A stretch of DNA of 64,000 nucleotides. It comes from Shuttleworthella satelles DSM 14600. Its GTDB lineage: Bacteria; Bacillota; Clostridia; Lachnospirales; Lachnospiraceae. The translations under genes and the position numbers were made by a program. Positions 1 through 64,000 of the stretch are shown here, piece after piece (position 1 is the stretch's first letter; every line of letters starts with the position of its first letter). Under the pieces are notes generated by a model, which saw only the letters and a program-made list of their open reading frames with translations, was not told the DNA's origin and did not search any database. Location of the stretch: the NCBI RefSeq assembly GCF_000160115.1, contig NZ_GG665866.1, forward strand, positions 1,042,825 to 1,106,824, in the 5' to 3' direction.

Positions 1-714
1 AAATTCGCCAATATCAAGCATAAAAAAGAGAAGAATGATGCGGCTAAGGGCAAGATATTTACGGTTATCGGACGTGAGATCGCGGTCGCTGTCAAGGAGG
101 GGGGACCTGATCCGGGTAATAACAGCAAGCTGCGCGATGTCATCGCCAAGGCCAAGGCGAACAATGTTCCCAATGATACCATAGAACGCGGGATCAAGAA
201 GGCTGCGGGAGACGCGGATTCCGTCAACTATATTCAGGCCACCTATGAGGGCTATGGCCCCAGCGGTACAGCTATTATTGTGCAGTGTCTGACCGACAAC
301 AAGAATCGGACCGCGGCCGATGTCCGCAATGCCTTCAGCAAGGGACAGGGATCCGTCGGAACACCGGGCTGCGTCTCCTATATGTTCGACGAGAGAGGAC
401 AGATTATTGTCGACAAGGAAGCGACGGATATGAGCGCCGACGACATCATGATGATGGCCCTTGACGCCGGCGCCGATGACGTGGAGGAAGAGGACGATTC
501 TTTTGTGATCACAAGCTCTCCCGCGGATTTCTCGGCTGTCAGAGAGGCTCTGGAGAAAGAGGGACTTCCTATGGCAGATGCCTCTGTCACAATGGTTCCC
601 CAGACATATGTACAGCTGACCTCTGAGGAGGACATCCGAAACATCAACCGGATCCTGGACCTGCTGGATGAGAGCGACGATGTGCAGGAGGTCTATCACA
701 ACTGGGAAGAGTAA
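1..714 (+). CDS. yebC: YebC/PmpR (TACO1) family protein, 5' end cut by window
   Basis: The frame is open from base 1 and begins KFANIKHKKEKNDAAKGK, the conserved N-terminus of YebC proteins. Only about five residues (usually MSGHS) lie outside the window, and 237 residues are visible before the TAA. The lysine-rich first domain is followed by two acidic alpha/beta domains (for example around DAGADDVEEEDD), as in the family. Members were long annotated as transcriptional regulators; more recent work ties bacterial and mitochondrial members to translation of difficult peptide sequences, so the regulator label should be used with care. A hairpin terminator follows at 809-839, so this is probably the last gene of its transcript. 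Confidence 0.95.
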   Translation, partial: KFANIKHKKEKNDAAKGKIFTVIGREIAVAVKEGGPDPGNNSKLRDVIAKAKANNVPNDTIERGIKKAAGDADSVNYIQATYEGYGPSGTAIIVQCLTDNKNRTAADVRNAFSKGQGSVGTPGCVSYMFDERGQIIVDKEATDMSADDIMMMALDAGADDVEEEDDSFVITSSPADFSAVREALEKEGLPMADASVTMVPQTYVQLTSEEDIRNINRILDLLDESDDVQEVYHNWEE

Positions 715-808
715 GAGCCGATCATCCGAAGCTGCCGGATCTTTGCGAGGGACAAGGGGATATGCGCCTTGCGAATATCCCGCGATTATGAATCAGGAAA
801 GAATGACA

Positions 809-839
809 AAACCAGGAGGTCGGTCAGGTCTCCTGGTTT
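809..839 (+). terminator. Rho-independent terminator-like hairpin after yebC
   Basis: A perfect 10-bp stem is formed by 809-818 (AAACCAGGAG) and 830-839 (CTCCTGGTTT) around an 11-nt loop. The descending arm ends in TTT, with only a short T-rich tail (TTTATTC). It separates yebC from ftsK. It also lies inside the longest possible ftsK frame (from 769), which argues that ftsK really starts downstream at 865. Confidence 0.6.
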
Positions 840-864
840 ATTCATAGGGAATGAACATCAGGGT

Positions 865-3762
865 ATGGCAAATCAGAAAAAAAAGCGAACAAGTGCATCG
901 GCGAAGTCATCCGCCGGCAGGAAGAGGGCTGAAAAGAGGACTTCTGCGACAGGCAGAAAATCCTCTTCCCCTGTCCCAAAGAGCGATCTGTCCGAGATTA
1001 TCCTCTGGATTATGATCGCGCTTTCTGCGCTGATGTTCATCTCCTGTATCGGTGTGGGGGGAGTCTTCGGATCCTATCTGTCGACCTTCCTCTTTGGGAT
1101 TTTCGGGCTTGTGGCCTATGTATTCCCGATTTTTCTCCTTTTTTTGACATTCTTTCTTCTGGCGAATCCGGAGAATTCCTTCGCCTTAAAGAGGGGGCTG
1201 GGGCTGGGGCTGATTCTTCTGGATCTGGACATTGTCCTGGAATTGCTGCGCGAGGGTTCCTTCCCGTCCGGCGCGCTGGCCGCCATGCAGTATGCCAGAT
1301 CCTATCATACGGGCGGAGGCCTGATCGGGGGTTTTTTTACGGCCTATTCGGTCCGCTTTCTGGGGCTTGCGGGAGCCTATATCTTTGTCCTGCTTCTCCT
1401 GGTCATCTCCCTGATTCTCGTCACGGAGAAGTCCATCCTGGATAAGCTCCGCGAGGGACAGTCCCGCCTGTCTGTAAGGGCTGAGGACACAAGCAGGGAA
1501 TACCGGATTCGCAGGCAGATCCGTCTGGAGGAGAAGAAGACCAAGAGGGAAGAGCATCTGGCGGAGCTGGAAGCTCGCCAGACCCAGGCAATGGAAGAGG
1601 CTCAGGCGGCAAGAGAAGCCCGCAGACAGACCTCCAGGGACGCTATGCTCCATGATATGACGGTGACAGACAAGGGAACAGGAGACGGCCGATTCAGCCG
1701 CAAGGCAGAGGGGGTCGATTTCAAGAATGCCAGGGTGGATGCTCCCCAGGCCAATCAGGAGTTAAAGACCGATGAAGTCAGGGAAGTGCATATCAATATC
1801 TTTGATGAGAACGACCGGGCCCAGGTGGACCGCCTGTCGCTGACCTCGCAAGACGCTTTGTCCAAACAGCCTCTGACGATCCATGAGGAGGAAGACGAGT
1901 CCGCCTCCAATGAAGAGGTCATTTTCCATACATCCGGGGCATCCGCTGTCAAGATGGACCGGAGCTCTTCCCATACATCCAAGGCATCCGCTGCCAACAG
2001 GGACGAGAATCCCGTCAAGTTGACTGAGTTGAATCCAGGGTCAGAGCAAGATTACGAAGACAGCCTGGGGGATGACTATGCCGACGCGCAGGCTGTCAGC
2101 CCGGAGCGACTTATGGCAAAGCCCGGATCGGCTTCTTCAGACAGGGGAAGAAAAGAGATCCCCGGTGCGGACCTGCCCGGAGCTCTGTCCTCCGGGGCCG
2201 CGGGGTCTTTGGCCGCGATTCGCCATGAGGACGCTGCTTTTGAGGGAAGCAAGGCGAAATTGCCGCGGGAGGCCTATTCTTTTCCTCCGATCAGCCTTTT
2301 GTCCAGGGACAAGTCCGGTCCGTCCGGGAATCGGAGAACGGGACTGGAGAAGACCGCGCACAAGCTGGAGACTGTCCTGCACAACTTCGGGGTGAACGCG
2401 CATGTGACAGATGTCTCCGTTGGTCCTGCTGTCACCCGCTATGAAATTCAGCCGGAGATCGGAGTCAAGGTCTCGAAGATCGTCAATCTGGCGGATGATA
2501 TCAAGCTGAATATGGCTGCCTCCGACATTCGCATTGAGGCCCCCATTCCGGGGAAGGCCGCGGTCGGCATTGAAGTCCCCAACAAGGAGACGCAGCTGGT
2601 TTCCTTCCGCGATCTTATGGAATCGCAGGAGTTTCGCAGGGAGAAATCCAATATTGCCTTTGCCCTGGGTAGAGACATCGGCGGAAAGGTGATGATCTCC
2701 AATATCGCCAAAATGCCCCATCTTCTGATTGCCGGGGCTACCGGCTCCGGTAAGTCTGTCTGCATCAACACCATTATTATGAGTATCCTCTACAAGGCGC
2801 ATCCGGACGACGTCAAATTTATTATGATTGATCCGAAGGTGGTAGAGCTGTCTGTCTACAACGGGATCCCCCATCTTCTGATTCCGGTTGTGACCGATCC
2901 TAAGAAGGCTGCCGGCGCTCTCAACTGGGCGGTCAGGGAGATGACCGACCGCTACCAGAAGTTCGCGGACGCGGGCGTTCGGGACATCAAGGGCTATAAT
3001 TCGCATATCAGAAACGGAAAGATCAGGCAGGTGATCAACGGGCAGGAGACAGAGGTCGTCACAGAGAAAATGCCTCAGATTGTGGTCATTGTCGACGAGC
3101 TGGCAGATCTGATGATGGTCGCATCCTCCGAGGTCGAGGAGGCGATCTGCCGTCTGGCTCAGCTGGCCCGTGCCGCCGGGATTCACCTGATCATCGCCAC
3201 CCAGAGACCGTCGGTCAATGTCATTACCGGACTGATCAAGGCCAACATGCCCTCCCGTGTGGCCTTTGCCGTAACCAGCGGGGTCGATTCCAGAACCATT
3301 TTAGATATGGTGGGAGCGGAGAAGCTTCTGGGCAAGGGAGATATGCTCTATTTCCCCCAGGGAATTCCCAAGCCCCTTCGCGTCCAGGGCGCCTTCGTCC
3401 CCGACGACGATGTGGCCAGGGTCGTAGACTATATTACCAGTCACAATGAGAAGACCCAGGGAATGGAAGAGGAGATCCAGAGACAGATTGAGGAGAATCC
3501 GGGGATGACGGCAATTGACGGCAATGGTTCCCCGGAAGACGATCGGGACCCTCTGTTAGAGGAGGCAGGCCGCATTATCATTCAGTCCGGACGCGCCACG
3601 GCGGGTGGACTGCAGCGCCAGCTCAAGATCGGTTTCAACCGGGCGGCCCGCATTATGGATCAGCTGGCTGAGGAAGGCGTGATCGGAGAATCTGAGGGGA
3701 CCAAGGCCCGCAAGGTCTTGATGTCGATGGATGAATTTGATCAGCTCTTTCCCCTGTCATAG
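865..3762 (+). CDS. ftsK: DNA translocase FtsK/SpoIIIE
   Basis: This septum-located, ATP-driven DNA pump clears chromosome DNA from the closing division septum. The 965-residue product has about four N-terminal membrane segments (roughly residues 40-190). A long charged linker follows (about 210-490). The RecA-like motor has Walker A GATGSGKS (residues 624-631) and Walker [13 protein letters not shown]. The C-terminal winged-helix gamma domain (about the last 70 residues) includes [20 protein letters not shown] chose the ATG at 865 ([11 protein letters not shown]) rather than the in-frame ATG at 769, because the longer form would translate through the terminator hairpin at 809-839. No strong ribosome site is visible before 865 (CAGGG only). 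The linker holds a 45-bp direct duplication (1926-1970 and 1971-2015), giving a repeated SHTS-ASA peptide. Confidence 0.95.
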
Positions 3763-3814
3763 ATCTCATTAACTCGCACAGAATCAAGTGTTCTTGTGAC
3801 AAAGGAGGTTTTCC

Positions 3815-5485
3815 ATGAAGACAGATATCCAGATTGCCCAGGAGGCCAGGATGCTCCCGATTCGCGATGTCGCCGCCGGGCTCGGCATTAAGGAGGATGA
3901 CCTGGAGCTCTATGGCAGGTACAAGGCCAAGCTCTCTGACCAGTATATGAGAGGACTGAAGAAAGAGAAGGACGGCAAGCTCATTCTCGTGACCGCGATC
4001 AATCCGACTCCTGCGGGAGAGGGGAAGACTACGGTTTCAGTCGGTCTCGGACAGGCCTTTGGCCGTCTGGGCAAGAGGGCGATTCTGGCTCTTCGCGAGC
4101 CCTCTTTGGGGCCTTGCTTTGGCATTAAGGGCGGCGCCGCGGGCGGCGGCTATTCCCAGGTGCTTCCCATGGAGGACCTGAATCTGCATTTCACCGGTGA
4201 TTTTCACGCGATCACCTCCGCCAATAATCTTTTGGCCGCTCTTTTGGATAATCATATCCAGCAGGGCAATTCCCTGCAGATCGATTCCAGGCAGGTCGTC
4301 TGGAAGCGCTGCCTGGATATGAACGACCGGGTCCTTCGCAATGTAGTGGTGGGCCTGGGAGCGAAGGCGGACGGCTTTGTCAGAGAGGACCATTTCGTCA
4401 TCACGGTGGCTTCTGAGATCATGGCGATTCTCTGTCTGGCCAGAGATATGGCTGATCTCAAGGATCGCTTAAGCCGTGTGATTGTCGCCTATAACCTGTC
4501 CGGAGAGCCCGTGACTGCGGGTGATCTTAAGGCTGTCGGGGCCATGGCGGCTCTCTTAAAGGACGCCATGAAGCCCAATCTTGTACAGACCTTGGAGCAT
4601 ACGCCAGCTCTGGTTCACGGGGGACCTTTTGCCAATATCGCCCATGGATGCAATTCTGTCCGGGCTACCGCGATGGGACTCAAGATGGCTGACTATGTCA
4701 TTACGGAAGCCGGCTTCGGGGCTGACCTGGGAGCCGAGAAATTCCTGGATATCAAGGCTCCCATGGCCGGCCTGCATCCCGACTGCGTTGTACTGGTGGC
4801 GACCGTGCGCGCCCTCAAGTATAACGGCGGACTTCCAAAGGATCAGCTGACCGAGGAAAACCTGGCGGCGCTGGAGAGGGGAATCGCCAATCTGGACAAG
4901 CACATTGAGAACCTGCACAGCTTCGGTCTGCCCATCGTGGTGACCCTCAATTCCTTTTTGACGGATACGCCCGCGGAGACAGACCTGGTCCGGGACTTCT
5001 GCCAGAAGAAAGGCTGTGAATTTGCCCTGTCGCAAGTGTGGGCCAAGGGCGGCGAGGGAGGAATCCCCCTGGCCGAGAAGGTCCTTGAAGTTCTTGAGAA
5101 TAAGAAGAGCGAGTATCATCCTCTCTATGAGCCCTCTCTTCCCCTTGAGGAGAAGATCAAAAGGATCGCCGACAAGATCTACGGGGCTGACGGTGTCGAT
5201 TACAGTCCGGCCGCCCGGCGCCAGTTGCAGAAGATTGTCTCCATGGGCATGAACCATTTCGCTGTCTGTATGGCAAAGACCCAGTATTCCCTGTCCGATG
5301 ACGCCGGGAAACTGGGCCGTCCCGAGCACTTCCGTGTCACTGTAAGAGAGATCTATCCCGCTGCCGGCGCCGGTTTTGTCGTCGTTGTTCTCGGCAATAT
5401 CATGACCATGCCCGGTCTTCCCCGGGTTCCCGCAGCCAATCATATCGACGTGACGAATGACAGTGTGATTACAGGTCTCTTCTAA
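3815..5485 (+). CDS. fhs: Formate--tetrahydrofolate ligase
   Basis: Formyltetrahydrofolate synthetase joins formate to tetrahydrofolate using ATP in the cytoplasm, feeding the one-carbon pool. The 556-residue length is normal for the family. The P-loop TPAGEGKTT (about residues 67-75) and the glycine-rich [14 protein letters not shown] stretch are both present. The start is fixed by a strong AAAGGAGG site 8 nt upstream. folD follows after 11 nt, so formate activation and the next two interconversions of the folate one-carbon unit are co-expressed. This pairing is common in Clostridia, both acetogenic and not, and alone does not imply acetogenesis. Confidence 0.97.
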
Positions 5486-5496
5486 GTGAGGTTTTT

Positions 5497-6345
5497 ATGG
5501 CTAAGATCATTGACGGAAGGGCAATTTCCGCGCAGATCAAAGAGGAAGTAAAACAGGAGGCAAAGGCCCTGGCAGCCAGGGGGATCAAAGCCTGTCTGGC
5601 AGTCGTACAGGTGGGAGATCATCCCGCCTCATCGGTCTATGTCAGGAATAAACACAGGGCCTGCGCGGCCTGCGGGATCAAATCTCTGGAATTTCATCTG
5701 CCAGAGAGCTGCGGTCAGGAGGATCTCCTGAGGCAGATCCGCGATCTCAATGCCCGGGAGGATGTGGATGGGATCCTGGTTCAATTGCCCTTGCCTCGGC
5801 AGATTGACGCAGACGCTGTCATTGAGGCGATCGACCCGGCCAAGGATGTAGACGGTTTCCTCCCTGAGAACCTGGGCAGGCTCTTGATCGGCCAGGACGG
5901 CTTTTTGCCCTGTACCCCAGCCGGCATTCTTGAATTGTTAAAAAGGAGTCATATCCCCTTGGAGGGAAAGGAATGTCTGGTTCTGGGGAGGAGCAATATT
6001 GTGGGCAAGCCGGTCGCCCTTCTGATGTTAAGAGAGCACGCGACCGTGACGATTGCCCACTCCCGTACCGCGAATTTGCCCGAGCTTATGCGACGGGCGG
6101 ATATTCTTATCGCCGCCATTGGCCGGGCGGATTTCGTCAAGGGGGCTGACCTCAAGGAGGGAGCGGTTGTCATAGACGTGGGAATCAACCGCATGGAGGA
6201 CGGAAGCCTGCATGGGGATGTGGATTACGAAGATGCCTTTGACAGGGTGTCCGCGATCACACCTGTACCCGGCGGGGTCGGGCCCATGACCATCGCGATG
6301 CTGATGAAGAACTGCCTCCGGGCCGCCCGGGCCAGGAGAAGCTGA
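5497..6345 (+). CDS. folD: Bifunctional methylene-THF dehydrogenase / methenyl-THF cyclohydrolase
   Basis: FolD oxidises 5,10-methylene-THF to methenyl-THF with NAD(P) and hydrolyses that to 10-formyl-THF. The 282-residue protein shows the substrate-binding motif VYVRNKHRACAACGI with the catalytic lysine, GILVQLPLP, the Rossmann motif VLGRSNIVGKPVALL, and the C-terminal TPVPGGVGPMTIAML signature. It directly follows fhs. Its TGA overlaps the ATG of rlmH (TGATG), implying translational coupling. Confidence 0.97.
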   Translation: MAKIIDGRAISAQIKEEVKQEAKALAARGIKACLAVVQVGDHPASSVYVRNKHRACAACGIKSLEFHLPESCGQEDLLRQIRDLNAREDVDGILVQLPLPRQIDADAVIEAIDPAKDVDGFLPENLGRLLIGQDGFLPCTPAGILELLKRSHIPLEGKECLVLGRSNIVGKPVALLMLREHATVTIAHSRTANLPELMRRADILIAAIGRADFVKGADLKEGAVVIDVGINRMEDGSLHGDVDYEDAFDRVSAITPVPGGVGPMTIAMLMKNCLRAARARRS

Positions 6346-6830
6346 TGGGACCGAGAATTCGCCTGCTCTGCGTGGGCAGGATCAAGGAGAAATTTTTCAG
6401 AGACGCCGTCTCAGAATACAGCAAGCGGCTGAGTCGTTACTGCAGTCTGGAGATCACAGAGCTGGCGGATGAGAAGATCCCGGAGGGCGCCTCCCGGGCG
6501 CAGGAAGAGCAGATCCTCAAAAGAGAAGGGGACCGCCTTCTTGCCTCCATCCGGGAGAGGGACTATGTCGTCGCCCTGGCCATCGACGGGCGGATGATGG
6601 ATTCGCTTCAACTGGCAGAGCATTTGGATCGCCTGAGTCTGGGAGGACAGTCGTCAATCACACTGGTCATCGGAGCTTCCCTTGGCCTGTCCGAGGAGCT
6701 TCTTGCCAGGGCGGATGAAAAGCTTTCTTTTTCGCCCCTGACCTTTCCCCATCAGCTCATGCGGGTGATTGTACTGGAACAGATTTACCGGGCTTTTCGC
6801 ATCAGCAGAGGGGAACCCTACCACAAGTAG
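6345..6830 (+). CDS. rlmH: 23S rRNA (pseudouridine1915-N3)-methyltransferase
   Basis: RlmH is a small SPOUT-class enzyme that methylates pseudouridine 1915 in helix 69 of 23S rRNA on assembled ribosomes. The 161-residue length is typical. The knotted SAM-binding region reads LVIGASLGLSEELL; the usual second glycine is alanine here. The C-terminus has the family ending RGEPYHK. The start codon overlaps the folD stop. Downstream phoH and ybeY also act in RNA metabolism, so this run of genes looks like an RNA-maintenance operon. Confidence 0.95.
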   Translation: MGPRIRLLCVGRIKEKFFRDAVSEYSKRLSRYCSLEITELADEKIPEGASRAQEEQILKREGDRLLASIRERDYVVALAIDGRMMDSLQLAEHLDRLSLGGQSSITLVIGASLGLSEELLARADEKLSFSPLTFPHQLMRVIVLEQIYRAFRISRGEPYHK

Positions 6831-6842
6831 AAAGGATCGGAA

Positions 6843-7877
6843 TTGAGTCTAATTGAAGGATCTATCGATATTCCTCTGGATCACCTGGAGAATATCTTCG
6901 GCCAGTTTGACCGCAACATCAAACTCATCGAGCAGACCTTCGCGGTCAGCCTGATCGCCCGCGGCGATTCCATCAAGATCATCGGGGAGAGAGATGGCGT
7001 CGAGCGCGCCAGAGATGTCCTGGACTCCCTTTTGGCTCTCTCAAAGAGCGGAGAGAGTATCCAGGAGCAAAATGTCCGCTACGCCATGTCTCTGCATGAG
7101 GATGGGATGAATCCCGTGCAGACCATCTTAAAGGTCGACGGAGATGTCATCGCGCACACGGTTGCCGGAAAGCCGATCAAGCCGAAGACGCTGGGTCAGA
7201 AGGCCTACGTCGATGCCATCCGGCAGAAGATGATTGTCTTCGGCCTGGGCCCGGCCGGGACCGGAAAGACCTACCTGGCTATGGCCATGGCTATTATGGC
7301 TTTTCAGAGAGAGGAGGTCTCGCGCATCATCCTGACCAGACCCGCAATTGAGGCCGGTGAGAAGCTCGGCTTCCTGCCGGGTGACCTGCAGAGCAAGATC
7401 GATCCTTACCTGCGTCCGCTTTACGATGCCCTCTATGAGATCATGGGCGCCGAAAGCTATCAGCGCAATATGGAAAAGGGTCTGATTGAGGTGGCCCCCC
7501 TGGCCTACATGCGAGGGAGGACTTTGGATAATGCCTTCATCATCTTGGATGAAGCGCAGAATACGACGCCGGCGCAGATGAAGATGTTTCTGACCAGGAT
7601 CGGCTTCGGCTCCAAGGCGGTGATCACCGGAGACGCCAGCCAGAAGGATCTGTCAGCCGACCAGAAGTCCGGTCTGGATGTCGCGGCTAAAGTCCTTTCG
7701 GGTATTGATGATATCGCGGTCTGTCAGCTGACCGGCAAGGATGTCGTGCGGCATCCTCTGGTGCAGAAGATTGTCAATGCCTACGAGGAGTATGAGAAGA
7801 AAGAGACGAGGATACGCAGGGACGCCATGCGAATCGGCAGCAAGACGGGTCCCGCAAGAAGAGGACACAGGGCATGA
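6843..7877 (+). CDS. PhoH-like P-loop ATPase
   Basis: This 344-residue PhoH family protein (PhoL/YbeZ type) is a cytoplasmic ATPase whose partner is usually the YbeY nuclease, encoded next. An N-terminal KH-like part (about 1-90) precedes the ATPase core, which has Walker A GPAGTGKT (about residues 136-143) and Walker B FIILDEAQN. The best start is TTG at 6843, with AAAGGA about 7 nt upstream. Its end overlaps ybeY by 4 nt (ATGA). The exact biochemical role of PhoH proteins is not settled; a helicase-like role in RNA handling is suggested by known partners. Confidence 0.92.
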   Translation: MSLIEGSIDIPLDHLENIFGQFDRNIKLIEQTFAVSLIARGDSIKIIGERDGVERARDVLDSLLALSKSGESIQEQNVRYAMSLHEDGMNPVQTILKVDGDVIAHTVAGKPIKPKTLGQKAYVDAIRQKMIVFGLGPAGTGKTYLAMAMAIMAFQREEVSRIILTRPAIEAGEKLGFLPGDLQSKIDPYLRPLYDALYEIMGAESYQRNMEKGLIEVAPLAYMRGRTLDNAFIILDEAQNTTPAQMKMFLTRIGFGSKAVITGDASQKDLSADQKSGLDVAAKVLSGIDDIAVCQLTGKDVVRHPLVQKIVNAYEEYEKKETRIRRDAMRIGSKTGPARRGHRA

Positions 7878-8368
7878 CCATTCATTTAGAAGAAGAGTGC
7901 GGGCTTGATCTGCCCTTTGACTACAAAAAACTGCTGGAGACTGTGATCCGAAAGGCCCTGGATTATGAGCGCTTTCCCTTTGAGGCGGAGGTCTCCGTGA
8001 CATTGGTCGATCTGGATCGTATGCATCAGATCAATCGGGAATACCGGCAGATTGACCGGCCGACGGACGTCTTGTCTTTTCCCTTCATCGACTATCCGGC
8101 CCCCGGAGATTTCTCGGAAATAGAGAAGACAGACGATTTCTTTAACCCGGACAGCGGCGAGGCTGTTCTGGGAGATATCGTCCTCTGTATTCCAAGGCTG
8201 GTCTCCCAGGCTCAGGACTATGGCCACTCGACCAGGCGGGAATTCGCCTTCCTGATCGCTCACAGTATGTTACACTTAATGGGCTATGACCACATGACAG
8301 ATGCGGAAAGGATTGACATGGAGCGCCGTCAGTCCGAGATGCTGGACCAGTTGGGGATCTACCGATAG
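7874..8368 (+). CDS. ybeY: Endoribonuclease YbeY (rRNA maturation factor)
   Basis: YbeY is a single-strand endoribonuclease used in 16S rRNA 3'-end maturation and ribosome quality control. The zinc site is intact: the sequence HSMLHLMGYDHMTD gives the H-x3-H-x5-H pattern. PTDVLSFPF is the other conserved block. Length is 164 residues. The gene overlaps phoH by 4 nt. The family was formerly called UPF0054. Confidence 0.95.
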   Translation: MTIHLEEECGLDLPFDYKKLLETVIRKALDYERFPFEAEVSVTLVDLDRMHQINREYRQIDRPTDVLSFPFIDYPAPGDFSEIEKTDDFFNPDSGEAVLGDIVLCIPRLVSQAQDYGHSTRREFAFLIAHSMLHLMGYDHMTDAERIDMERRQSEMLDQLGIYR

Positions 8369-8379
8369 AGAGAAGGCGT

Positions 8380-10047
8380 ATGGGTAATGAGCAGCAGAAC
8401 AAGTTGAGAAAGAGCGACAGCTCTTTTCTGATGCAGGGATCCATCCTGGCGATCGCCTCCATTGTCAGCAGGGTCATAGGCCTGATCTACCGGATTCCCC
8501 TGACCAACATCATAGGGAAAATGGGCAATGACTACTATGGAACGGCATATGAGATCTATAATCTGCTCTTGATCATCTCATCCTACAGTATTCCGCTTGC
8601 CGTCTCCAAGGTGGTCGCCGCCAGGATGGCCAATCAGGAGCACAGAAATGCCTTTCGCGTTCTCAAGGGGGCTCTGGCCTTTGCCGCTGTGTCCGGAGGC
8701 CTGGCCGGTCTCATCGTCTATTTTGGCGCGGATTTTCTGACCGGTGAGCTCTTAAAGACCCCCTATGCCGCGATCGCTCTGCGCGTGCTGGCGCCGACCC
8801 TCTTTATTGTCGCCATTGTCGGTGTCCTGCGGGGATTTTTCCAGGGACTCGGCTCCATGATTCCCTCCGCTGTCTCTCAGATCATGGAGCAGATCGTCAA
8901 CGCCATCATATCCGTCGCAGCCGCCTACACCCTCTTTTCCTTTGGAGGCCGCGTCGCCGCAGACCGATCTGATACCGCCCAGGTTGCTGCCGCCTATGGA
9001 GCGGCCGGCGGAACCTTGGGAACGACTTCTGGATCCGTCATGGCTCTGCTGGTCATGCTCTTTATCTTTCTGGCCTTTTTACCCGGCTTCTTCCGTCGCA
9101 TGGCAAGAGAGAAGACGGGGACGGTCAGCCCCTACAGCGGGATCATGCGGACACTGGTTCTGACCATTGTCCCGGTTCTGCTCTCCACGACCATTTATAA
9201 TATTGTTCTGATCATCGATCAGGGGATTTTCAAAAACCTGGCTGTCCTGCAGGGGATTCCGCGCGAGCAGATCTCCTCCTGGTGGGGAGTCTATACCGGA
9301 GAGTATCGGGTCATACAGAATGTGCCCATCTCGATCGCCTCCGCCATCGGCGCCTCCGCGGTTCCGACCCTGACCATGGCCTTTCACGCAGGGAAGATGG
9401 ATCTGGTCAAAAGGCAGCTGGAAAATGCCACCCGTTTTGTCATGCTGGTGGCCATCCCCTCAGCGGTGGGGCTGGCCGTTTTGGCCAGGCCGATTATGCT
9501 TCTTCTCTTTCGGGATCCCGATCCGACCTCAGCCATGATGATGGTGGTGGGAGGGCTGACGATCGTCTTCGTCTGTCTCTCGACCCTGTCCAACAGTCTT
9601 CTGCAGGGAATTGATCACCTGAATCTGCCGATCATTCATTCCCTGATCGCGACAGGAGTGCAGGCGCTCTTTTTGGTCGTGGCCATGCTGGTTTTCCATC
9701 TGGGAATCTACGGTCTGATCATGGCATACACGGTGGACGCGCTTCTGATTTCCTATCTCAATCACCGGTCTATCATGAAATACGCCGCTCCCCGTCCCCT
9801 CCTAAAGGAGACTTACATCCTGCCTCTGGCGGCCTCAGCCATTATGGGACTGGCGGTTTTTTTAGCCTATCGGCTGGCCATGCTTTCCCACAGCAATTTG
9901 CTGGCGACCTTCTTCGCGGTAGTCGTCGGGGCCTTTGTCTATTTTATCGCGATCATCCGGCTGGGGGCGATCAATGAGGAGACCCTCCTTCGTTTCCCCA
10001 AGGGCAGCCTTTTGGTTGGCCTTGCCAAAAAGATGCATTTGATGTGA
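8380..10047 (+). CDS. Polysaccharide/lipid II flippase family protein (MOP superfamily, SpoVB/MurJ-like)
   Basis: This 555-residue integral membrane protein has about 14 hydrophobic segments spread along its length and the family N-terminal motif ASIVSRVIGLIYRIPLT. Related proteins flip lipid-linked cell-wall precursors (MurJ) or act in spore cortex formation (SpoVB). The sequence alone does not say which. GAAGTLGTTSGSVMALL is a typical mid-protein loop. Start ATG has AGAGAAGG upstream, 11 nt after ybeY. It probably shares a transcript with the FAD enzyme that follows 10 nt later. Confidence 0.88.
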   Translation: MGNEQQNKLRKSDSSFLMQGSILAIASIVSRVIGLIYRIPLTNIIGKMGNDYYGTAYEIYNLLLIISSYSIPLAVSKVVAARMANQEHRNAFRVLKGALAFAAVSGGLAGLIVYFGADFLTGELLKTPYAAIALRVLAPTLFIVAIVGVLRGFFQGLGSMIPSAVSQIMEQIVNAIISVAAAYTLFSFGGRVAADRSDTAQVAAAYGAAGGTLGTTSGSVMALLVMLFIFLAFLPGFFRRMAREKTGTVSPYSGIMRTLVLTIVPVLLSTTIYNIVLIIDQGIFKNLAVLQGIPREQISSWWGVYTGEYRVIQNVPISIASAIGASAVPTLTMAFHAGKMDLVKRQLENATRFVMLVAIPSAVGLAVLARPIMLLLFRDPDPTSAMMMVVGGLTIVFVCLSTLSNSLLQGIDHLNLPIIHSLIATGVQALFLVVAMLVFHLGIYGLIMAYTVDALLISYLNHRSIMKYAAPRPLLKETYILPLAASAIMGLAVFLAYRLAMLSHSNLLATFFAVVVGAFVYFIAIIRLGAINEETLLRFPKGSLLVGLAKKMHLM

Positions 10048-10057
10048 GGAGTTTTCC

Positions 10058-11320
10058 ATGCAGGCCTATGATCTGATTGTAATCGGCGCCGGCGCTTCCG
10101 GTATGGCAGCCGCGATCGCGGCCGCTTCGCGTGGCGCCTCGGTACTGATCCTGGAGAAAAACAAGCAAGTCGGCAGAAAGATTCGCATGACCGGCAACGG
10201 CAGGTGCAATTTCAGCAATTTGAGGCAGGGTCGCTTCGCTTATCGTGGAGCAGACCCTGACTTTGCTGTCAGGGCCATGGAGAAATTCGGGCTGAAAGAG
10301 ACCCTGGACTTTTTCTTTGACCTGGGAATTCTCCCCTACGAGAGAGAGGGCTGTCTCTATCCGTCCACGCAGGAGGCCGCCTCTGTGCAGAAAGCTCTGC
10401 TTTGCCGTCTTTTGAAGCTGGGCGTGTCCATTCATACCGGGGAGTCCTGCCGGGGTTTTGCAGCCGTCCGACAGAAGGATTTCCGTTACCGGGTCGCTTT
10501 CGTCGACCTGAAAAGTCAGAGCAAAGGGGACTATCTCTGCCGCAGTCTTCTTCTGGCCAGTGGGGGAAAGGCTGCCCCTGCCAGCGGATCTACGGGGGAT
10601 GGCTACTATTGGGCCGAGAAGCTCGGACACAGGATTATTCCTCCGGCGCCGGCTCTGGTTTCTCTGAAGTCCGAATGGCCTCTCCTTGAGGATCTGGCCG
10701 GTCTTCGTCTGCAGGCAGGGATTCAGCTTCTGATCGACGGACGAGAAGCTGCTTATGACCAGGGGGAGATCCAGTGTAATCGAGACGGTATCTCCGGTAT
10801 ACCGGTCCTTCAGGTCAGCCGCGATGCCTCATACGCCTTGAACGAGGGCTCCTTGGTCAGCGCCCGTCTTTTGATCCTCCCCTGGCTTGCCATGGAGCAG
10901 AGAAAAGAGAAGCTGTCTGAAATCCTTTTTGGAAGGCAAAAAGAGAGCCTGGAGAGCTGTCTTCAGGGGATCCTTCCCGGCCGTCTACTTGGCCTTCTGA
11001 AAGAATGGACCGGCTATTCCTTGGACAGGAGAGTGGGAGGACTGGATGCGCGTGAAAGAGAAGATTTGCTGAACAGACTTCTTTCCCTTGAGATCCCCAT
11101 TGTGGGGACCGGCGGTTATCAGCAGGCGCAGACAACCGCCGGCGGCCTGGCTACCGATCAATTTTCATCAGACAGCATGGAGTCTTTGCTTTCTCCGGGC
11201 TTTTATGCCGCCGGAGAGGTCTTGGACATCGATGGAATCTGCGGAGGCTACAATCTGCAGTGGGCCTGGACCTCCGGCTGTCTGGCAGGCGCGGATATCG
11301 CAGGAGAGAGGCATTTATGA
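10058..11320 (+). CDS. HI0933/YhiN family FAD-binding oxidoreductase
   Basis: This 420-residue flavoprotein is of the HI0933-like family (often called aminoacetone-oxidase-like). The N-terminal dinucleotide-binding motif is VIGAGASGMAAAIAAASRGA. The family hallmark is GRKIRMTGNGRCNFSN, and the C-terminal FAD block is GICGGYNLQWAWTSG. A GAGG site lies just before the ATG. The substrate is unknown. It overlaps the next gene, another flavoprotein, by four bases (ATGA). Confidence 0.9.
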   Translation: MQAYDLIVIGAGASGMAAAIAAASRGASVLILEKNKQVGRKIRMTGNGRCNFSNLRQGRFAYRGADPDFAVRAMEKFGLKETLDFFFDLGILPYEREGCLYPSTQEAASVQKALLCRLLKLGVSIHTGESCRGFAAVRQKDFRYRVAFVDLKSQSKGDYLCRSLLLASGGKAAPASGSTGDGYYWAEKLGHRIIPPAPALVSLKSEWPLLEDLAGLRLQAGIQLLIDGREAAYDQGEIQCNRDGISGIPVLQVSRDASYALNEGSLVSARLLILPWLAMEQRKEKLSEILFGRQKESLESCLQGILPGRLLGLLKEWTGYSLDRRVGGLDAREREDLLNRLLSLEIPIVGTGGYQQAQTTAGGLATDQFSSDSMESLLSPGFYAAGEVLDIDGICGGYNLQWAWTSGCLAGADIAGERHL

Positions 11321-12969
11321 TTCGATTGACACAGCTGCATCTGCCCGTTTCATCAGAGGGCCAGGACAAAGAGGAAGAGAGAAGAGCTCTGCGAAAGAAA
11401 ACAGCCTCTCTTCTTGGAATTCCGGAAGAGAGGATCAAGATGCTGCAGATTCTTCGCCGGTCGATCGACGCCAGGAAGAAGCCCCGGCTCTTTTACAGCT
11501 ACAGTCTCGCGGTTTCCTGCGGGAAGGAGGAGAAGCTTCTCAGGCGGCACGCAGGGGACAACCGAATCAGCGCCTATCATCCTCAGCGCTACCTTCTGCC
11601 TGATCCAATCGCTGGCCGGCGCGTATCAGGCCGGGCAGAGGAGAAACCCGTGATCATCGGAAGCGGCCCCGCGGGGATCTTTGCCGCCTACCTCCTGGCC
11701 CTGGCGGGCTTACAGCCTCTGGTGATTGAGCGTGGCAAGACTGTGGACGAGCGGATGGCGGATGTGGAGGCCTTCTGGAGAACAGGTCGTCTGGATCCCT
11801 CGTCCAATGTCCAGTTCGGAGAGGGAGGAGCGGGGACTTTCTCTGACGGAAAACTCAACACGCAGGTCAGAGACTCTCTCGGGAGGAATCGATTTGTCCT
11901 CGAGACACTGGCTGCCTGCGGCGCTCCGCAGGAAATCCTGATCGATGCCAAACCCCATATCGGAACGGATATTCTTGTCCTTGTCATGCGAAATCTCAGG
12001 CAAAAGATCATCGATCTCGGCGGCAGTTTTCGCTTTCAGACCAGGATGACGCGGCCTCTGATTCGGGAGGGGAGAATCGAGGGACTCTATTTTCGCAAAG
12101 GATCCTCTTCGGACCGGGAGGAAGAATTTCTTCCCTGCAGCCGCCTTGTCCTGGCCATCGGCCACTCCGCCAGAGACAGCTTTGAGACCCTGTACAACGA
12201 ACAGGTGCCCATGGAGGCCAAGCCCTTTGCCCTGGGATTTCGCGTCGAACACCCGCAGAAGATGATCGACGACTCCCAATACGGCAAGACAAGCAGGCCG
12301 CCGGTTCCCGCCTCCTATAAACTTGCCAGGAGCTTACCGGGCAGAAGAGGTGTATACTCATTTTGCATGTGCCCCGGCGGATATGTGGTCAACGCCTCTT
12401 CTGAGACAGGACGCCTGGCGGTCAACGGGATGTCTTATGCCAATCGGGGAAGCGCCAATGCCAATTCAGCCATCGTTCTCACCGTGGGAAAGAGGGAATT
12501 TGACATGCGTGATCCGCTGGCGGGAATGGCCTATCAGAGAGAGATGGAAAAGAGAGCCTATGCCCTTGGTCAGGGATCGATTCCCCAGCAGCTCTGGGGA
12601 GACTATTTGGTCAATCGCCCGTCCTCGTCCTATGGAAGCTTTGCCAGCTGCGCAAGGGGGGACTGCAGACTGACCAATCTCCGCGGTTTCTTATCGGAGG
12701 ACATGGAGGCAGACCTGATCGATGCCATGTCTTTCTTTGGAAAAAAGATCTCGGGCTTTGACGATGAAAACGCCATCTTGAGCGCCGTAGAGAGCCGGAC
12801 ATCCTCACCGGTTCGCATTTTGCGGGGAGAGAACTTTCAGTCGAAGATTAAGGGGCTCTATCCCTGCGGGGAGGGGGCCGGCTACGCGGGAGGAATCACT
12901 TCAGCGGCAATGGACGGGCTGAAGGTGGCGGAGGCGATCATCAGAGAGTATGCTGATACTGTGACCTGA
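11317..12969 (+). CDS. Uncharacterised FAD-dependent dehydrogenase (COG2509-like)
   Basis: The 550-residue protein has a short N-terminal domain (about 1-100, rich in basic residues, RRSIDARKKPRL) and then an FAD-binding Rossmann motif GSGPAGIFAAYLLALAG. Other blocks are NVQFGEGGAGTFSDGKL and the C-terminal GEGAGYAGGITSAAMDG. These match the COG2509 family, whose substrate is not known. I chose the ATG at 11317, overlapping the previous stop (ATGA) and preceded by GGAGAGAGG, over an in-frame upstream ATG at 11260 that lies inside the preceding gene. Confidence 0.88.
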   Translation: MIRLTQLHLPVSSEGQDKEEERRALRKKTASLLGIPEERIKMLQILRRSIDARKKPRLFYSYSLAVSCGKEEKLLRRHAGDNRISAYHPQRYLLPDPIAGRRVSGRAEEKPVIIGSGPAGIFAAYLLALAGLQPLVIERGKTVDERMADVEAFWRTGRLDPSSNVQFGEGGAGTFSDGKLNTQVRDSLGRNRFVLETLAACGAPQEILIDAKPHIGTDILVLVMRNLRQKIIDLGGSFRFQTRMTRPLIREGRIEGLYFRKGSSSDREEEFLPCSRLVLAIGHSARDSFETLYNEQVPMEAKPFALGFRVEHPQKMIDDSQYGKTSRPPVPASYKLARSLPGRRGVYSFCMCPGGYVVNASSETGRLAVNGMSYANRGSANANSAIVLTVGKREFDMRDPLAGMAYQREMEKRAYALGQGSIPQQLWGDYLVNRPSSSYGSFASCARGDCRLTNLRGFLSEDMEADLIDAMSFFGKKISGFDDENAILSAVESRTSSPVRILRGENFQSKIKGLYPCGEGAGYAGGITSAAMDGLKVAEAIIREYADTVT

Positions 12970-13021
12970 CGCATCGGATTTTAATAAGATGTATCCGTTT
13001 TTATAAAATGAAAGTGTTTCT

Positions 13022-15709
13022 ATGCTGACATACAGTGATCTGGAAAAAAACCCACAGTTCCTCAAGGATCTGACCCCTATGATGGAACACTATATTGCCA
13101 CAAAGAGGGAGAATCCGACCTGCATTCTCTTCTATCGCCTTGGTGACTTCTACGAGATGTTCTTTGACGACGCGATCTCTGTCTCCAGGGAATTGGAGCT
13201 GACTCTGACCGGCAAGGCCTGCGGCCTTCCGGAGCGAGCTCCCATGTGCGGAGTCCCCTATCACGCGGTGGAGTCATATCTCAACCGACTGGTGCAAAAG
13301 GGCTACAAGGTTGCCATCTGCGATCAGCTGGAGGATCCCAGGGAGGCAAAGGGGATGGTGAAACGGGGCGTCACCCGCATTGTAACCCCCGGAACCAATA
13401 TGAACGCGTCCTCGCTCGAGGAGGGGAAGAACAACTATATTCTCAGTATCATCTATGTGGGCAATACCTTCGGTCTTTCGGCGGCGGATGTGTCCACCGG
13501 GGATTTCTTCGTCACGGAACTGGATTCTGACCGAAAGCTCATGGATGAGTTGTCCAAGTATCATCCGTCGGAGCTGGTCTGCAATGATTCCATGTCCATG
13601 TGCGGACTTGACTTAGATGCCCTGAGGGATCGCTTCCATATGGCGATCAGCCCCCTGGAATCCTATTACTTTGAGGATGAGGCCTGCCTGAACCTGCTCA
13701 GAGAGCATTTTCATGTATCAGACCTGACAGCCCTGGGCCTTAAGGATTTCCCGATCGGGAGCATTGCGGCCGGAGCCCTGCTTAAGTATCTGATTGAGAC
13801 GCAGAAGTCAGATCTGGCAAACATGTCCGCTATCTCACCCTACCGGGGTGGAAACTACATGCTGCTTGATGCCGCCACCCGCCGCAACTTAGAGCTTGTG
13901 GAGACCTTGAGAGAGAAGGAGAAGAGGGGATCTTTGCTCTGGGTCCTGGACAAGACCAGGACGGCGATGGGGGCCAGGATGCTTCGCTCCCGTATTGAAC
14001 AGCCATTGATTGACGAAGAGGAAATTATAAACCGCTATGACGCCCTGGATGAAATGCTCTCGGACATGATCAGCCGCGAGGAGATCCGGGAGTACTTAAA
14101 TCCGGTCTATGACCTGGAGCGGCTGATCACAAGGATCACCTATCAGACGGCCAATCCGAGAGACCTGGTCGCCTTCGCGTCCTCTGTCGCCGTCCTCCCG
14201 GCCATCCGTGCCCTTCTGGCGGATTTCTCATCCCGGAATATGAAGCGGATTCTCGACGACATGGATCCGCTGGAAGACATAAAGACTTTGATTTCGTCAG
14301 CCATCGCGGAGGAACCGCCGATCTCCTCCCATGAGGGGGGCATCATCCGAGCGGGCTACAACCAGGAGATCGATCGGCTCAGAGCCGCGGCCACAGACGG
14401 CAAGCAGTGGCTGGCGGAGTTAGAGACCAGGGAGCGTGAGAAGACAGGAATCAAGAATCTGCGCATCAAGTACAACAGGGTCTTCGGATACTATCTGGAG
14501 GTCACCAATTCTTACCTGAATCTGGTTCCCGACTACTTCATCCGAAAGCAGACTCTGACCAACGCGGAGCGCTTCTATACACCAGAGCTCAAGGAGCTGG
14601 AGAATACGATCCTGGGATCCGCTGACCGCCTTCTTGCCTTGGAAAATGAGCTTTTTTGTCAGGTGCGCGACCGCGTCGGCCAGGAGGTGGTCCGCATTCA
14701 GAAGACGGCGAGGGCCATCGCCTCCTTGGACTTCTACCAGTCTCTTGCCAAGGTGGCAGAGGACAACCGTTTCTGCAGGCCGCGGCTGAACAAAAGAGGG
14801 ATCTTGGAAATCAAGAACGGGCGTCATCCGGTAGTGGAGAAGATGCTGCGCGACGGAGATTTTATTGCCAACGACACTTATCTGGACAACAAGAGCCACC
14901 GGCTCTCCATCATCACCGGTCCCAACATGGCCGGAAAATCCACATACATGCGCCAGAACGCCATTATTGTCCTCATGGCTCAGGTCGGTTCCTTCGTGCC
15001 TGCAGAAGCTGCCAACATTTCAGTGGTGGACCGTATCTTCACCCGCGTCGGCGCGTCAGACGATCTGGCCAGCGGACAATCGACCTTTATGGTAGAGATG
15101 AGCGAGGTCGCAAATATTCTCCGAAACGCGACCTCCAAATCTCTTCTGATCCTGGATGAGATCGGGAGGGGGACCTCCACCTTTGACGGCCTGTCCATTG
15201 CCTGGGCCATGGTGGAATACATTGCCAACAGCAGACTGATCGGGGCAAAGACCCTCTTTGCCACCCACTATCATGAGCTGACAGAGCTTGAGGGGAGGAT
15301 CGACGGGGTCAATAACTACTGCGTCGCCGTCAAGGAAAAGGGGGACGAGATCGTCTTCCTCAGGAAAATTGTTCCCGGCGGAGCTGACCGAAGTTATGGA
15401 ATTCAGGTGGCCAAGCTGGCCGGAGTACCGGACGGGGTCATCGAGCGGGCAAAGGAAATCTCTGAAGAACTGTCCGATCATGACATCACTCTGATCGCCG
15501 CGAATATTCTGCCGGAAGCGAAGAGAGGGGCCAGAAAACCGCCATCTTCCCTGGATGAGGTTGATATGGGCCAGATGAGTCTCTTTGACACCATAAAGGA
15601 TGATGATATCATCAGAGAACTGCGCGATATGGATATCTCCAATCTCACGCCTCTGGAGGCTTTAAACCGTCTGAATGAGATGCAGAACAAGGTGAAAAAT
15701 CGCTGGTAA
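13022..15709 (+). CDS. mutS: DNA mismatch repair protein MutS
   Basis: MutS recognises mismatches and signals to MutL. At 895 residues it is full-length MutS1. The mismatch-reading motif FYRLGDFYEMFFDDA (the conserved F-x-E wedge) is near residue 40. Walker A GPNMAGKS is at residues 633-640, Walker B LLILDEIGRGTSTFDG follows, and FATHYHELTELE is the signature after it. mutL follows after 20 nt and miaA after that, the usual clostridial order. The ribosome site is weak (GAAAG). Confidence 0.98.
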   Translation: MLTYSDLEKNPQFLKDLTPMMEHYIATKRENPTCILFYRLGDFYEMFFDDAISVSRELELTLTGKACGLPERAPMCGVPYHAVESYLNRLVQKGYKVAICDQLEDPREAKGMVKRGVTRIVTPGTNMNASSLEEGKNNYILSIIYVGNTFGLSAADVSTGDFFVTELDSDRKLMDELSKYHPSELVCNDSMSMCGLDLDALRDRFHMAISPLESYYFEDEACLNLLREHFHVSDLTALGLKDFPIGSIAAGALLKYLIETQKSDLANMSAISPYRGGNYMLLDAATRRNLELVETLREKEKRGSLLWVLDKTRTAMGARMLRSRIEQPLIDEEEIINRYDALDEMLSDMISREEIREYLNPVYDLERLITRITYQTANPRDLVAFASSVAVLPAIRALLADFSSRNMKRILDDMDPLEDIKTLISSAIAEEPPISSHEGGIIRAGYNQEIDRLRAAATDGKQWLAELETREREKTGIKNLRIKYNRVFGYYLEVTNSYLNLVPDYFIRKQTLTNAERFYTPELKELENTILGSADRLLALENELFCQVRDRVGQEVVRIQKTARAIASLDFYQSLAKVAEDNRFCRPRLNKRGILEIKNGRHPVVEKMLRDGDFIANDTYLDNKSHRLSIITGPNMAGKSTYMRQNAIIVLMAQVGSFVPAEAANISVVDRIFTRVGASDDLASGQSTFMVEMSEVANILRNATSKSLLILDEIGRGTSTFDGLSIAWAMVEYIANSRLIGAKTLFATHYHELTELEGRIDGVNNYCVAVKEKGDEIVFLRKIVPGGADRSYGIQVAKLAGVPDGVIERAKEISEELSDHDITLIAANILPEAKRGARKPPSSLDEVDMGQMSLFDTIKDDDIIRELRDMDISNLTPLEALNRLNEMQNKVKNRW

Positions 15710-15729
15710 ATATATGCGAGGGTGCGCTT

Positions 15730-17694
15730 ATGGATAGACAAGATATCGCTCTTTTGAGCCAGGAGACAATTGATAAGATTTCCGCGGGAGAGGTGATCGA
15801 GCGCCCGGCCTCCGTCGTCAAAGAGCTGACGGAAAATGCCATTGACGCCGGGGCGACGGCCATTTCGGTAGAGATCAAGGAGGGGGGCATTGACTATATT
15901 CGCGTCACGGATAACGGATGCGGCATCCCCAGGGAGCAGATTTCTCTGGCCTTCCTGCCCCATTCCACATCAAAAATCAGGTCGTCGGAAGACCTTTTAG
16001 CCATTCATTTGCTGGGCTTTCGAGGAGAGGCGCTCTCGTCAATCGCCGCGGTTTCCAGGGTAGAGCTGATCAGCAAGACTTCCGAGTCCCTGACCGGGTC
16101 CCGCTATGTCATTGAGGGGGCAAAAGAAATCTCACTGACAGAAATCGGAGCCCCGGACGGGACGACCTTTATTGTCAGGCAGCTCTTCTTCAATACGCCT
16201 GCCCGCCGCAAATTCCTAAGAACGGCCGCCACAGAGGGCAATTACATCTCCGACATCATGGAACGCCTCGCCCTGTCTCATCCCGGGATCTCATTTCGCT
16301 TTATCTCCAATGGGAAGCAGAAGATGGCGACGGCGGGAAAGGGAAGTCTTAAGGACGCAATCTATCAGATCTACGGAAGAAGCGTCGCAATGGACCTTCT
16401 TCCTGTCCGCTGTGAGAGAGAAACATATACCCTGGAGGGATTTATTGGCAAACCCTCTTTAACCAGAGGAAATCGCAGCTTCGAGAATTTTTTCATCAAT
16501 GGCCGCTATGTGAGAAGTCAGCTCTTATCGAAAGCCCTAGAAGAGGGATACAAGGGTTATATGATGCAGCACCAGTACCCCTTCTGCGTCCTGGAGCTGA
16601 CCTTCCCGGACGGAAGCGTGGATGTCAATGTCCACCCGACCAAGATGGAGGTTCGCTTCGACGACGCGGATGAAGTGTACGCCGGCCTTGCGTCCGCTGT
16701 TTCCCAGAGACTGCTTATGCGCGAAGACATCTCCAATATCCCCATTCAGAGCCAGAAGCCGGCCAGGACGCCGGCCCCGTCGGCAAAAGCGGCAGGGGCT
16801 GAGCCCTTCGAGCGGTCCCGTCTGGAAGAGATCCGCCGTCAGATTATGGATGATATCAAAAATGACTCTCCCTACGAGAAGCAGTATGATCGCCCGATCA
16901 GCGCAAGCCATACAGACGACGCGAGCCGTAAAGACAAGGGAATCCATGAAGATGATGTGAGCTGTAAAGATGACGGAACCTCAACAGGTCTCTCAGATCA
17001 AAAGAAAAGGAAGCTGAGGGAAGAGCCTTCGGGCCGGGAGATGAATCTTTCGGAGAGGGCCAAAAAGGGCTTTGGCGATTATACGCAGCCCAAATTTTTC
17101 AGCCAGGAGGCCAGAGAGAGCTTTACAATCGTGGGACAGGTCTTCGGCACTTATTGGATCATTCAGTATGCCGACAAAATGTATATCATCGATCAGCATG
17201 CTGCCCACGAAAAAGTCCTCTATGAGCGCACAATGGCTCAACTGAAGGACAAGGAGATGACCTCGCAGCTGCTCTCTCCCCCGATCATCGTCAGCCTCTC
17301 CCCCCTGGAGCAGGAGGCTTATGACAGGTGCTCCGATGCCTTTTACCGCATCGGATTTCGCCTGGAGCCCTTTGGAGGCAAGGAGTATGCCATCAAGGGG
17401 GGTCCGGGAAATCTCTTTCAGATCGATGCCAGGACGCTCTTTTTGGATATGATTGCCCAGGCCTGTGACTTCAAGGCGAACGCCTCCTCCGAGCTTGTCA
17501 TGGAGAAGGTGGCCTCCATGTCCTGCAAGGCCGCTGTCAAGGGAAACAGTAAGCTCTCTCTTGCCGAGATCAAAGAGCTGATCGCAGAGCTTCTGACTCT
17601 GGAAAATCCCTATCACTGTCCCCATGGCCGCCCGACGATTATTTCCTTTAGTCACTATGATCTGGATCGCAAATTCAAGAGGATTGTCACATGA
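15730..17694 (+). CDS. mutL: DNA mismatch repair protein MutL
   Basis: This 654-residue GHKL ATPase has ELTENAIDAGA, DNGCGIP and GFRGEALSSIAAV in its N-terminal half. The C-terminal domain carries the endonuclease motif DQHAAHEKVLYE (residues 488-499), so this is the nicking type of MutL expected in bacteria without MutH. The linker (about 340-450) contains a degenerate internal repeat around DDASRKDKG / DDVSCKDDG. The stop overlaps the miaA ATG by four bases. Confidence 0.98.
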   Translation: MDRQDIALLSQETIDKISAGEVIERPASVVKELTENAIDAGATAISVEIKEGGIDYIRVTDNGCGIPREQISLAFLPHSTSKIRSSEDLLAIHLLGFRGEALSSIAAVSRVELISKTSESLTGSRYVIEGAKEISLTEIGAPDGTTFIVRQLFFNTPARRKFLRTAATEGNYISDIMERLALSHPGISFRFISNGKQKMATAGKGSLKDAIYQIYGRSVAMDLLPVRCERETYTLEGFIGKPSLTRGNRSFENFFINGRYVRSQLLSKALEEGYKGYMMQHQYPFCVLELTFPDGSVDVNVHPTKMEVRFDDADEVYAGLASAVSQRLLMREDISNIPIQSQKPARTPAPSAKAAGAEPFERSRLEEIRRQIMDDIKNDSPYEKQYDRPISASHTDDASRKDKGIHEDDVSCKDDGTSTGLSDQKKRKLREEPSGREMNLSERAKKGFGDYTQPKFFSQEARESFTIVGQVFGTYWIIQYADKMYIIDQHAAHEKVLYERTMAQLKDKEMTSQLLSPPIIVSLSPLEQEAYDRCSDAFYRIGFRLEPFGGKEYAIKGGPGNLFQIDARTLFLDMIAQACDFKANASSELVMEKVASMSCKAAVKGNSKLSLAEIKELIAELLTLENPYHCPHGRPTIISFSHYDLDRKFKRIVT

Positions 17695-18641
17695 AGCCCT
17701 TGATTATTATCGCCGGCCCGACCGCGGTCGGAAAGAGCGCCCTCTCAATCAGAATAGCCAAAGAGGTCGGCGGAAGCATCATCTCCGCGGATTCCATGCA
17801 GGTATACCAGGGCATGGATATCGGCTCAGCCAAGATCAGAGAAGATGAGATGGAGGGGATCCCCCACTATCTGATCGACTGCGTCAAGCCGGATCAGCCC
17901 TGGAATGTCGTTATCTTTCAGGAGAGGGCCAAAAAGGCCATGGCAGAGATCTATGCCCGCGGCCGCATTCCGATGATCGTGGGGGGGACCGGATTTTACA
18001 TTCAGGCGATCACCAGAGATATTGATTTCACCTCAATGCAAGAGGATGTGGAATTTCGACAGAGGATGGAAGCTCTGGCAGAGGAAGAGGGACCCGAATT
18101 CCTGCACGAAAAGTTAAGGGCCGTTGATCCTTCGGCGGCAGACCAGATCCATTTTAACAATGTAAAGCGTGTTGTGCGCGCCCTGGAATTCTATCATGTC
18201 AGCGGCCAGAGAATCTCTGACCACAACGCCCGGGAGAGGGAAAAGAAGAGCCCCTACAATCTGGCTTATTTTGTCTTAACGCAGGATCGAAAGACCCTCT
18301 ATCAGCGCATTGACAAGCGGGTCGATCGCATGATGCAGGAGGGCTTATTAGACGAGGTGGCAGCTTTAAAGAGGGCCGGTTATCATCAGGGAATGGTCTC
18401 CATGCAGGGACTGGGTTACAAGGAGATCCTGGAATATCTGGATGGCAGGATCAGTCTGGATCAGGCGGTATATCAGATCAAGAGAGACAGCAGACATTTC
18501 GCCAAGCGCCAGCTGACCTGGTTTCGAAGGGAAAAAGACGTTGTCTGGCTGGATAAATCTGCCTTTGGCAATGATGAGGATCTCATCGTAAAAAGGGCTG
18601 TCGAGCTTTTGAAGAAGAGAGGAATTTATGGAGCAGATTGA
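17691..18641 (+). CDS. miaA: tRNA dimethylallyltransferase
   Basis: MiaA adds a dimethylallyl group to N6 of A37 in tRNAs reading codons that start with U. The 316-residue protein has the P-loop GPTAVGKS (residues 9-16), the conserved SADSMQVYQGMDIGSAK, and GGTGFYIQA. It overlaps mutL by four bases and the next gene by 14, so the run mutS to COG4100 is tightly coupled. Confidence 0.97.
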   Translation: MKPLIIIAGPTAVGKSALSIRIAKEVGGSIISADSMQVYQGMDIGSAKIREDEMEGIPHYLIDCVKPDQPWNVVIFQERAKKAMAEIYARGRIPMIVGGTGFYIQAITRDIDFTSMQEDVEFRQRMEALAEEEGPEFLHEKLRAVDPSAADQIHFNNVKRVVRALEFYHVSGQRISDHNAREREKKSPYNLAYFVLTQDRKTLYQRIDKRVDRMMQEGLLDEVAALKRAGYHQGMVSMQGLGYKEILEYLDGRISLDQAVYQIKRDSRHFAKRQLTWFRREKDVVWLDKSAFGNDEDLIVKRAVELLKKRGIYGAD

Positions 18642-19923
18642 AGAGATGTACCATAAGCTGGGCATCAGTCCAGCCGTCTGTCATTACGCGCACAGAGTTT
18701 TAGACGGCTTGAAAAGCCGTTTTGAGGAAATTGATCGGCTGACGGAATACAATCAAATGAAGGTGATCGCCGCCATGCAGAAGAACCGGGTCTCGGCAGA
18801 CTGCTTCAACTCCTCCAGCGGCTACGGCTACGATGATTTGGGAAGAGAGACCCTGGAGAAGGTCTACGCGGATACATTCGGCGCGGAGGATGCTCTGGTC
18901 CGCCCTCAGATCACCTGCGGAACGCATGCTCTTGCCCTTGCCCTGATGTCTAATCTGCGCCCGGGAGACGAGCTCTTGTCTCCTGTCGGCAAGCCATACG
19001 ACACCTTGGAAGAGGTGATCGGCATTCGGCCCGCAAGAGGCTCTCTCGCGGAGTATCAGATCAGCTACCGACAGGTGGACCTCCTGGAAAACGGCGATTT
19101 TGACTATGAGAGCATCCGCGCCGCAATCAACGAGAAGACCCGCCTGGTGACAATCCAGCGGTCCAAGGGATACCAGACCCGGCCGACCCTGTCCGTGGAG
19201 AAAATCGGACAGCTGGTCCGCTTTGTCAAGGAGATTAAGCCGTCTTTGATCGTCATGGTTGACAATTGCTACGGTGAATTCACGGAGACAATCGAGCCTC
19301 TGGATGTGGGCGCGGATATGATGGTCGGCTCCCTGATCAAAAACCCCGGCGGAGGTCTTGCACCGATCGGGGGCTATATTGCCGGAAGCAGGGCCTGTGT
19401 GGAAAACGCCGCGTATCGATTGACTTCCCCGGGGCTGGGCAAGGAGGTCGGCGCTTCCCTCGGGGTCATGAGGGACTTCTTCCAGGGCTTTTTTCTGGCG
19501 CCGACAGTGACAGGGGCGGCCATGAAGGGGGCAATCTTCGCGGCAAAGCTCTATGAGAGCCTGGGCTTTTCGGTGCTTCCCAATGGAACAGAGAAGAGGC
19601 ATGATATTATCCAGGCGGTGACCTTCGGAAGACCGGAGGGCCTGATTGCCTTCTGCCAGGGCATCCAGGCGGCGGCCCCGGTGGATTCTTATGTGAAACC
19701 GGAGCCCTGGGATATGCCGGGCTATGATGATCCGGTCATTATGGCCGCGGGCGCGTTTGTCCAGGGATCCTCCATCGAGTTGTCTGCGGACGGGCCCCTG
19801 CGCCCCCCCTATACAGCCTTTTTTCAGGGAGGCCTGACCTGGCCTCACGCCAAGCTCGGAATCATGATGTCCCTGCAGAAAGTCTATGAGGCTAATCTTG
19901 TGACGGATAGTCAATTATGCTAA
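18628..19923 (+). CDS. Methionine gamma-lyase-like PLP protein (COG4100, aluminium-resistance family)
   Basis: This 431-residue fold-type I PLP enzyme is related to cystathionine beta-lyases. The motif MVGSLIKNPGGG contains the probable Schiff-base lysine, and MVDNCYGEF the PLP-contacting aspartate. Relatives next to miaA in Firmicutes are annotated as aluminium-resistance proteins or as methionine gamma-lyase family members; the true substrate is not known. The start is inside the 3' end of miaA, with AAGAGAGGAATTT upstream. Confidence 0.9.
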   Translation: MEQIEEMYHKLGISPAVCHYAHRVLDGLKSRFEEIDRLTEYNQMKVIAAMQKNRVSADCFNSSSGYGYDDLGRETLEKVYADTFGAEDALVRPQITCGTHALALALMSNLRPGDELLSPVGKPYDTLEEVIGIRPARGSLAEYQISYRQVDLLENGDFDYESIRAAINEKTRLVTIQRSKGYQTRPTLSVEKIGQLVRFVKEIKPSLIVMVDNCYGEFTETIEPLDVGADMMVGSLIKNPGGGLAPIGGYIAGSRACVENAAYRLTSPGLGKEVGASLGVMRDFFQGFFLAPTVTGAAMKGAIFAAKLYESLGFSVLPNGTEKRHDIIQAVTFGRPEGLIAFCQGIQAAAPVDSYVKPEPWDMPGYDDPVIMAAGAFVQGSSIELSADGPLRPPYTAFFQGGLTWPHAKLGIMMSLQKVYEANLVTDSQLC

Positions 19924-19977
19924 TATGTTTTTGGCTGACCGATGATATCGCTCTTGTGCAAGACCAATGAGGCAGGC

Positions 19978-20667
19978 ATGAGGAGCAGGAATCATTTTGA
20001 CAATAGATACGCTGACAACGCGCCGGATCGGAAGTTGGATCGCTGTGGCTGCGCGGCCTTGACGGACGCGGAGCTGATTGCCATTCTTCTTCGGAGCGGG
20101 ACAAGAGACTGCGATGTCTTAGCTATGGCTGAGGAGCTTCTTCGTCTGCGACAGCACTCGCTGGCTGATCTGGTCAATATCTCCAGGGATGAACTCATGC
20201 TTATCCCCGGTATCGGACCGGTCAAGGCAAGAGAATTGCAGTCTGTTTTCGAGTTGTCCAGGCGAATTGCCAGCAATACGAGGCGCAGGAAGTTAAAACT
20301 GACTGAGACCAAATCCATTGCAGGCTATTATATGGAACGGCTGCGACACGAAGACAGTGAACTTCTGGTTGCGGCCTATTTTAATGTGAGAGACGAGCTG
20401 GTATTTGAGTCTGTCATCAGCCTGGGGAGCAGTGACCGAACGGATTTTCCCATTCGCAAAATCTTCTCGCTGGCCCTGACGCATCAGGCCAGTCAGCTGG
20501 TGCTCCTGCACAATCACCCCAGCGGGGATCCCACCCCTTCGCAGGCCGACTATCTGGCCACGCAGGAGGCCAAGATGGCAGGGCAGTATCTTGAAATCGC
20601 CCTGCGGGATCACATTATCATCGGCGATCACCAGTATTACAGTTTCCGTCAGGGGGAACTGATCTAG
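19978..20667 (+). CDS. radC: RadC family JAB-domain protein
   Basis: The protein has an N-terminal helix-hairpin-helix region (LMLIPGIGPVKARELQSV). The C-terminal JAB/MPN domain carries the metal motif HNHPSGDPTPSQAD (H-x-H-x7-D) and an upstream glutamate (FESVISLG). Despite the name, a role in DNA repair is unproven. I prefer the ATG at 19978 (229 residues): it has GAGG 5 nt upstream, and its N-terminus aligns with the usual RadC start just before DRKLDRCG-ALTDAELIAILLR. An in-frame ATG at 19942 has no ribosome site. Confidence 0.93.
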   Translation: MRSRNHFDNRYADNAPDRKLDRCGCAALTDAELIAILLRSGTRDCDVLAMAEELLRLRQHSLADLVNISRDELMLIPGIGPVKARELQSVFELSRRIASNTRRRKLKLTETKSIAGYYMERLRHEDSELLVAAYFNVRDELVFESVISLGSSDRTDFPIRKIFSLALTHQASQLVLLHNHPSGDPTPSQADYLATQEAKMAGQYLEIALRDHIIIGDHQYYSFRQGELI

Positions 20668-20681
20668 GAGGAGGAGATCCT

Positions 20682-21695
20682 ATGAGCAACGCATACGGTA
20701 TTGATTTTGGAACGGGGAATCTCAAGATCTTTTCCAAGGCTTCCAACGACATCACCAATATCAAAGACACCATCGCTCTTGTGAATCGCAATCAGATGTA
20801 TTCCTACGGCGATGCCGCCTATGCCATGTATGAGAAGGCGCCGGCCAATATTGAGGTTTCTTTTCCTATCATCAACGGAGTCATTGCCGACTTCGACAAT
20901 ATGCAGACCATGATCTATGCGGTCTTAGAGGCGGATCTAAAGGCCAATATCAAGAGAAGCGATATTGTGGTCGCTGTCCCGAATGATATCACTGAGGTGG
21001 AGAAGAAGGCCTTCTTTGATATTTTCGCCAAGGCCAAGGTCAGGCCGCATTCCATTCGAATCTGCGAGAAGCCCCTGGCTGACGCCATCGGCATGGGGGT
21101 GGACGTCAATGAGCCCAAGGGCGTCATGGTCGTCGATATGGGAGCCGATACGACGGAGATCTCAGTCGTATCTCTCGGCGGAATCGTAATCTCCGAGCTT
21201 CTTCCCATGGGAGGCAACCAGCTGGATGATTCTATCGTCACCTATATTCGCCGGCAGTTTAATCTGGTCATTGGCCGCAAGACCGCCAAGATGCTCAAGG
21301 AGGAGATCGGATCCGCCATCGAGGATGCCCAGGGAGCTCTGATGATTGTCGGAAGAGATGTGGTATCCGGACTTCCCATGGAGTTCGAGGTGGACGCAAA
21401 GATGGTCTATGAGGGAATGAGAGATGACCTGCAGAATCTGGCGACCGCGATCAAGCTGCTCTTGGAGAAGGTTCCGCCGGAGCTTGCCAAAGACATTGTT
21501 CACAGCGGCATTTACCTGACAGGCGGCGGATCCAATATTCGCTCTTTAGACTCCTTCATCAAGTCCATCACAAATATCCAAATGAACGTGGCCGAGCGGG
21601 GAGAGGAGACGGTTGTCATGGGACTGAGTTCCGTTGTGACAGATGCCCATTACTCCAGGTTCGGCTATGAGATGAAGTCAAGGAATATCAACTAG
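20682..21695 (+). CDS. mreB: Rod-shape-determining actin homologue MreB
   Basis: The 337-residue actin-fold ATPase shows the phosphate-1 motif YGIDFGTGNLKIF, phosphate-2 MVVDMGADTTEISVVS, and the adenosine motif GIYLTGGGSNI. It polymerises under the membrane and directs the elongation machinery encoded downstream. AGGAGGAGG sits before the ATG. It is the first gene of a compact cell-shape operon that continues through mreC, mreD, PBP2, minC and rodA. Some Firmicutes would call this copy mbl. Confidence 0.95.
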   Translation: MSNAYGIDFGTGNLKIFSKASNDITNIKDTIALVNRNQMYSYGDAAYAMYEKAPANIEVSFPIINGVIADFDNMQTMIYAVLEADLKANIKRSDIVVAVPNDITEVEKKAFFDIFAKAKVRPHSIRICEKPLADAIGMGVDVNEPKGVMVVDMGADTTEISVVSLGGIVISELLPMGGNQLDDSIVTYIRRQFNLVIGRKTAKMLKEEIGSAIEDAQGALMIVGRDVVSGLPMEFEVDAKMVYEGMRDDLQNLATAIKLLLEKVPPELAKDIVHSGIYLTGGGSNIRSLDSFIKSITNIQMNVAERGEETVVMGLSSVVTDAHYSRFGYEMKSRNIN

Positions 21696-21704
21696 GGTTT
21701 ATTC

Positions 21705-22565
21705 ATGAAGAGACGCAGGCGCAACGCATTATCCGGTCGATTTATTTTTACAAGTCTCCTTTTCATCTGCGGCATTTTGCTCTTTGCGGGCTATTCAGCC
21801 AATTTCAACGGAGGCATCTTCACAAGAGCTGCCTCTGCGATCTTTTTGCCCATGCAAAGGGGGATTGACGCCATCGGCAGTCACATCTCGGTGAACACGG
21901 AAGAGGCTAAGTCGAGATCTGCCCTGATCCAGGAGAATCAAGAGCTCAGGAGTCAATTGGCGGATGCGCAGGATCAGGTCAGTCAGCTGCAGAGACAAAA
22001 GACCCAGCTCAAGGATTTGCAGGAGCTCTATCAGCTGGATCAATCCTACGGACAGTATCCGAAGACAGCCGCGCACGTGATTGCCAGGGATTCCTCCAAT
22101 TGGTTCAATTCCTTTACAATCGACAAGGGGGCTGCCGATGGAATGAAGGTCAATATGAACGTGATGGCCGGCAAGGGACTGATCGGGATCATTACGGAGG
22201 TCGGCACGCATTACGCGATTGTCGACACGATTATCAATGACGCAAGCAGTGTCTCCGCCCAGATTTCCGATAAGGGTCAGAATCTGATCACTACCGGATC
22301 GCTCAAGGATATGACGGAGTCGAATGTCATCCGCATCAGTTCTCTGGAGGATCCGTCAGCCAGTGTGGCGGCAGGTGACGCTGTCGTCACCTCCAACATT
22401 TCAGACAAGTATCTGCCGGGTATTTTGATCGGCTATGTGACCAATCTGACCAATGATGCCAATAAACTCACCAGGTCCGGCAGTCTGACCCCGGCAGCGG
22501 ACTTCAAGAAGCTGCGGGAGGTTTTAGTGATTACGCAGATCAAGGAGACCGGAGATCATGAATGA
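21705..22565 (+). CDS. mreC: Rod-shape-determining protein MreC
   Basis: This 286-residue protein has one N-terminal membrane helix (about residues 10-30), a coiled coil (about 65-115, rich in Q/E/L: IQENQELRSQLADAQDQV), and the beta-rich extracytoplasmic domain. The conserved NVMAGKGLIGIITEVG block is present. MreC bridges MreB/MreD to the penicillin-binding protein. It overlaps mreD by 8 nt. Confidence 0.94.
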   Translation: MKRRRRNALSGRFIFTSLLFICGILLFAGYSANFNGGIFTRAASAIFLPMQRGIDAIGSHISVNTEEAKSRSALIQENQELRSQLADAQDQVSQLQRQKTQLKDLQELYQLDQSYGQYPKTAAHVIARDSSNWFNSFTIDKGAADGMKVNMNVMAGKGLIGIITEVGTHYAIVDTIINDASSVSAQISDKGQNLITTGSLKDMTESNVIRISSLEDPSASVAAGDAVVTSNISDKYLPGILIGYVTNLTNDANKLTRSGSLTPAADFKKLREVLVITQIKETGDHE

Positions 22566-23094
22566 AACTCTCTATCAGGCGCGCCGTTTCCTTGTGACAG
22601 GGCTTATGATTTTCACATGTCTGCTTCTGCAGATGGGGGCTTTGCCTAAACTCAAGCTGGGAATTGTCATGCCGAACCTCATGGTGATTTTGACGTCGAC
22701 CGCGGGCTTTATGCGCAGCCAGAAGCAGGGGATGCTCATGGGCTTTTTCTGCGGGATCGCCCTGGATTTGTTCTCCTCCCAGGTCTTTGGCTACTATGCC
22801 CTGATCTATCTTCTGATCGGCAGCTTAAACGGCCTCTTTCGCCATCTCTTTTTCGGGGATGACCTGAAGATGCCTCTGGCCATGATCGCGGCTTCTGACC
22901 TGCTCTATGGACTGATGATCTACATCAGCGCCTTCTTCCTTCACGGGAACAGAGAATTTCTGTTTTATCTTCTGAACATTATGATTCCGGAGGCTGTTTA
23001 TACCGGGGTCATCTCGCTGATTCTTTATCCTCTGATTTATCGCATCTATCGCTGGATGCAGGAGGATAAGCAAAGGAGGCGCAGTCTTGGCTGA
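22558..23094 (+). CDS. mreD: Rod-shape-determining protein MreD
   Basis: This 178-residue polytopic membrane protein has about five hydrophobic segments and the MreD-like core MGFFCGIALDLFSSQVFGYYAL. It lies between mreC and PBP2, overlapping both, which is the standard arrangement. Sequence conservation in MreD is low; the call leans on context and topology. Confidence 0.9.
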   Translation: MNETLYQARRFLVTGLMIFTCLLLQMGALPKLKLGIVMPNLMVILTSTAGFMRSQKQGMLMGFFCGIALDLFSSQVFGYYALIYLLIGSLNGLFRHLFFGDDLKMPLAMIAASDLLYGLMIYISAFFLHGNREFLFYLLNIMIPEAVYTGVISLILYPLIYRIYRWMQEDKQRRRSLG

Positions 23095-25942
23095 TTTTTT
23101 CCAGAAAATTCGCGATCGGCTGGCCGGTTCCCGGCTGGAAATTCTGCTGACGCTGATGATGATATTCGCCGCGGTGCTTTTAGCCAGGCTTTTCTATCTG
23201 CAGATCATCCGAGGCGCTTACTATCAGAACAATTACAAGCTGCGTGTCGAGAAGACACAGTTAAAAGATGCCTCCCGGGGGAATATCTATGATCGCAACG
23301 GAAACCTCCTTGCCTATAACAAGCTGGCCTACGCCGTCACAATAGAAGATACAGCCTCCTACAAGAATGCCGCGGAGAAGAATCGGACGCTCAATGAAAA
23401 GCTGGCCGAAATTATTGAGAAATTAAAGGCAAACGGAGATCACATCAAGAATAATTTCAGCATCTTCATTGACGGGAGTGGAGAATACCAGTTTTCTGTG
23501 GAGGGAAGTGCCCTGCAGCGCTTCCGGGCCGATATCTACGGCCGATCCAATGTCAACGATCTGACCTACAATAAGAAGCTGGGTTACGACGAATCACAGG
23601 CGACCGCAAATCAGATTATGGATTACCTGATTCAAAAGCGCTTCTCCATTGACTTAAACCGCTATGACAAGGAGACGGCCTATGAAATCGCTATCCTGCG
23701 ATTTGAGATGAGCCTTAACTCCTATCAGAAGTACATCGCGACAGAGATCGCCACCAATGTCTCTGACAAGACAGCCGCTTATATCAAGGAAAACGCCAAG
23801 TCCCTGCCCGGTGTTGACATCAAGGAAACGACGGTTCGCAATTACGCGGATGCGGAGGCTTTCTCATCAGTCATCGGTTATACAGGAACGATTTCCACGG
23901 AGGAATTTAATCGAAAATCCGCGGAGGATAAGACCGTCGCGATCACCGACCAGGTGGGAAAGGCCGGTCTGGAGCAGTCCATGGACGAACAGCTGACCGG
24001 AAAGAAGGGGACCAAGACGGTATACGTCGATAATGTCGGAACTCCTCTGCAGGTAGGGGCCTCAAAGGACCCGGTCGCGGGCAACGATGTCTATCTGTCC
24101 ATTGATAAGGATCTTCAGGTCAAGACCTACAAGCTCTTAGAGCAGGAGGTCGCCGGCGTTATTCTGACCAAAATGAGCAACACCAAGAAGACCAGTACGG
24201 ATCCGAACGCCGGCAATTATGCCGACAAAATTCTGCCCGTATATGACATCTATATTCAGCTGGTCAACAATCATATGATCGATGTGGACAAGCTCAATGC
24301 GGAGGGGGCCAGTGATCTGGAGCGGGCAGTCGCCGCTAAATTTGACGATCACCTGCGTCAGAGTCTGGACAGGCTCAAGAGCCAGCTGCAGAGCGATTCG
24401 GGGCTGGCCTACCGGTCGCTGGGGGATGAGGGACAGGACTACGCTACCTATATTGTCAAAAAGCTAAAGGCGGACGCTGTCTTTAACGCGGACAAGATCG
24501 ACAATAAAGACCAGATGCAGCTGCGCTGGGCCAATCAGGATCTGTCGGTCAATGACTACCTCAAGTACGCACTGAAGAAGAACTGGATTGACATCAGCAA
24601 AATCCCCGGCTTATCCAAGTATCTGGATACGGACCAGGCTTATCAGGGCCTCATCGAGTACATTTTGGGAAATCTTCAGGCAGACCAGGACTTTGCCGCC
24701 CTGTCCAGAAGGTACACCATCTTAAATGATGAGGTCTCTCCCAATGCCCTCTGCGCGATTTTATATGACCAGGGAGTTCTGCCCAGGGATGACAGTACGA
24801 GGAACGCTCTGGCGTCCGGCAGTCTCTCCGCCTATGGATTCATTCAGAGCAAGCTTCGCAGTCTGGAGATCCGGCCCGGACAGCTGGGCCTCAATCTCTC
24901 CACTGCCTCCGCAGTTGTCACCGATCCCAGGACAGGAGAGATCCTCGCCTGCGTTTCCTATCCGGGATACGACTCCAATCAGCTTGCCAACGCGACAGAC
25001 TCCTCCTACTACAAGAAGCTGACCCAGTCCTCCTCGCGTCCCCTTTTTAACTACGCGACCCAGCAGAAGACGGCGCCGGGTTCTACCTTTAAGCCGGTCA
25101 CAACCGTCGCTGGTATTTCCGAGGGAGTCATTACCGCCTCGACAACCATACGGGATGAGGGAGTTTTCACCAAGGTCTCAAATCATCCCAAGTGCTGGTC
25201 CTATCCCGCCTTCACACATGGGACGCTCAATGCTCAGGAGGCCATTCGCCATTCCTGCAATTATTTCTTCTATGAAGTCGGCTATCGGCTGGCGTGCAAG
25301 AGCGGAGGAGCTTACAATGATGGTGCCGGGATCAATCTGATTCAGAAGTACGCGCAGATGTTTGCCCTGGACCAGAAGACCGGAGTGGAGATTCCGGAAG
25401 CGGAGTCTTCCATAGCAACGCAGTATCCGGTAATGGCGGCGATCGGGCAGTCGGACAACAACATGACAACTGTCGCTTTGGCACGCTACGCGACCGCTGT
25501 CACCAATAATGGCACGGTCTATCAGATGACCCTCCTGGATCATGTCTCCGACAGCAATGGGAACGTGATTCAGAAGTATAGCCCCACCGTCAAATCGCAA
25601 ATCACAGAAGTCTCTTCCGACACCTGGAATTTTATCCATGTCGGGATGAGAGAGGTTGTGACCGACATGTCCACGATGCGAAATTTTTCGGTTCCGATCG
25701 CCGGCAAGACGGGTACGGCTCAGTCCTCGACAAGCACGGCGTCACACGGGCTTTTCATTGGATTTGCCCCCTATGACAATCCGACCGTCTGTCTGGCGGT
25801 GCGGATCCCCTACGCCTATGAGTCCTTCTACGCGGCGGATGTCTCCAGGGATATTATCGGCTGTTATCTGGGAGACGCCGCATCTAATGCGCTTGTCGGA
25901 ACGGGAGCCATTCAGGCCGGAAGCAGCGGACACGGAGATTAA
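23087..25942 (+). CDS. mrdA: Class B penicillin-binding protein 2 (elongation transpeptidase)
   Basis: This membrane-anchored transpeptidase is the partner of RodA. It has one N-terminal membrane helix (about 20-40) and a dimerisation domain starting near residue 55. The transpeptidase motifs are STFK (666-669), SCN (723-725) and KTG (874-876). At 951 residues it is far longer than E. coli PBP2. The extra mass lies roughly between residues 340 and 620 (MSNTKKTSTDPNAGNYADKI onward), an insertion common in clostridial PBP2 proteins. The start is TTG at 23087 with AAAGGAGG upstream, overlapping mreD by 8 nt. Confidence 0.95.
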   Translation: MADFFQKIRDRLAGSRLEILLTLMMIFAAVLLARLFYLQIIRGAYYQNNYKLRVEKTQLKDASRGNIYDRNGNLLAYNKLAYAVTIEDTASYKNAAEKNRTLNEKLAEIIEKLKANGDHIKNNFSIFIDGSGEYQFSVEGSALQRFRADIYGRSNVNDLTYNKKLGYDESQATANQIMDYLIQKRFSIDLNRYDKETAYEIAILRFEMSLNSYQKYIATEIATNVSDKTAAYIKENAKSLPGVDIKETTVRNYADAEAFSSVIGYTGTISTEEFNRKSAEDKTVAITDQVGKAGLEQSMDEQLTGKKGTKTVYVDNVGTPLQVGASKDPVAGNDVYLSIDKDLQVKTYKLLEQEVAGVILTKMSNTKKTSTDPNAGNYADKILPVYDIYIQLVNNHMIDVDKLNAEGASDLERAVAAKFDDHLRQSLDRLKSQLQSDSGLAYRSLGDEGQDYATYIVKKLKADAVFNADKIDNKDQMQLRWANQDLSVNDYLKYALKKNWIDISKIPGLSKYLDTDQAYQGLIEYILGNLQADQDFAALSRRYTILNDEVSPNALCAILYDQGVLPRDDSTRNALASGSLSAYGFIQSKLRSLEIRPGQLGLNLSTASAVVTDPRTGEILACVSYPGYDSNQLANATDSSYYKKLTQSSSRPLFNYATQQKTAPGSTFKPVTTVAGISEGVITASTTIRDEGVFTKVSNHPKCWSYPAFTHGTLNAQEAIRHSCNYFFYEVGYRLACKSGGAYNDGAGINLIQKYAQMFALDQKTGVEIPEAESSIATQYPVMAAIGQSDNNMTTVALARYATAVTNNGTVYQMTLLDHVSDSNGNVIQKYSPTVKSQITEVSSDTWNFIHVGMREVVTDMSTMRNFSVPIAGKTGTAQSSTSTASHGLFIGFAPYDNPTVCLAVRIPYAYESFYAADVSRDIIGCYLGDAASNALVGTGAIQAGSSGHGD

Positions 25943-25964
25943 GAGGAGAGTTAAGGAGAATAAG

Positions 25965-26663
25965 ATGAAGCAGACTGTCATAATCAAGAGCAGCAAATAC
26001 GGAATGACCTTGTTTTTGGATGACCGGATTCCCTTTGAGGACCTGATACGCGATATCTGTCGCAAGTTCCATGACAGCAAATCCTTTTTTGGCGCCAGCT
26101 CCTTTGCCCTGGGCATTGAGGGGCGCAAGATGACAGCCAAAGAGATCCAGGTCGTCGTAGAGGCCATTGAGCTCAATTCAGAGATTCACATTTCCATGCT
26201 TCAGGAGACGGACCCTATGACTGACAAGCTCCTGGTCAAGTCTATGGAGGAAGCCAGATTATTAAATATTTACAGGAATGCCATGATTATCAACGGCAGC
26301 GTCCGCAGGGAAAAGAAGATTTCTTCCGACACCAGCGTCATTGTCCTGGGAGACCTGTCCGCCAGGGCGAGTATTCAGGCGGCCGGGAACGTCATTGTCA
26401 TGGGAACCCTTTCGGGTCAGGTGACGGCGGGGTATCCGGATAATGATGACTGCTATATTGTCGCCAATCAGTTTGATAATCATGACCTGACCATTGGAAG
26501 CGTCAGCGGAAGCCCGGTGGAAGAGAAGAAGTGGTCCTTCCGCGCCAGAAAGAGCAAAAACCTGCCCAGGGCAGTCGCCGTGTTTGAGGGAGCTCTGATT
26601 ATGGAGCCCCTTTCCAGCGGTCTTGTGCCCCAGTTGACCGGTCGTAAGCTCAAGGAAGAATAG
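25965..26663 (+). CDS. minC: Septum-site-determining protein MinC
   Basis: MinC inhibits FtsZ assembly away from mid-cell. The 232-residue protein has an N-terminal alpha/beta domain and a C-terminal beta-helix domain with SVIVLGDLSARASIQAAGN and VIVMGTLSGQVTAGY. I chose the ATG at 25965, which has AAGGAG upstream and starts MKQTVIIKSSKYG, over an in-frame ATG at 25758 inside the PBP2 gene. rodA begins 3 nt after the stop. The partners minD and minE, which normally follow, are not here or anywhere else in the window. Confidence 0.9.
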   Translation: MKQTVIIKSSKYGMTLFLDDRIPFEDLIRDICRKFHDSKSFFGASSFALGIEGRKMTAKEIQVVVEAIELNSEIHISMLQETDPMTDKLLVKSMEEARLLNIYRNAMIINGSVRREKKISSDTSVIVLGDLSARASIQAAGNVIVMGTLSGQVTAGYPDNDDCYIVANQFDNHDLTIGSVSGSPVEEKKWSFRARKSKNLPRAVAVFEGALIMEPLSSGLVPQLTGRKLKEE

Positions 26664-26665
26664 GT

Positions 26666-27805
26666 ATGTTCTCAAATTTTTTTCGAAATTATCGCTTTCG
26701 AGATTACAACTTTCGCCTCCTGATCTCGGTGGTCGCGCTGACCGTCATCGGAATCTTTGTCATCGCTTCCGCCAATCCGGATTTTTTTAGCAAGCAGCTC
26801 CTTGGTCTTGGCCTGGGTCTGCTTGTCATGCTGGTTATTTCTCTGGTCGACTATGATTTTCTCCTCAATTTTTCGCGGATCTACTATCTTTTGACCTGCC
26901 TTTCTCTTTTGGCCGTCTTCTTCTTTGGAAAGACGACGGGAGGAGCGACCCGGTGGATTCGCCTGAAGGGATTTCAATTCCAGCCCTCTGAGCTGGCTAA
27001 GGTTCTGCTTGTCCTCTACTTCGCCAAATATCTGTCCGATCACACCGAGGATATCAATGAGGGAAGAAGACTCTTCATCACCTGTCTTCTGGCAGCCGTC
27101 CCATTGATTCTGATCGTGAGAGAACCGGACTTGTCTACGACGATCGTCACCTTTTTGATCATCGTCTCCATGTTGTTTATCGCGGGTTTAAGTCGTAAAA
27201 TAGTAGCGACAGCTCTTGGAGTCACAGTGCCTGCCATCACCTTACTGATCTTCTTTATCTATTGGAGAGGACCGGCCCTGGCGGCCAAGGCCGGATATCA
27301 GCTGAAGCGCATCCTGGCCTGGCTGCGTCCGAATGAGTTTCCGGAATCCTCCTATCAGCAGCAGAATTCAATCATGGCCATTGCCTCAGGTATTTTCTGG
27401 GGGAAGGGAATCAATAATACTGCTGTCGACTCCGTGAAGAATGGCAACTACATCTCAGAGCCGCAGACAGACTTTATCTTTGCGGTTGCGGGGGAAGAAC
27501 TGGGCTTTGTCGGTTCTCTTGTCATTGTCGGTCTGCTCTTTTTCATTGTCTATCTCTGCTTTCAGACAGGCTCTAAGGCTAAGACCCTGTCGGGGAAGCT
27601 GATCTGTGTGGGAATCGGCTCTCTGATTGGCTTTCAGAGCTTTGTCAATATCTGTGTTGTATCGGGTCTGATGCCCAATACGGGTTTGCCCCTGCCCTTT
27701 GTTTCCTATGGCTTAACATCACTTGTCACTTTGTACTTTGGCATAGGTCTGGTTCTCAATGTCGGACTGCAATCAGGCCGTCGAAGAGGAGGTTTACGGT
27801 TTTGA
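26666..27805 (+). CDS. rodA: Peptidoglycan glycosyltransferase RodA (SEDS family)
   Basis: This 379-residue, about ten-helix membrane protein polymerises lipid II together with PBP2. SEDS signatures are FQFQPSELAKVLLVLYFA, the extracytoplasmic region around DFIFAVAGEELGF with the catalytic-type aspartate, and the C-terminal NTGLPLPFVSYG. It directly follows minC and overlaps the mgsA-like gene by four bases. FtsW and SpoVE are relatives; the mre context supports RodA. Confidence 0.94.
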   Translation: MFSNFFRNYRFRDYNFRLLISVVALTVIGIFVIASANPDFFSKQLLGLGLGLLVMLVISLVDYDFLLNFSRIYYLLTCLSLLAVFFFGKTTGGATRWIRLKGFQFQPSELAKVLLVLYFAKYLSDHTEDINEGRRLFITCLLAAVPLILIVREPDLSTTIVTFLIIVSMLFIAGLSRKIVATALGVTVPAITLLIFFIYWRGPALAAKAGYQLKRILAWLRPNEFPESSYQQQNSIMAIASGIFWGKGINNTAVDSVKNGNYISEPQTDFIFAVAGEELGFVGSLVIVGLLFFIVYLCFQTGSKAKTLSGKLICVGIGSLIGFQSFVNICVVSGLMPNTGLPLPFVSYGLTSLVTLYFGIGLVLNVGLQSGRRRGGLRF

Positions 27806-28197
27806 ATATCGGATTGATCGCCCATGACGCGAAGAAAAAACTGATGCAGAATTTCTGTATTGCCTACAGGGGGATCCTTACGCAGAATGAGCTCTATGCG
27901 ACAGGGACGACCGGGAGACTGATTGAAGAGGTCACAAACCTGAATATCCATAAGTATCTGGCCGGCCACCTGGGCGGAGCACAGCAGCTGGGGGCTCAGA
28001 TTGAGCAAAACGAGATGGATCTGGTCATTTTTCTTCGCGACCCCCTGACAGCGAAATCCAATGAACCGGACATCAATCCCATTGTTCGCGCTTGTGACGC
28101 CAATAATATTCCCCTGGCCACCAATCTGGCGACCGCTGAACTTCTGATTAAATCACTGGATCGAGGAGACCTTGAGTGGCGTGAAATGTACAGGTAA
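27802..28197 (+). CDS. Methylglyoxal synthase homologue with altered active site
   Basis: This 131-residue protein aligns without gaps to MgsA, which converts dihydroxyacetone phosphate to methylglyoxal. AHD (8-9), ATGTTG (33-38), RDPL (D80) and EPD (D90) are kept. The signature SGP-x-GGD is AGH-L-GGA here (residues 54-60), so the residue matching the catalytic Asp71 of E. coli is Ala60. The match to His98 is Asn87. By family knowledge this protein should be weakly active or inactive as a synthase; a binding or regulatory role is possible. The start is TTG at 27802, with GAGGAGG upstream, overlapping the rodA stop. mgsA after rodA is a conserved clostridial neighbourhood. Confidence 0.85.
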   Translation: MNIGLIAHDAKKKLMQNFCIAYRGILTQNELYATGTTGRLIEEVTNLNIHKYLAGHLGGAQQLGAQIEQNEMDLVIFLRDPLTAKSNEPDINPIVRACDANNIPLATNLATAELLIKSLDRGDLEWREMYR

Positions 28198-29185
28198 AAA
28201 ATACATCCCGGTGAAAAAATATATCGCGGCCCTTCTTCTGGTCTGCCTCTTTGTTTTTGTCGCCTGCGGGGACAAAAAGCAGGCCTCTGACTATCGGATC
28301 ACAGACACATCGACGGATTACGGTCTGACTGCCTCCCGACAGGAAGCCTGTAATCTGCTCTCCGCGGGGACAGTCATTCCCCGCTTAGACGATGTGAACA
28401 CGGCGACCAATTCACAGGGTTCTGCTTTTCAATCCGCTCTGGTCATCAATGAGACCAGCGGACATGTCCTCTACAGCAAGCAGGCGAACCGCAAGGCCTA
28501 TCCCGCGTCCATGACCAAGGTTCTGACCTTTCTGACGGCCATGCGCTGCGGTCAGCTGTCAGATACGCTGACAGTGTCAGAGAATGCCCTGCGTGTCATG
28601 GAAGGGTCTACGATGGCCGGTCTTCGGGCCGGAGATCAGATTAGTCTGCAGGAGGCCCTCTACGCTATGATCCTTCCCTCCGGGAACGACGCGGCCATCA
28701 CGATCGCCGAGGGACTGGGCGGGTCGACGGAGCATTTTGCGGAAGAGATGAATGAGACGGCCGCCTCTATCGGGGCGACGCACACGCACTATGTGACGGT
28801 CAACGGTCTTCATGATGACAATCACTACACGACCGCAAATGACATGTATCTGATCTTCCATGAGGCTTTAAAATATCCTATTTTTCGCGATATCATCTCT
28901 TCCAAAACTCATACGGGGAGCTTTCAGTCCTCCGGAGGCCTGAAGAGGACTCTGACCTGGAAGAATACCAATCGCTATCTGCAGGGCAGTATTCAGTCCC
29001 CATCCGATATGACGGTTGTCGGCGGCAAGACCGGAACCACGGATCAGGCAGGAGCCTGTCTGGTTTTGCTCTCAAAAAATGCCAGGGGAGAGGAGATCAT
29101 CAGCATTATTTTCAAGGCTGACAATCACGCGGCCCTCTATAAGCAGATGAATCATCTCCTGGAGGTCTACGGTCAGAACCGCTAA
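28172..29185 (+). CDS. D-alanyl-D-alanine carboxypeptidase, S11 family lipoprotein
   Basis: This DacF/DacA-type serine peptidase trims the terminal D-Ala from peptidoglycan stem peptides. Motifs are SMTK (S113-K116), SGN (170-172) and KTG (286-288). The N-terminus is a lipoprotein signal: a basic stretch, a hydrophobic run LLLVCLFVFVAC, and lipobox FVAC with Cys32. The start is uncertain: TTG 28172 (337 residues), GTG 28181 and GTG 28211 are in frame, and GAGGAG at 28163-28168 is close to the first two. No C-terminal PBP5-type domain is present. The stop codon lies inside the first copy of an 18-bp tandem repeat, and the frame stays open beyond it. Confidence 0.93.
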   Translation: MSGVKCTGKKYIPVKKYIAALLLVCLFVFVACGDKKQASDYRITDTSTDYGLTASRQEACNLLSAGTVIPRLDDVNTATNSQGSAFQSALVINETSGHVLYSKQANRKAYPASMTKVLTFLTAMRCGQLSDTLTVSENALRVMEGSTMAGLRAGDQISLQEALYAMILPSGNDAAITIAEGLGGSTEHFAEEMNETAASIGATHTHYVTVNGLHDDNHYTTANDMYLIFHEALKYPIFRDIISSKTHTGSFQSSGGLKRTLTWKNTNRYLQGSIQSPSDMTVVGGKTGTTDQAGACLVLLSKNARGEEIISIIFKADNHAALYKQMNHLLEVYGQNR

Positions 29186-29246
29186 GAAATCCGGAACCGC
29201 AAGGAAATCAAGAACCGCAAGGAAATCCAGAATCGCCAGGATATCC
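29175..29246 (+). repeat. Four degenerate 18-bp tandem repeats across the carboxypeptidase stop codon
   Basis: The copies start at 29175, 29193, 29211 and 29229, with consensus AGAACCGCAAGGAAATCC. Copy 1 contains the TAA stop (CGC TAA GAA ATC), where the other copies have CGC AAG GAA ATC. Read past the stop in the same frame, the copies encode a six-residue repeat (EIRNRK, EIKNRK, EIQNRQ) ending at a TAA at about 29257. It looks like a former or potential C-terminal extension. Confidence 0.85.
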
Positions 29247-29316
29247 TGCAGAAATAAGCCGGAGAAATTCCGACGTAAATTCGAGGACAGGACAGGCCGG
29301 AAAATTTCAAGACGCA

Positions 29317-29345
29317 TTGTACTTTGGCAGGCCATATACTATAAT
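29317..29345 (+). promoter_or_regulatory. Sigma-A-type promoter for the P-loop gene
   Basis: The -35 is TTGTAC (29317-29322), followed by a 17-nt spacer and a perfect -10 TATAAT (29340-29345). It lies about 47 nt before the ATG at 29392 and after the carboxypeptidase 3' repeats. It marks a new transcription unit covering the P-loop protein and probably the HlyD-like protein, yggS and sepF. Confidence 0.75.
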
Positions 29346-29391
29346 TTTTTCAGGGTAATACAGATCATTGATATGTATTGGAGGGGTGAAT

Positions 29392-29808
29392 ATGGTAGAA
29401 ATCATTGCAGGAGTCAAGGGTACCGGGAAGACGAGACGCATGCTGGATTCTGCGGAAGAAGATGTTCGCAGTGCCGATGGGCTGGTCGTCTATATCGATA
29501 AGAGTGATCAGAGGATGTTGGAACTCAACTCCAAGATCCGCATGATCGATATGAGTCGTTACCCGGTTTCCAATTTAGACGGTTTTGTCGGTTTTCTCTG
29601 CGGAAGCCTGTCACAGAACCGGGACATACAGAAGATCTATCTGGATTCTTTTCTGGCCATCGCCCATATCACGGCAGAAGAGGATATCAGCAGGGCTGTT
29701 CATTTTCTGGAGCGTGCTTCTGACAAGTTCGACGTCGACTTCATTGTGAGTATTTCAAAGAATCCGGCCGAACTTCCCGGGGACGTGTCTGATCTCGTCT
29801 CTGATTGA
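29392..29808 (+). CDS. Small P-loop protein of unknown function (PilT-annotated clostridial family)
   Basis: This 138-residue cytoplasmic protein starts MVEIIAGVKGTGKT, a clear Walker A. The rest is alpha/beta with no other recognised domain. DADLMM-type Walker B residues are not obvious; VVYIDKSDQ (about 31-39) is the nearest acidic strand. Similar small clostridial proteins are often labelled twitching motility protein PilT on the P-loop alone, which is not evidence for motility. The ATG at 29392 has GGAGGGG upstream and its own promoter at 29317-29345. Confidence 0.7.
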   Translation: MVEIIAGVKGTGKTRRMLDSAEEDVRSADGLVVYIDKSDQRMLELNSKIRMIDMSRYPVSNLDGFVGFLCGSLSQNRDIQKIYLDSFLAIAHITAEEDISRAVHFLERASDKFDVDFIVSISKNPAELPGDVSDLVSD

Positions 29809-29829
29809 AATGATTTTGAATGATACAGG

Positions 29830-29859
29830 AAGCGGGGGTGGCGGATGCGACCTCCGCTT
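29830..29859 (+). terminator. Hairpin between the P-loop gene and the HlyD-like gene (weak terminator or processing site)
   Basis: The arms AAGCGGGGG (29830-29838) and CCTCCGCTT (29851-29859) form nine pairs, one of them G-U, around a 12-nt loop. Only two to three T follow. It may act as a weak terminator or mRNA-stability element. It overlaps the longest possible start of the next gene (29820), favouring the ATG at 29886. Confidence 0.4.
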
Positions 29860-29885
29860 TCCATATAGTAAGGCAGACAGAAAAA

Positions 29886-31253
29886 ATGGCCAAAGTCACA
29901 CGCTTTCATCGAAATTTACAAATGAATATCGGGTTGATCGTAGGCGTCATCCTTGTTATTTACGTTCTCTTTCATCTTTTCAGCTATGTCACCAAGAAGC
30001 ATGTGGCAATCTATCAGGTCAACAGCGGAACAATCTCTACCAGCAAGCACTATGAGGCACTGGCGCTCAGGAGCGAGTCCCTGGTCCAGGCGGAGGCGGA
30101 CGGTCAGATATACCACTTCAAGGCCAACGAAGCTCAGGTCGGCAGTGATTCAATCGTCTATTCTCTGGATCAAAGCGGAGAGATCCAGCAGCTTTTCACA
30201 CAGGCGCAGCTGAATACTTCCGCGCTCAATGAGACAGAGCAGAGACAAATCGTCAATTCTCTGAGCGACTATGTCAGGACCAAAGATGACAACCGATTCT
30301 ACAAGGTCTATGATTTCAAGAATCAACTGGAGGCAAATCTCTATGATTCGCTTCAGCAGACCGTCTTCGAGACCTACAAGTCACAGATCAATGAGGCGAA
30401 GCAGAGAAATACCTTTCATACGTATCAGGCTCCCTCTCCGGGGCTTTTGGTCTATGCCACAGATGGCGACGAGGGACTGAACCTTGACAACTTCACGCGT
30501 GAGTCCTTCGATACATCCAAGTTAGACTACAAGGATCTGAAAAATGTTTCCTCCGTCAAGGCAGGAGATCCTGTCTACAAACTGATCAGCTCAGAGCAGT
30601 GGAAGATGCTTGTCGAGGTCGACGATGAGATGGCCTCTCAGATCACTTCATCCTCCAATGTCCAGCTGGTTTTTGACAAGGATCAGCGGTCTGCCTGGGC
30701 CGCCGCTTCTGTCATCGAGAAATACGGGAGGAAGTACCTGGTCCTCTCCTTAGATGACTCCATGGAGCGCTATGCGGACCTGCGCTTTGTCGGAGTGACG
30801 CTCAATCTGGACCGGGCTTCCGGACTGAAAATTCCCCTTTCCGCGATCACTAAGCAATCCTTCTATAAGATTCCCAAGAGCTATTTTTTCAAGGGAGGCA
30901 ACAGCAACGATCTTGGCCTGCTCCGCAAGAAGGGCAACGGCAGTGAATTCATTGTCCCGACGATTTTCGCCGAGGATGAGGAGGATTACTTCATCAACGC
31001 GGATCAGCTGAAAGAAAGCGATATCCTGATCAAACAGAACAGCAGCGAGAGCTGGCAGGTCAACAGCAAGTCTGAGGAGCTGACCGGAGTCTATCAGGTC
31101 AACAAGGGATTCGCGGAATTTAAGCCCATTGAAGTCCAGTTCCAGAACAAGGAGTTTGCCGTTGTCTCATCGACGACTTCTTACGGACTGGTTCTCTACG
31201 ACCGTATTGCCCTTAACAGCAGTCAGGTCAAGGAAGGGGACATGGTGCAGTAG
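29886..31253 (+). CDS. HlyD-like membrane-anchored protein
   Basis: This 455-residue protein has a basic N-terminus, one membrane helix (about residues 14-36, IGLIVGVILVIYVLFHLF), and a long extracytoplasmic part. The extracytoplasmic part resembles membrane-fusion (HlyD/RND adaptor) proteins in its beta-barrel/lipoyl-like pattern (GTIS...ESLVQAEADGQIYHF). No ABC or other transporter gene lies beside it. It sits with yggS and sepF in the ylm-type division cluster, so a divisome or envelope role is an inference. The start could also be ATG 29820, which adds 22 residues but runs through a hairpin. Neither start has a strong ribosome site (TAAGG 12 nt before 29886). Confidence 0.75.
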   Translation: MAKVTRFHRNLQMNIGLIVGVILVIYVLFHLFSYVTKKHVAIYQVNSGTISTSKHYEALALRSESLVQAEADGQIYHFKANEAQVGSDSIVYSLDQSGEIQQLFTQAQLNTSALNETEQRQIVNSLSDYVRTKDDNRFYKVYDFKNQLEANLYDSLQQTVFETYKSQINEAKQRNTFHTYQAPSPGLLVYATDGDEGLNLDNFTRESFDTSKLDYKDLKNVSSVKAGDPVYKLISSEQWKMLVEVDDEMASQITSSSNVQLVFDKDQRSAWAAASVIEKYGRKYLVLSLDDSMERYADLRFVGVTLNLDRASGLKIPLSAITKQSFYKIPKSYFFKGGNSNDLGLLRKKGNGSEFIVPTIFAEDEEDYFINADQLKESDILIKQNSSESWQVNSKSEELTGVYQVNKGFAEFKPIEVQFQNKEFAVVSSTTSYGLVLYDRIALNSSQVKEGDMVQ

Positions 31254-31274
31254 CCAAAGAGAAGAGGAGGCAAA

Positions 31275-31982
31275 ATGCTTGCAGAAAATTTAAAGACCGT
31301 CCGGGAAAATATCACAGAGGCCTGCAGGAGGGCCAACAGAGATCCGTCAGAGGTAACCCTGGTCGCCGTATCAAAGACCAAGCCGGAAGCAGATATTCAG
31401 GAGATTTACGGGCAGGGCGTCCGTGATTTCGGCGAGAACTACGTGCAGGAGCTGGTCGAGAAAATTGATCATCTGCCCGGGGATATCCGCTGGCATATGA
31501 TTGGGCATTTGCAGCGCAACAAGGTGAAGTACCTGGCGCGAAGGGCTGACTCCATCGCCTTGATTCACTCCGTTGACACCTACCGTCTGGCTGAGGAAAT
31601 CAATATCCAGGCCAAGAAGAACAAGAGAATCATCGATATTCTGGTAGAGGTCAATATTGCCGATGAGGACTCCAAATTCGGGATCAGCAGGGAGGACGCT
31701 CTGTCTTTGATCCAGGATATCGCCGGTCTTGACGGCATACATATCAGAGGACTGATGACATCCGCGCCAAATGTCAAAAACGCTGAGGAGAATCGGGCTT
31801 ACTTCCGGTCGATCAAAGCCCTTGCGGTTGACATCAATTCTCGAAACATTGATAATGTGGAAATGGACATTCTATCTATGGGAATGACCAATGATTATCA
31901 GATTGCCATAGAAGAGGGTTCCACCATGGTAAGGGTGGGAACCGCGATTTTCGGAGCAAGAGACTATCACAGGAAGTCATGA
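31275..31982 (+). CDS. yggS: YggS/YlmE family PLP homeostasis protein
   Basis: This 235-residue single-domain alanine-racemase-like TIM barrel binds pyridoxal phosphate and balances vitamin B6 and amino-acid pools. Conserved blocks are VAVSKTKP with the PLP lysine, FGENYVQEL, WHMIGHLQRNKVKY, and LSMGMTNDYQIAIEEGSTMVRVG. AGAGGAGG lies upstream. It is upstream of sepF, as ylmE is in Bacillus. Confidence 0.96.
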   Translation: MLAENLKTVRENITEACRRANRDPSEVTLVAVSKTKPEADIQEIYGQGVRDFGENYVQELVEKIDHLPGDIRWHMIGHLQRNKVKYLARRADSIALIHSVDTYRLAEEINIQAKKNKRIIDILVEVNIADEDSKFGISREDALSLIQDIAGLDGIHIRGLMTSAPNVKNAEENRAYFRSIKALAVDINSRNIDNVEMDILSMGMTNDYQIAIEEGSTMVRVGTAIFGARDYHRKS

Positions 31983-32067
31983 GGATATGACCTGTGAGCA
32001 CGCGATCATTTGAAGTGCTGCAGGCGTGATTTGGGAATGATTCATAATGATGAATAAGAGGTGAAAG

Positions 32068-32580
32068 ATGGGCTTTTTCGATAAGATGTTAGACGCCATG
32101 AAATTATCGGATGAAGATGACGAGTACTACGATGATGACATCTATGAAGAGGATGAGAAAAGATCTGCCTCATCCTCCCGCCGCAAGAATTCCGCAAATG
32201 ACGCTCCTGCCTCTGAGGAGAGCAGCAGGTCTGTGGCCGCGCATTCATCCAAAATTACGCCCATGCGGTCTGCCAGGCGGGGCAGCGTCTCAGGAATGGA
32301 AGTCTGCGTGATTAAACCGGCTGTTTTTGAGGATTCCAAAGAAGTCATCGATACGATTCTATCTGAAAAACCGGTGATCATGAATATGGAGGGACTGGAT
32401 CTCTCCCTGGCCCAGCGGGTCATCGATGTTGTCAGCGGAGCCTGTCTCGCGCTGAACGGAACTCTGCAGAAGGTTTCTTCTTATATCTTTATTGTAACTC
32501 CGGCTTCTGTCGACATCTCCGGCGACCTGCAGGGGATCATGGATTCCTTCGACATTTCCGGGATTCAGACAGGATTTTAA
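32068..32580 (+). CDS. sepF: Cell division protein SepF
   Basis: SepF is a cytoplasmic FtsZ-binding protein that bundles FtsZ filaments and anchors them to the membrane. The first residues MGFFDKMLDAMKL form an amphipathic membrane-binding helix. A very acidic and then serine-rich linker (about 15-75) precedes the SepF fold (EVCVIKPAVFEDSKEVID through LNGTLQKVSSYIFIVTP). Length is 170 residues. AAGAGGTGAAAG is the ribosome site. A strong terminator follows at 32598-32629. Confidence 0.95.
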   Translation: MGFFDKMLDAMKLSDEDDEYYDDDIYEEDEKRSASSSRRKNSANDAPASEESSRSVAAHSSKITPMRSARRGSVSGMEVCVIKPAVFEDSKEVIDTILSEKPVIMNMEGLDLSLAQRVIDVVSGACLALNGTLQKVSSYIFIVTPASVDISGDLQGIMDSFDISGIQTGF

Positions 32581-32597
32581 GTGATTGTTAATTTTGG

Positions 32598-32629
32598 GCG
32601 CCTTGAACATTGCTTCAGGGTGCTTTTTT
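32598..32629 (+). terminator. Rho-independent terminator between sepF and aroB
   Basis: Ten pairs (two of them G-U) form between GCGCCTTGAA (32598-32607) and TTCAGGGTGC (32614-32623) around a 6-nt loop. Six T follow immediately (32624-32629). The GGAG ribosome site of aroB starts at the very next base, so there is no room for a promoter between the terminator and aroB. Confidence 0.85.
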
Positions 32630-32638
32630 GGAGTAAGC

Positions 32639-33745
32639 ATGCATTATCATCGTCTTCCTGTCTCATATGAGGACAGACATTCCTATGATATTCTAATTGA
32701 AGATTCCTTCAGTGCGCTTAAGGCGGAAATTCAAAGACTGCCGAGTTACTATCAGAGGGTCTGCATTGTCACTGACTCAAATGTTTCCCAATTCTATCTG
32801 GATCAGCTGAGGCAGGAGCTTCAGGGGATCTTTCAGCAAATCGTCGTCCATATTCTTCCCGCGGGTGAGACAAGCAAAAATCTCGCATGCGCGGAAGCTG
32901 TTTATGAACAGATGATAGAGGCCCGTTTTGATCGCCACGACCTTCTGATTGCTCTTGGGGGAGGAGTCGTCGGAGATCTGACCGGTTTTGTCGCCGCGAC
33001 TTATATGCGGGGGATTGACTACATACAGATCCCGACCAGTCTTCTGGCTCAGGTCGATTCCTCTGTCGGAGGCAAAACGGGGATTGATTTTCGAGCCTAT
33101 AAGAATATGGTCGGAGCCTTTAAGATGCCTGTCCTGGTCTATATGAATATCAGCTGTCTTAAGACGCTTGATCCCCTTCAGTTTACCTGTGGAATGGGAG
33201 AGGTGATCAAATACGGCTTTATTCAGGACAAGGGTTTCTATCGGTGGCTTCAGACCAACGTCAAGCGTATTATGAGTCGGGATCTTCCAGCTCTGGCTCA
33301 AATGGTCTATACCTCCGCGGATATCAAGAGAAGAATCTGTCAACTGGATCCGAGAGAAGAGGGGATCCGGTCCCATCTTAATTTCGGACATACCATCGGT
33401 CATGCTGTAGAGAAGCTTTCCTCTTTTCGGCTCTATCACGGACAATGTGTTTCGATCGGGTCTGCCGCGGCTCTTTATCTGTCCCATAAGCTGGGGAAAA
33501 TAAGCACTGCGGATCTCAAAGAGGGGATTCAGACTCTGACAGACTTCGGATTGCCTGTATCTGTTGATCCGGGGGACTTTCCGCAGATGACGACAGACAA
33601 TATTCTGCTCGCCTCAAAGTCCGACAAAAAAATGCAGGGAGACCGAATCCGCTTTGTCATCCTGGACGCGATCGGACAGGCAGATACCTATCTGGATTTT
33701 GTCGATGATGATCTGCGAGAGGCGATTGACTTTATTCGCGCGTGA
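32639..33745 (+). CDS. aroB: 3-dehydroquinate synthase
   Basis: AroB turns DAHP into 3-dehydroquinate, step two of the shikimate pathway, using NAD and a divalent metal. The 368-residue protein shows the NAD-binding LLIALGGGVVGDLTGFVAA, QIPTSLLAQVDSSVGGKT, and the metal-ligand block LNFGHTIGHAVE. The ATG at 32639 has GGAG 5 nt upstream; a longer in-frame start at 32585 would run through the terminator and is rejected. Its position between sepF and lspA is unusual for the ylm-type cluster. Expression needs read-through of the terminator or a promoter inside sepF. Confidence 0.95.
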   Translation: MHYHRLPVSYEDRHSYDILIEDSFSALKAEIQRLPSYYQRVCIVTDSNVSQFYLDQLRQELQGIFQQIVVHILPAGETSKNLACAEAVYEQMIEARFDRHDLLIALGGGVVGDLTGFVAATYMRGIDYIQIPTSLLAQVDSSVGGKTGIDFRAYKNMVGAFKMPVLVYMNISCLKTLDPLQFTCGMGEVIKYGFIQDKGFYRWLQTNVKRIMSRDLPALAQMVYTSADIKRRICQLDPREEGIRSHLNFGHTIGHAVEKLSSFRLYHGQCVSIGSAAALYLSHKLGKISTADLKEGIQTLTDFGLPVSVDPGDFPQMTTDNILLASKSDKKMQGDRIRFVILDAIGQADTYLDFVDDDLREAIDFIRA

Positions 33746-33771
33746 TGAGAGTAGACGTGATGGGAGTAGAT

Positions 33772-34314
33772 ATGGCGCATTCCGACAGGACAATAAATTC
33801 CATAATCTGGCGGCTGACCGGAGGCCTTTTTATTATTCTTCTCGTCGTCTTCGATCACTGGACCAAAGGACTGGCGCTTGTTAGACTTAGATCAGGAGAT
33901 CTCGATTTGATCCCGGGAATACTGAAATTGCACTATTTGCAAAATACCGGCGCAGCCTTCTCCATCCTGGAGGGACAGCAGAGCTTTTTTCTGCTTCTGA
34001 CGCCGCTTTTGATTCTGTGCATTGTTGTTTTTGCTCTGACGACACCGCCTTCAAAAAAATTTTTGCCCTTACATATCACCTATTGTTTTCTGATTTCCGG
34101 AGCTGTTGGTAACTTCATTGATCGTGTTGTTCAGGGCTATGTTACAGACTTCATTTATTTCTATCTGATCGATTTTCCTGTCTTTAATGTGGCGGATATC
34201 TATGTGACGATATCAATGATCGCCCTGATCCTCCTGGTTCTTTTTGCCTATCGGGATGAGGAGCTGGAAGAGATTCTTCCCTGGAAGAGATGGGGCTTAA
34301 AACGGAAAAAATAA
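33772..34314 (+). CDS. lspA: Lipoprotein signal peptidase II
   Basis: This aspartic protease in the membrane cleaves prolipoprotein signal peptides. The 180-residue form from ATG 33772 has GGGAG 5 nt upstream. Longer in-frame starts (33742, 33745, 33760) lack a good site. Four hydrophobic segments are visible. Conserved motifs are DHWTKG, NTGAAFSIL, GNFIDR with catalytic Asp117, and FNVADIY with catalytic Asp142. An RluD-type gene follows after the repeat-bearing gap, as in many Firmicutes. Confidence 0.95.
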   Translation: MAHSDRTINSIIWRLTGGLFIILLVVFDHWTKGLALVRLRSGDLDLIPGILKLHYLQNTGAAFSILEGQQSFFLLLTPLLILCIVVFALTTPPSKKFLPLHITYCFLISGAVGNFIDRVVQGYVTDFIYFYLIDFPVFNVADIYVTISMIALILLVLFAYRDEELEEILPWKRWGLKRKK

Positions 34315-34347
34315 AGACACAAGGGATGGTGGAATAGAAACAGGGGA

Positions 34348-34432
34348 TTGCCAACTGGCAATTTGCGGATCAACCGGCAATGTCATTGACAGATATTCGC
34401 AGATCAACCGGCAATGCTATTGATAGATGTGG
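34348..34432 (+). repeat. Degenerate tandem repeats between lspA and the RluD-type gene
   Basis: Two 34-bp copies lie at 34365-34398 and 34399-34432; both start GC(G/A)GATCAACCGGCAATG. A shorter related piece precedes them at about 34348-34364 and holds a small hairpin ATTGCC-AACT-GGCAAT. The gap otherwise shows no promoter. Confidence 0.7.
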
Positions 34433-34440
34433 GATGAAAC

Positions 34441-35361
34441 ATGCAGGAATTCAAACTAAACTGCACAGGAGAAGAAAGTGGACTGCGAATTGACCGCTAC
34501 CTGGCGGATCATCTGGACGGACAGTCCAGAAACAGTATCCAGAAATTGATCGAAGAGGGGCTTGTTTTGGTCAACGGAAACGCCTGCAGAGCCAGCTACA
34601 AGCTGCAGGAGAAAGACCAGATCTTTGTTTCCGTTCCAGACGCTGTTTTGACGGAACTTCGGCCGGAGAGGATTCCCCTGGATATTCTCTATGAGGACGA
34701 TCAGCTCCTGATTGTCAATAAGCCCAAGGAAATGGTGGTGCACCCTGCTCCCGGACACAATACGGGAACCCTGGTCAACGCCATTATGTACCACTGCGGA
34801 AAAGAGCTCTCCGGAATCAACGGAGAAATCCGCCCGGGGATTGTTCACCGGATTGACATGAATACGACCGGCTCTCTGATTGTATGTAAAACAGACGCCG
34901 CCCATCGCTTCATCGCGAGCCAAATCAAAGAACACTCGGTTCATCGCGTCTATCGCGCGATTGTATACGGACATCTCAATCCGACAGAGGGAACCATTCG
35001 TACAAGCATAGGCAGGGATCCCAGGGATCGGAAGAAAATGTCTGTCGGCGTGAAAAACGGACGGCAGGCTATAACGCATTACCGTGAACTGGCCCGCCTC
35101 AGGAACAATTTCTCTTATGTAGAATTTGAGCTTGAGACGGGACGGACCCATCAGATTCGTGTCCACATGGCCTCTATTGGCCATCCGATTCTCGGCGACC
35201 AGGTCTACGGGCCTAAGAAAAGCCCCTATCACCTGGACGGACAGACCCTGCACGCCATGACGATCGGATTTGTACATCCGACAAGCAAAAGGTACGTGGA
35301 ATTCACAGCTCCCCTGCCGGAATATTTTCAACATCTCCTGGCGATCCTGGGAGAAGAATGA
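34441..35361 (+). CDS. RluA-family 23S rRNA pseudouridine synthase (RluD/YlyB type)
   Basis: This 306-residue RNA-modifying enzyme has an N-terminal S4 RNA-binding domain (about 12-60, RIDRYLADHLDGQSRNSIQKL). The catalytic domain contains HRIDMNTTGSLIV, where the aspartate is the nucleophile. LETGRTHQIRVHMASIGHPILGD is the second signature. Position after lspA matches Bacillus ylyB. The exact target uridines cannot be told from sequence. It is the last gene of the long + strand run and is convergent with the recombinase. Confidence 0.94.
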   Translation: MQEFKLNCTGEESGLRIDRYLADHLDGQSRNSIQKLIEEGLVLVNGNACRASYKLQEKDQIFVSVPDAVLTELRPERIPLDILYEDDQLLIVNKPKEMVVHPAPGHNTGTLVNAIMYHCGKELSGINGEIRPGIVHRIDMNTTGSLIVCKTDAAHRFIASQIKEHSVHRVYRAIVYGHLNPTEGTIRTSIGRDPRDRKKMSVGVKNGRQAITHYRELARLRNNFSYVEFELETGRTHQIRVHMASIGHPILGDQVYGPKKSPYHLDGQTLHAMTIGFVHPTSKRYVEFTAPLPEYFQHLLAILGEE

Positions 35362-35392
35362 CCGATTTAAAAGAAGAGGACCGGAGTGAAAA

Positions 35393-35471
35393 GAAGATGG
35401 CCGATATCAGTGAGGATGGCTGTCATCAACTGAAGATGACCGGTATCAGTAGAAGATGATCGATATCAGCA
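35393..35471 (+). repeat. Four degenerate 20-bp tandem repeats after the RluD-type gene
   Basis: The copies begin at about 35393, 35412, 35432 and 35452, with consensus GAAGATGRCCGATATCAGTA. They start 32 nt after the stop codon, in the convergent gap before the recombinase. The sequence is unrelated to the other gene-end repeats of the window. Confidence 0.75.
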
Positions 35472-35500
35472 GAAAAATCCAGGCCTGCGAATCAGGTCTG
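35472..35500 (-). terminator. Terminator of the recombinase gene (minus strand)
   Basis: On the minus strand CAGACCTG-ATTCG-CAGGCCTG forms an 8-bp stem (one G-U) followed by GATTTTTC. The first arm contains part of the recombinase stop codon (35492-35494). The T run corresponds to AAAAA at 35473-35477. Confidence 0.6.
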
Positions 35501-36574
35501 ATGATTAGGATTGATATCTTTTCGATTGAAGTCAACTGCATTGGCGGCCTGACGCTTGTGCTCATCCTCAATTGCCGCGTAGTAATCGATGGTTGTGTTG
35601 ATATTCTCATGCCCGAGGACGTCCGCGACCAGCCGGATATCACCTGTCTCCCGATAGAGGGCTGTTCCATAGGTTGAGCGAAGCTTGTGTGGCGTAATGT
35701 GTTTGCCCGGGACGGCGATCCTGGCGTATTTTTTAACCAGTTTCTCGATGGCGTCGACGGAGATCCGCTTGCCCTGCAGAGAGTAGAAGAGGGCCTGCTG
35801 ATGGCCTTCCAGAGGACTGATGGTCTGCCGCTCCCCCTCAATATAATCAGACAGGGTTGAATGAACCGGTTTCCCGAAATAGATGATGTCCTGTCCCCCT
35901 CCCTTGCGTACAATAACAAGGCTGTTTTCTATCAGATTGACGTCATTTAAGTCCAGGCCCCGGCATTCCGACACACGCATACCGGTATTTAATAAAATTG
36001 TCAAAATGGCCAGATCTCTCTGCTGTGTTTTCAGGCAGTATTTTCGCTGACGGTCTGACATCTGCTGGTTGCCGATTGTAATGGCATTTAAGATATCCTG
36101 CACCTCGTAGTTATTCATGCGGACGATATTCTTGTCCTTCTTGAGTCTGGGCATCGCCACAAGGGCTGCCGGATCCTCCGAAATATGCTTGTGAATCAGC
36201 TGATATTTATACATGCCGCGCAGGGCAGACATCTTGCGGGCAATGGCTTTCTTGCCATTTTCATGGTATTCCCCATCCACGTTAAGACTTAAATAGCGCT
36301 GGTACTCGAGGATATCCTCAGATTGAATCTGCTTTAAGATTTCCAGTTTCATTGACTTCGGATCGATATCCTTTAGCTGGGGATTTTTCTCCCGCAGAAA
36401 TCGCAGAAAGGTCAGCAGGTCGTAGGAATAAGAAATCAGTGTGGAGGTCTGTGTCGTAAGCTCCTTGGAGTAGATAAAATCAACGCAGAAGTCCGGAAGC
36501 TGATCCAGCAGGCTGCGCAGCTTCAGAGTCTGTTTCTTTTGTTTGTCCTTGTAGTATTCAGAGTCCCGAGCCAT
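35492..36574 (-). CDS. Tyrosine recombinase (XerC/D-like integrase family)
   Basis: This 360-residue protein has an N-terminal SAM-like core-binding domain and a C-terminal catalytic domain. All catalytic residues are visible: Arg in NTGMRVSE (about 200), Lys in VRKGGGQD (about 224), HKLR (about 296-299), LGHENINTT (His about 322), and the tyrosine nucleophile in DYYAA (about 331-332). I chose the ATG at 36574; the upstream TTG at 36598 is itself part of the GAGGAGG ribosome site. A minus-strand promoter lies at 36651-36679. No attachment site, other phage gene or flanking repeat is visible. It may be a housekeeping Xer-like protein rather than a mobile-element integrase. Confidence 0.9.
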   Translation of the reverse strand: MARDSEYYKDKQKKQTLKLRSLLDQLPDFCVDFIYSKELTTQTSTLISYSYDLLTFLRFLREKNPQLKDIDPKSMKLEILKQIQSEDILEYQRYLSLNVDGEYHENGKKAIARKMSALRGMYKYQLIHKHISEDPAALVAMPRLKKDKNIVRMNNYEVQDILNAITIGNQQMSDRQRKYCLKTQQRDLAILTILLNTGMRVSECRGLDLNDVNLIENSLVIVRKGGGQDIIYFGKPVHSTLSDYIEGERQTISPLEGHQQALFYSLQGKRISVDAIEKLVKKYARIAVPGKHITPHKLRSTYGTALYRETGDIRLVADVLGHENINTTIDYYAAIEDEHKRQAANAVDFNRKDINPNHQT

Positions 36575-36650
36575 GGTATCTAGTATATTCCTCCTCAAAC
36601 AGATATATCATGCGGAAAAACAGATATTTATCCGCTAGATTGATAGAGAT

Positions 36651-36679
36651 AGTTTACTCCTCTTTCAGAACCCTGTCAA
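36651..36679 (-). promoter_or_regulatory. Promoter of the recombinase gene
   Basis: On the minus strand a perfect -35 TTGACA (36674-36679) is followed by a 17-nt spacer and TAAACT (36651-36656). The transcript would have a leader of about 70 nt before the ATG at 36574. The rest of the gap up to 36844 shows only a 14-bp palindrome (CCGAAGGCCTTCGG, about 36822-36835), possibly a weak terminator of the yneA-like gene. Confidence 0.7.
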
Positions 36680-36844
36680 TCACCGAGATTAAGCATTTTG
36701 GGATTTGTATCACAGGAACTAACTTAACTATTTGAGACTTGTCATGTATCAGATCACTATCCATTACTTGCCTACTACATCCCCTTATTTTTATAACATA
36801 GCTATCAATCTTAAATTTCCCGAAGGCCTTCGGATTTTAGATCT

Positions 36845-37252
36845 CTATTGAACCTCAGCATAGACCGGTACGACCAGAGACATTCCGGAATAAATATTCT
36901 GACTGGTCAAGTGATTGGTCTCGATGATCTTGTTCACGTATTGGCGGCGGCTTACCGATGGATCCTTCTTATACTGATCAGCCAGCTTATAGAGCGTGTC
37001 GCCCGGATTGATCTCAATGGACCGATAACACTCCTGATAGGTCTTCTCCTGTGACGCCGATGCAGTCATGGGCCGGTTCAGGAAAAAAATCGCGAGCAAG
37101 GCGATGACGATTAAGACAAGGGATATCGCCAGCTCCACTCTGGTCTTATGCCGCTGTCTGGATGATCTGCTCCCTGCCCGGCCGCTTCTTCTATTTCTAT
37201 CAATGATAAGCTCTTTCTTGGTCCCATATCCGCTAAAACGACTGGTCATCAT
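36845..37252 (-). CDS. LysM-domain membrane protein, YneA-like (SOS cell-division inhibitor candidate)
   Basis: This 135-residue protein has a basic cytoplasmic N-terminus, one membrane helix (about 40-60, ISLVLIVIALLAIFFL), and an extracytoplasmic LysM domain (SIEINPGDTLYKLADQY to IYSGMSLVVP). Size, topology and position divergent to lexA match Bacillus YneA, which blocks division during the SOS response. The promoter has a LexA-box-like site in its spacer, supporting SOS control. GGGAGGA precedes the paired ATG start codons. A plain LysM protein is the alternative, but the context is strong. Confidence 0.8.
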   Translation of the reverse strand: MMTSRFSGYGTKKELIIDRNRRSGRAGSRSSRQRHKTRVELAISLVLIVIALLAIFFLNRPMTASASQEKTYQECYRSIEINPGDTLYKLADQYKKDPSVSRRQYVNKIIETNHLTSQNIYSGMSLVVPVYAEVQ

Positions 37253-37283
37253 CTTCTGTCCTCCCGTGTTCGATTATCTGTTC

Positions 37284-37297
37284 GGAACAACTGTTCG
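37284..37297. promoter_or_regulatory. LexA box-like site 1 (yneA-like leader)
   Basis: GGAACAACTGTTCG matches the Gram-positive LexA box CGAACRNRYGTTYG at 12 of 14 positions. It lies just downstream of the yneA-like -10, in its leader. Confidence 0.6.
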
Positions 37298-37303
37298 ATT
37301 CAT

Positions 37304-37332
37304 ATCCTAGCAAACAGTTGTTCGGGTGTCAA
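37304..37332 (-). promoter_or_regulatory. Promoter of the yneA-like gene
   Basis: On the minus strand -35 TTGACA (37327-37332), a 17-nt spacer and -10 TAGGAT (37304-37309). LexA box 2 fills most of the spacer, so repressor binding would block this promoter directly. Confidence 0.8.
37311..37324. promoter_or_regulatory. LexA box-like site 2 (between -35 and -10 of the yneA-like promoter)
   Basis: On the minus strand the site reads CGAACAACTGTTTG, matching CGAACRNRYGTTYG at 13 of 14 positions. It sits between the -35 and -10 hexamers of the yneA-like promoter. Confidence 0.8.
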
Positions 37333-37354
37333 GCATTTATCGAACATATTTTTG

Positions 37355-37368
37355 CGAATATGTGTTTG
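37355..37368. promoter_or_regulatory. LexA box-like site 3 (overlapping the lexA -35)
   Basis: CGAATATGTGTTTG matches CGAACRNRYGTTYG at 13 of 14 positions. It overlaps the -35 of the lexA promoter, consistent with autorepression. Confidence 0.75.
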
Positions 37369-37394
37369 CTTTTTAAAAAGAGCTTTTCTATAAT
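37366..37394 (+). promoter_or_regulatory. lexA promoter
   Basis: -35 TTGCTT (37366-37371), a 17-nt spacer, and a perfect -10 TATAAT (37389-37394). The leader to the ATG at 37510 is about 108 nt and shows no strong hairpin beyond short pairings. Confidence 0.7.
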
Positions 37395-37509
37395 AGAAGT
37401 AACTTCATTCCAGAGGATTTCCGACCGCATCCCAGACCAGAGGCTTTTCTGCGGCGATTTCTTTGGCAGGATGATGTAAGCGGAATTTAATTTTGGAGGT
37501 GTTGGAGCT

Positions 37510-38124
37510 ATGTCCTATGGCAAGATCACAGAGAAGCAGATGCAGATTTTGGAGTACATTAAGAATGAGATTTTAAGCTCCGGCTACCCTCCCACGGTTC
37601 GCGAGATCTGTGACGCGGTGGGTCTTAAGTCCACCTCTTCTGTCTTCGCCCACCTGGAGAAGCTTGAGAATAACGGCTATATTCGCCGTGATCCGACCAA
37701 GCCCAGAGCAATTGAAGTCGTGGACGATAATTTCAACCTGACCCGCAGAGAGGTCGTCAATATTCCCATGCTTGGACAGGTGGCTGCCGGTCAGCCTCTT
37801 TTGGCTGTTGAGAATATCAGCAATTATTTTCCTATTCCGGCAGAGTTCATCCCCAAGGAGCAGACCTTTATGCTCAAGGTCAAGGGGGAATCCATGATCA
37901 ATGTCGGCATCTTCGACGGAGATTTTATCATGGTCGAGAAGCGACCGACCGCCCGCAACGGGGAGATTGTTGTCGCTCTTGTCGATGATTCCGCCACGGT
38001 TAAGACCTTCTACAAGGAAGAGGATCATATCCGTCTGCAGCCGGAGAATGATGATATGGACCCCATTCTTGTCCCAGACTGTCAGATCCTCGGTAAGGTT
38101 TTCGGCGTATTGAGACTCTATTGA
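37510..38124 (+). CDS. lexA: SOS repressor LexA
   Basis: LexA represses DNA-damage genes and cleaves itself when bound to RecA filaments. The 204-residue protein has a winged-helix DNA-binding domain (1-70, PPTVREICDAVGLKSTSSVF). The Ala93-Gly94 cleavage site is in QVAAGQP. The catalytic pair is Ser128 (GESM) and Lys165 (ATVKTF). A TTTTGGAGGTGTTGGAGCT ribosome region precedes the ATG. Three LexA-box-like sites lie in the divergent gap with the yneA-like gene. It is the only + strand gene after 35.4 kb. Confidence 0.98.
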   Translation: MSYGKITEKQMQILEYIKNEILSSGYPPTVREICDAVGLKSTSSVFAHLEKLENNGYIRRDPTKPRAIEVVDDNFNLTRREVVNIPMLGQVAAGQPLLAVENISNYFPIPAEFIPKEQTFMLKVKGESMINVGIFDGDFIMVEKRPTARNGEIVVALVDDSATVKTFYKEEDHIRLQPENDDMDPILVPDCQILGKVFGVLRLY

Positions 38125-38201
38125 TCCGGCTTTCGATGGTGACCGAGACCGGTTTATTCCATTTCATTATTACTTTTACCAATGCTCATACATCTTTCTG
38201 A

Positions 38202-38244
38202 AAAAGATCAGGCCCCCTGAGATAGATCCTCAGAGGGCCTGATT
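38202..38244 (-). terminator. Strong terminator for the minus-strand genes downstream of lexA
   Basis: On the minus strand a 15-bp stem (one G-U) pairs 38230-38244 with 38208-38222 around a 7-nt loop. It is followed by C and five T (AAAAA at 38202-38206 on the plus strand). It ends transcription coming from the 2-TM paralogue genes. The 38245-38366 stretch before it holds a small palindrome GCAAGC-ACAT-GCTTGC and nothing else I recognise. Confidence 0.85.
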
Positions 38245-38366
38245 ACGGCAAGCACATGCTTGCGGAACGTGTATATGACTGTCACAAAACGGGATACCGC
38301 GCTTGAAGCTGTCCTTCGGCAAACCAGAGCGGGCGATAGAGGAAAAAGAACAGGAAGTCGCGCCTT

Positions 38367-38600
38367 CTACTCATCTTCTGCTTGGCCCTTCTTTGAGATA
38401 TGATATTTTATGATAATAATTACGATACTTAATGGTAGATAGGTTAGCCAGAAGGTGATTATGGTATAGCCTGATATGAATGACCAGAGACTCATAGTCA
38501 TTCTTGTAAAATAGCTAACCAAAATGAATCCGATAATCTGTGCACACAAAATAAGCAATATACGTCCTATTAGCTTCTTAAATTCAGCTTTCACATCCAT
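38367..38600 (-). CDS. Small 2-TM membrane protein, paralogue A
   Basis: This 77-residue protein has a basic start (MDVKAEFKKLIG) and two hydrophobic helices (LLILCAQIIGFILVSYF and FWLTYLPLSIVIIIIKY). It ends in a charged ISKKGQAEDE tail. I chose ATG 38600, with GGGGGA 10 nt upstream; an in-frame ATG at 38618 would add six residues. It is clearly related to the neighbour at 38707-38934: QII, FT, SF-S, WL-Y-L and the ISKKG ending align over the whole length. The family and function are not recognised. Confidence 0.65.
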   Translation of the reverse strand: MDVKAEFKKLIGRILLILCAQIIGFILVSYFTRMTMSLWSFISGYTIITFWLTYLPLSIVIIIIKYHISKKGQAEDE

Positions 38601-38706
38601 CAATGACCATTCCCCCATCGCTTACTAAATGTCCAAGATCCTACATATTGCGTTCGTGCCCGGTCCAAATAATATCTATTTTCATAGCGCATATATCTCT
38701 TACCAG

Positions 38707-38934
38707 CTACTCAGCTCCTGCTTTGCCCTTCTTTGAAATAAGGTACCATACGATATAAATTACTGTCTTCAATAGTAGATAGAATAGCCAGGAGGCGATA
38801 AAAACATAGTCAGACACAAATGACCGGATACTCCTGGCCTCGCCAGTAAAATGGGTGATCAGAAAGTATACGATAATCTGTATACATAACGCAAACAATG
38901 CGAGTCCTATATCTTTCTGCAAACGCTTCTTCAC
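38707..38934 (-). CDS. Small 2-TM membrane protein, paralogue B
   Basis: This 75-residue protein (GTG start at 38934, with GGGGGAGG 8 nt upstream) begins MKKRLQKDIG. It has two hydrophobic helices and the same C-terminal ISKKGKAGAE ending as paralogue A. An in-frame GTG at 38943 overlaps the ribosome site and is less likely. The pair lies between rsfS and lexA, a spot where related genomes often carry other genes (for example an LCP-family gene). A weak promoter (TTGTTT, 17 nt, TATTTT) can be read upstream on the minus strand near 38985-39015. Function unknown. Confidence 0.65.
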   Translation of the reverse strand: MKKRLQKDIGLALFALCIQIIVYFLITHFTGEARSIRSFVSDYVFIASWLFYLLLKTVIYIVWYLISKKGKAGAE

Positions 38935-39032
38935 TGATACCACCTCCCCCGAATTTCTGTCTTCCCTCCTTTATCTTTCCTTCTTCAGGTAAATTCAAAA
39001 TAGCATGTTTTAAGACTGAAAACAAGATTTGA

Positions 39033-39380
39033 TCACAAACTCTCGATTTCAACCTCTCTCCCATCGGTCCAGATCCGCTCCAGGTCATAGAAGAGACGAT
39101 CTTCCTCAGAGAAGATGTGAACGATAAAATCTCCATAATCCATCAGAATCCAGGTGGAATTGCGGTTTCCCTCGACCTTGGGCTGAGCCATGCCGATTTC
39201 TCTCATCTTCTGTCCGACAGAATCCTCCATGGCCTGCAGCTGACTCTGATTGCTGCCGCTTGCCACGATAAAATAGTCGGCAATGGTAGAGATACCGCGA
39301 ATATCAATGATACGGATATCCTCTGCCTTTTTCGCTTCCAAAGCCTGAAATGCCACTTTTACCTGCTCTTCTATTGTCAT
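39033..39380 (-). CDS. rsfS: Ribosomal silencing factor RsfS
   Basis: RsfS binds ribosomal protein uL14 and blocks subunit joining when nutrients are scarce. The 115-residue protein has IDIRGISTIADYFIVASGSNQSQ, and WILMDYGDFIVHIFSEEDR with the conserved D-Y-G-D-x-V-H-x-F. It overlaps the nadD-yqeK fusion by four bases. Confidence 0.96.
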   Translation of the reverse strand: MTIEEQVKVAFQALEAKKAEDIRIIDIRGISTIADYFIVASGSNQSQLQAMEDSVGQKMREIGMAQPKVEGNRNSTWILMDYGDFIVHIFSEEDRLFYDLERIWTDGREVEIESL

Positions 39381-40825
39381 GATTGAAATCTCCTTGTCTG
39401 AATGATGTCTCGATAGGAATCGAGAGTCTGTCTGCTGCTTACATCGATCTCTGCCCCGGATGCCTCCAGAAACGCGATGGTATCCTCCAGAATCAGAGTC
39501 ACTGCCAGGTCCAGGTCGTAAAAGGCAAGCTGTCTGATGTCGGACAGGTGAGGAGCCCGGTCCCGTCCCGGCTCAATATAGTCGGCCACAAAGATGATCT
39601 TGTCTAAAAGCCCCATGGCAGGACTTCCGGTCGTGTGCAGCCGAATGGCCCGAAGGACAGCCGGGTCCTGCACTCCATAGATCTCCTCGGCAAAAAGAGC
39701 GCCAACCTTCGCGTGAAGCAGCTGAGGTGCCTTCTCTTCTCCCGGGCTGATCAAAAGCCCACGCTTTTTGGCGATTTCTATCAGCTGATCATTGGACAGG
39801 TATTTGGCACAGTCATGCAGAAGCCCCGCGATCTGCGCTCTTGTCATGGGGTAGCTGTGGGCCATGGACAGAGCGCATGCCGTGTGCATAACTCCCAGGG
39901 TATGAACATAGCGATGGGGACTGAGCAGGCCTTGCAGAGACTTCTCAATGGCCACGATATCATACCCTGTGACGTTCTGGTAGAGAGCGTGTGTTCGGAT
40001 GTAATCGACAACCTTAGACGGCGTATAAGCAGAGATATCCTCTTTTTCTGCGACCATCCGGCGAATCTGTGTCGAGGAGATGTCCATCTGCCCGCAGTCA
40101 AGAATATGAAAGGAGCCCTGATATGTGTCAGACAGCCGCTTGATCTTTTCCTGTAAATCTTTCCGGCGCAGCCTGCTCTCTTCCACCTGGAAGCTTTCCA
40201 CCTGGAGACTTCTCGACTGGATTTTTCCTGTCTTAGAACTCTTCGGGGCCTTTGCCGGTCCGGCGCCGTGAGAAAGTCCAGCCTGGGATTTTGTCCCGGC
40301 AAAAGAATCCTGCGCCCCTGTGGCAGCTCCCGTTTCCTTCTCTACTCTTCTGGTCAGCGCGGCCGCCTGGTCCCGGCTGATCTGCTGCGAAACAGTGATC
40401 GCGTGCAGGGTTTCCTCCGGACTTCGGCAGGCAATGAGAATGGTCGCCATGGCACAGATCCGCTCCGGGTGGACCCAGCTGAAGAAGAGGTCCAAAGAAT
40501 CCTCTCCAATGATGTAATAGAAGCTGTCGTCAGAAAAACGCTGACGCAATTCCTTCAGACTGAGATAGGTGTAGGATTTCCCGGACCGGCGAATCTCCAA
40601 GTCGCTGACCTTTACCCCTCGCATTCCCTGAACTGCAAGTTGACACATGTGAAGGCGGTCATAGCGTCCAAGAGAATCTGTAATCCCCTTGTGGGGCGAC
40701 TCCCCTGTCGGCATCAGCCAGACCTCGTCCAGGCCGAATTGCTCTCTGGCCTGACGGATGATATTCAGATGGCCATTGTGAATGGGATTGAAGGTTCCTC
40801 CCATAATTCCAATCCTGCGCGTCAT
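39377..40825 (-). CDS. Fused nicotinate-nucleotide adenylyltransferase (NadD) and HD-domain hydrolase (YqeK)
   Basis: This 482-residue two-domain protein makes the NAD precursor deamido-NAD through its first half. GIMGGTFNPIHNGHL is the nucleotidyltransferase motif, and SSTQIRR the later one. The second half is a YqeK-type HD domain: HRYVHTLGVMHTACALS supplies the first His and AGLLHDCAKYL the HD pair. YqeK proteins hydrolyse Ap4A symmetrically. The NadD half carries a low-complexity insert of about 70 residues (around 170-240). I chose ATG 40825 (GGAG 6 nt upstream) over a longer frame from 40882. In most Firmicutes nadD and yqeK are separate neighbours. Confidence 0.92.
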   Translation of the reverse strand: MTRRIGIMGGTFNPIHNGHLNIIRQAREQFGLDEVWLMPTGESPHKGITDSLGRYDRLHMCQLAVQGMRGVKVSDLEIRRSGKSYTYLSLKELRQRFSDDSFYYIIGEDSLDLFFSWVHPERICAMATILIACRSPEETLHAITVSQQISRDQAAALTRRVEKETGAATGAQDSFAGTKSQAGLSHGAGPAKAPKSSKTGKIQSRSLQVESFQVEESRLRRKDLQEKIKRLSDTYQGSFHILDCGQMDISSTQIRRMVAEKEDISAYTPSKVVDYIRTHALYQNVTGYDIVAIEKSLQGLLSPHRYVHTLGVMHTACALSMAHSYPMTRAQIAGLLHDCAKYLSNDQLIEIAKKRGLLISPGEEKAPQLLHAKVGALFAEEIYGVQDPAVLRAIRLHTTGSPAMGLLDKIIFVADYIEPGRDRAPHLSDIRQLAFYDLDLAVTLILEDTIAFLEASGAEIDVSSRQTLDSYRDIIQTRRFQS

Positions 40826-40924
40826 ACATGACTCCGATCTGAAGACTTCTTCCCCGCGGCAACAGCAAATTACTCTGTCCAAATTTGTGATAACAGGAAT
40901 CTCATCCTGTCAGTCAGCTGATAT

Positions 40925-41221
40925 TCACCTGGGCAGCTCAATCTTTGGCTTTTTGGCCGGGCGGTAGAGAATGATAATTTTTCCGATCACCCTCACGACA
41001 AGAGAGTGACTCCTTTCCGCCAGGATATTGGCAAGCTCCATGGGGTCATCGAAGCAGTTCTTTAATACGTGAATTTTGATCAGCTCTCTGGCCTCCAGAG
41101 CCTCGTCAACAGAGTTTACAATTTCCGGGGTTACTGAAGATTTGCCGATCTGCAGGATTGCGTTCAGAGGGTTCGCCATGGAGGACAGATAGGCCCTCTG
41201 CTTGTTGGTCAATGTCAGCAT
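40925..41221 (-). CDS. yhbY: YhbY family RNA-binding protein (CRM domain)
   Basis: This 98-residue protein associates with the pre-50S ribosome. The CRM fold is shown by LTNKQRAYLSSMANPLNAILQIGKS, LKNCFDDPMELANIL and VVRVIGKIIILYR, the last being the GxxxxLY motif region. ATG 41221 has AAGGAG 5 nt upstream. It begins just after the obgE stop. The 99-nt gap to nadD shows no clear signal. Confidence 0.93.
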   Translation of the reverse strand: MLTLTNKQRAYLSSMANPLNAILQIGKSSVTPEIVNSVDEALEARELIKIHVLKNCFDDPMELANILAERSHSLVVRVIGKIIILYRPAKKPKIELPR

Positions 41222-41223
41222 AG

Positions 41224-42510
41224 TCACTCCTTATAGTAGTCAAATGTCAGCCCATACATGCGAACCGTATCTCCGTCCTTAATTCCCCTGGACTCAAGAT
41301 CCTTGAGGATCCCCTCTTTCTTCAGGAACTGCTGGAAGAAGACGAAACCGCGCTCTGATTCAAGATTCGTGTAACCGAGCATTTTGTCAATCTTTGGCCC
41401 CTCAACGACATACTCTCCGTCCGCGTTGATCTCAATACTGTAGGGCTCGTCTGCGCGTATCAGGTCGTTGGGGTCGAACTCAGCATCGTAGACGACAGGT
41501 TCTTTGGGGAGGGAGGATAAGAGCTCTGATACCCTGTAGAGCAGTTCTTTTACACCCCGGCCTGTCACAGCGGAGATTCCATACACTTCGATTCCTTCCG
41601 AAGAAAATGCCTCCCGCAATCTGGTCAGAACCTCTTCCCCGCCATCCGGGCAGAGGTCCAGCTTGTTGGCGGCAATGATCTGAGGTTTCTTAAGCAGCTT
41701 AGAATGATAGGACTCCAGCTCATGGTTGATGGCCCTGATATCTTCGATGGGATCCCGCCCCTCCACAGAGGCCGCATCGACAAGGTGGACAATCAGCTTG
41801 GTCCGTTCGATATGACGAAGGAACTGGTGACCCAGCCCCAGTCCCTCAGAGGCTCCCTCAATCAGACCCGGAATGTCAGCGATCACGAAACCGGAGGCCC
41901 CCTCCAGATCGACGACGCCCAAATTAGGATTTAGGGTGGTGAAATGGTAGTTGGCGATCTTGGGCCGGGCATTGGTCGCCCGGCTTAAGAAGGTGGATTT
42001 GCCCACATTTGGGAATCCGACCAGGCCGACGTCTGCAATTACTTTGAGCTCCAGGATCACTTCAATTTCAACGGCATTCTGTCCTGGCTTGGCGAATTTG
42101 GGCGCCTGCATGGTAGATGTGGCAAAATGCATATTGCCAAGTCCGCCATTTCCGCCCCGTAGAACGACCATACGCCGGTTATCTCCGGACATGTCCGCAA
42201 TCACCTGCCCGGTCTCCGCAGACTTGACAATGGTGCCCTCGGGAACCTTGAGGACAATGTCCTGTCCATTTCTGCCGTGGCATCGCCTCTTGCCGCCCTC
42301 TTCTCCGTTGCCGGCCGCAAACTTGTGTCTGTGACGATAATTGTAGAGAGTGTTCATTCCGTCATCCACCTCGAAGATGACGTCTCCCCCCTTGCCTCCG
42401 TCGCCGCCGTCAGGCCCTCCGTCGGGTACGAACTTCTCTCTGCGAAAACTGACATGCCCGTCTCCCCCCTTGCCGGAAACGATCCATATCTTAGCGCGAT
42501 CTGCAAACAT
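41224..42510 (-). CDS. obgE: GTPase Obg/CgtA
   Basis: This essential ribosome-assembly and stress GTPase is 428 residues long. The glycine-rich Obg fold (GKGGDGHVSFRREKFVPDGG) is followed by the G domain, with GFPNVGKST, DIPGLIEGA and NKLD. A C-terminal OCT domain follows (YVVEGPKIDKMLGYTNL). ATG 42510 has GGAGG 7 nt upstream; the longer frame from 42573 is rejected. Confidence 0.97.
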   Translation of the reverse strand: MFADRAKIWIVSGKGGDGHVSFRREKFVPDGGPDGGDGGKGGDVIFEVDDGMNTLYNYRHRHKFAAGNGEEGGKRRCHGRNGQDIVLKVPEGTIVKSAETGQVIADMSGDNRRMVVLRGGNGGLGNMHFATSTMQAPKFAKPGQNAVEIEVILELKVIADVGLVGFPNVGKSTFLSRATNARPKIANYHFTTLNPNLGVVDLEGASGFVIADIPGLIEGASEGLGLGHQFLRHIERTKLIVHLVDAASVEGRDPIEDIRAINHELESYHSKLLKKPQIIAANKLDLCPDGGEEVLTRLREAFSSEGIEVYGISAVTGRGVKELLYRVSELLSSLPKEPVVYDAEFDPNDLIRADEPYSIEINADGEYVVEGPKIDKMLGYTNLESERGFVFFQQFLKKEGILKDLESRGIKDGDTVRMYGLTFDYYKE

Positions 42511-42636
42511 AATTATCCTCCACTTATCCAAGGGAATCGAGGAATCTATCTTTTGAGATTTCCTGATCCCCATGGGATTACAGATTCTCTTGGGCGCTAT
42601 GACCGCAAAGCGTCAATCACTGCACCGTGCAGGAGC

Positions 42637-42665
42637 ATCATAGCCTATCCGACCGGATAGAACAA
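42637..42665 (-). promoter_or_regulatory. Candidate obgE promoter with a palindrome in its spacer
   Basis: On the minus strand -35 TTGTTC (42660-42665), a 17-nt spacer and -10 TATGAT (42637-42642). The spacer is filled by a perfect inverted repeat CTATCCG-AC-CGGATAG (42645-42660, plus strand). A related sequence stands next to a TATGAT upstream of the bceA-like gene (46730-46754). Confidence 0.5.
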
Positions 42666-42683
42666 GAAAGTCCTGAAAGAAAA

Positions 42684-42736
42684 AACCACCCCGGATCGCA
42701 TCTGCAAGCTCCAGGCAAGTGCGAAACAGGGTGGTT
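42684..42736 (-). terminator. Terminator of the rplU-prp-rpmA operon
   Basis: On the minus strand AACCACCC (42729-42736) pairs with GGGGTGGTT (42684-42692), enclosing inner pairings (TCGCA with TGCGA). It is followed by a run of T (AAAAA at 42681-42685 on plus). It lies 27 nt after the rpmA stop. Confidence 0.8.
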
Positions 42737-42762
42737 GATTTTATTCTGACAGAAATGCCCTT

Positions 42763-43053
42763 TTATTCCGCGTCCGCAACGGGATAGACAGAAGCGACCT
42801 TCTTGTCTCTTCCCTTGCGCTCGAAGCGAAGCACACCGTCAACCTTGGCGAAAAGAGTGTCATCGCCGCCAATCCCGACATTCAAGCCCGGATGGATCCT
42901 GGTGCCGCGCTGTCTGTACAGAATATTCCCGGCCTTTACATGCTGTCCGTCCGCCCTCTTGGCGCCCAGTCTCTTGGACTCGGAATCTCTACCGTTCTTG
43001 GTAGAACCCATTCCCTTTTTATGAGCGAAGAACTGAAGATTCATCTCTAACAT
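42763..43053 (-). CDS. rpmA: Ribosomal protein L27 (bL27)
   Basis: This 96-residue protein of the 50S subunit sits near the peptidyl-transferase centre. Its N-terminus [21 protein letters not shown] shows the Firmicutes-type extension removed by the protease Prp after the QFF segment (encoded immediately upstream). The [16 protein letters not shown] and GTRIHPG blocks are typical. The stop is followed by the operon terminator. Confidence 0.97.
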
Positions 43054-43056
43054 GGA

Positions 43057-43380
43057 TCACACCTCCTGTGTGTTAAATGAGACATAGGTCTCACCATAGC
43101 TGTCTATAATTTTTCGGATACCCAGAATCATGGTTTCCATCAACAAATGACTGTCATGGGATACGGTATCTTCAAACTGAAAATCAATCATGCCCTGGCC
43201 AGGGTCCTCTCCGATAGAGAAGTGATCCTCAGTAAAGGTCTCAATCGCATTGATGGTATTGAGCACAAGCGCCGAAACCGCTGCACAGACGACATCATCT
43301 GTATCGGCGTAGCCCGCATGCCCCAGCAGATAGAGTCTGCGAAACTCGCCCTTTTCCTTTGTGACAGTAACAGAAATCAT
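43057..43380 (-). CDS. prp: Ribosomal-processing cysteine protease Prp
   Basis: This 107-residue protease (formerly YsxB) cleaves the N-terminal extension of L27. The catalytic pair is visible: His in LLGHAGYA (about residue 20) and Cys in DDVVCAAVSAL (about residue 32). It is encoded between rplU and rpmA, as in other Firmicutes with extended L27. Confidence 0.96.
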   Translation of the reverse strand: MISVTVTKEKGEFRRLYLLGHAGYADTDDVVCAAVSALVLNTINAIETFTEDHFSIGEDPGQGMIDFQFEDTVSHDSHLLMETMILGIRKIIDSYGETYVSFNTQEV

Positions 43381-43385
43381 GGCAG

Positions 43386-43694
43386 TCAGCCATTGATCTT
43401 GTCGATCTTAACCTGCGTGAATGACTGTCTGTGACCGTTTTTCTTGTGGTAGCCGGTCTTTCTCTTGAACTTGTAGACAATCACCTTGCGAGCGCGTCCG
43501 TTGCGAACGACAGAGGCCTCCACGCTGGCGCCGTCAACTGTAGGACTGCCAACCTTTAGCCCGTCATTGCTGACTGCTAAAACCTGGTCGAAAGTCACCT
43601 TCTCGCCCTCCTCGGCACCGAGCTTCTCAATGCTGATGACGTCTCCCTCAGATACCTTGTACTGCTTACCACCGGTAGCAATAATTGCGTACAT
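43386..43694 (-). CDS. rplU: Ribosomal protein L21 (bL21)
   Basis: This 102-residue 50S protein has [19 protein letters not shown] at the start and [14 protein letters not shown] with KIDKI near the end, all standard. GAGGAGG precedes the ATG. It is the first gene of rplU-prp-rpmA, with a structured leader and its own promoter. Confidence 0.98.
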
Positions 43695-43712
43695 GTCTGT
43701 ACCTCCTCAACA

Positions 43713-43769
43713 TACGCCAGTTTTGGTGTCCCGGGACCATCCCGGAATCTTCATACCTAACTGCGCGAC
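43713..43769 (-). ncRNA. L21 leader-like structured 5' UTR
   Basis: In the transcript the leader folds around a hairpin CCGGGA-TGG-TCCCGG (43731-43745). It is flanked by an outer pairing CGC(A)GTT... with AACTGGCG, and GGT with ACC. The position just before the rplU ribosome site fits the L21 leader class, which lets L21 regulate its own operon. The call rests on position and pairing; I could not run a covariance model. Confidence 0.55.
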
Positions 43770-43779
43770 ATACTAGATT

Positions 43780-43808
43780 ATATTAGCATCACAGAAAATC
43801 GCTGTCAA
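43780..43808 (-). promoter_or_regulatory. rplU operon promoter
   Basis: On the minus strand perfect -35 TTGACA (43803-43808), a 17-nt spacer and -10 TAATAT (43780-43785). A TATAAT three bases further downstream is an alternative -10. Confidence 0.75.
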
Positions 43809-43887
43809 GCTGGCAGACGATCTGATCGCAGACAGGTGGCCGATGGATCCGATCATAGGGTGGACTGCAACCGAACTTACGAATCGA

Positions 43888-45879
43888 CTAACGGACAATC
43901 CGGTAGTAGATGCGGCTTGTCAGAAGGAAAATCAACAGGTAGACTAGGGCGAATATCCCTGTCACAATTCCAAGTCGAATCATGTAGTAGGTCATATTGC
44001 TCACGCCAAAGAGGATCAGAATGTTGGACATAATCTTGCCGGCCGCAAGGCAGTGAACGATTGCCACCGCAAGAGGGGCGAAGAAAAGCCATACGATCTG
44101 ACTGGCCGCGGTTCTGCGGATCAGAGCATCCGGGAGTCCCACCTGTTTCATGATCTGATACTTTTCGCGGTCCTCATAGGCCTCGTTGACCTGCTTGTAA
44201 TAGGTGACAAGAACCGTTCCGATCAAGAAAACCAGGCCGACCACAAGCCCCAGGAAGAGGAAGCCTCCGTTGAGGGAATAGACTTCATTTCTCGCCTCTG
44301 TTTCATTGATTGCCACAAAGTTATCGTGATTCATACTCTTAACTGCCCGGTTTAGAGCCTCGGATTGATCGGCTGCATTCCAGGCGTAATAGGAATTTGT
44401 AATTGTTCCCATCCCCATTTCGTCAGGCGCCTGCAGCAGGTCAGATACCTCCAGCATGGTTTTTTGATCCGGCAGAACCAAAAAGATATAGTCCACATTG
44501 AAGTTAGACGAAACCATGGTCTTTCCCTTGCTGAGCTGGTAGGTCTTATCCCCTATCTTCAAGCTCTTGATGTTTGACACGCTGTCTCTGTTACTATAGA
44601 TCAAAGCCTGTCCCTGACTGAGTTTGATATCAGTTCCAAAATACCGGTTATATTCGTCAAGACTTCCCAAAATGGCAAAGCCGGTCTTAAAGCCGTCTTT
44701 GGGATTCATCAGATCCTTCTCTTTCCTGGAAACATACTTTATCTCCTGACTGGAATATAAGACGGCACTTGTCAGCTGAGTAATGCTGATCCCGTCCTTG
44801 ACCTTCGTATAGGCTTCTGTCGTCTGGCGGGCTTTCTCCTCCACCTCGCCTGCCCATTGTTGAAGCTCATCCGTACTTGGAGACTGTTCCGTATTTTGAA
44901 TGGAGTAGAGCTCATAGTAGCGGTTATGCAGGATTCCATCTACCGTTTTCTCCATGTTGGAGTACATGACAAAGACCGTTGACAGGGTCAGAATGACCCC
45001 GCAGGCCATAATCGCCATCGAGGCAAGCCCAACCGCGTGAGATTTCATGCGGTAGAGAAGACCTGAAATGTTTAGAAAATTCCTGGCCTTATAGTAAGAC
45101 TTCCTCTTTCGACGAAACTTGAGATAGATCACAGAAAAAGAGATAAAGAGGCAATAGGTGGCCAGGGCAACCGCTAGAACAGCAAAGACGATTTTGCTTA
45201 TGGCGGATAAGAGCCCTTCTACATGCATGGCCTGATAATAGCCATAGCTTAAGGCAGCCAGACCGATAACCAGAAGCAGCCAGTTGGATCTCGGTTCCTT
45301 TTCACCCTTCTTCTCTCCTGTCAACAGGGCAAGAGGAGCCTTGGAGCGGATCTTGCTGCAGTTGATGACAAAGAGGACAAAAAAGAAGGCCAGCTCGAAT
45401 CCCGCCGTCATAAGAAATGCCTGCGCAGAGAATGGGTAGTTCATCAGCTTGACCCCGGAATCATGGAGCAGCTCATTGAGTCCGGCAAAGATCAGCTTGC
45501 CGAAGATGAAGCCCCCAATGGTGCTGATTATGGTCATAAGGGCAAAGAGAATCAAGAGCTCAATGAAGAGAATTCGGCGGATATGCCGTTTCTCCAGGCC
45601 CAGAATGGAATAGAGGGCCAGCTCCTGCTTCCTTCGACTCATGAGAAAGCGATTGGAATAGAGGACAAAAACACCGGCCAGAATCAAGATCAGCCAGGAC
45701 CCGTATTGAATGAAAGTGATCAGGTCCTTATGCCTGGTCAGAACATATTGATTGGACTGCAGGGACACCATGACATTGTAGAGAAGAAACATAATGCCGT
45801 TGGAAATGACAAAGGGGATATTGACCAGGCGGTTTGCCCTGATATTCTTGAGAGCGAAACGGGCTGCGATGGTAGTCAT
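43888..45879 (-). CDS. Bce-type ABC transporter permease (BceB-like, FtsX family)
   Basis: This 663-residue permease has about ten membrane helices and one large extracytoplasmic domain (about residues 320-530) between helices seven and eight. That layout is characteristic of antimicrobial-peptide sensing and resistance permeases. The N-terminal FALKNIRANRLVN and RRKQELALYSILGLEKRHI are FtsX-like blocks. It overlaps the ATPase gene by four bases. With the kinase and regulator upstream it forms a full peptide-antibiotic detoxification module. The specific drug cannot be told from sequence. Confidence 0.92.
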   Translation of the reverse strand: MTTIAARFALKNIRANRLVNIPFVISNGIMFLLYNVMVSLQSNQYVLTRHKDLITFIQYGSWLILILAGVFVLYSNRFLMSRRKQELALYSILGLEKRHIRRILFIELLILFALMTIISTIGGFIFGKLIFAGLNELLHDSGVKLMNYPFSAQAFLMTAGFELAFFFVLFVINCSKIRSKAPLALLTGEKKGEKEPRSNWLLLVIGLAALSYGYYQAMHVEGLLSAISKIVFAVLAVALATYCLFISFSVIYLKFRRKRKSYYKARNFLNISGLLYRMKSHAVGLASMAIMACGVILTLSTVFVMYSNMEKTVDGILHNRYYELYSIQNTEQSPSTDELQQWAGEVEEKARQTTEAYTKVKDGISITQLTSAVLYSSQEIKYVSRKEKDLMNPKDGFKTGFAILGSLDEYNRYFGTDIKLSQGQALIYSNRDSVSNIKSLKIGDKTYQLSKGKTMVSSNFNVDYIFLVLPDQKTMLEVSDLLQAPDEMGMGTITNSYYAWNAADQSEALNRAVKSMNHDNFVAINETEARNEVYSLNGGFLFLGLVVGLVFLIGTVLVTYYKQVNEAYEDREKYQIMKQVGLPDALIRRTAASQIVWLFFAPLAVAIVHCLAAGKIMSNILILFGVSNMTYYMIRLGIVTGIFALVYLLIFLLTSRIYYRIVR

Positions 45880-46631
45880 GCAAGCACCTTCTTTCTGAGG
45901 ACTGTCTGGGCCTGATGGATGCGCTCCATAAAGGCCTCCTGATCTTCCTCCCCCCGGTAGAGCTCATGGAAGACAATCCCATCCTTGATAAAGAGAACCC
46001 GCCTGGCGTAAGAAGCTGAGCGCAGGGAGTGGGTTACCATGAGGATGGTCTGAGCATTTTCATTGATTCTGGTGAAGAGTCTCATGATCGCGTCAGCAGA
46101 AGCGGAATCCAGGCTTCCGGTCGGCTCGTCCGCAAGGAGCAGGGCTGGCTTTGTAATGATCGCTCTTGCCGTGGCAATGCGCTGTTTCTGGCCGCCGGAG
46201 ATCTCATAGGGATATTTGTCTACAAAATCTCCGATCATGAGCTGATCCTGAATCTCCGCTAGGCGGCTTTTCATCTCCTCTGCCCTGACGCCTGAGAGAA
46301 CCAGGGGAAGATAGATATTGTCCCGGTTGGTAAACTGGTCCAGGAGGTTAAAGGTCTGGAAGACAAATCCGAGCTCATTGCGTCGGAAGGCGGTGATGTC
46401 CTTCTCCTTGAGATGGGCCAGATTCTGTCCCTCGAGGATAATACTGCCGGACGTGGGCTGGTCCAAGGTGGCAACCAGATTTAAAAGAGTCGTTTTCCCG
46501 GATCCGGACTCGCCCATAATCGCGATGAACTCGCCCTCGTCGACGGAGAAATTGACCCCCTTCAGGGCCTGGGTCTCGATGCCTCTGGACCGGTAGGTCT
46601 TCTTTACATCCTGCAACTCCAGTATTTTCAT
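45876..46631 (-). CDS. Bce-type ABC transporter ATP-binding protein (BceA-like)
   Basis: This 251-residue ATPase of the MacB/LolD group has Walker [10 protein letters not shown], the Q-loop [13 protein letters not shown], signature [10 protein letters not shown], Walker [14 protein letters not shown] and the H-loop VTHS. ATG 46631 has GAGGAGG upstream; the longer frame from 46664 is rejected. It powers the permease encoded next. A BceR-type operator lies about 150 nt upstream. Confidence 0.94.
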
Positions 46632-46729
46632 GGGATACCTCCTCTGATATCGTTTCAATCTCATTTTGCTCTGATGTGTGCGCTCAAAAATCAGAAGGAT
46701 CGTTTCGATCGATCATCCGATTCGCTATC

Positions 46730-46735
46730 ATCATA
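46730..46735 (-). promoter_or_regulatory. Possible -10 of the bceAB-like promoter
   Basis: TATGAT on the minus strand. No good -35 lies 16-18 nt upstream (ATGCCT or AATGCC). A poor -35 fits a promoter needing an activator such as the BceR-like regulator bound at 46780-46793. Confidence 0.4.
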
Positions 46736-46770
46736 GACCTATCCGGTCGGGCAGGCATTTATATAAAATA

Positions 46771-46802
46771 ACAGCTTCCTTACAGACCTGTAAGGAAGCT
46801 GT
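46771..46802 (-). terminator. Perfect 32-bp inverted repeat: terminator of the two-component operon
   Basis: The arms ACAGCTTCCTTACAG (46771-46785) and CTGTAAGGAAGCTGT (46788-46802) are perfect complements with a 2-nt centre. On the minus strand the stem is followed by TTATTTTATATAAA, so it can end the regulator-kinase transcript. The same repeat contains the operator described separately. Confidence 0.65.
46780..46793. promoter_or_regulatory. BceR-type operator TTACA-N4-TGTAA
   Basis: TTACA-GACC-TGTAA fits exactly the TNACA-N4-TGTAA motif described for regulators of Bce-type transporters in Firmicutes. It lies upstream of the bceA-like gene and about 45 nt above the likely -10, a sensible activator position. 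Confidence 0.7.
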
Positions 46803-46871
46803 GAAAATCCTCTCTTACCCGGCCAAATACCTGAAGAAATGATATGGGCAGCTTGTTTTTCTCTCACGAGG

Positions 46872-46959
46872 CGAAAGATAGATCCGAGCAAGGCAAAAGA
46901 TGGATCCGATCAAGACGAAAGGTGGATTCGATCCATGGAAAAGCTGGATTGAATCAGGG
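46872..46959 (-). repeat. Four degenerate 22-bp tandem repeats at the 3' end of the kinase gene
   Basis: The copies start at 46872, 46894, 46916 and 46938, with plus-strand consensus CGAAAGATGGATCCGATCAAGG. The copy at 46938-46959 includes the kinase stop codon (46954-46956), so the array begins at the gene end. Confidence 0.85.
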
Positions 46960-47868
46960 AAAGAGCACTGTAAAACAGCTCCCCTCTCCCACTTTGGATT
47001 CGACAGCAATTTTAAGCGATAATTTCCTGGCAATCGTATCTACAAGAAAGAGTCCCAGACCGGAGGACTTATCTGTTGCGCGTCCGTTAAAACCGGAATA
47101 GCCCCTGTCGAAGATTTTGGGCAGGTCCTGCGCGGGAATCCCGGCGCCGGTGTCTTCAACCCGCAAGGCTTTCTTGCCCAGATCATAGCAAATCAAGATC
47201 TTTCCCCCGCGCGTGTACTTGACCGCGTTGGAGATGAGCTGTTCCACAAGAACAGACAAACCGCGGGCATCGGACAGAACATAAGCGGACCTGGGAATGT
47301 CAATCTCAATCCGATCGTCGTTTTCCACGAAAAGGAGAGAGTAACGCTTTAAAATCTCTGTCACAAGCGGCTTCAGCTTCACCCTGGTCAGATCCATGTC
47401 ATTGGAATCTTGCATAAGCTTCAGATAGGACATGGCCATATTGGCGTATCCGTTGATCTCCATCAGGCGGGATTTGATTCGAATGGCGTTGCTGTCACAG
47501 GACATAGAGTCGGATTCCAGAAGCAGGGAGGCTGCTGTAATCGGCGTCTTCATCTGGTGCATCCAGAGAAGGAAATAGTCTTCCAGATCTTTCTGCCTCT
47601 GCAGGGTCTCCTCTTCCAATTGACGCTTTTCTTTCATAATCCTCTCCAGTTCCCTGCTCAAGTCCGTCCGGCGCCTGATATGATAGCTGGCAAAGACAAG
47701 GTAAATCAGCCAGGAGAAGACAATAATCTGTACGCAGAGAATCATATAAGAGTTCTCCATTCCGCCAAGCATAGAAACGGTGGCAAGGAGAATGACAACC
47801 AAAAGCAAGCTTGTCGTGACCGGAAGAATTTCACGGAGAAAATCGAGGATTTCTTTTTTGTCAGGCAT
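46954..47868 (-). CDS. Bce-type sensor histidine kinase (BceS-like, intramembrane-sensing)
   Basis: This 304-residue kinase has two N-terminal membrane helices separated by only a few residues, so it has no sensing domain of its own. A short coiled linker follows. The H-box LLWMHQMKTPI has His104. The N-box (LISNAVKYT), G1 (VEDTGAGIP) and G2 (SSGLGLFLV) follow. In such systems the kinase senses through the BceAB-like transporter. It starts on the last base of the regulator gene. Confidence 0.94.
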   Translation of the reverse strand: MPDKKEILDFLREILPVTTSLLLVVILLATVSMLGGMENSYMILCVQIIVFSWLIYLVFASYHIRRRTDLSRELERIMKEKRQLEEETLQRQKDLEDYFLLWMHQMKTPITAASLLLESDSMSCDSNAIRIKSRLMEINGYANMAMSYLKLMQDSNDMDLTRVKLKPLVTEILKRYSLLFVENDDRIEIDIPRSAYVLSDARGLSVLVEQLISNAVKYTRGGKILICYDLGKKALRVEDTGAGIPAQDLPKIFDRGYSGFNGRATDKSSGLGLFLVDTIARKLSLKIAVESKVGEGSCFTVLFP

Positions 47869-48545
47869 TATGTTTCCTCCGACAGGCAGTAGCCGATTCC
47901 CTTTTTGGTTTCGATCAGATTTTCCAGGCCGATTTCTCTTAATTTTTTGCGAAGTCTGGAGATGTTGACCGCCAGAGTGTTGTCGTCAATAAAGTTCTCG
48001 CTCTGCCAGCAGTGGTCGATCAGGGCTTCCCGGCTGATCACCTTTCCCCGGCCGACAAAGAGGGGTTCTAAGATCAAAAGCTCTGTCCGGGTCAGATCCA
48101 GCTGTCGATCCCGAAAGTAAATCGCGGTCTTGGCAAGGTCCAGTTTCACCCCATTCCAGACGAGCTCATTGGCATTCTGCCCGAACTCGTAGGATCGACG
48201 GAGAAGGGCGTCGATCTTGGCTCGCACCACTTCTAGGGAGACCGGCTTGGTCACATAGTCGTCCGCCCCCATCTGCATGCCCTGGATCAGATCCATATCA
48301 TCAGACTTAGAGCTCAGAATTAATATGGGCAGAGTCGAGAAGGCGCGGATCTGCTGACACCAGTAGAAACCGTTATAAGAGGGGAGCACGACATCCATGA
48401 TGACCAGATCCGGCGCCGCTTCCCTGACCTCCTGGGCAACCCTGGTGAAATCGCGGACACATGTCACCTTATGGCCCCAGCTGGTCAGATATTCTTCCAG
48501 AGACTTAGCGATGATCTCATCGTCCTCGACAAGAAATAAATTCAT
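47868..48545 (-). CDS. Bce-type response regulator (OmpR family, BceR-like)
   Basis: This 225-residue regulator has receiver acid residues EDD (7-9), phosphoacceptor Asp51 (VIMDVVLPSYNGF) and Lys in TKPVSLEVV. The C-terminal winged helix is of OmpR type (LTRTELLILEPLF, DDNTLAVNISRLRKKL). It likely activates the bceAB-like genes through the TTACA-N4-TGTAA site. GGAAGG lies 8-13 nt before the ATG. The module sits inside the conserved RNase G-rplU interval. Confidence 0.95.
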   Translation of the reverse strand: MNLFLVEDDEIIAKSLEEYLTSWGHKVTCVRDFTRVAQEVREAAPDLVIMDVVLPSYNGFYWCQQIRAFSTLPILILSSKSDDMDLIQGMQMGADDYVTKPVSLEVVRAKIDALLRRSYEFGQNANELVWNGVKLDLAKTAIYFRDRQLDLTRTELLILEPLFVGRGKVISREALIDHCWQSENFIDDNTLAVNISRLRKKLREIGLENLIETKKGIGYCLSEET

Positions 48546-48633
48546 ATCAGATCATTCCTTCCCATATTCCATGACCGTCTTTGCGGTCGTCTCGCTGTCA
48601 TGAGCGCAAGCCGGCTTCTATATAAAATGCAGG

Positions 48634-48680
48634 CCTTTTCCCCGAGCGCAAGCAGTTTTTTCGTCCCGAGCGTAAGCAGT
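48634..48680 (-). repeat. Two (to three) degenerate 24-bp repeats downstream of the RNase E/G gene
   Basis: Copies 48634-48656 and 48657-48680 share CCCGAGCGYAAGCAGT. A partial third (TGAGCGCAAGCCGG) lies at 48601-48614. They stand in the 162-nt gap between the RNase E/G stop and the response regulator. Confidence 0.6.
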
Positions 48681-48707
48681 CCAGTTGATGCGGGCCCACA
48701 AATCGCA

Positions 48708-49823
48708 TTATGACGAGAGGATCTGCTTTAATGATGCGTATTTCTTCTGCCTGGTTATCTCCACCAAGCCCAAAGCGGTGACGTCAACCAGACTCACCCC
48801 CTGGGGGTCCCTCTTGCAGCAGGAGGACAAATGTTCCATCACCCGGGTCAGATCTCTCTTATCTCTCATATTGATAAAATCAATGACGATATTGCCCCCG
48901 CAGGGAAGCCAGACAGTTCTTGAACTGATTTCTTTCATCAGTCGGGTCAGATTGCGCAGCTGATAGAGGGGGTATTCGTCCCGGTAGGCGTGAAAGAGGG
49001 GAGCATAGTCTGCCAGTCGACTGTCGGCTCGCCTGGTCCATGAACATCCTTTTGATCCCTGTGTGTGAGAGCCATTGTTTCTTTCTCCCGCAAAGGAGGC
49101 AATCACCTCCTCTAAATCACTGGTGATGGACGCGATCTGCCCGGCGGGATAGGTCATCAGCCGCTCCATCCAAAGAGGCTGACCAGGCTGAAAGACCGTA
49201 AAAAGCGCCTGCTGACCGATGGTCGCCTGAAAGTCCTCCATTTGCTCAACGAGAGCTTCGACCTGCCCGGACAACTCCTCCTCTCCTAAAGAGGCTGCGG
49301 ACGTCCGCAAAGTCAGATGATAGTTTTCCCCCTGGCAGGCTGACAGAAAATCTCTGAGACGTCTTCGGTCCTGTCCGCTGATCTTCCTGGAGATACCGGA
49401 TTCTCCCGATCCCAAATGCGCAATGACGTCGGCGGATTTAAAGACGATATCACTGCTCCCTATGGCGTCCTTGCTCTTGATGGGGTCGGCGACAATCTGC
49501 AGGAGGATTTGGTCACCCCCGTGAATCCCCTCGGATTTGGACTGTCTGCGCACATAATTGAGTTCATCCGGACTCTTCACGGGGAGAAAGACCTTTTTCT
49601 GGTCTGCGATATCGACAAAGGCTGCATGCAGGGAGGGCAGATATTTTTGAATCCGTCCAATGTGAATCTGTCCGACCATGCTGGGTCTGGCCAGGTTCTC
49701 CACCTGCAGCTCAATCGCCTGTCCGTCCCCGGTCCGAACAAGAAAAAGCCCGATCTCTATGTCCTTCCAGGGCATCCGGGTAATGCATATCTCAAGTTGT
49801 TCCTGCTCTGAAATTTCCGGCAT
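48708..49823 (-). CDS. Ribonuclease E/G family protein with deleted catalytic motif
   Basis: This 371-residue protein belongs to the Rne/Rng family. The S1-like part is clear (VGQIHIGRIQKYLPSLHAAF), as are SRKISGQDRRRLR and the C-terminal LGLVEITRQK. The catalytic DNase I-like part normally reads VWLKSGG-(I/L)VI..TEA...IDVN...GG-IIVIDFIDM. Here VWLPCGG (to residue 310) runs directly into NIVIDFINM (311 on). About 40-45 residues with the first metal-binding Asp and the TEA/DVN motif are gone, while the second Asp (D315) remains. The frame is continuous, so this is an in-frame deletion. The protein is probably impaired as a nuclease but may still bind RNA. Context (radical SAM, DUF2344, RNase G, L21) is standard. 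Confidence 0.88.
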   Translation of the reverse strand: MPEISEQEQLEICITRMPWKDIEIGLFLVRTGDGQAIELQVENLARPSMVGQIHIGRIQKYLPSLHAAFVDIADQKKVFLPVKSPDELNYVRRQSKSEGIHGGDQILLQIVADPIKSKDAIGSSDIVFKSADVIAHLGSGESGISRKISGQDRRRLRDFLSACQGENYHLTLRTSAASLGEEELSGQVEALVEQMEDFQATIGQQALFTVFQPGQPLWMERLMTYPAGQIASITSDLEEVIASFAGERNNGSHTQGSKGCSWTRRADSRLADYAPLFHAYRDEYPLYQLRNLTRLMKEISSRTVWLPCGGNIVIDFINMRDKRDLTRVMEHLSSCCKRDPQGVSLVDVTALGLVEITRQKKYASLKQILSS

Positions 49824-49831
49824 CCTGTATC

Positions 49832-49896
49832 CTCATCAAGTTTCCCATCAAATCCCCATCAGATCCTTATCAGATCCCCATCAAAGCCTTATCAGA
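49832..49896 (-). repeat. Five to six degenerate 11-bp repeats between DUF2344 and RNase E/G genes
   Basis: On the minus strand the unit is GATNNGGATCT (variants GATAAGGCTTT, GATGGGGATCT, GATAAGGATCT, GATGGGGATTT, GATGGGAAACTT). The array begins soon after the DUF2344 stop and ends at the RNase E/G ribosome site, so several units look like Shine-Dalgarno sequences. Confidence 0.7.
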
Positions 49897-49909
49897 TTAG
49901 ACACGCCAA

Positions 49910-50668
49910 TCAAAAAATTCCCTCCCCTACATCCTCCAGGGAGACAAATTGTCCATCCACCCTGGTGAACATATCCTCCCGGTAGACGCGGATAGCATAT
50001 TCCTGAGGATCCAGCCCCAGGAAGCGATGGAAATGTTCCATGACCAGATCCGGCTTGATATTATCCGTCGAACCGGAAGACAGCATGATGCGGTGGCAGA
50101 CAGGGCCGCATTCTTCGTCCGCTGGATCCGCCGGACAAGCCTGATTTCCTGGGATAAAAGGCTCAATCTCCCAGCGGTAGATCAGGGGCTTGAGATCAAG
50201 CGAGCGCTCGGATTTTTTGGTCTTCTTGACAATTGTAATATGTTCTGCCCGATCATAGAAGTCCTCCCTGGCATCGATCAGCTCCCTCAGCTGAAGAGGC
50301 GCCTTGCCCCTGCGATAGGTCAGGCGGTAGCTGGAGGCCTCTACAGACGCCATGGCGTTTTTCGCGTTCTCGGGCAGCCGGCGAAGAGAATGAATCACCA
50401 TCCCGTCCACCATAGTCTCCCCAAGCGCCTTCATAGCGGAAAGCCCATCCAGACCCTCTTCCGTCTCAATATCCATGTACTCCCCGTCGGAAGTAATGCC
50501 GAGGCCCAGGGGCTCCGCAAAGGACATAATGGGATGGGGATGGTAGCCCTGAGAGAACTTCATGGGAATGCGGGCCCTTCGCATGGCCTTCTGGAAATAG
50601 CGCATGATATCCAGGTGCCCGATGTATTTCATGGCTCCATGTTTACCGAAGCGGATTCTGATTTTCAA
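49910..50668 (-). CDS. Radical-SAM-associated DUF2344 protein (TIGR03936 type)
   Basis: This 252-residue protein starts MKIRIRFGKHGAMKYIGHLD and has FSQGYHPHPIMSFAEPLGLG, both hallmarks of the DUF2344 partner of the neighbouring radical SAM protein. Its function is unknown; the constant linkage to RNase G and ribosomal protein genes suggests RNA or ribosome maturation. It overlaps the radical SAM gene by 26 nt. Confidence 0.9.
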   Translation of the reverse strand: MKIRIRFGKHGAMKYIGHLDIMRYFQKAMRRARIPMKFSQGYHPHPIMSFAEPLGLGITSDGEYMDIETEEGLDGLSAMKALGETMVDGMVIHSLRRLPENAKNAMASVEASSYRLTYRRGKAPLQLRELIDAREDFYDRAEHITIVKKTKKSERSLDLKPLIYRWEIEPFIPGNQACPADPADEECGPVCHRIMLSSGSTDNIKPDLVMEHFHRFLGLDPQEYAIRVYREDMFTRVDGQFVSLEDVGEGIF

Positions 50669-52526
50669 AGCACACCCCTCCCCCCATCGATCTCATACCG
50701 CAGCCGGAGCACTGGTCCCTGCAGTTTGGCGTCAGTTTACCCGCCATGGCATTCTTCCACTCCCGCTCCAAAAAGGGACGGGTCAGGCCGCAGTCGATGA
50801 AGTCCCAGGGGAAGATTTCGTCGAGGGGGCGCTGACGATAGGCATAGAAATCAGCGGAAATACCGAATCTGTCGAAGGCCTCCTGCCAGACCTCATCGTT
50901 AAAGTACTCGCTCCAGGCATCGTAGATCTGGCCCTTTTGGGTATAGGCCCAGAGAATGGCATCGGCCACCTTGCGGTCCCCTCTGGCGAAAATCCCCTCT
51001 AATACGGAGATCTGGGGATGATGCCACTCATAGTGCAGGCTCTTGCGATTGAGCTGCTCGTGCATGGTGTCTTTGACCAGCCTGGCCCTTCGGATGTAGT
51101 CCTCCGGCGGATGCATGGGGGCCCACTGAAAGGGAGTGAATGGCTTTGGGACGAAGAAAGATGTGGACATGGTGATCTGCGCTCTTCCATTTCTCTGGTC
51201 TTTGGGGATCTCTTCAAAGTAGAGGGCTGCCAGATCGTTGCCCAGCCGGGGAATGGCCATAATGTCCTCATCAGTCTCCGTGGGCAGGCCCAGCATGAAG
51301 TAAAGCTTGAGCTTGTTCCAGCCCCCGTGAAAGGCCTCTTTTGCCCCCGACATAATTTCTTCCAGGCTGATTCCCTTGTTGATGACATCCCGCATTCGCT
51401 GGGAACCGGCTTCCGGGGCAAAGGTCACAGAGGACTTGCGGACATCTTGAATCTTTGACATGACGTCTAAGGAGAAGGCGTCAATGCGGAGGGAGGGCAG
51501 GGAGATATTGATCTTCTCCCGGTCGCATTTGTCAATCAGATAGTCCAGAAAATCGGACAGGCCCCGATAATCGGAGGAGGACAGAGAGGACAGAGAAATC
51601 TCGTCATAGCCGGAGGAGGAAAGCATCTCCTCCACATAGGATTTCAGCGTCGCAAGGCTCTTCTCCCTGGTCGGTCGATAGACCATGCCGGCCTGGCAGA
51701 AACGGCAGCCGCGGATGCAGCCCCGCATAATCTCAATGACCACACGGTCCTGCACCGAGCGGACAAAGGGGACGATCGGGTGAACCGGATACGTCGCGTG
51801 GTCCATGTCCATCATGACCTGCCTGCGCACCCGACTTGGAATGTCATCGTATTTGATTTCCCAGTCCTCAAGCCTGCCGTCCTCCTGATAGACCGGCGTA
51901 AAGAAGGCAGGAACATAGACCCCGGGAAATTTGGCCGCCTCATGCAAAAAGTCCTCCCGGCTGTAGACTCCCTCCTTTTTCATGCGCTCATAGAGGCGGA
52001 CGACGTCAACATTGTTGACCTCCCCTTCTCCCAGGAAGAACATGTCAAAAAAAGGGGCGATGGGCTCCGGATTATAGGTGCAGGGGCCGCCTCCGACGAC
52101 GATGGGATCTTCCTCGCCGCGGTCTTTAGCCAAAAGGGGAATCTGACTCAAATCCAGGATCTGCAGGATGTTGGTGTAACACATCTCATACTGGATGGTG
52201 ATGCCCAGGAAGTCCTTGTCCCTGACTGCTGTCTGGGTCTCTAAGGTAAAGAGGGGAATATTCCTCTCCTTCATGATCTTATGTAAATCCGGCCAGGGGG
52301 AGTAGAGGCGCTCGCAGTAGATCCCCTCCTCCCTGTTGTACATATCATACAGAATCTGAATGCCCTGGTGGGACATTCCCACCTCGTAGACGTCAGGGAA
52401 GCACATGACAAAGGAGACAGCGACCTCAGAGGGATCCTTCATGACGCTGTTTAATTCATTGCCGATATAGCGGGCGGGCTTATCCACCTGCATCAAAATA
52501 TCCTCTGAGAGAGCAAGTTTTCTCAT
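50643..52526 (-). CDS. Radical SAM protein, TIGR03960 type (YgiQ-like B12-binding group)
   Basis: This 627-residue protein has an N-terminal cobalamin-binding-like region (FPDVYEVGMSHQGIQILY). The iron-sulphur motif is RGCIRGCRFCQAG (C-x3-C-x2-C, about residues 270-280). A C-terminal cysteine cluster (CRDQCSGCGMR) follows. The substrate is unknown. The 3' end overlaps DUF2344 and the 5' end overlaps hisI by four bases. Confidence 0.9.
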   Translation of the reverse strand: MRKLALSEDILMQVDKPARYIGNELNSVMKDPSEVAVSFVMCFPDVYEVGMSHQGIQILYDMYNREEGIYCERLYSPWPDLHKIMKERNIPLFTLETQTAVRDKDFLGITIQYEMCYTNILQILDLSQIPLLAKDRGEEDPIVVGGGPCTYNPEPIAPFFDMFFLGEGEVNNVDVVRLYERMKKEGVYSREDFLHEAAKFPGVYVPAFFTPVYQEDGRLEDWEIKYDDIPSRVRRQVMMDMDHATYPVHPIVPFVRSVQDRVVIEIMRGCIRGCRFCQAGMVYRPTREKSLATLKSYVEEMLSSSGYDEISLSSLSSSDYRGLSDFLDYLIDKCDREKINISLPSLRIDAFSLDVMSKIQDVRKSSVTFAPEAGSQRMRDVINKGISLEEIMSGAKEAFHGGWNKLKLYFMLGLPTETDEDIMAIPRLGNDLAALYFEEIPKDQRNGRAQITMSTSFFVPKPFTPFQWAPMHPPEDYIRRARLVKDTMHEQLNRKSLHYEWHHPQISVLEGIFARGDRKVADAILWAYTQKGQIYDAWSEYFNDEVWQEAFDRFGISADFYAYRQRPLDEIFPWDFIDCGLTRPFLEREWKNAMAGKLTPNCRDQCSGCGMRSMGGGVCFENQNPLR

Positions 52527-52948
52527 AGATTCTCCTGGTCAACAGACTTTTGGTCCAGCCCATCTGCGCTGACGATGGGATTGTGAAAACAGGAATGAGC
52601 GCCGGTATGGCAGGCGATTCCTCCAATCTGATGCACTGTCGCAAGAATAGTGTCGTAATCGCAGTCAGCGATCAGAGAGACCACCTCCTGCCTGTGTCCG
52701 GAGGTCAAACCCTTGGTCCAGAGCTCATTTCTGGAGCGGGACCAGTAGGTCATGAGACCTGTCTCCACAGTCTTCAAAAAGGCCTCCTCATTCATATAGG
52801 CCAGCATCAGTACGTCCTTGCTGCCCTCTTCCTGCACAATCACAGGGACCATGCCGTCTGCGTTGCGCTTGAAATCAGACCACTGCAGACGGGGCTGGTG
52901 GAAAGAAAATGGTCCGGACTCATCTTGTGTGATTGCTCTCTGATCCAT
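52523..52948 (-). CDS. hisI: Phosphoribosyl-AMP cyclohydrolase
   Basis: HisI opens the adenine ring of PR-AMP, step three of histidine synthesis. The 141-residue protein has the metal site IADCDYDTIL and the zinc cysteines CHTGAHSCF. YWSRSRNELWTKG is the other signature. No HisE (pyrophosphohydrolase) domain is fused. It is separated from hisB by a 1-kb segment holding an unrelated AT-rich gene and a tiny ORF. Confidence 0.96.
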   Translation of the reverse strand: MDQRAITQDESGPFSFHQPRLQWSDFKRNADGMVPVIVQEEGSKDVLMLAYMNEEAFLKTVETGLMTYWSRSRNELWTKGLTSGHRQEVVSLIADCDYDTILATVHQIGGIACHTGAHSCFHNPIVSADGLDQKSVDQENL

Positions 52949-53115
52949 GGGATATCCTTATCCTAGCTGCTTTCTCGTTTCTCATCCTGCTGACTCTATC
53001 AATCATTCGCTTTTGTACTCATGAAAAAAGCAAGAAGCTGAACCCCACAGGAATTCATCTCCTTGCATTTTACTTGATCCTGAAATGGTTTTCACCTTCG
53101 GAGTATTTTCCTCCG

Positions 53116-53199
53116 TCAGCGATCGTCTTTCGTGCCGATCAGCGCTCCGGCGCCGACAAAGAAAACGGTTACAAGAACAAAGGCAAATAATGTAGACAT
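53116..53199 (-). CDS. Probable 27-residue single-helix membrane peptide
   Basis: The frame reads MSTLFAFVLVTVFFVGAGAL then IGTKDDR and a TGA. This gives one hydrophobic helix with a charged C-terminal tail. GGGGGTGACGGG immediately precedes the ATG. An extended -10 promoter (TGCTATAAT, 53256-53264) lies about 50 nt upstream with no other gene between. A small hairpin CGGAG-CTCCG follows the stop without a T run. No family is recognised. The promoter plus ribosome site plus membrane helix make it better than a chance ORF. Confidence 0.45.
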   Translation of the reverse strand: MSTLFAFVLVTVFFVGAGALIGTKDDR

Positions 53200-53255
53200 C
53201 CCGTCACCCCCATGACATGATAGTCGATTGATTCCCCAATGAACTTTACTCAGAC

Positions 53256-53264
53256 ATTATAGCA
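53256..53264 (-). promoter_or_regulatory. Extended -10 promoter upstream of the small peptide
   Basis: The minus strand reads TG-C-TATAAT, a consensus extended -10. No -35 is recognisable, which is acceptable for this class. It would also serve hisI, 300 nt further on, if transcription continues. Confidence 0.6.
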
Positions 53265-53335
53265 AAAGAATCCAAGTTCGGCGAGTGTTCTTTCTTTCAC
53301 CCCGTAGCCTGACGTGTGTAGCACGATAACGATAT

Positions 53336-53836
53336 CTAATCTTCTTTATAACAGATAATATATGCTTTTATATTGTCACTTCCTTCATATAAAGTTAAAG
53401 GAATTGTTAAAATATCAGTTTCAGTACTAGCTGTATTATAATCTTTTCTTTCTTCTGGAGGATACGGATACATTGCTACTGTATAGGTATGTCCTTCCTC
53501 CAAATAAAGATCGAACTGTATTTTTTCAGTTTTTAAATTCCTTGTTTTCCCTAAAAATACATCTGTTGACTCAAAAATACCTTCAAAAGAATGATTCCCC
53601 GCGGATAATGCCAGTATTTTTTCTAGATTTTCACCAGAAACAGGGTTGAAAACAGAAATATCCTGATTATCTATCTTGATTTTTCGGCAATACAAGTGAA
53701 CAATCGCTTTATCTTTATTATTTACAAGATAAGAAGAGGCTTTTGCTTTATTCTTTTTACCTATCAGCATAAATAAAATAAAAAGTATCAGCCACACAAG
53801 TGCAACAATTGAAACAATTAAAATAGTCTGGTTCAT
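53336..53836 (-). CDS. Unknown AT-rich membrane-anchored protein
   Basis: This 166-residue protein has one N-terminal helix (about residues 4-25, LIVSIVALVWLILFILFMLI) then KKNKAK. The rest is a beta-rich soluble domain of no recognised family (VHLYCRKIKIDNQDISV, AMYPYPPEERK). GGGGG lies 6 nt before the ATG. Base use is foreign to the window: the line 53401-53460 has 17 G/C in 60, and AT-rich codons dominate, so recent acquisition is likely. It occupies the interval where hisH-hisA-hisF would be expected. Confidence 0.75.
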   Translation of the reverse strand: MNQTILIVSIVALVWLILFILFMLIGKKNKAKASSYLVNNKDKAIVHLYCRKIKIDNQDISVFNPVSGENLEKILALSAGNHSFEGIFESTDVFLGKTRNLKTEKIQFDLYLEEGHTYTVAMYPYPPEERKDYNTASTETDILTIPLTLYEGSDNIKAYIICYKED

Positions 53837-53901
53837 AAATTTACCCCCTGCTTTCTTGTTTAGAAAATATTCTAATTAATTTTCAAAAAATATTTTTATT
53901 A

Positions 53902-53930
53902 ATTGTATACTTTTATTAAAATAATAACAA
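53902..53930 (-). promoter_or_regulatory. Candidate promoter of the AT-rich gene
   Basis: On the minus strand TTGTTA (53925-53930), 17 nt, TACAAT (53902-53907). It begins 14 nt after the hisB stop. AT-richness of the region raises the chance of accidental matches. Confidence 0.45.
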
Positions 53931-53943
53931 CCTATTGATTCCG

Positions 53944-54537
53944 TCATATTTTCCCCTTGGTGGACAGGACATCCACGATTCTGGGATCAGAGGAAACCGC
54001 CTGATCCAGGGCCTTGGCAAAGGCCTTAAAAATCGCCTCGATCATGTGATGACAGTTTCCCTCCGTCAGCATCTTCACGTGCAGGTTCATCATAGCCGAG
54101 TAGGAAAGGGCGTAAAAGAACTCCCTCACCATCTCCGTGTCCATCTGCCCTACCATGGGGACGGGAAAGACGGGATCGAACTGCAGATAGGGGCGGCCGG
54201 ACAGGTCAACAGCAGACAGAACCAGGACCTCATCCATGGGCAGGATACAGGAACCATAGCGGCGAATCCCCCTCTTGTCTCCCAGAGCCTGTCGGATGGC
54301 CCTGCCCAGGACAATGCCGGTGTCCTCGATGGTGTGGTGGCAGTCCACACCCAGGTCTCCCTTGACCTGAGCTTTCAGGTCAAAAAACCCGTGGCGGGCA
54401 AAGCCCTCCAACATGTGATCGAAAAAGCCAATGCCGCTGTCAATTTCAGATTGACCGGATCCGTCCAGATTGATTGTGATTTCGATCTCCGTCTCCCTTG
54501 TTTTGCGGCTTACGCTTGCAATTCTGTCCTGAGCCAT
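53944..54537 (-). CDS. hisB: Imidazoleglycerol-phosphate dehydratase
   Basis: HisB dehydrates IGP to imidazole acetol phosphate, using manganese. The 197-residue monofunctional form has RKTRETEIEITINLDGSG, GFFDHMLEGFARHGFFD, the metal motif DCHHTIEDTGI, and the second metal motif region HMIEAIFKAFAKAL. The gap before it (54538-54725) holds purine-rich degenerate repeats and no promoter I can support. Confidence 0.97.
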   Translation of the reverse strand: MAQDRIASVSRKTRETEIEITINLDGSGQSEIDSGIGFFDHMLEGFARHGFFDLKAQVKGDLGVDCHHTIEDTGIVLGRAIRQALGDKRGIRRYGSCILPMDEVLVLSAVDLSGRPYLQFDPVFPVPMVGQMDTEMVREFFYALSYSAMMNLHVKMLTEGNCHHMIEAIFKAFAKALDQAVSSDPRIVDVLSTKGKI

Positions 54538-54725
54538 ATTCTACCTCCCTAACACTGTTTATCTCTTCATCCGGCTTGTCTTTCTATCTTCTGATCTTTT
54601 GATCCGGCTGTTCTCTCCATACAACTGGTCTCTCTTTTTTCCTGTTCTCTATAAAGTCTTTTCAACGATCTGCTGTGATCTGGATCTTATGTCATAGACA
54701 GAGCCGGATCAACTCTAAAAGAGAT

Positions 54726-56042
54726 TCAAGTCAACTCTACATTCTCCTCATCTTCCTCAAAGCGAACACGCACAGAATTGGCGTGACCAGTCAGACCCTC
54801 CGCCTCCGCAAACCGGGCCACATCCTGATAGACTCCCCGCAGGGCCTCTTTAGAGTAAGAGATGACAGACGACTTCTTGATGAAGTCGTCGACGGACAGG
54901 GCGGAGAAGAACCTGGCTGTACCGTTGGTTGGAAGGACATGGTTGGGCCCGGCCAGGTAATCTCCGATGGGCTCGGAGGAATAGGAGCCAAGGAAGATCG
55001 CCCCGGCGTTTTGAATCCTGGTCAGACTCTCCCAGGGATCTCTGGTCACAATCTCCAGGTGCTCCGGAGCGATGGCATTGACGCAGGCGATGGCCTGATC
55101 CATATTTTCAGCCAGGAGAACATATCCGTAGTCCTCAAGAGACTTTCGGATGATCTCTCTGCGGGCCAGCTTTTCAGTGAAGTAATCCTCCCAGCGAATC
55201 ACCTCCTTGGCCACCCTCTCATCGTCTGTCACCAGGATGGCGGAGGCCATGGGGTCGTGTTCTGCCTGAGACAGGAGGTCGGCCGCGACATATCTGGGAT
55301 TGCAGCTTTGATCGACAAGGGCCATCACCTCAGACGGACCCGCGATTGAATCAATCGAGACGTAACCGAAGACGGCCTTCTTGGCCAGAGCCACGTAAAT
55401 ATTGCCGGGGCCCACAATCTTGTCTACCTTGGGAATCGTCTCCGTTCCGAAGGCAAGGGCCGCAACCGCCTGAGCCCCGCCCAGCTTGTAAATCCGGCTG
55501 ACCCCTGCCTCTTTGGCGGCCACCAGAGTGGGGGCATAGACCTTCCCCTCCATGTCGGGCGGCGTGGTCATGACAATATCGGGAACGCCTGCCACCCGGG
55601 CGGGAATGACATTCATCAGAACAGAGGAGGGATAAGCGGCCCTCCCGCCGGGAACATAGACCCCGACCCGCTCCAAAGCGGTCACTCTCTGGCCTAAAAT
55701 GACGCCGGGATGATCGGCGTCGAACCAGGATTTCTGACGCTGTTTTTCGTGAAAGGCGCGGATGTTGGCAATCGACTTGCGGATGACGTCTAAGAGAGCG
55801 GGATCTACCTTCCGGTAGGCCTCCTCGATCTCCTCCTGACTGACGAGGACAGAGGAGGCGTCCAGCAAAATTCCGTCAAATCTGGCCGTATAGTCAAAGA
55901 GAGCCGAGTCCCCCCCTTCCCGAACCTGGTCGATGATCTCCTGCACGCTTTTCTCAAACTGATGATAAGAGCTTGGGCTTCTCTTTAAGAGCTGGTCTAA
56001 AATATTGGCGATACTGCTGTCATTTAATTTTGTGATCTTCAT
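54726..56042 (-). CDS. hisD: Histidinol dehydrogenase
   Basis: This zinc enzyme oxidises histidinol to histidine in two NAD-dependent steps. The 438-residue protein has ERVGVYVPGGRAAYPSSVLMN, IAGPSEV, LLSQAEHDPMASAILVT with zinc ligands, and TNHVLPT-type block GPNHVLPTNGTARF. It overlaps hisG by four bases. Confidence 0.97.
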   Translation of the reverse strand: MKITKLNDSSIANILDQLLKRSPSSYHQFEKSVQEIIDQVREGGDSALFDYTARFDGILLDASSVLVSQEEIEEAYRKVDPALLDVIRKSIANIRAFHEKQRQKSWFDADHPGVILGQRVTALERVGVYVPGGRAAYPSSVLMNVIPARVAGVPDIVMTTPPDMEGKVYAPTLVAAKEAGVSRIYKLGGAQAVAALAFGTETIPKVDKIVGPGNIYVALAKKAVFGYVSIDSIAGPSEVMALVDQSCNPRYVAADLLSQAEHDPMASAILVTDDERVAKEVIRWEDYFTEKLARREIIRKSLEDYGYVLLAENMDQAIACVNAIAPEHLEIVTRDPWESLTRIQNAGAIFLGSYSSEPIGDYLAGPNHVLPTNGTARFFSALSVDDFIKKSSVISYSKEALRGVYQDVARFAEAEGLTGHANSVRVRFEEDEENVELT

Positions 56043-56695
56043 GCTCCCTCCTGACTCGCCCTTTTAAGCGCCTCGATCAAGGCGGTGATGCGCTCGTTTT
56101 CCATCTTCATGCTGACCTGGTTGACGACCATGCGGGCGGACAGGGGCACGACCTCTTCTAAGACAGTCAGTCCGTTCTCACGCAGGGTAGAACCGGTCTC
56201 GACAATATCACATATGACCTCCGACAGGCCGACAATGGGAGCCAATTCGATGGACCCGTTCAGCTTGATGATTTCTACCGTCTGGTGCTTCTTCTTGTAG
56301 AAATAGTCCCGGGTGATCTTCGGATACTTGGTCGCCACGCGAATCAACTCCTTATGTCTGAGCTTATCCTTTGCGCAGGAGGGACCGGCGATACACATGC
56401 GGCACTTCCCAAATCCCAGATCAAGAACCTCATAGATCTTTCGCCCCTCTTCTAAGATGGTATCCTCGCCCACAATGCCAATGTCGGCAGCTCCATACTC
56501 GACATAGGTGGGGACGTCCGGCCCCTTGGAGAGAAAGAAGCGCATCTTATGCTCCTCGTCCACAAAAATCAGTTTTCTGGTCTTTGAATCATCCATCTCT
56601 GGACAGAAAATGCCGATTCTCCCGAAGAGCCGCATGGCCTTTTGCGCCAGGCGTCCCTTTCCCAGAGCCACCGTCAAATATCTCTCTTCTGCCAT
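56039..56695 (-). CDS. hisG: ATP phosphoribosyltransferase, short form
   Basis: HisG makes the first committed step of histidine synthesis. At 218 residues it lacks the C-terminal regulatory domain of the long form, so it needs HisZ, encoded just upstream. ALGKGRLAQKAM, YVEYGAADIGIVGEDT and the PRPP loop EVICDIVETGSTLRENGL are present. Confidence 0.97.
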   Translation of the reverse strand: MAEERYLTVALGKGRLAQKAMRLFGRIGIFCPEMDDSKTRKLIFVDEEHKMRFFLSKGPDVPTYVEYGAADIGIVGEDTILEEGRKIYEVLDLGFGKCRMCIAGPSCAKDKLRHKELIRVATKYPKITRDYFYKKKHQTVEIIKLNGSIELAPIVGLSEVICDIVETGSTLRENGLTVLEEVVPLSARMVVNQVSMKMENERITALIEALKRASQEGA

Positions 56696-56839
56696 ATCTC
56701 ACCTCGTATGATACCTGATTTAACTGACACCAATTTTGATTCAACCGGTATCAATTTCTCTTGTCACAGATTCTATTTCATTCTCAATTTCGTTTCATTG
56801 CGCCAGCAGTGCTCTCGTCAATTTCCGGCCTCTTCTGAC

Positions 56840-58018
56840 TCAGATCAAGCATGTCAGGCGGGCGCCGGCGTAGCGGCTTTTCTCTGCCTCCAGATCTCTC
56901 GTGTCCTCGCAGGATATTAAAGTCACCCTCTGTCCTGCCTGGCGCAGGTCATGAGCCAGATGCAGGGCCTTGACGCGCTGAGACCTGTGGTAGAGGACAA
57001 GCTGGTCCTGACCGTCCTCTTCGATCTCAAGTTCCTGACTGGATGCGGCCAGCATCAGCCGGTCGACAGAGAACGCGAAGCCGATGGCTGCGGCATTCTT
57101 GCCGAAGTAAGACAAAAGCTGATCATAGCGGCCGCCTCTGACGAAGGCCTGTCCGCTTCCGAAGGTGTAACCGGCAAAGATCAGCCCCGTGTAATATTCA
57201 CTGGAGGCCAGCAGCCCGGGCTCAAAAGAGACATAGGAGTCAACTCCGTAAATTTTGAGGATCTCGTAGATCTGCTCCAATCGGTCGAATGCCTCTGTAA
57301 TCTTTGGGTAGGCAGCACATCGATTCGTCAGGTCAGCCCAGTCGACAGGACTGTTGTAAATCCTTGTCATCGAGTCAAAGAGCTTCGCCAGGTCGGCAGG
57401 GACGGACTCCTCTTCCAGGTACTCCTGCAGACCGAAGCGATTGTGATTTTCAATCAGACTCTGGATCCGCTCGCGGTTGTCATCGTCAAAGCGGCAGGCA
57501 TCCATAAGACCGGAAAGAAGATCGGCGTGCGTCACAGAGATCTGAAAGTCCAAAAAGCCAATGGCCTGCATCCCGCAGACGACAAGCGCAATCATCTCGG
57601 CATCTGCGTCGACGGAAGGATCCCCGATCAACTCAGCCCCAAGCTGCGTGCTCTCCTTAAGATGCCCCTGATAGGAAGAATTGTTATCGAAAATATTGCC
57701 CTGATAAGAGAGGCGTATGGCCCTGTCCTCCTCTGTGAAATATTTCGCGGCGGCCCTGGCAATGGAGGGAGTGATATCCGGCCGAAGAACCAGGGTATTC
57801 CCCTCCCGGTCAAAGAACTTGTACCAGGATTTCGCGTGGGAAGTGCCCCTCTTTGATCCGAAGACGTCAAAGAATTCAAATGTCGGCGTCTGAATGGGCT
57901 GATAGCCGAAAGAAGCCAGTCTCTTGTGCAGGGCTCTCTCAATATGCTTCTTTCTGGCCAGCTCTTCTCCGTAGAGATCTCTTACCCCCTCCGGCGTGTG
58001 TAAGATGCGGTCGTTCAT
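56840..58018 (-). CDS. hisZ: ATP phosphoribosyltransferase regulatory subunit HisZ
   Basis: This 392-residue HisRS paralogue activates and regulates short HisG. Class II synthetase-like motif 2 (WYKFFDREGNTLVLRPDITPS) and a later GGRYDQLLSYFG motif are present. It lacks the tRNA-anticodon domain expected of a true histidyl-tRNA synthetase, and it stands beside a short hisG. It is the first his gene of the transcript, 18-AGGAGG before ATG, with a promoter at 58073-58100. Confidence 0.94.
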   Translation of the reverse strand: MNDRILHTPEGVRDLYGEELARKKHIERALHKRLASFGYQPIQTPTFEFFDVFGSKRGTSHAKSWYKFFDREGNTLVLRPDITPSIARAAAKYFTEEDRAIRLSYQGNIFDNNSSYQGHLKESTQLGAELIGDPSVDADAEMIALVVCGMQAIGFLDFQISVTHADLLSGLMDACRFDDDNRERIQSLIENHNRFGLQEYLEEESVPADLAKLFDSMTRIYNSPVDWADLTNRCAAYPKITEAFDRLEQIYEILKIYGVDSYVSFEPGLLASSEYYTGLIFAGYTFGSGQAFVRGGRYDQLLSYFGKNAAAIGFAFSVDRLMLAASSQELEIEEDGQDQLVLYHRSQRVKALHLAHDLRQAGQRVTLISCEDTRDLEAEKSRYAGARLTCLI

Positions 58019-58072
58019 CTTCCCTCCTGACTTTATCTAATTAACGCGATAACGCAGTATCATATTAAAGCT

Positions 58073-58100
58073 ATTTTACTCTCTTAATCGCTGTCGTCAA
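58073..58100 (-). promoter_or_regulatory. Candidate promoter of the hisZGDB transcript
   Basis: On the minus strand TTGACG (58095-58100), 16 nt, TAAAAT (58073-58078). The leader to the hisZ ATG is about 50 nt, too short for a T-box; none is visible. Confidence 0.55.
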
Positions 58101-58154
58101 GTTGATTCACAAGAGATCCAGGTCATGGATCCATATCATAGCGGATGGGGATTC

Positions 58155-58685
58155 TCACCTCTTTTGCAGATCCAAGGCCAGCTGATCCAGGTATGGGACC
58201 AGAAGGTTTCCCCTGCGGGAAAAGAAACAGTCCGCATCCAGCTCCTCCCTGCGAAAGCTCTTTCGTCCGCCCTCTTGCATGCGATTCCAGAATCGCATCA
58301 TCTCCCGATATTTCATATAGTAGAACTCTTCCCTCCGGGTGAAGGAGAGCAAAAGAAAGCTGATTCCGTCCTGTCTCTCAAAATCAGTCATGAAGGCAAC
58401 CTGATGCTCATGGATATTGGCCAGTGGAAAGGTATCTCCCGCGCACTCCTTGGCGTCAAAGCAGACCGGAACCCCCTGGACCAGGCCGATATAGTCTACC
58501 GTGGATTTCTGATCGAAATAGGCCAGCGTAATGTGCCGATTGGTCTTGTCAATATTGATGGGAGTAATGGGCGTCGGTATCTTCTGCACCAGAGCAAGTT
58601 GATTGTCCCGATAGACCTCATTGGTCTGATTGATATATTCCTCTAAGCCGGATCCTCTTAATCCCCTCGAATTCCAGGTCGCCAT
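58155..58685 (-). CDS. recU: Holliday junction resolvase RecU
   Basis: This 176-residue nuclease resolves recombination junctions in Firmicutes. It has the nuclease-fold core STVDYIGLVQGVPVCFDAKEC, with the Asp and the D-x-K metal site, and later FLLLSF. RecU is usually beside a penicillin-binding protein gene (ponA); here it stands alone between hisZ and an RluA-family gene. Confidence 0.92.
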   Translation of the reverse strand: MATWNSRGLRGSGLEEYINQTNEVYRDNQLALVQKIPTPITPINIDKTNRHITLAYFDQKSTVDYIGLVQGVPVCFDAKECAGDTFPLANIHEHQVAFMTDFERQDGISFLLLSFTRREEFYYMKYREMMRFWNRMQEGGRKSFRREELDADCFFSRRGNLLVPYLDQLALDLQKR

Positions 58686-58696
58686 AACAGATTTAT

Positions 58697-58769
58697 CCTA
58701 TCTTTCTTTTAAGACCGTTTGTTTTTCTTTCTTTTAAGGTCGTCTGTTTTTCTTTTTTTGGGCCGTTTG
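58697..58769 (-). repeat. Three degenerate 25-bp repeats after the RluA-family gene
   Basis: Copies lie at 58697-58721, 58722-58746 and 58747-58769 (plus-strand consensus TTTTTCTTTCTTTTAAGGCCGTTTG). They sit between the RluA-family stop (58778) and the recU start. Confidence 0.75.
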
Positions 58770-58777
58770 CTTCCCGG

Positions 58778-59791
58778 TCAGGTCTGTGACTTTCGATTTT
58801 TCAATGTCCCGTCACGCGCGCACCCATCCTGTCCTGATAAAACCCGCCTGTAAATCTCTCCCTCCGGACAGATGATCTCTCTGCCATCCGGCAGTTTGAT
58901 GGAATAGGAATGGAGCAGCTGGCCTCGGACCCCATATTTTCTCCTCAGGATCTGATTCCAGTGAAAATCTCCATATTTGGGATCTCCGGCGATGGGATGA
59001 CCGATCGATGCCAGGTGAGCGCGAATCTGATGGCTTCGCCCGGTCATCAGATGAACTTCAAGCAGGGTCAGATCCTTCCTATGGTCAAGAGGGCGATAGG
59101 CGGTGTGTATCTCCTGCGCTCCCTCGGGCAGGTCTTCTTTCTTTTCAGAGACCAGAACCTGATTCCTGCCGACATCCTTATAGAGGTACCCGTCCAGCTG
59201 CAGCTCTTCTGTAAGGCGTCCTCTGACAATTGTGTGATAGAGCTTGATGACGCTCCGATCTCTGAGCTGTTCTGACAGATATTGCTGTCCCCGCAGGGTC
59301 TTTCCCGCCAAAATAAGCCCGGAGGTATTTCTGTCCAGTCGATTGGCGACCGAGGGGTGAAAAAGGAAATAAGACTCCCTTGTCAGCGCCCCCTTTGCGA
59401 TCAGATAGGCGAGCATCTCCTCATTGAGAGAAATGTCTTTCTGTCCGGCTCGCTGGGAGAGACAGCCCGCCGGTTTATCGAGGGCAAGAATATCTTCATC
59501 CTCATAAATCACATGAACATGTCTGTAGTCGATTTCCTTCAGGGTGAAAAAGGCCTGATCCTGATGATCCCCTCCCCTCATCCGTTCAAAGGTCTCATCC
59601 GAAAAGAAAACCTGAATGCGATCGCCCTCAGACAGCAGCTCTCTTCCCTCTGCCCTCTTTTGGTTGAGGACGATATTCTTCTTGCGAAGCATCTTATAGA
59701 GAAAGGAAGTCGTAGCTGCGCGGAAGTATTTGCAGAGGAACTTGTCTAACCTCTGACCGGCCTCTTCTTTTGTGATAGAGATTTCTCTCAT
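58778..59791 (-). CDS. RluA-family pseudouridine synthase (RluC-like)
   Basis: This 337-residue enzyme has an N-terminal S4 domain (RLDKFLCKYFRAATTSFLYKML), the catalytic motif ANRLDRNTSGLIL with the nucleophile aspartate, and MTGRSHQIRAHLASIGHPIAGD. It is a second RluA-family gene of the window, distinct from the one at 34.4 kb. The exact target is not deducible. Confidence 0.93.
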   Translation of the reverse strand: MREISITKEEAGQRLDKFLCKYFRAATTSFLYKMLRKKNIVLNQKRAEGRELLSEGDRIQVFFSDETFERMRGGDHQDQAFFTLKEIDYRHVHVIYEDEDILALDKPAGCLSQRAGQKDISLNEEMLAYLIAKGALTRESYFLFHPSVANRLDRNTSGLILAGKTLRGQQYLSEQLRDRSVIKLYHTIVRGRLTEELQLDGYLYKDVGRNQVLVSEKKEDLPEGAQEIHTAYRPLDHRKDLTLLEVHLMTGRSHQIRAHLASIGHPIAGDPKYGDFHWNQILRRKYGVRGQLLHSYSIKLPDGREIICPEGEIYRRVLSGQDGCARDGTLKNRKSQT

Positions 59792-59870
59792 ATTCTCTTC
59801 CCTTTTCTCTCATATGCTCTTCTGTTTCTCTGTCACTCTTCTATTTTTCTGTTGTCCTTCTATTTCCTGG
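59791..59870 (-). repeat. Three degenerate 22-bp repeats between the HAD and RluA-family genes
   Basis: Copies lie at 59791-59812, 59813-59834 and 59835-59856, plus a partial fourth (plus-strand pattern TATNCTCTTCTNTTTCTCTGTC). They fill most of the gap and supply the purine-rich ribosome-site region of the RluA-family gene. Confidence 0.7.
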
Positions 59871-59914
59871 TAAAGGGACATGAAGCTTGCGCAGGGAACC
59901 TGCCGGAAACAGTT

Positions 59915-60574
59915 TTATTGGCTCAGAATCGAGATTGCCTCCGCAAAGCTGTCAATGAAATAATCCGCCTCCCGGATTTTCTGATCACGGACAGCGGCGG
60001 AATAGGGGTCTTCAACGGCACAGACCTTCATTCCAGCGGTCCTGGCAGCTGCGATACCGGGAAGGATATCCTCGAAAACCAGACAGGACGCGGGCGAAAG
60101 AGACAGATCTCTGGCGGCCCTGAGATAAATATCCGGCGCGGGCTTCCCCCTGGAGATCTCGTCAGAGGTGACGCAGACAGAGACCAGTTGATCCAGATGG
60201 TTTCTGGAAAATGACGCCTCCACCAGGGGACGGGAATTGGAGGTGCCGATCGCCAGAGCATAGCCTCTGTCGCGAAGCATTTTCATGAACTCGATGGCGC
60301 CAGGCTTGGTCTCTATGGTCTTCTCATAGGCCTCCATAGCCATGGCATTCCAGATTCTTGTCAGCTCCTCAACGCTCTCCGCCAAATGATAGCTCTCCTT
60401 AAACCAGGCCGCCGTCTGAATCATAGACATCCCCTCGATTCTCTCCTGCAGATCCGGCCGCATCAAAAGTCCGCGGGAATTCAGGAAGTCCTCATCAATC
60501 TGTCTCCAGATATGCATGGAATCGAGCAGGGTGCCATCCATATCAAAAATCACTGCTTTTACCTGATCGAACAA
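59915..60574 (-). CDS. HAD-superfamily hydrolase (beta-phosphoglucomutase-like)
   Basis: This 219-residue phosphatase/mutase has motif I VIFDMDGTLLDS with the Asp nucleophile, motif II IGTSNS, motif III lysine in SRGKPAPDIYL, and motif IV VFEDILPGIAAA. I take the TTG at 60574 (AGGAGG 6 nt upstream); the in-frame TTG at 60589 is part of that ribosome site. The substrate is not predictable. Confidence 0.9.
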   Translation of the reverse strand: MFDQVKAVIFDMDGTLLDSMHIWRQIDEDFLNSRGLLMRPDLQERIEGMSMIQTAAWFKESYHLAESVEELTRIWNAMAMEAYEKTIETKPGAIEFMKMLRDRGYALAIGTSNSRPLVEASFSRNHLDQLVSVCVTSDEISRGKPAPDIYLRAARDLSLSPASCLVFEDILPGIAAARTAGMKVCAVEDPYSAAVRDQKIREADYFIDSFAEAISILSQ

Positions 60575-60609
60575 GTTCTGCCTCCTCAAACAGGCCCAAT
60601 ATAGAGGAA

Positions 60610-60669
60610 GCCGACCACCATAGGATCGCCTGCGCAGCTTGGCTGCAAAAGCGAACTCTGGTGATCGGC
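60610..60669 (-). other. Nested stem-loop between the coiled-coil and HAD genes
   Basis: An outer 10-bp stem pairs GCCGACCACC (60610-60619) with GGTGATCGGC (60660-60669), one pair being G-U in RNA. A middle TCGC/GCGA pair and an inner hairpin GCAGC-TTG-GCTGC (60634-60646) are nested inside. No T run follows, so it is not a classical terminator. It could be a processing or regulatory structure. Confidence 0.45.
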
Positions 60670-60704
60670 ATATATGAACTCAGCTTCCTGCCGCGATCTG
60701 CTCC

Positions 60705-61418
60705 TTAAGAAAAGAGCTCATCCGGGACCTCGATCGAAGCGTCCTCCTCAGCAGAAGCCTCCAGGTCAGCCGTGGCGGCCAGCTTGGAATCCGCGGATGG
60801 CTTGGCTTCGGACTTTGCCGGCCTCTCAATATGAGGGGTCTGCACCGGAACCGGGCGCAGCTCCTCACGGTTCTGCTGAATCAGATCCAGATATCCGTTC
60901 ATGGAAGAGGAGAACTGCTCATCAGATGTGCGGACAGCCTCTGTCAGAGCAGTGTGGTACTGGCTGGCGTCCCGCAAGGTATTCTCTACAATGGATTGCA
61001 CGCGGGAAAGCAGGTCATCGGTGTACTCAATGGCGCCGGTGCGGATACTGTTGGCATCTTCTGTCGCCTTGTCCAGCATCTCCTGCGCGTTCTTGGTCGC
61101 CACATTGACCACTTCATTGGCCTGCGCATAGGCCTGCTGCATGATCTGGTGCTCGCTCACAAGCTCATTGGTCTGAATCTGCGCCTGCGCTATGATGGCG
61201 TCCGCTTTGGTCTGCGCGTCTGCGAGAATGGCCTCCTTGTTGTTGATAATCTTCTGATAACGCTTGATCTCGTCCGGAGTCTTGCTCCTGAGCTCCTCGA
61301 GAAGAGAGTCGATCTCATCGCGGTTGACAACAATCTTGGTCGAGGAGAAGGCGGACGGCTTACAGCTGTCAATGTACTCCTCAATCTCACTGATCACATC
61401 TTCAATTCTACTTGACAT
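60705..61418 (-). CDS. Coiled-coil protein of unknown function
   Basis: This 237-residue protein is almost entirely charged helix: MSSRIEDVISEIEEYIDSC, then a long heptad-like stretch (about 45-160) rich in A, Q and E (for example ADAQTKADAIIAQAQ). A low-complexity proline/alanine/acidic tail follows. It resembles clostridial proteins annotated as ATPase or V-type ATP synthase subunit H/E-like, a label that probably reflects only the coiled coil. A DivIVA/SepIVA-like scaffold role is possible but unproven. ATG 61418 has AAGGAG upstream. It starts 4 nt after coaD. Confidence 0.8.
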   Translation of the reverse strand: MSSRIEDVISEIEEYIDSCKPSAFSSTKIVVNRDEIDSLLEELRSKTPDEIKRYQKIINNKEAILADAQTKADAIIAQAQIQTNELVSEHQIMQQAYAQANEVVNVATKNAQEMLDKATEDANSIRTGAIEYTDDLLSRVQSIVENTLRDASQYHTALTEAVRTSDEQFSSSMNGYLDLIQQNREELRPVPVQTPHIERPAKSEAKPSADSKLAATADLEASAEEDASIEVPDELFS

Positions 61419-61422
61419 CTTT

Positions 61423-61911
61423 TCACTCCTTATCAATATTGTATTTGCCGTAAATCAACGGAATGATCTCCGCCGGTACAAATTGACGAATGTCGCCCCC
61501 ATAGGATGCAAATTCCCTTACTATTGTAGAACTTAAATAGGAATAATTCAAACTGGTTGTGAGAAAAATTGTGTCAATTTCCGGATACTCCACGTGGTTG
61601 GTCTGCGCGATCTGAAGCTCATACTCGAAGTCACTGACCGCCCGAAGCCCCCGAACTAAAAAACCGGCGTCCATGCGTCTGGCGTAGTCGATGAGCAGGC
61701 CCTCGAAGGAATCGACTTTCACATTGGGGCAGCCAGCTGTCAGCATTTTTAGCATGTCGACTCTCTCTTCCACGGAAAAGAGAGATTCTTTGGCCGAATT
61801 ATTGAGAACCGCGACAATCAATTGATCAAAGAGCTTGCTGGACCGCTCGATGATATCCAGATGTCCGAATGTGGCCGGGTCAAAGGAGCCCGGATAAATT
61901 GCTGTGCGCAT
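61423..61911 (-). CDS. coaD: Phosphopantetheine adenylyltransferase
   Basis: CoaD makes dephospho-CoA from phosphopantetheine and ATP. The 162-residue protein has [16 protein letters not shown] (the T/HxGH nucleotidyltransferase motif), [13 protein letters not shown], and the later [18 protein letters not shown]. It follows rsmD, the usual order. Confidence 0.97.
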
Positions 61912-61914
61912 AGC

Positions 61915-62460
61915 TTACTCCAGAGACAAGAATACATGCTGATTGGTCTTGTAGCGTTTGATCCTGTCGATTTGATAGCCCAAAGACTCCGCGTAGGAAA
62001 AATCACTGTTCAGAGGGGACTCGATAATGACGATGGCATTGGCCCTGAGAAGATCTCTCAGCTGTCTTAAGACGCCCTCTTCAAAATCCTGTCCATAGGG
62101 GGGATCCATAAAGACAAGATCCGGCAGATCCCGTCGATCCCAGAGAGCCAGGGCTGAGGAGACGTCAGAGGCAATTACCTTAGCCCTCTTTTCCAGATGA
62201 CATCTGCGCAGGTTTTCCTGAATGCAGGCGATAGCCTCTCTCCCCTGATCCACAAAGGAGGCTGCTCTTGCCCCGCGGCTCAAGGCCTCAATCCCCATCT
62301 GCCCGCTGCCCGCAAAGAGGTCCAGGAAATAAGCCCCCTCGACTTCATTCTGCAGAATGTTAAAGAGGGTTTCCTTTACCCGGTCCTGAGTCGGTCGAGT
62401 CTTGAGCCCCCTGGGCGTCAAAAGCTGTAATCTTCTGGCGCTGCCAGCAATCACTCGCAT
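61915..62460 (-). CDS. rsmD: 16S rRNA (guanine966-N2)-methyltransferase
   Basis: RsmD methylates G966 of 16S rRNA. The 181-residue protein starts MRVIAGSARRLQL and has RPTQDRVKETLFNIL, the SAM motif FLDLFAGSGQMGIEALSRGA, and catalytic DPPY (VFMDPPYGQDF). I chose ATG 62460 with AGAGGA upstream; it overlaps the pncC 3' end by 10 nt. Confidence 0.96.
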   Translation of the reverse strand: MRVIAGSARRLQLLTPRGLKTRPTQDRVKETLFNILQNEVEGAYFLDLFAGSGQMGIEALSRGARAASFVDQGREAIACIQENLRRCHLEKRAKVIASDVSSALALWDRRDLPDLVFMDPPYGQDFEEGVLRQLRDLLRANAIVIIESPLNSDFSYAESLGYQIDRIKRYKTNQHVFLSLE

Positions 62461-62975
62461 AGCTGATCCTCTTTCTCCTTCTCCCGGATACAATCCAAAA
62501 GAAGCTCCAAAGCGGCAGCGGTCGCCTTGTCGCGAACCGTATTCCGGTCCCCGGAGAAGGCATAGTGGCGAACCAATGTGTTGCCCTCGTAGGAACAGGA
62601 TAAATAGACCGTGCCGACCGGTTTGGACTCGCTTCCACCGTCCGGCCCCGCAATTCCGGTCGAGGAGAGGCCAAAGTCAGACTGGTAGCAGACTCTGGAG
62701 CCGAAGGCCATCTCCCTGGCTGTCTGCGGGGAGACCGCTCCGAAGAGTTCCAGGGTCTCATGGCGAACCCCCAGCAGAGACTCCTTGGACTGATTGGAAT
62801 AGGTGATCAACCCCTGGGAAAAGACATTGGACGCCCCCGCTACTCCGACCAATTCGGCAGATATCAGCCCACCGGTACAGGATTCACTGCTGGTGACCGT
62901 CCATCCATGGCTGACGAGATTACAAACAACCTGATCGGCGAGCTCTTTCGCCCGCGTCCTGAGCTTATTTTCCAT
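62451..62975 (-). CDS. pncC: Nicotinamide-nucleotide amidohydrolase (CinA C-terminal domain)
   Basis: This 174-residue stand-alone CinA C-terminal (PncC) domain deamidates NMN, recycling NAD. SSESCTGGLISAELV, TGIAGPDGGSESKPVGTVYLSC and the ending RDKATAAALELL are diagnostic. The N-terminal MoeA-like half of full CinA is absent. Confidence 0.93.
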   Translation of the reverse strand: MENKLRTRAKELADQVVCNLVSHGWTVTSSESCTGGLISAELVGVAGASNVFSQGLITYSNQSKESLLGVRHETLELFGAVSPQTAREMAFGSRVCYQSDFGLSSTGIAGPDGGSESKPVGTVYLSCSYEGNTLVRHYAFSGDRNTVRDKATAAALELLLDCIREKEKEDQLCE

Positions 62976-62976
62976 A

Positions 62977-63519
62977 CTATTTCTGCTCCTTTAAGACAGC
63001 CGCGTTCTGCAGCAGGTAGGTGACCAGTGAAATCAGAGTCAGGGCCAGGGCGATCCACATGAGGATGTCTCCCAGAAGGGCCCAGTAGACATTATCAAAT
63101 GCCAGCACCTTGACAATGACCATCAGCATCTGAAAAACCGTCTTGAACTTGCCCCAGTAGTTGGCCGCGATTACAATCCCGTTATCAGAGGCAATCAGAC
63201 GAAAACCGCTGATTATGAATTCTCTGGCCACAATGATGATCACGATCCAGGCATAGACCTGTCCGGAAACAATCAGACAGATCAGGGCGGATACCACCAG
63301 AAGCTTATCCGCCAGAGGATCCATAAATTTTCCGAAATCCGTGATCAGGTTGTACTTGCGCGCAATCTTGCCATCCAGAAGGTCTGTCAGACTGGCGACG
63401 ATAAAAATCGCCGCAGCCGCAAGACGCAGTCCCTGCGACTGCCAGCCCAGAAGGTAGACTATCACGAAGACCGGAATCAGCAAAACGCGAAAGACCGTTA
63501 GTTTATTGGGAAGATTCAT
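62977..63519 (-). CDS. pgsA: CDP-diacylglycerol--glycerol-3-phosphate 3-phosphatidyltransferase
   Basis: PgsA makes phosphatidylglycerophosphate in the membrane. The 180-residue protein has about four to five helices and the CDP-alcohol transferase motif D-x2-DG-x2-AR-x8-G-x3-D-x3-D (DLLDGKIARKYNLITDFGKF, then MDPLAD). It overlaps rimO by 17 nt. Confidence 0.96.
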   Translation of the reverse strand: MNLPNKLTVFRVLLIPVFVIVYLLGWQSQGLRLAAAAIFIVASLTDLLDGKIARKYNLITDFGKFMDPLADKLLVVSALICLIVSGQVYAWIVIIIVAREFIISGFRLIASDNGIVIAANYWGKFKTVFQMLMVIVKVLAFDNVYWALLGDILMWIALALTLISLVTYLLQNAAVLKEQK

Positions 63520-64000
63520 CCGTCGGCTCTCCTATCAGATCGTACTCATAAGCGCCTGATACGTGCGTCATAACCAGGTCGCCTGTGTGAAAGACGTCGT
63601 TTTCTCCGCTGACAAAAATATAGCCGTCAACATCAGGGGCATCCCGATAGGTTCGTCCCACATAGGCGGGTTCGTCAGCGATCTTGCCCTCGATGATCGC
63701 CTCCAAGTCAGAGCCGACCAGGGACTCATTCATGGCGAAATTGATTTTCTGCTGCTTTTCCATCACCCGGGCCAAACGCGCTTCCTTGACCTTTTGATCC
63801 AGCTGTCCGGCAAACGAAGCGGCAGGCGTATCCTCCTCCTGGGAATAGGCAAATGCCCCAAGGCGGTCAAACTGCATCTCGTCGATAAAATCGAGCAGAT
63901 TCTGATGCATCTGATCCGTCTCACCTGGGAAGCCGCAGATGACGGTGGTGCGAATGGCAATGTCCGGCATGGCCTCTCTGAGCATGGCAACCTTTTTTCG
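63503..64000 (-). CDS. rimO: Ribosomal protein S12 methylthiotransferase, 5' part outside window
   Basis: The C-terminal part of RimO, a radical SAM enzyme adding a methylthio group to an aspartate of ribosomal protein S12, is visible. The frame is open to base 64000 (RKKVAMLREAMPDIAIRTT). VICGFPGETDQMHQNLLDFI, FDRLGAFAYSQEEDTPAA and the TRAM ending VGRTYRDAPDVDGYIFV ... EYDLIGE identify RimO rather than MiaB. The iron-sulphur half lies beyond the edge. Confidence 0.93.
   Translation of the reverse strand, partial: RKKVAMLREAMPDIAIRTTVICGFPGETDQMHQNLLDFIDEMQFDRLGAFAYSQEEDTPAASFAGQLDQKVKEARLARVMEKQQKINFAMNESLVGSDLEAIIEGKIADEPAYVGRTYRDAPDVDGYIFVSGENDVFHTGDLVMTHVSGAYEYDLIGEPTDESSQ

Follow-up and report, generated by a model that had tools for sequence, protein, structure and literature searches.

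The window, a stretch of 64,000 nucleotides from Shuttleworthella satelles DSM 14600, carries on its minus strand an rng gene for a 371-residue homologue of RNase E/G (Table 1), which starts with ATG and has a GAGG 7 bases before it. PF10150 (RNase_E_G) is the sole Pfam model to reach its cut-off in the protein (102.9 bits vs. 25.5), and a phmmer search of the PDB returned E. coli RNase E structures with a best E-value of 8e-17. The scores stay below the curated cut-offs of both TIGR00757, the Rne/Rng ribonuclease model (121.5 bits vs. 325.95), and NF008689, the RNase G equivalog (101.3 bits vs. 594). SRKI (with S145 and K147), K118 and the family C-terminus are all present; the Pfam match and the alignment thus bear out an earlier sequence-only reading of this DNA, which had recognized an RNase E/G protein with an S1-like region, SRKI, D315 and the C-terminus of the family. 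The protein lacks the zinc-type motif C-[PS]-x-C-x-G, but a scan of the 92 locus proteins, counting duplicates, found that motif in no more than 6 of them. Codon usage in the frame scores 0.082, at the low end of the range of eight nearby genes (0.072 to 0.175), while the other frames score about -0.13.

Upstream of rng lie genes for a radical SAM-associated protein (TIGR03936) and a B12-binding radical SAM protein (TIGR03960), and about 5 kb downstream lies rplU. Of the 77 stretches fetched from relatives, 29 also have the gene for L21 downstream of rng and in the same orientation, in 26 cases within 752 nt; the other 48 stretches are short and decide nothing on this point. Between rng and rplU, window positions 43888-48545 encode a response regulator, a sensor kinase, an ABC ATPase and a 663-residue protein; the last matched no NCBIfam model at 1e-10 and is likely, judging by inference, to be a permease. 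By eye, the gap between the TIGR03936 gene and rng (49830-49900) contains short near-repeats of the type CCCATCAGATCC/TTATCAGATC.

Table 1. Features of the rng locus: feature, window position, strand, and evidence or remarks
RNase E/G homologue, 371 aa, without TEA/IDVN catalytic segment	48708..49823	-	ORF; PF10150; PDB RNase E matches
S1-like region, residues 33-118	49470..49727	-	boundaries approximate, transferred from E. coli numbering; Foldseek, block pLDDT 62-88
5'-sensor region, residues 119-214 (approximate)	49182..49469	-	Foldseek to 4oxp and RNase W 8rza
R173-T174, equivalent of 5'-sensor R169-T170, retained	49302..49307	-	alignment; roles of R169/T170 from PMC2631609
D315, equivalent of E. 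coli RNase E D346, retained	48879..48881	-	column D in 74/74 relatives; matches RNase E IVIDFIDM strand
Remainder of DNase I-like subdomain, residues 312-371	48711..48890	-	low model confidence
Deletion junction, codons 310 (G) / 311 (N)	48891..48896	-	relative alignment, gap length, codon coordinates
TIGR03936 radical SAM-associated protein, upstream neighbour, TTG start	49910..50668	-	197.7 bits vs. cut-off 71.9
TIGR03960 B12-binding radical SAM protein, upstream neighbour	50643..52526	-	1016.7 bits vs. cut-off 462.3
Ribosomal protein L21 (rplU), about 5 kb downstream of rng	43386..43694	-	PF00829 142.2 bits; ORF

In a profile search of the genome, PF10150 matches rng as two separate stretches, model positions 14-171 and 218-269 of 270, so that positions 172-217 are missing. 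We aligned the protein with its relatives; of 92 locus proteins, 12 were left out beforehand (three copies of the window gene, the fragments L088 and L092, and seven repeat fetches), and the remaining 80 rows include 74 usable relatives after exclusion of L087, L069 and L072 (broken or truncated) and of the repeats L067, L068 and L071. The alignment places the break between VWLPCGG and (N)IVIDFINM, with a computed junction (48896-48891) where it had been expected from the letters, near 48885-48900. The stretch bridged by this break is 52 residues long in 57 of the 74 relatives, 53 in eight, and 48-51 or 55 in the other nine, somewhat more than the 40-45 residues first estimated. In the relatives it carries T-E-A, I-D-V-N, N-x-E-A-A and R-N-x-S-G, and the counterparts of D303 and N305 of the E. 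coli enzyme lie within it. The columns that 80% or more of the 74 relatives conserve divide sharply at this boundary: none of the 23 inside the gap is kept, vs. 32 of the 40 outside it (relatives, 22-40, median 37, with nine keeping fewer than 32), and within residues 312-371 the count is 12 of 13. DVN, DIN or DVD is found in all 80 aligned rows (77 distinct genes), aligned at the gap of the window protein; neither the motif scan nor the alignment found a TEA/DVN motif elsewhere in the 371 residues, the finding that would have spoken against a loss. The proposal of an in-frame deletion that removes the first metal-ligand Asp is supported. The protein otherwise resembles the short Clostridia-type RNase G of the RNase E/G family (PF10150, TIGR00757) in its S1-like, 5'-sensor and RNase H-like parts, its C-terminal strands, its D346 equivalent and its position downstream of TIGR03960 and TIGR03936 genes; it differs in lacking the approximately 52 residues that hold the D303 and N305 equivalents. 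These data suggest a deletion of ~156 bp, in frame, within the only RNase E/G gene found in the genome, which would have joined the opening strand of the DNase I-like subdomain directly to the strand bearing the second metal-ligand Asp. The other Asp that binds the catalytic Mg, D303 in E. coli, and the supporting N305 would have been lost with it.

The catalytic magnesium of E. coli RNase E has D303 and D346 as ligands, supported by N305, and each of these residues is described as required in mutation studies (PMC2631609). The D303C and D346C variants, single or combined, are reported not to sustain viability, and the D303N/D346N enzyme is inactive, with its substrate RNA I remaining stable (PMC12399333). 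D315, the D346 equivalent, is the only metal-ligand Asp left in the window protein. Having lost the equivalents of D303 and N305 along with the residues that connect the two strands, the product is predicted to be non-cleaving; by analogy with the E. coli mutants, it probably should not cut RNA. The D303N/D346N null mutant offers the closest parallel in that metal ligands are lost while the RNA-binding parts are kept (PMC12399333); however, it is a full-length laboratory protein, whereas the window gene is natural and lacks the strand together with the stretch behind it.

The window protein and an intact relative, L034, were modelled from the same four sequences, an alignment depth of only four. 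The window model (mean pLDDT 66.7, pTM 0.54) is best over residues 51-200, where block means of 72-88 cover the S1 and 5'-sensor regions, and drops to low block values of 34-59 over residues 301-360, in what is left of the DNase I subdomain. The L034 model, poorer overall (mean pLDDT 52.1, pTM 0.35), shows the reverse pattern, with 60-84 over residues 271-370, 37-40 in its last residues and most of the sensor region under 50; we read the contrast in model confidence between the two proteins as a hint. That RNA might still be cleaved through a rebuilt metal site, formed by D315 and other acidic residues, appears very improbable: D315 and the strand after it are retained, but E. coli RNase E needs both Asp ligands, which by analogy argues against such a site, and the fused subdomain is the part predicted at low confidence, the comparison with intact L034 adding a hint only.

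Foldseek searches with the window model, itself built from four sequences, rank E. coli RNase E first; next come a Caulobacter RNase E fragment that comprises the S1 and 5'-sensor domains (4oxp, E 3.3e-10) and RNase W (8rza, E 1.8e-7). The protein thus appears, from this four-sequence model, to contain the RNase E-like S1 plus 5'-sensor module that RNase W also has. In RNase W/FAU-1, this archaeal module is fused to DUF402, in which the RNase site is located (PMC11602121); the window protein shares the RNase E-type module without a working DNase I-type site, but a Pfam scan detects in it no C-terminal DUF402 catalytic domain.

To examine how the protein has diverged, we compared it with the neighbouring TIGR03936 protein in 67 relatives, leaving out those without a TIGR03936 ORF longer than 220 residues in the fetched stretch. 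Identity of the RNase E/G homologue to its relatives is 6.8 points below that predicted from TIGR03936, equal with L085 as the lowest of 68; judged from these identities, the homologue as a whole evolves fast. The divergence is uneven along the chain. For the S1 region and for residues 301-371, 9 and 10 of the 74 relatives, respectively, have lower values, which puts both in the lower normal range. The 5' sensor and the RNase H-like part have diverged strongly, with a single relative lower in each case (of 66 and of 74, respectively). Identity in the C-terminal remainder is slightly below the mean of the relatives (0.380 vs. 0.417), and the ratio of identity over residues 312-371 to that over residues 33-300 is exceeded by only one of the 74 (regression z 1.6). 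Since the catalytic remainder, expected to drift first after an old loss, is relatively well kept, this ratio of C- to N-terminal identity, a single indirect statistic, points to a probably recent deletion. Alternatively, the remainder could have stayed well kept under present-day constraint through a structural role, such as a dimer interface.

These results also bear on an alternative reading, that the protein is kept as a non-nucleolytic RNA-binding factor whose S1 and 5'-sensor modules bind 5'-monophosphorylated RNA and which regulates other RNases, competes with them or serves as their adaptor. Retention of the 5'-sensor Arg-Thr pair, S145/K147 and K118 fits this proposal, as do the unexceptional divergence of the S1 region, the confident prediction of residues 51-200 with its matches to RNase E S1/5'-sensor structures and RNase W, and an open frame with near-normal codon usage; there is also a precedent in archaeal RNase W, whose RNase G/E-like half is reported to serve a catalytic domain of another kind as its regulatory module (PMC11602121). 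On the other hand, selection for 5'-end sensing alone predicts the reverse of the divergence observed, in which the 5'-sensor and RNase H-like regions have changed most and the catalytic remainder is better kept than expected; moreover, the protein has gained no added domain of the RNase W kind, and no second genome with the deleted form appeared in the family sample. On balance, we consider retention as an RNA-binding factor unlikely, and less likely still the specific scenario in which loss of the catalytic strand left a non-cutting 5'-end RNA sensor that was selected in this lineage as a regulator of decay by RNase Y and RNase J. Searches of titles and the beginnings of abstracts in the open-licence literature returned no report of a non-catalytic RNase E/G in clostridia.

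We then considered how widely the deleted form occurs. The host assembly consists of 5 contigs and is 97.4% complete; a PF10150 search of it found no second RNase E/G copy, full-length or otherwise, and a 68-column profile of the catalytic segment found the missing piece nowhere else in it, as a split or trans-encoded gene would require. Three hits that carry names, an Eubacteriales MAG, a Candidatus Fusicatenibacter and [Clostridium] symbiosum, would place the host in or close to Lachnospiraceae. Among 397 genomes sampled from the same bacterial family, 336 have PF10150 and 334 have the segment by the 68-column profile. Comparison of the two lists by eye leaves only the host genome and G371, in which the contig stops within the ORF, with PF10150 and no segment. 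We opened 22 genomes, namely 18 with low-scoring, split or truncated matches and the near relatives G386, G073, G249 and G327; fourteen more, with best E-values of 1e-52 to 1e-59, were left unopened, and all 14 have the segment by profile. The copies in G232 and G371 are cut by contig ends, and that in G347 contains unreadable bases. By the alignment and both profiles, no relative in the family sample was seen to share the junction, and no other untruncated copy without the segment was seen among the 336 genomes. The sequence-only observation is thus borne out, and the deleted form is unique within the 397-genome sample, in which the host is the only member of its genus.

Two points would fit an artefact of assembly or sequencing, with a full-length gene in the living strain: the deletion occurs in a single genome, assembled in 5 contigs at 97.4% completeness, and the catalytic remainder is conserved within the range of active relatives. 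Such an error is rather improbable: a loss of ~156 bp that keeps both the frame and the strand spacing, without a long flanking repeat, would be unlike the usual base-calling or repeat-collapse error, and no contig end comes closer than 14 kb to the gene, on a contig of more than 1.1 Mb.

The sequence-only reading had considered it plausible that the deletion arose by recombination between flanking strands with similar codons. Spacing in the fused strand does match that of each parental strand (G-G/A-x4-E/D/Q and S/G-G-x4-D in examples), as an exchange between them would give. Comparison of the two 21-nt strands across the 74 relatives shows 46% identity, vs. 28% for in-frame controls at the same spacing; the longest run that they share averages 3.4 nt, vs. 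2.25. The similarity is weak; strong microhomology at the junction was not seen, since a run of 9 nt is reached in none of the 74 relatives, and strand homology at this level is too little to show recombination.

An RNase E/G may well be expendable in this host. No RNase E/G match was detected in 61 of the 397 family genomes, or in 39 of the 320 more complete ones. The host genome itself has a match to the RNase Y model (718.4 bits vs. a cut-off of 454.35) and a TIGR00649 protein (618.7 bits vs. 400; printed as MG423), which we take to be RNase J. Because both are present, and RNase E/G goes undetected in those 61 genomes, its loss would probably be tolerated, with RNase Y and RNase J carrying the load of RNA decay. 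A review describes Firmicutes and other groups as apparently living without RNase E/G by means of RNase Y and/or RNases J1/J2 (PMC3071783).

The explanation that we favor, and hold to be probable, is a catalytically dead protein that arose by a fairly recent in-frame deletion in a host where the enzyme is dispensable; the homologue is most likely being lost from the genome. Several features count against decay: the frame is open over 371 codons, codon usage is in the range of nearby genes, GAGG is present, and 32 of 40 positions beyond the gap are kept, a number also seen among relatives with the full motif. There is thus no clear sign of decay beyond the deletion. The intact frame had been taken earlier to suggest a retained function, which need not follow, since a recent deletion would also leave the frame intact and the well-kept catalytic remainder points to just that. 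If expressed, the protein would be a natural catalytic-null RNase E/G with its RNA-binding parts and could separate the sensing role of the family from its cutting role; if decaying, the gene would offer a snapshot of RNase E/G loss in clostridial lineages with RNase Y and RNase J.

Other copies in the family depart from the full-length form in different ways. In G221 (L087/L089), RNase E/G is split into three ORFs of 76, 292 and 97 residues, with one break within the catalytic segment, possibly a second case of ongoing loss or else a product of sequencing errors. Eight relatives from seven genera (L077, L079, L080, L081, L082, L083, L085 and L086), all of them from the 18 low-scoring, split or truncated matches opened, show the opposite loss, of 57-74 residues of the 5'-sensor region, in which the Arg-Thr pair is gone and the TEA/IDVN catalytic segment is kept. 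G314 has two complete RNase E/G genes on different contigs, in an assembly whose contamination is given as 2.
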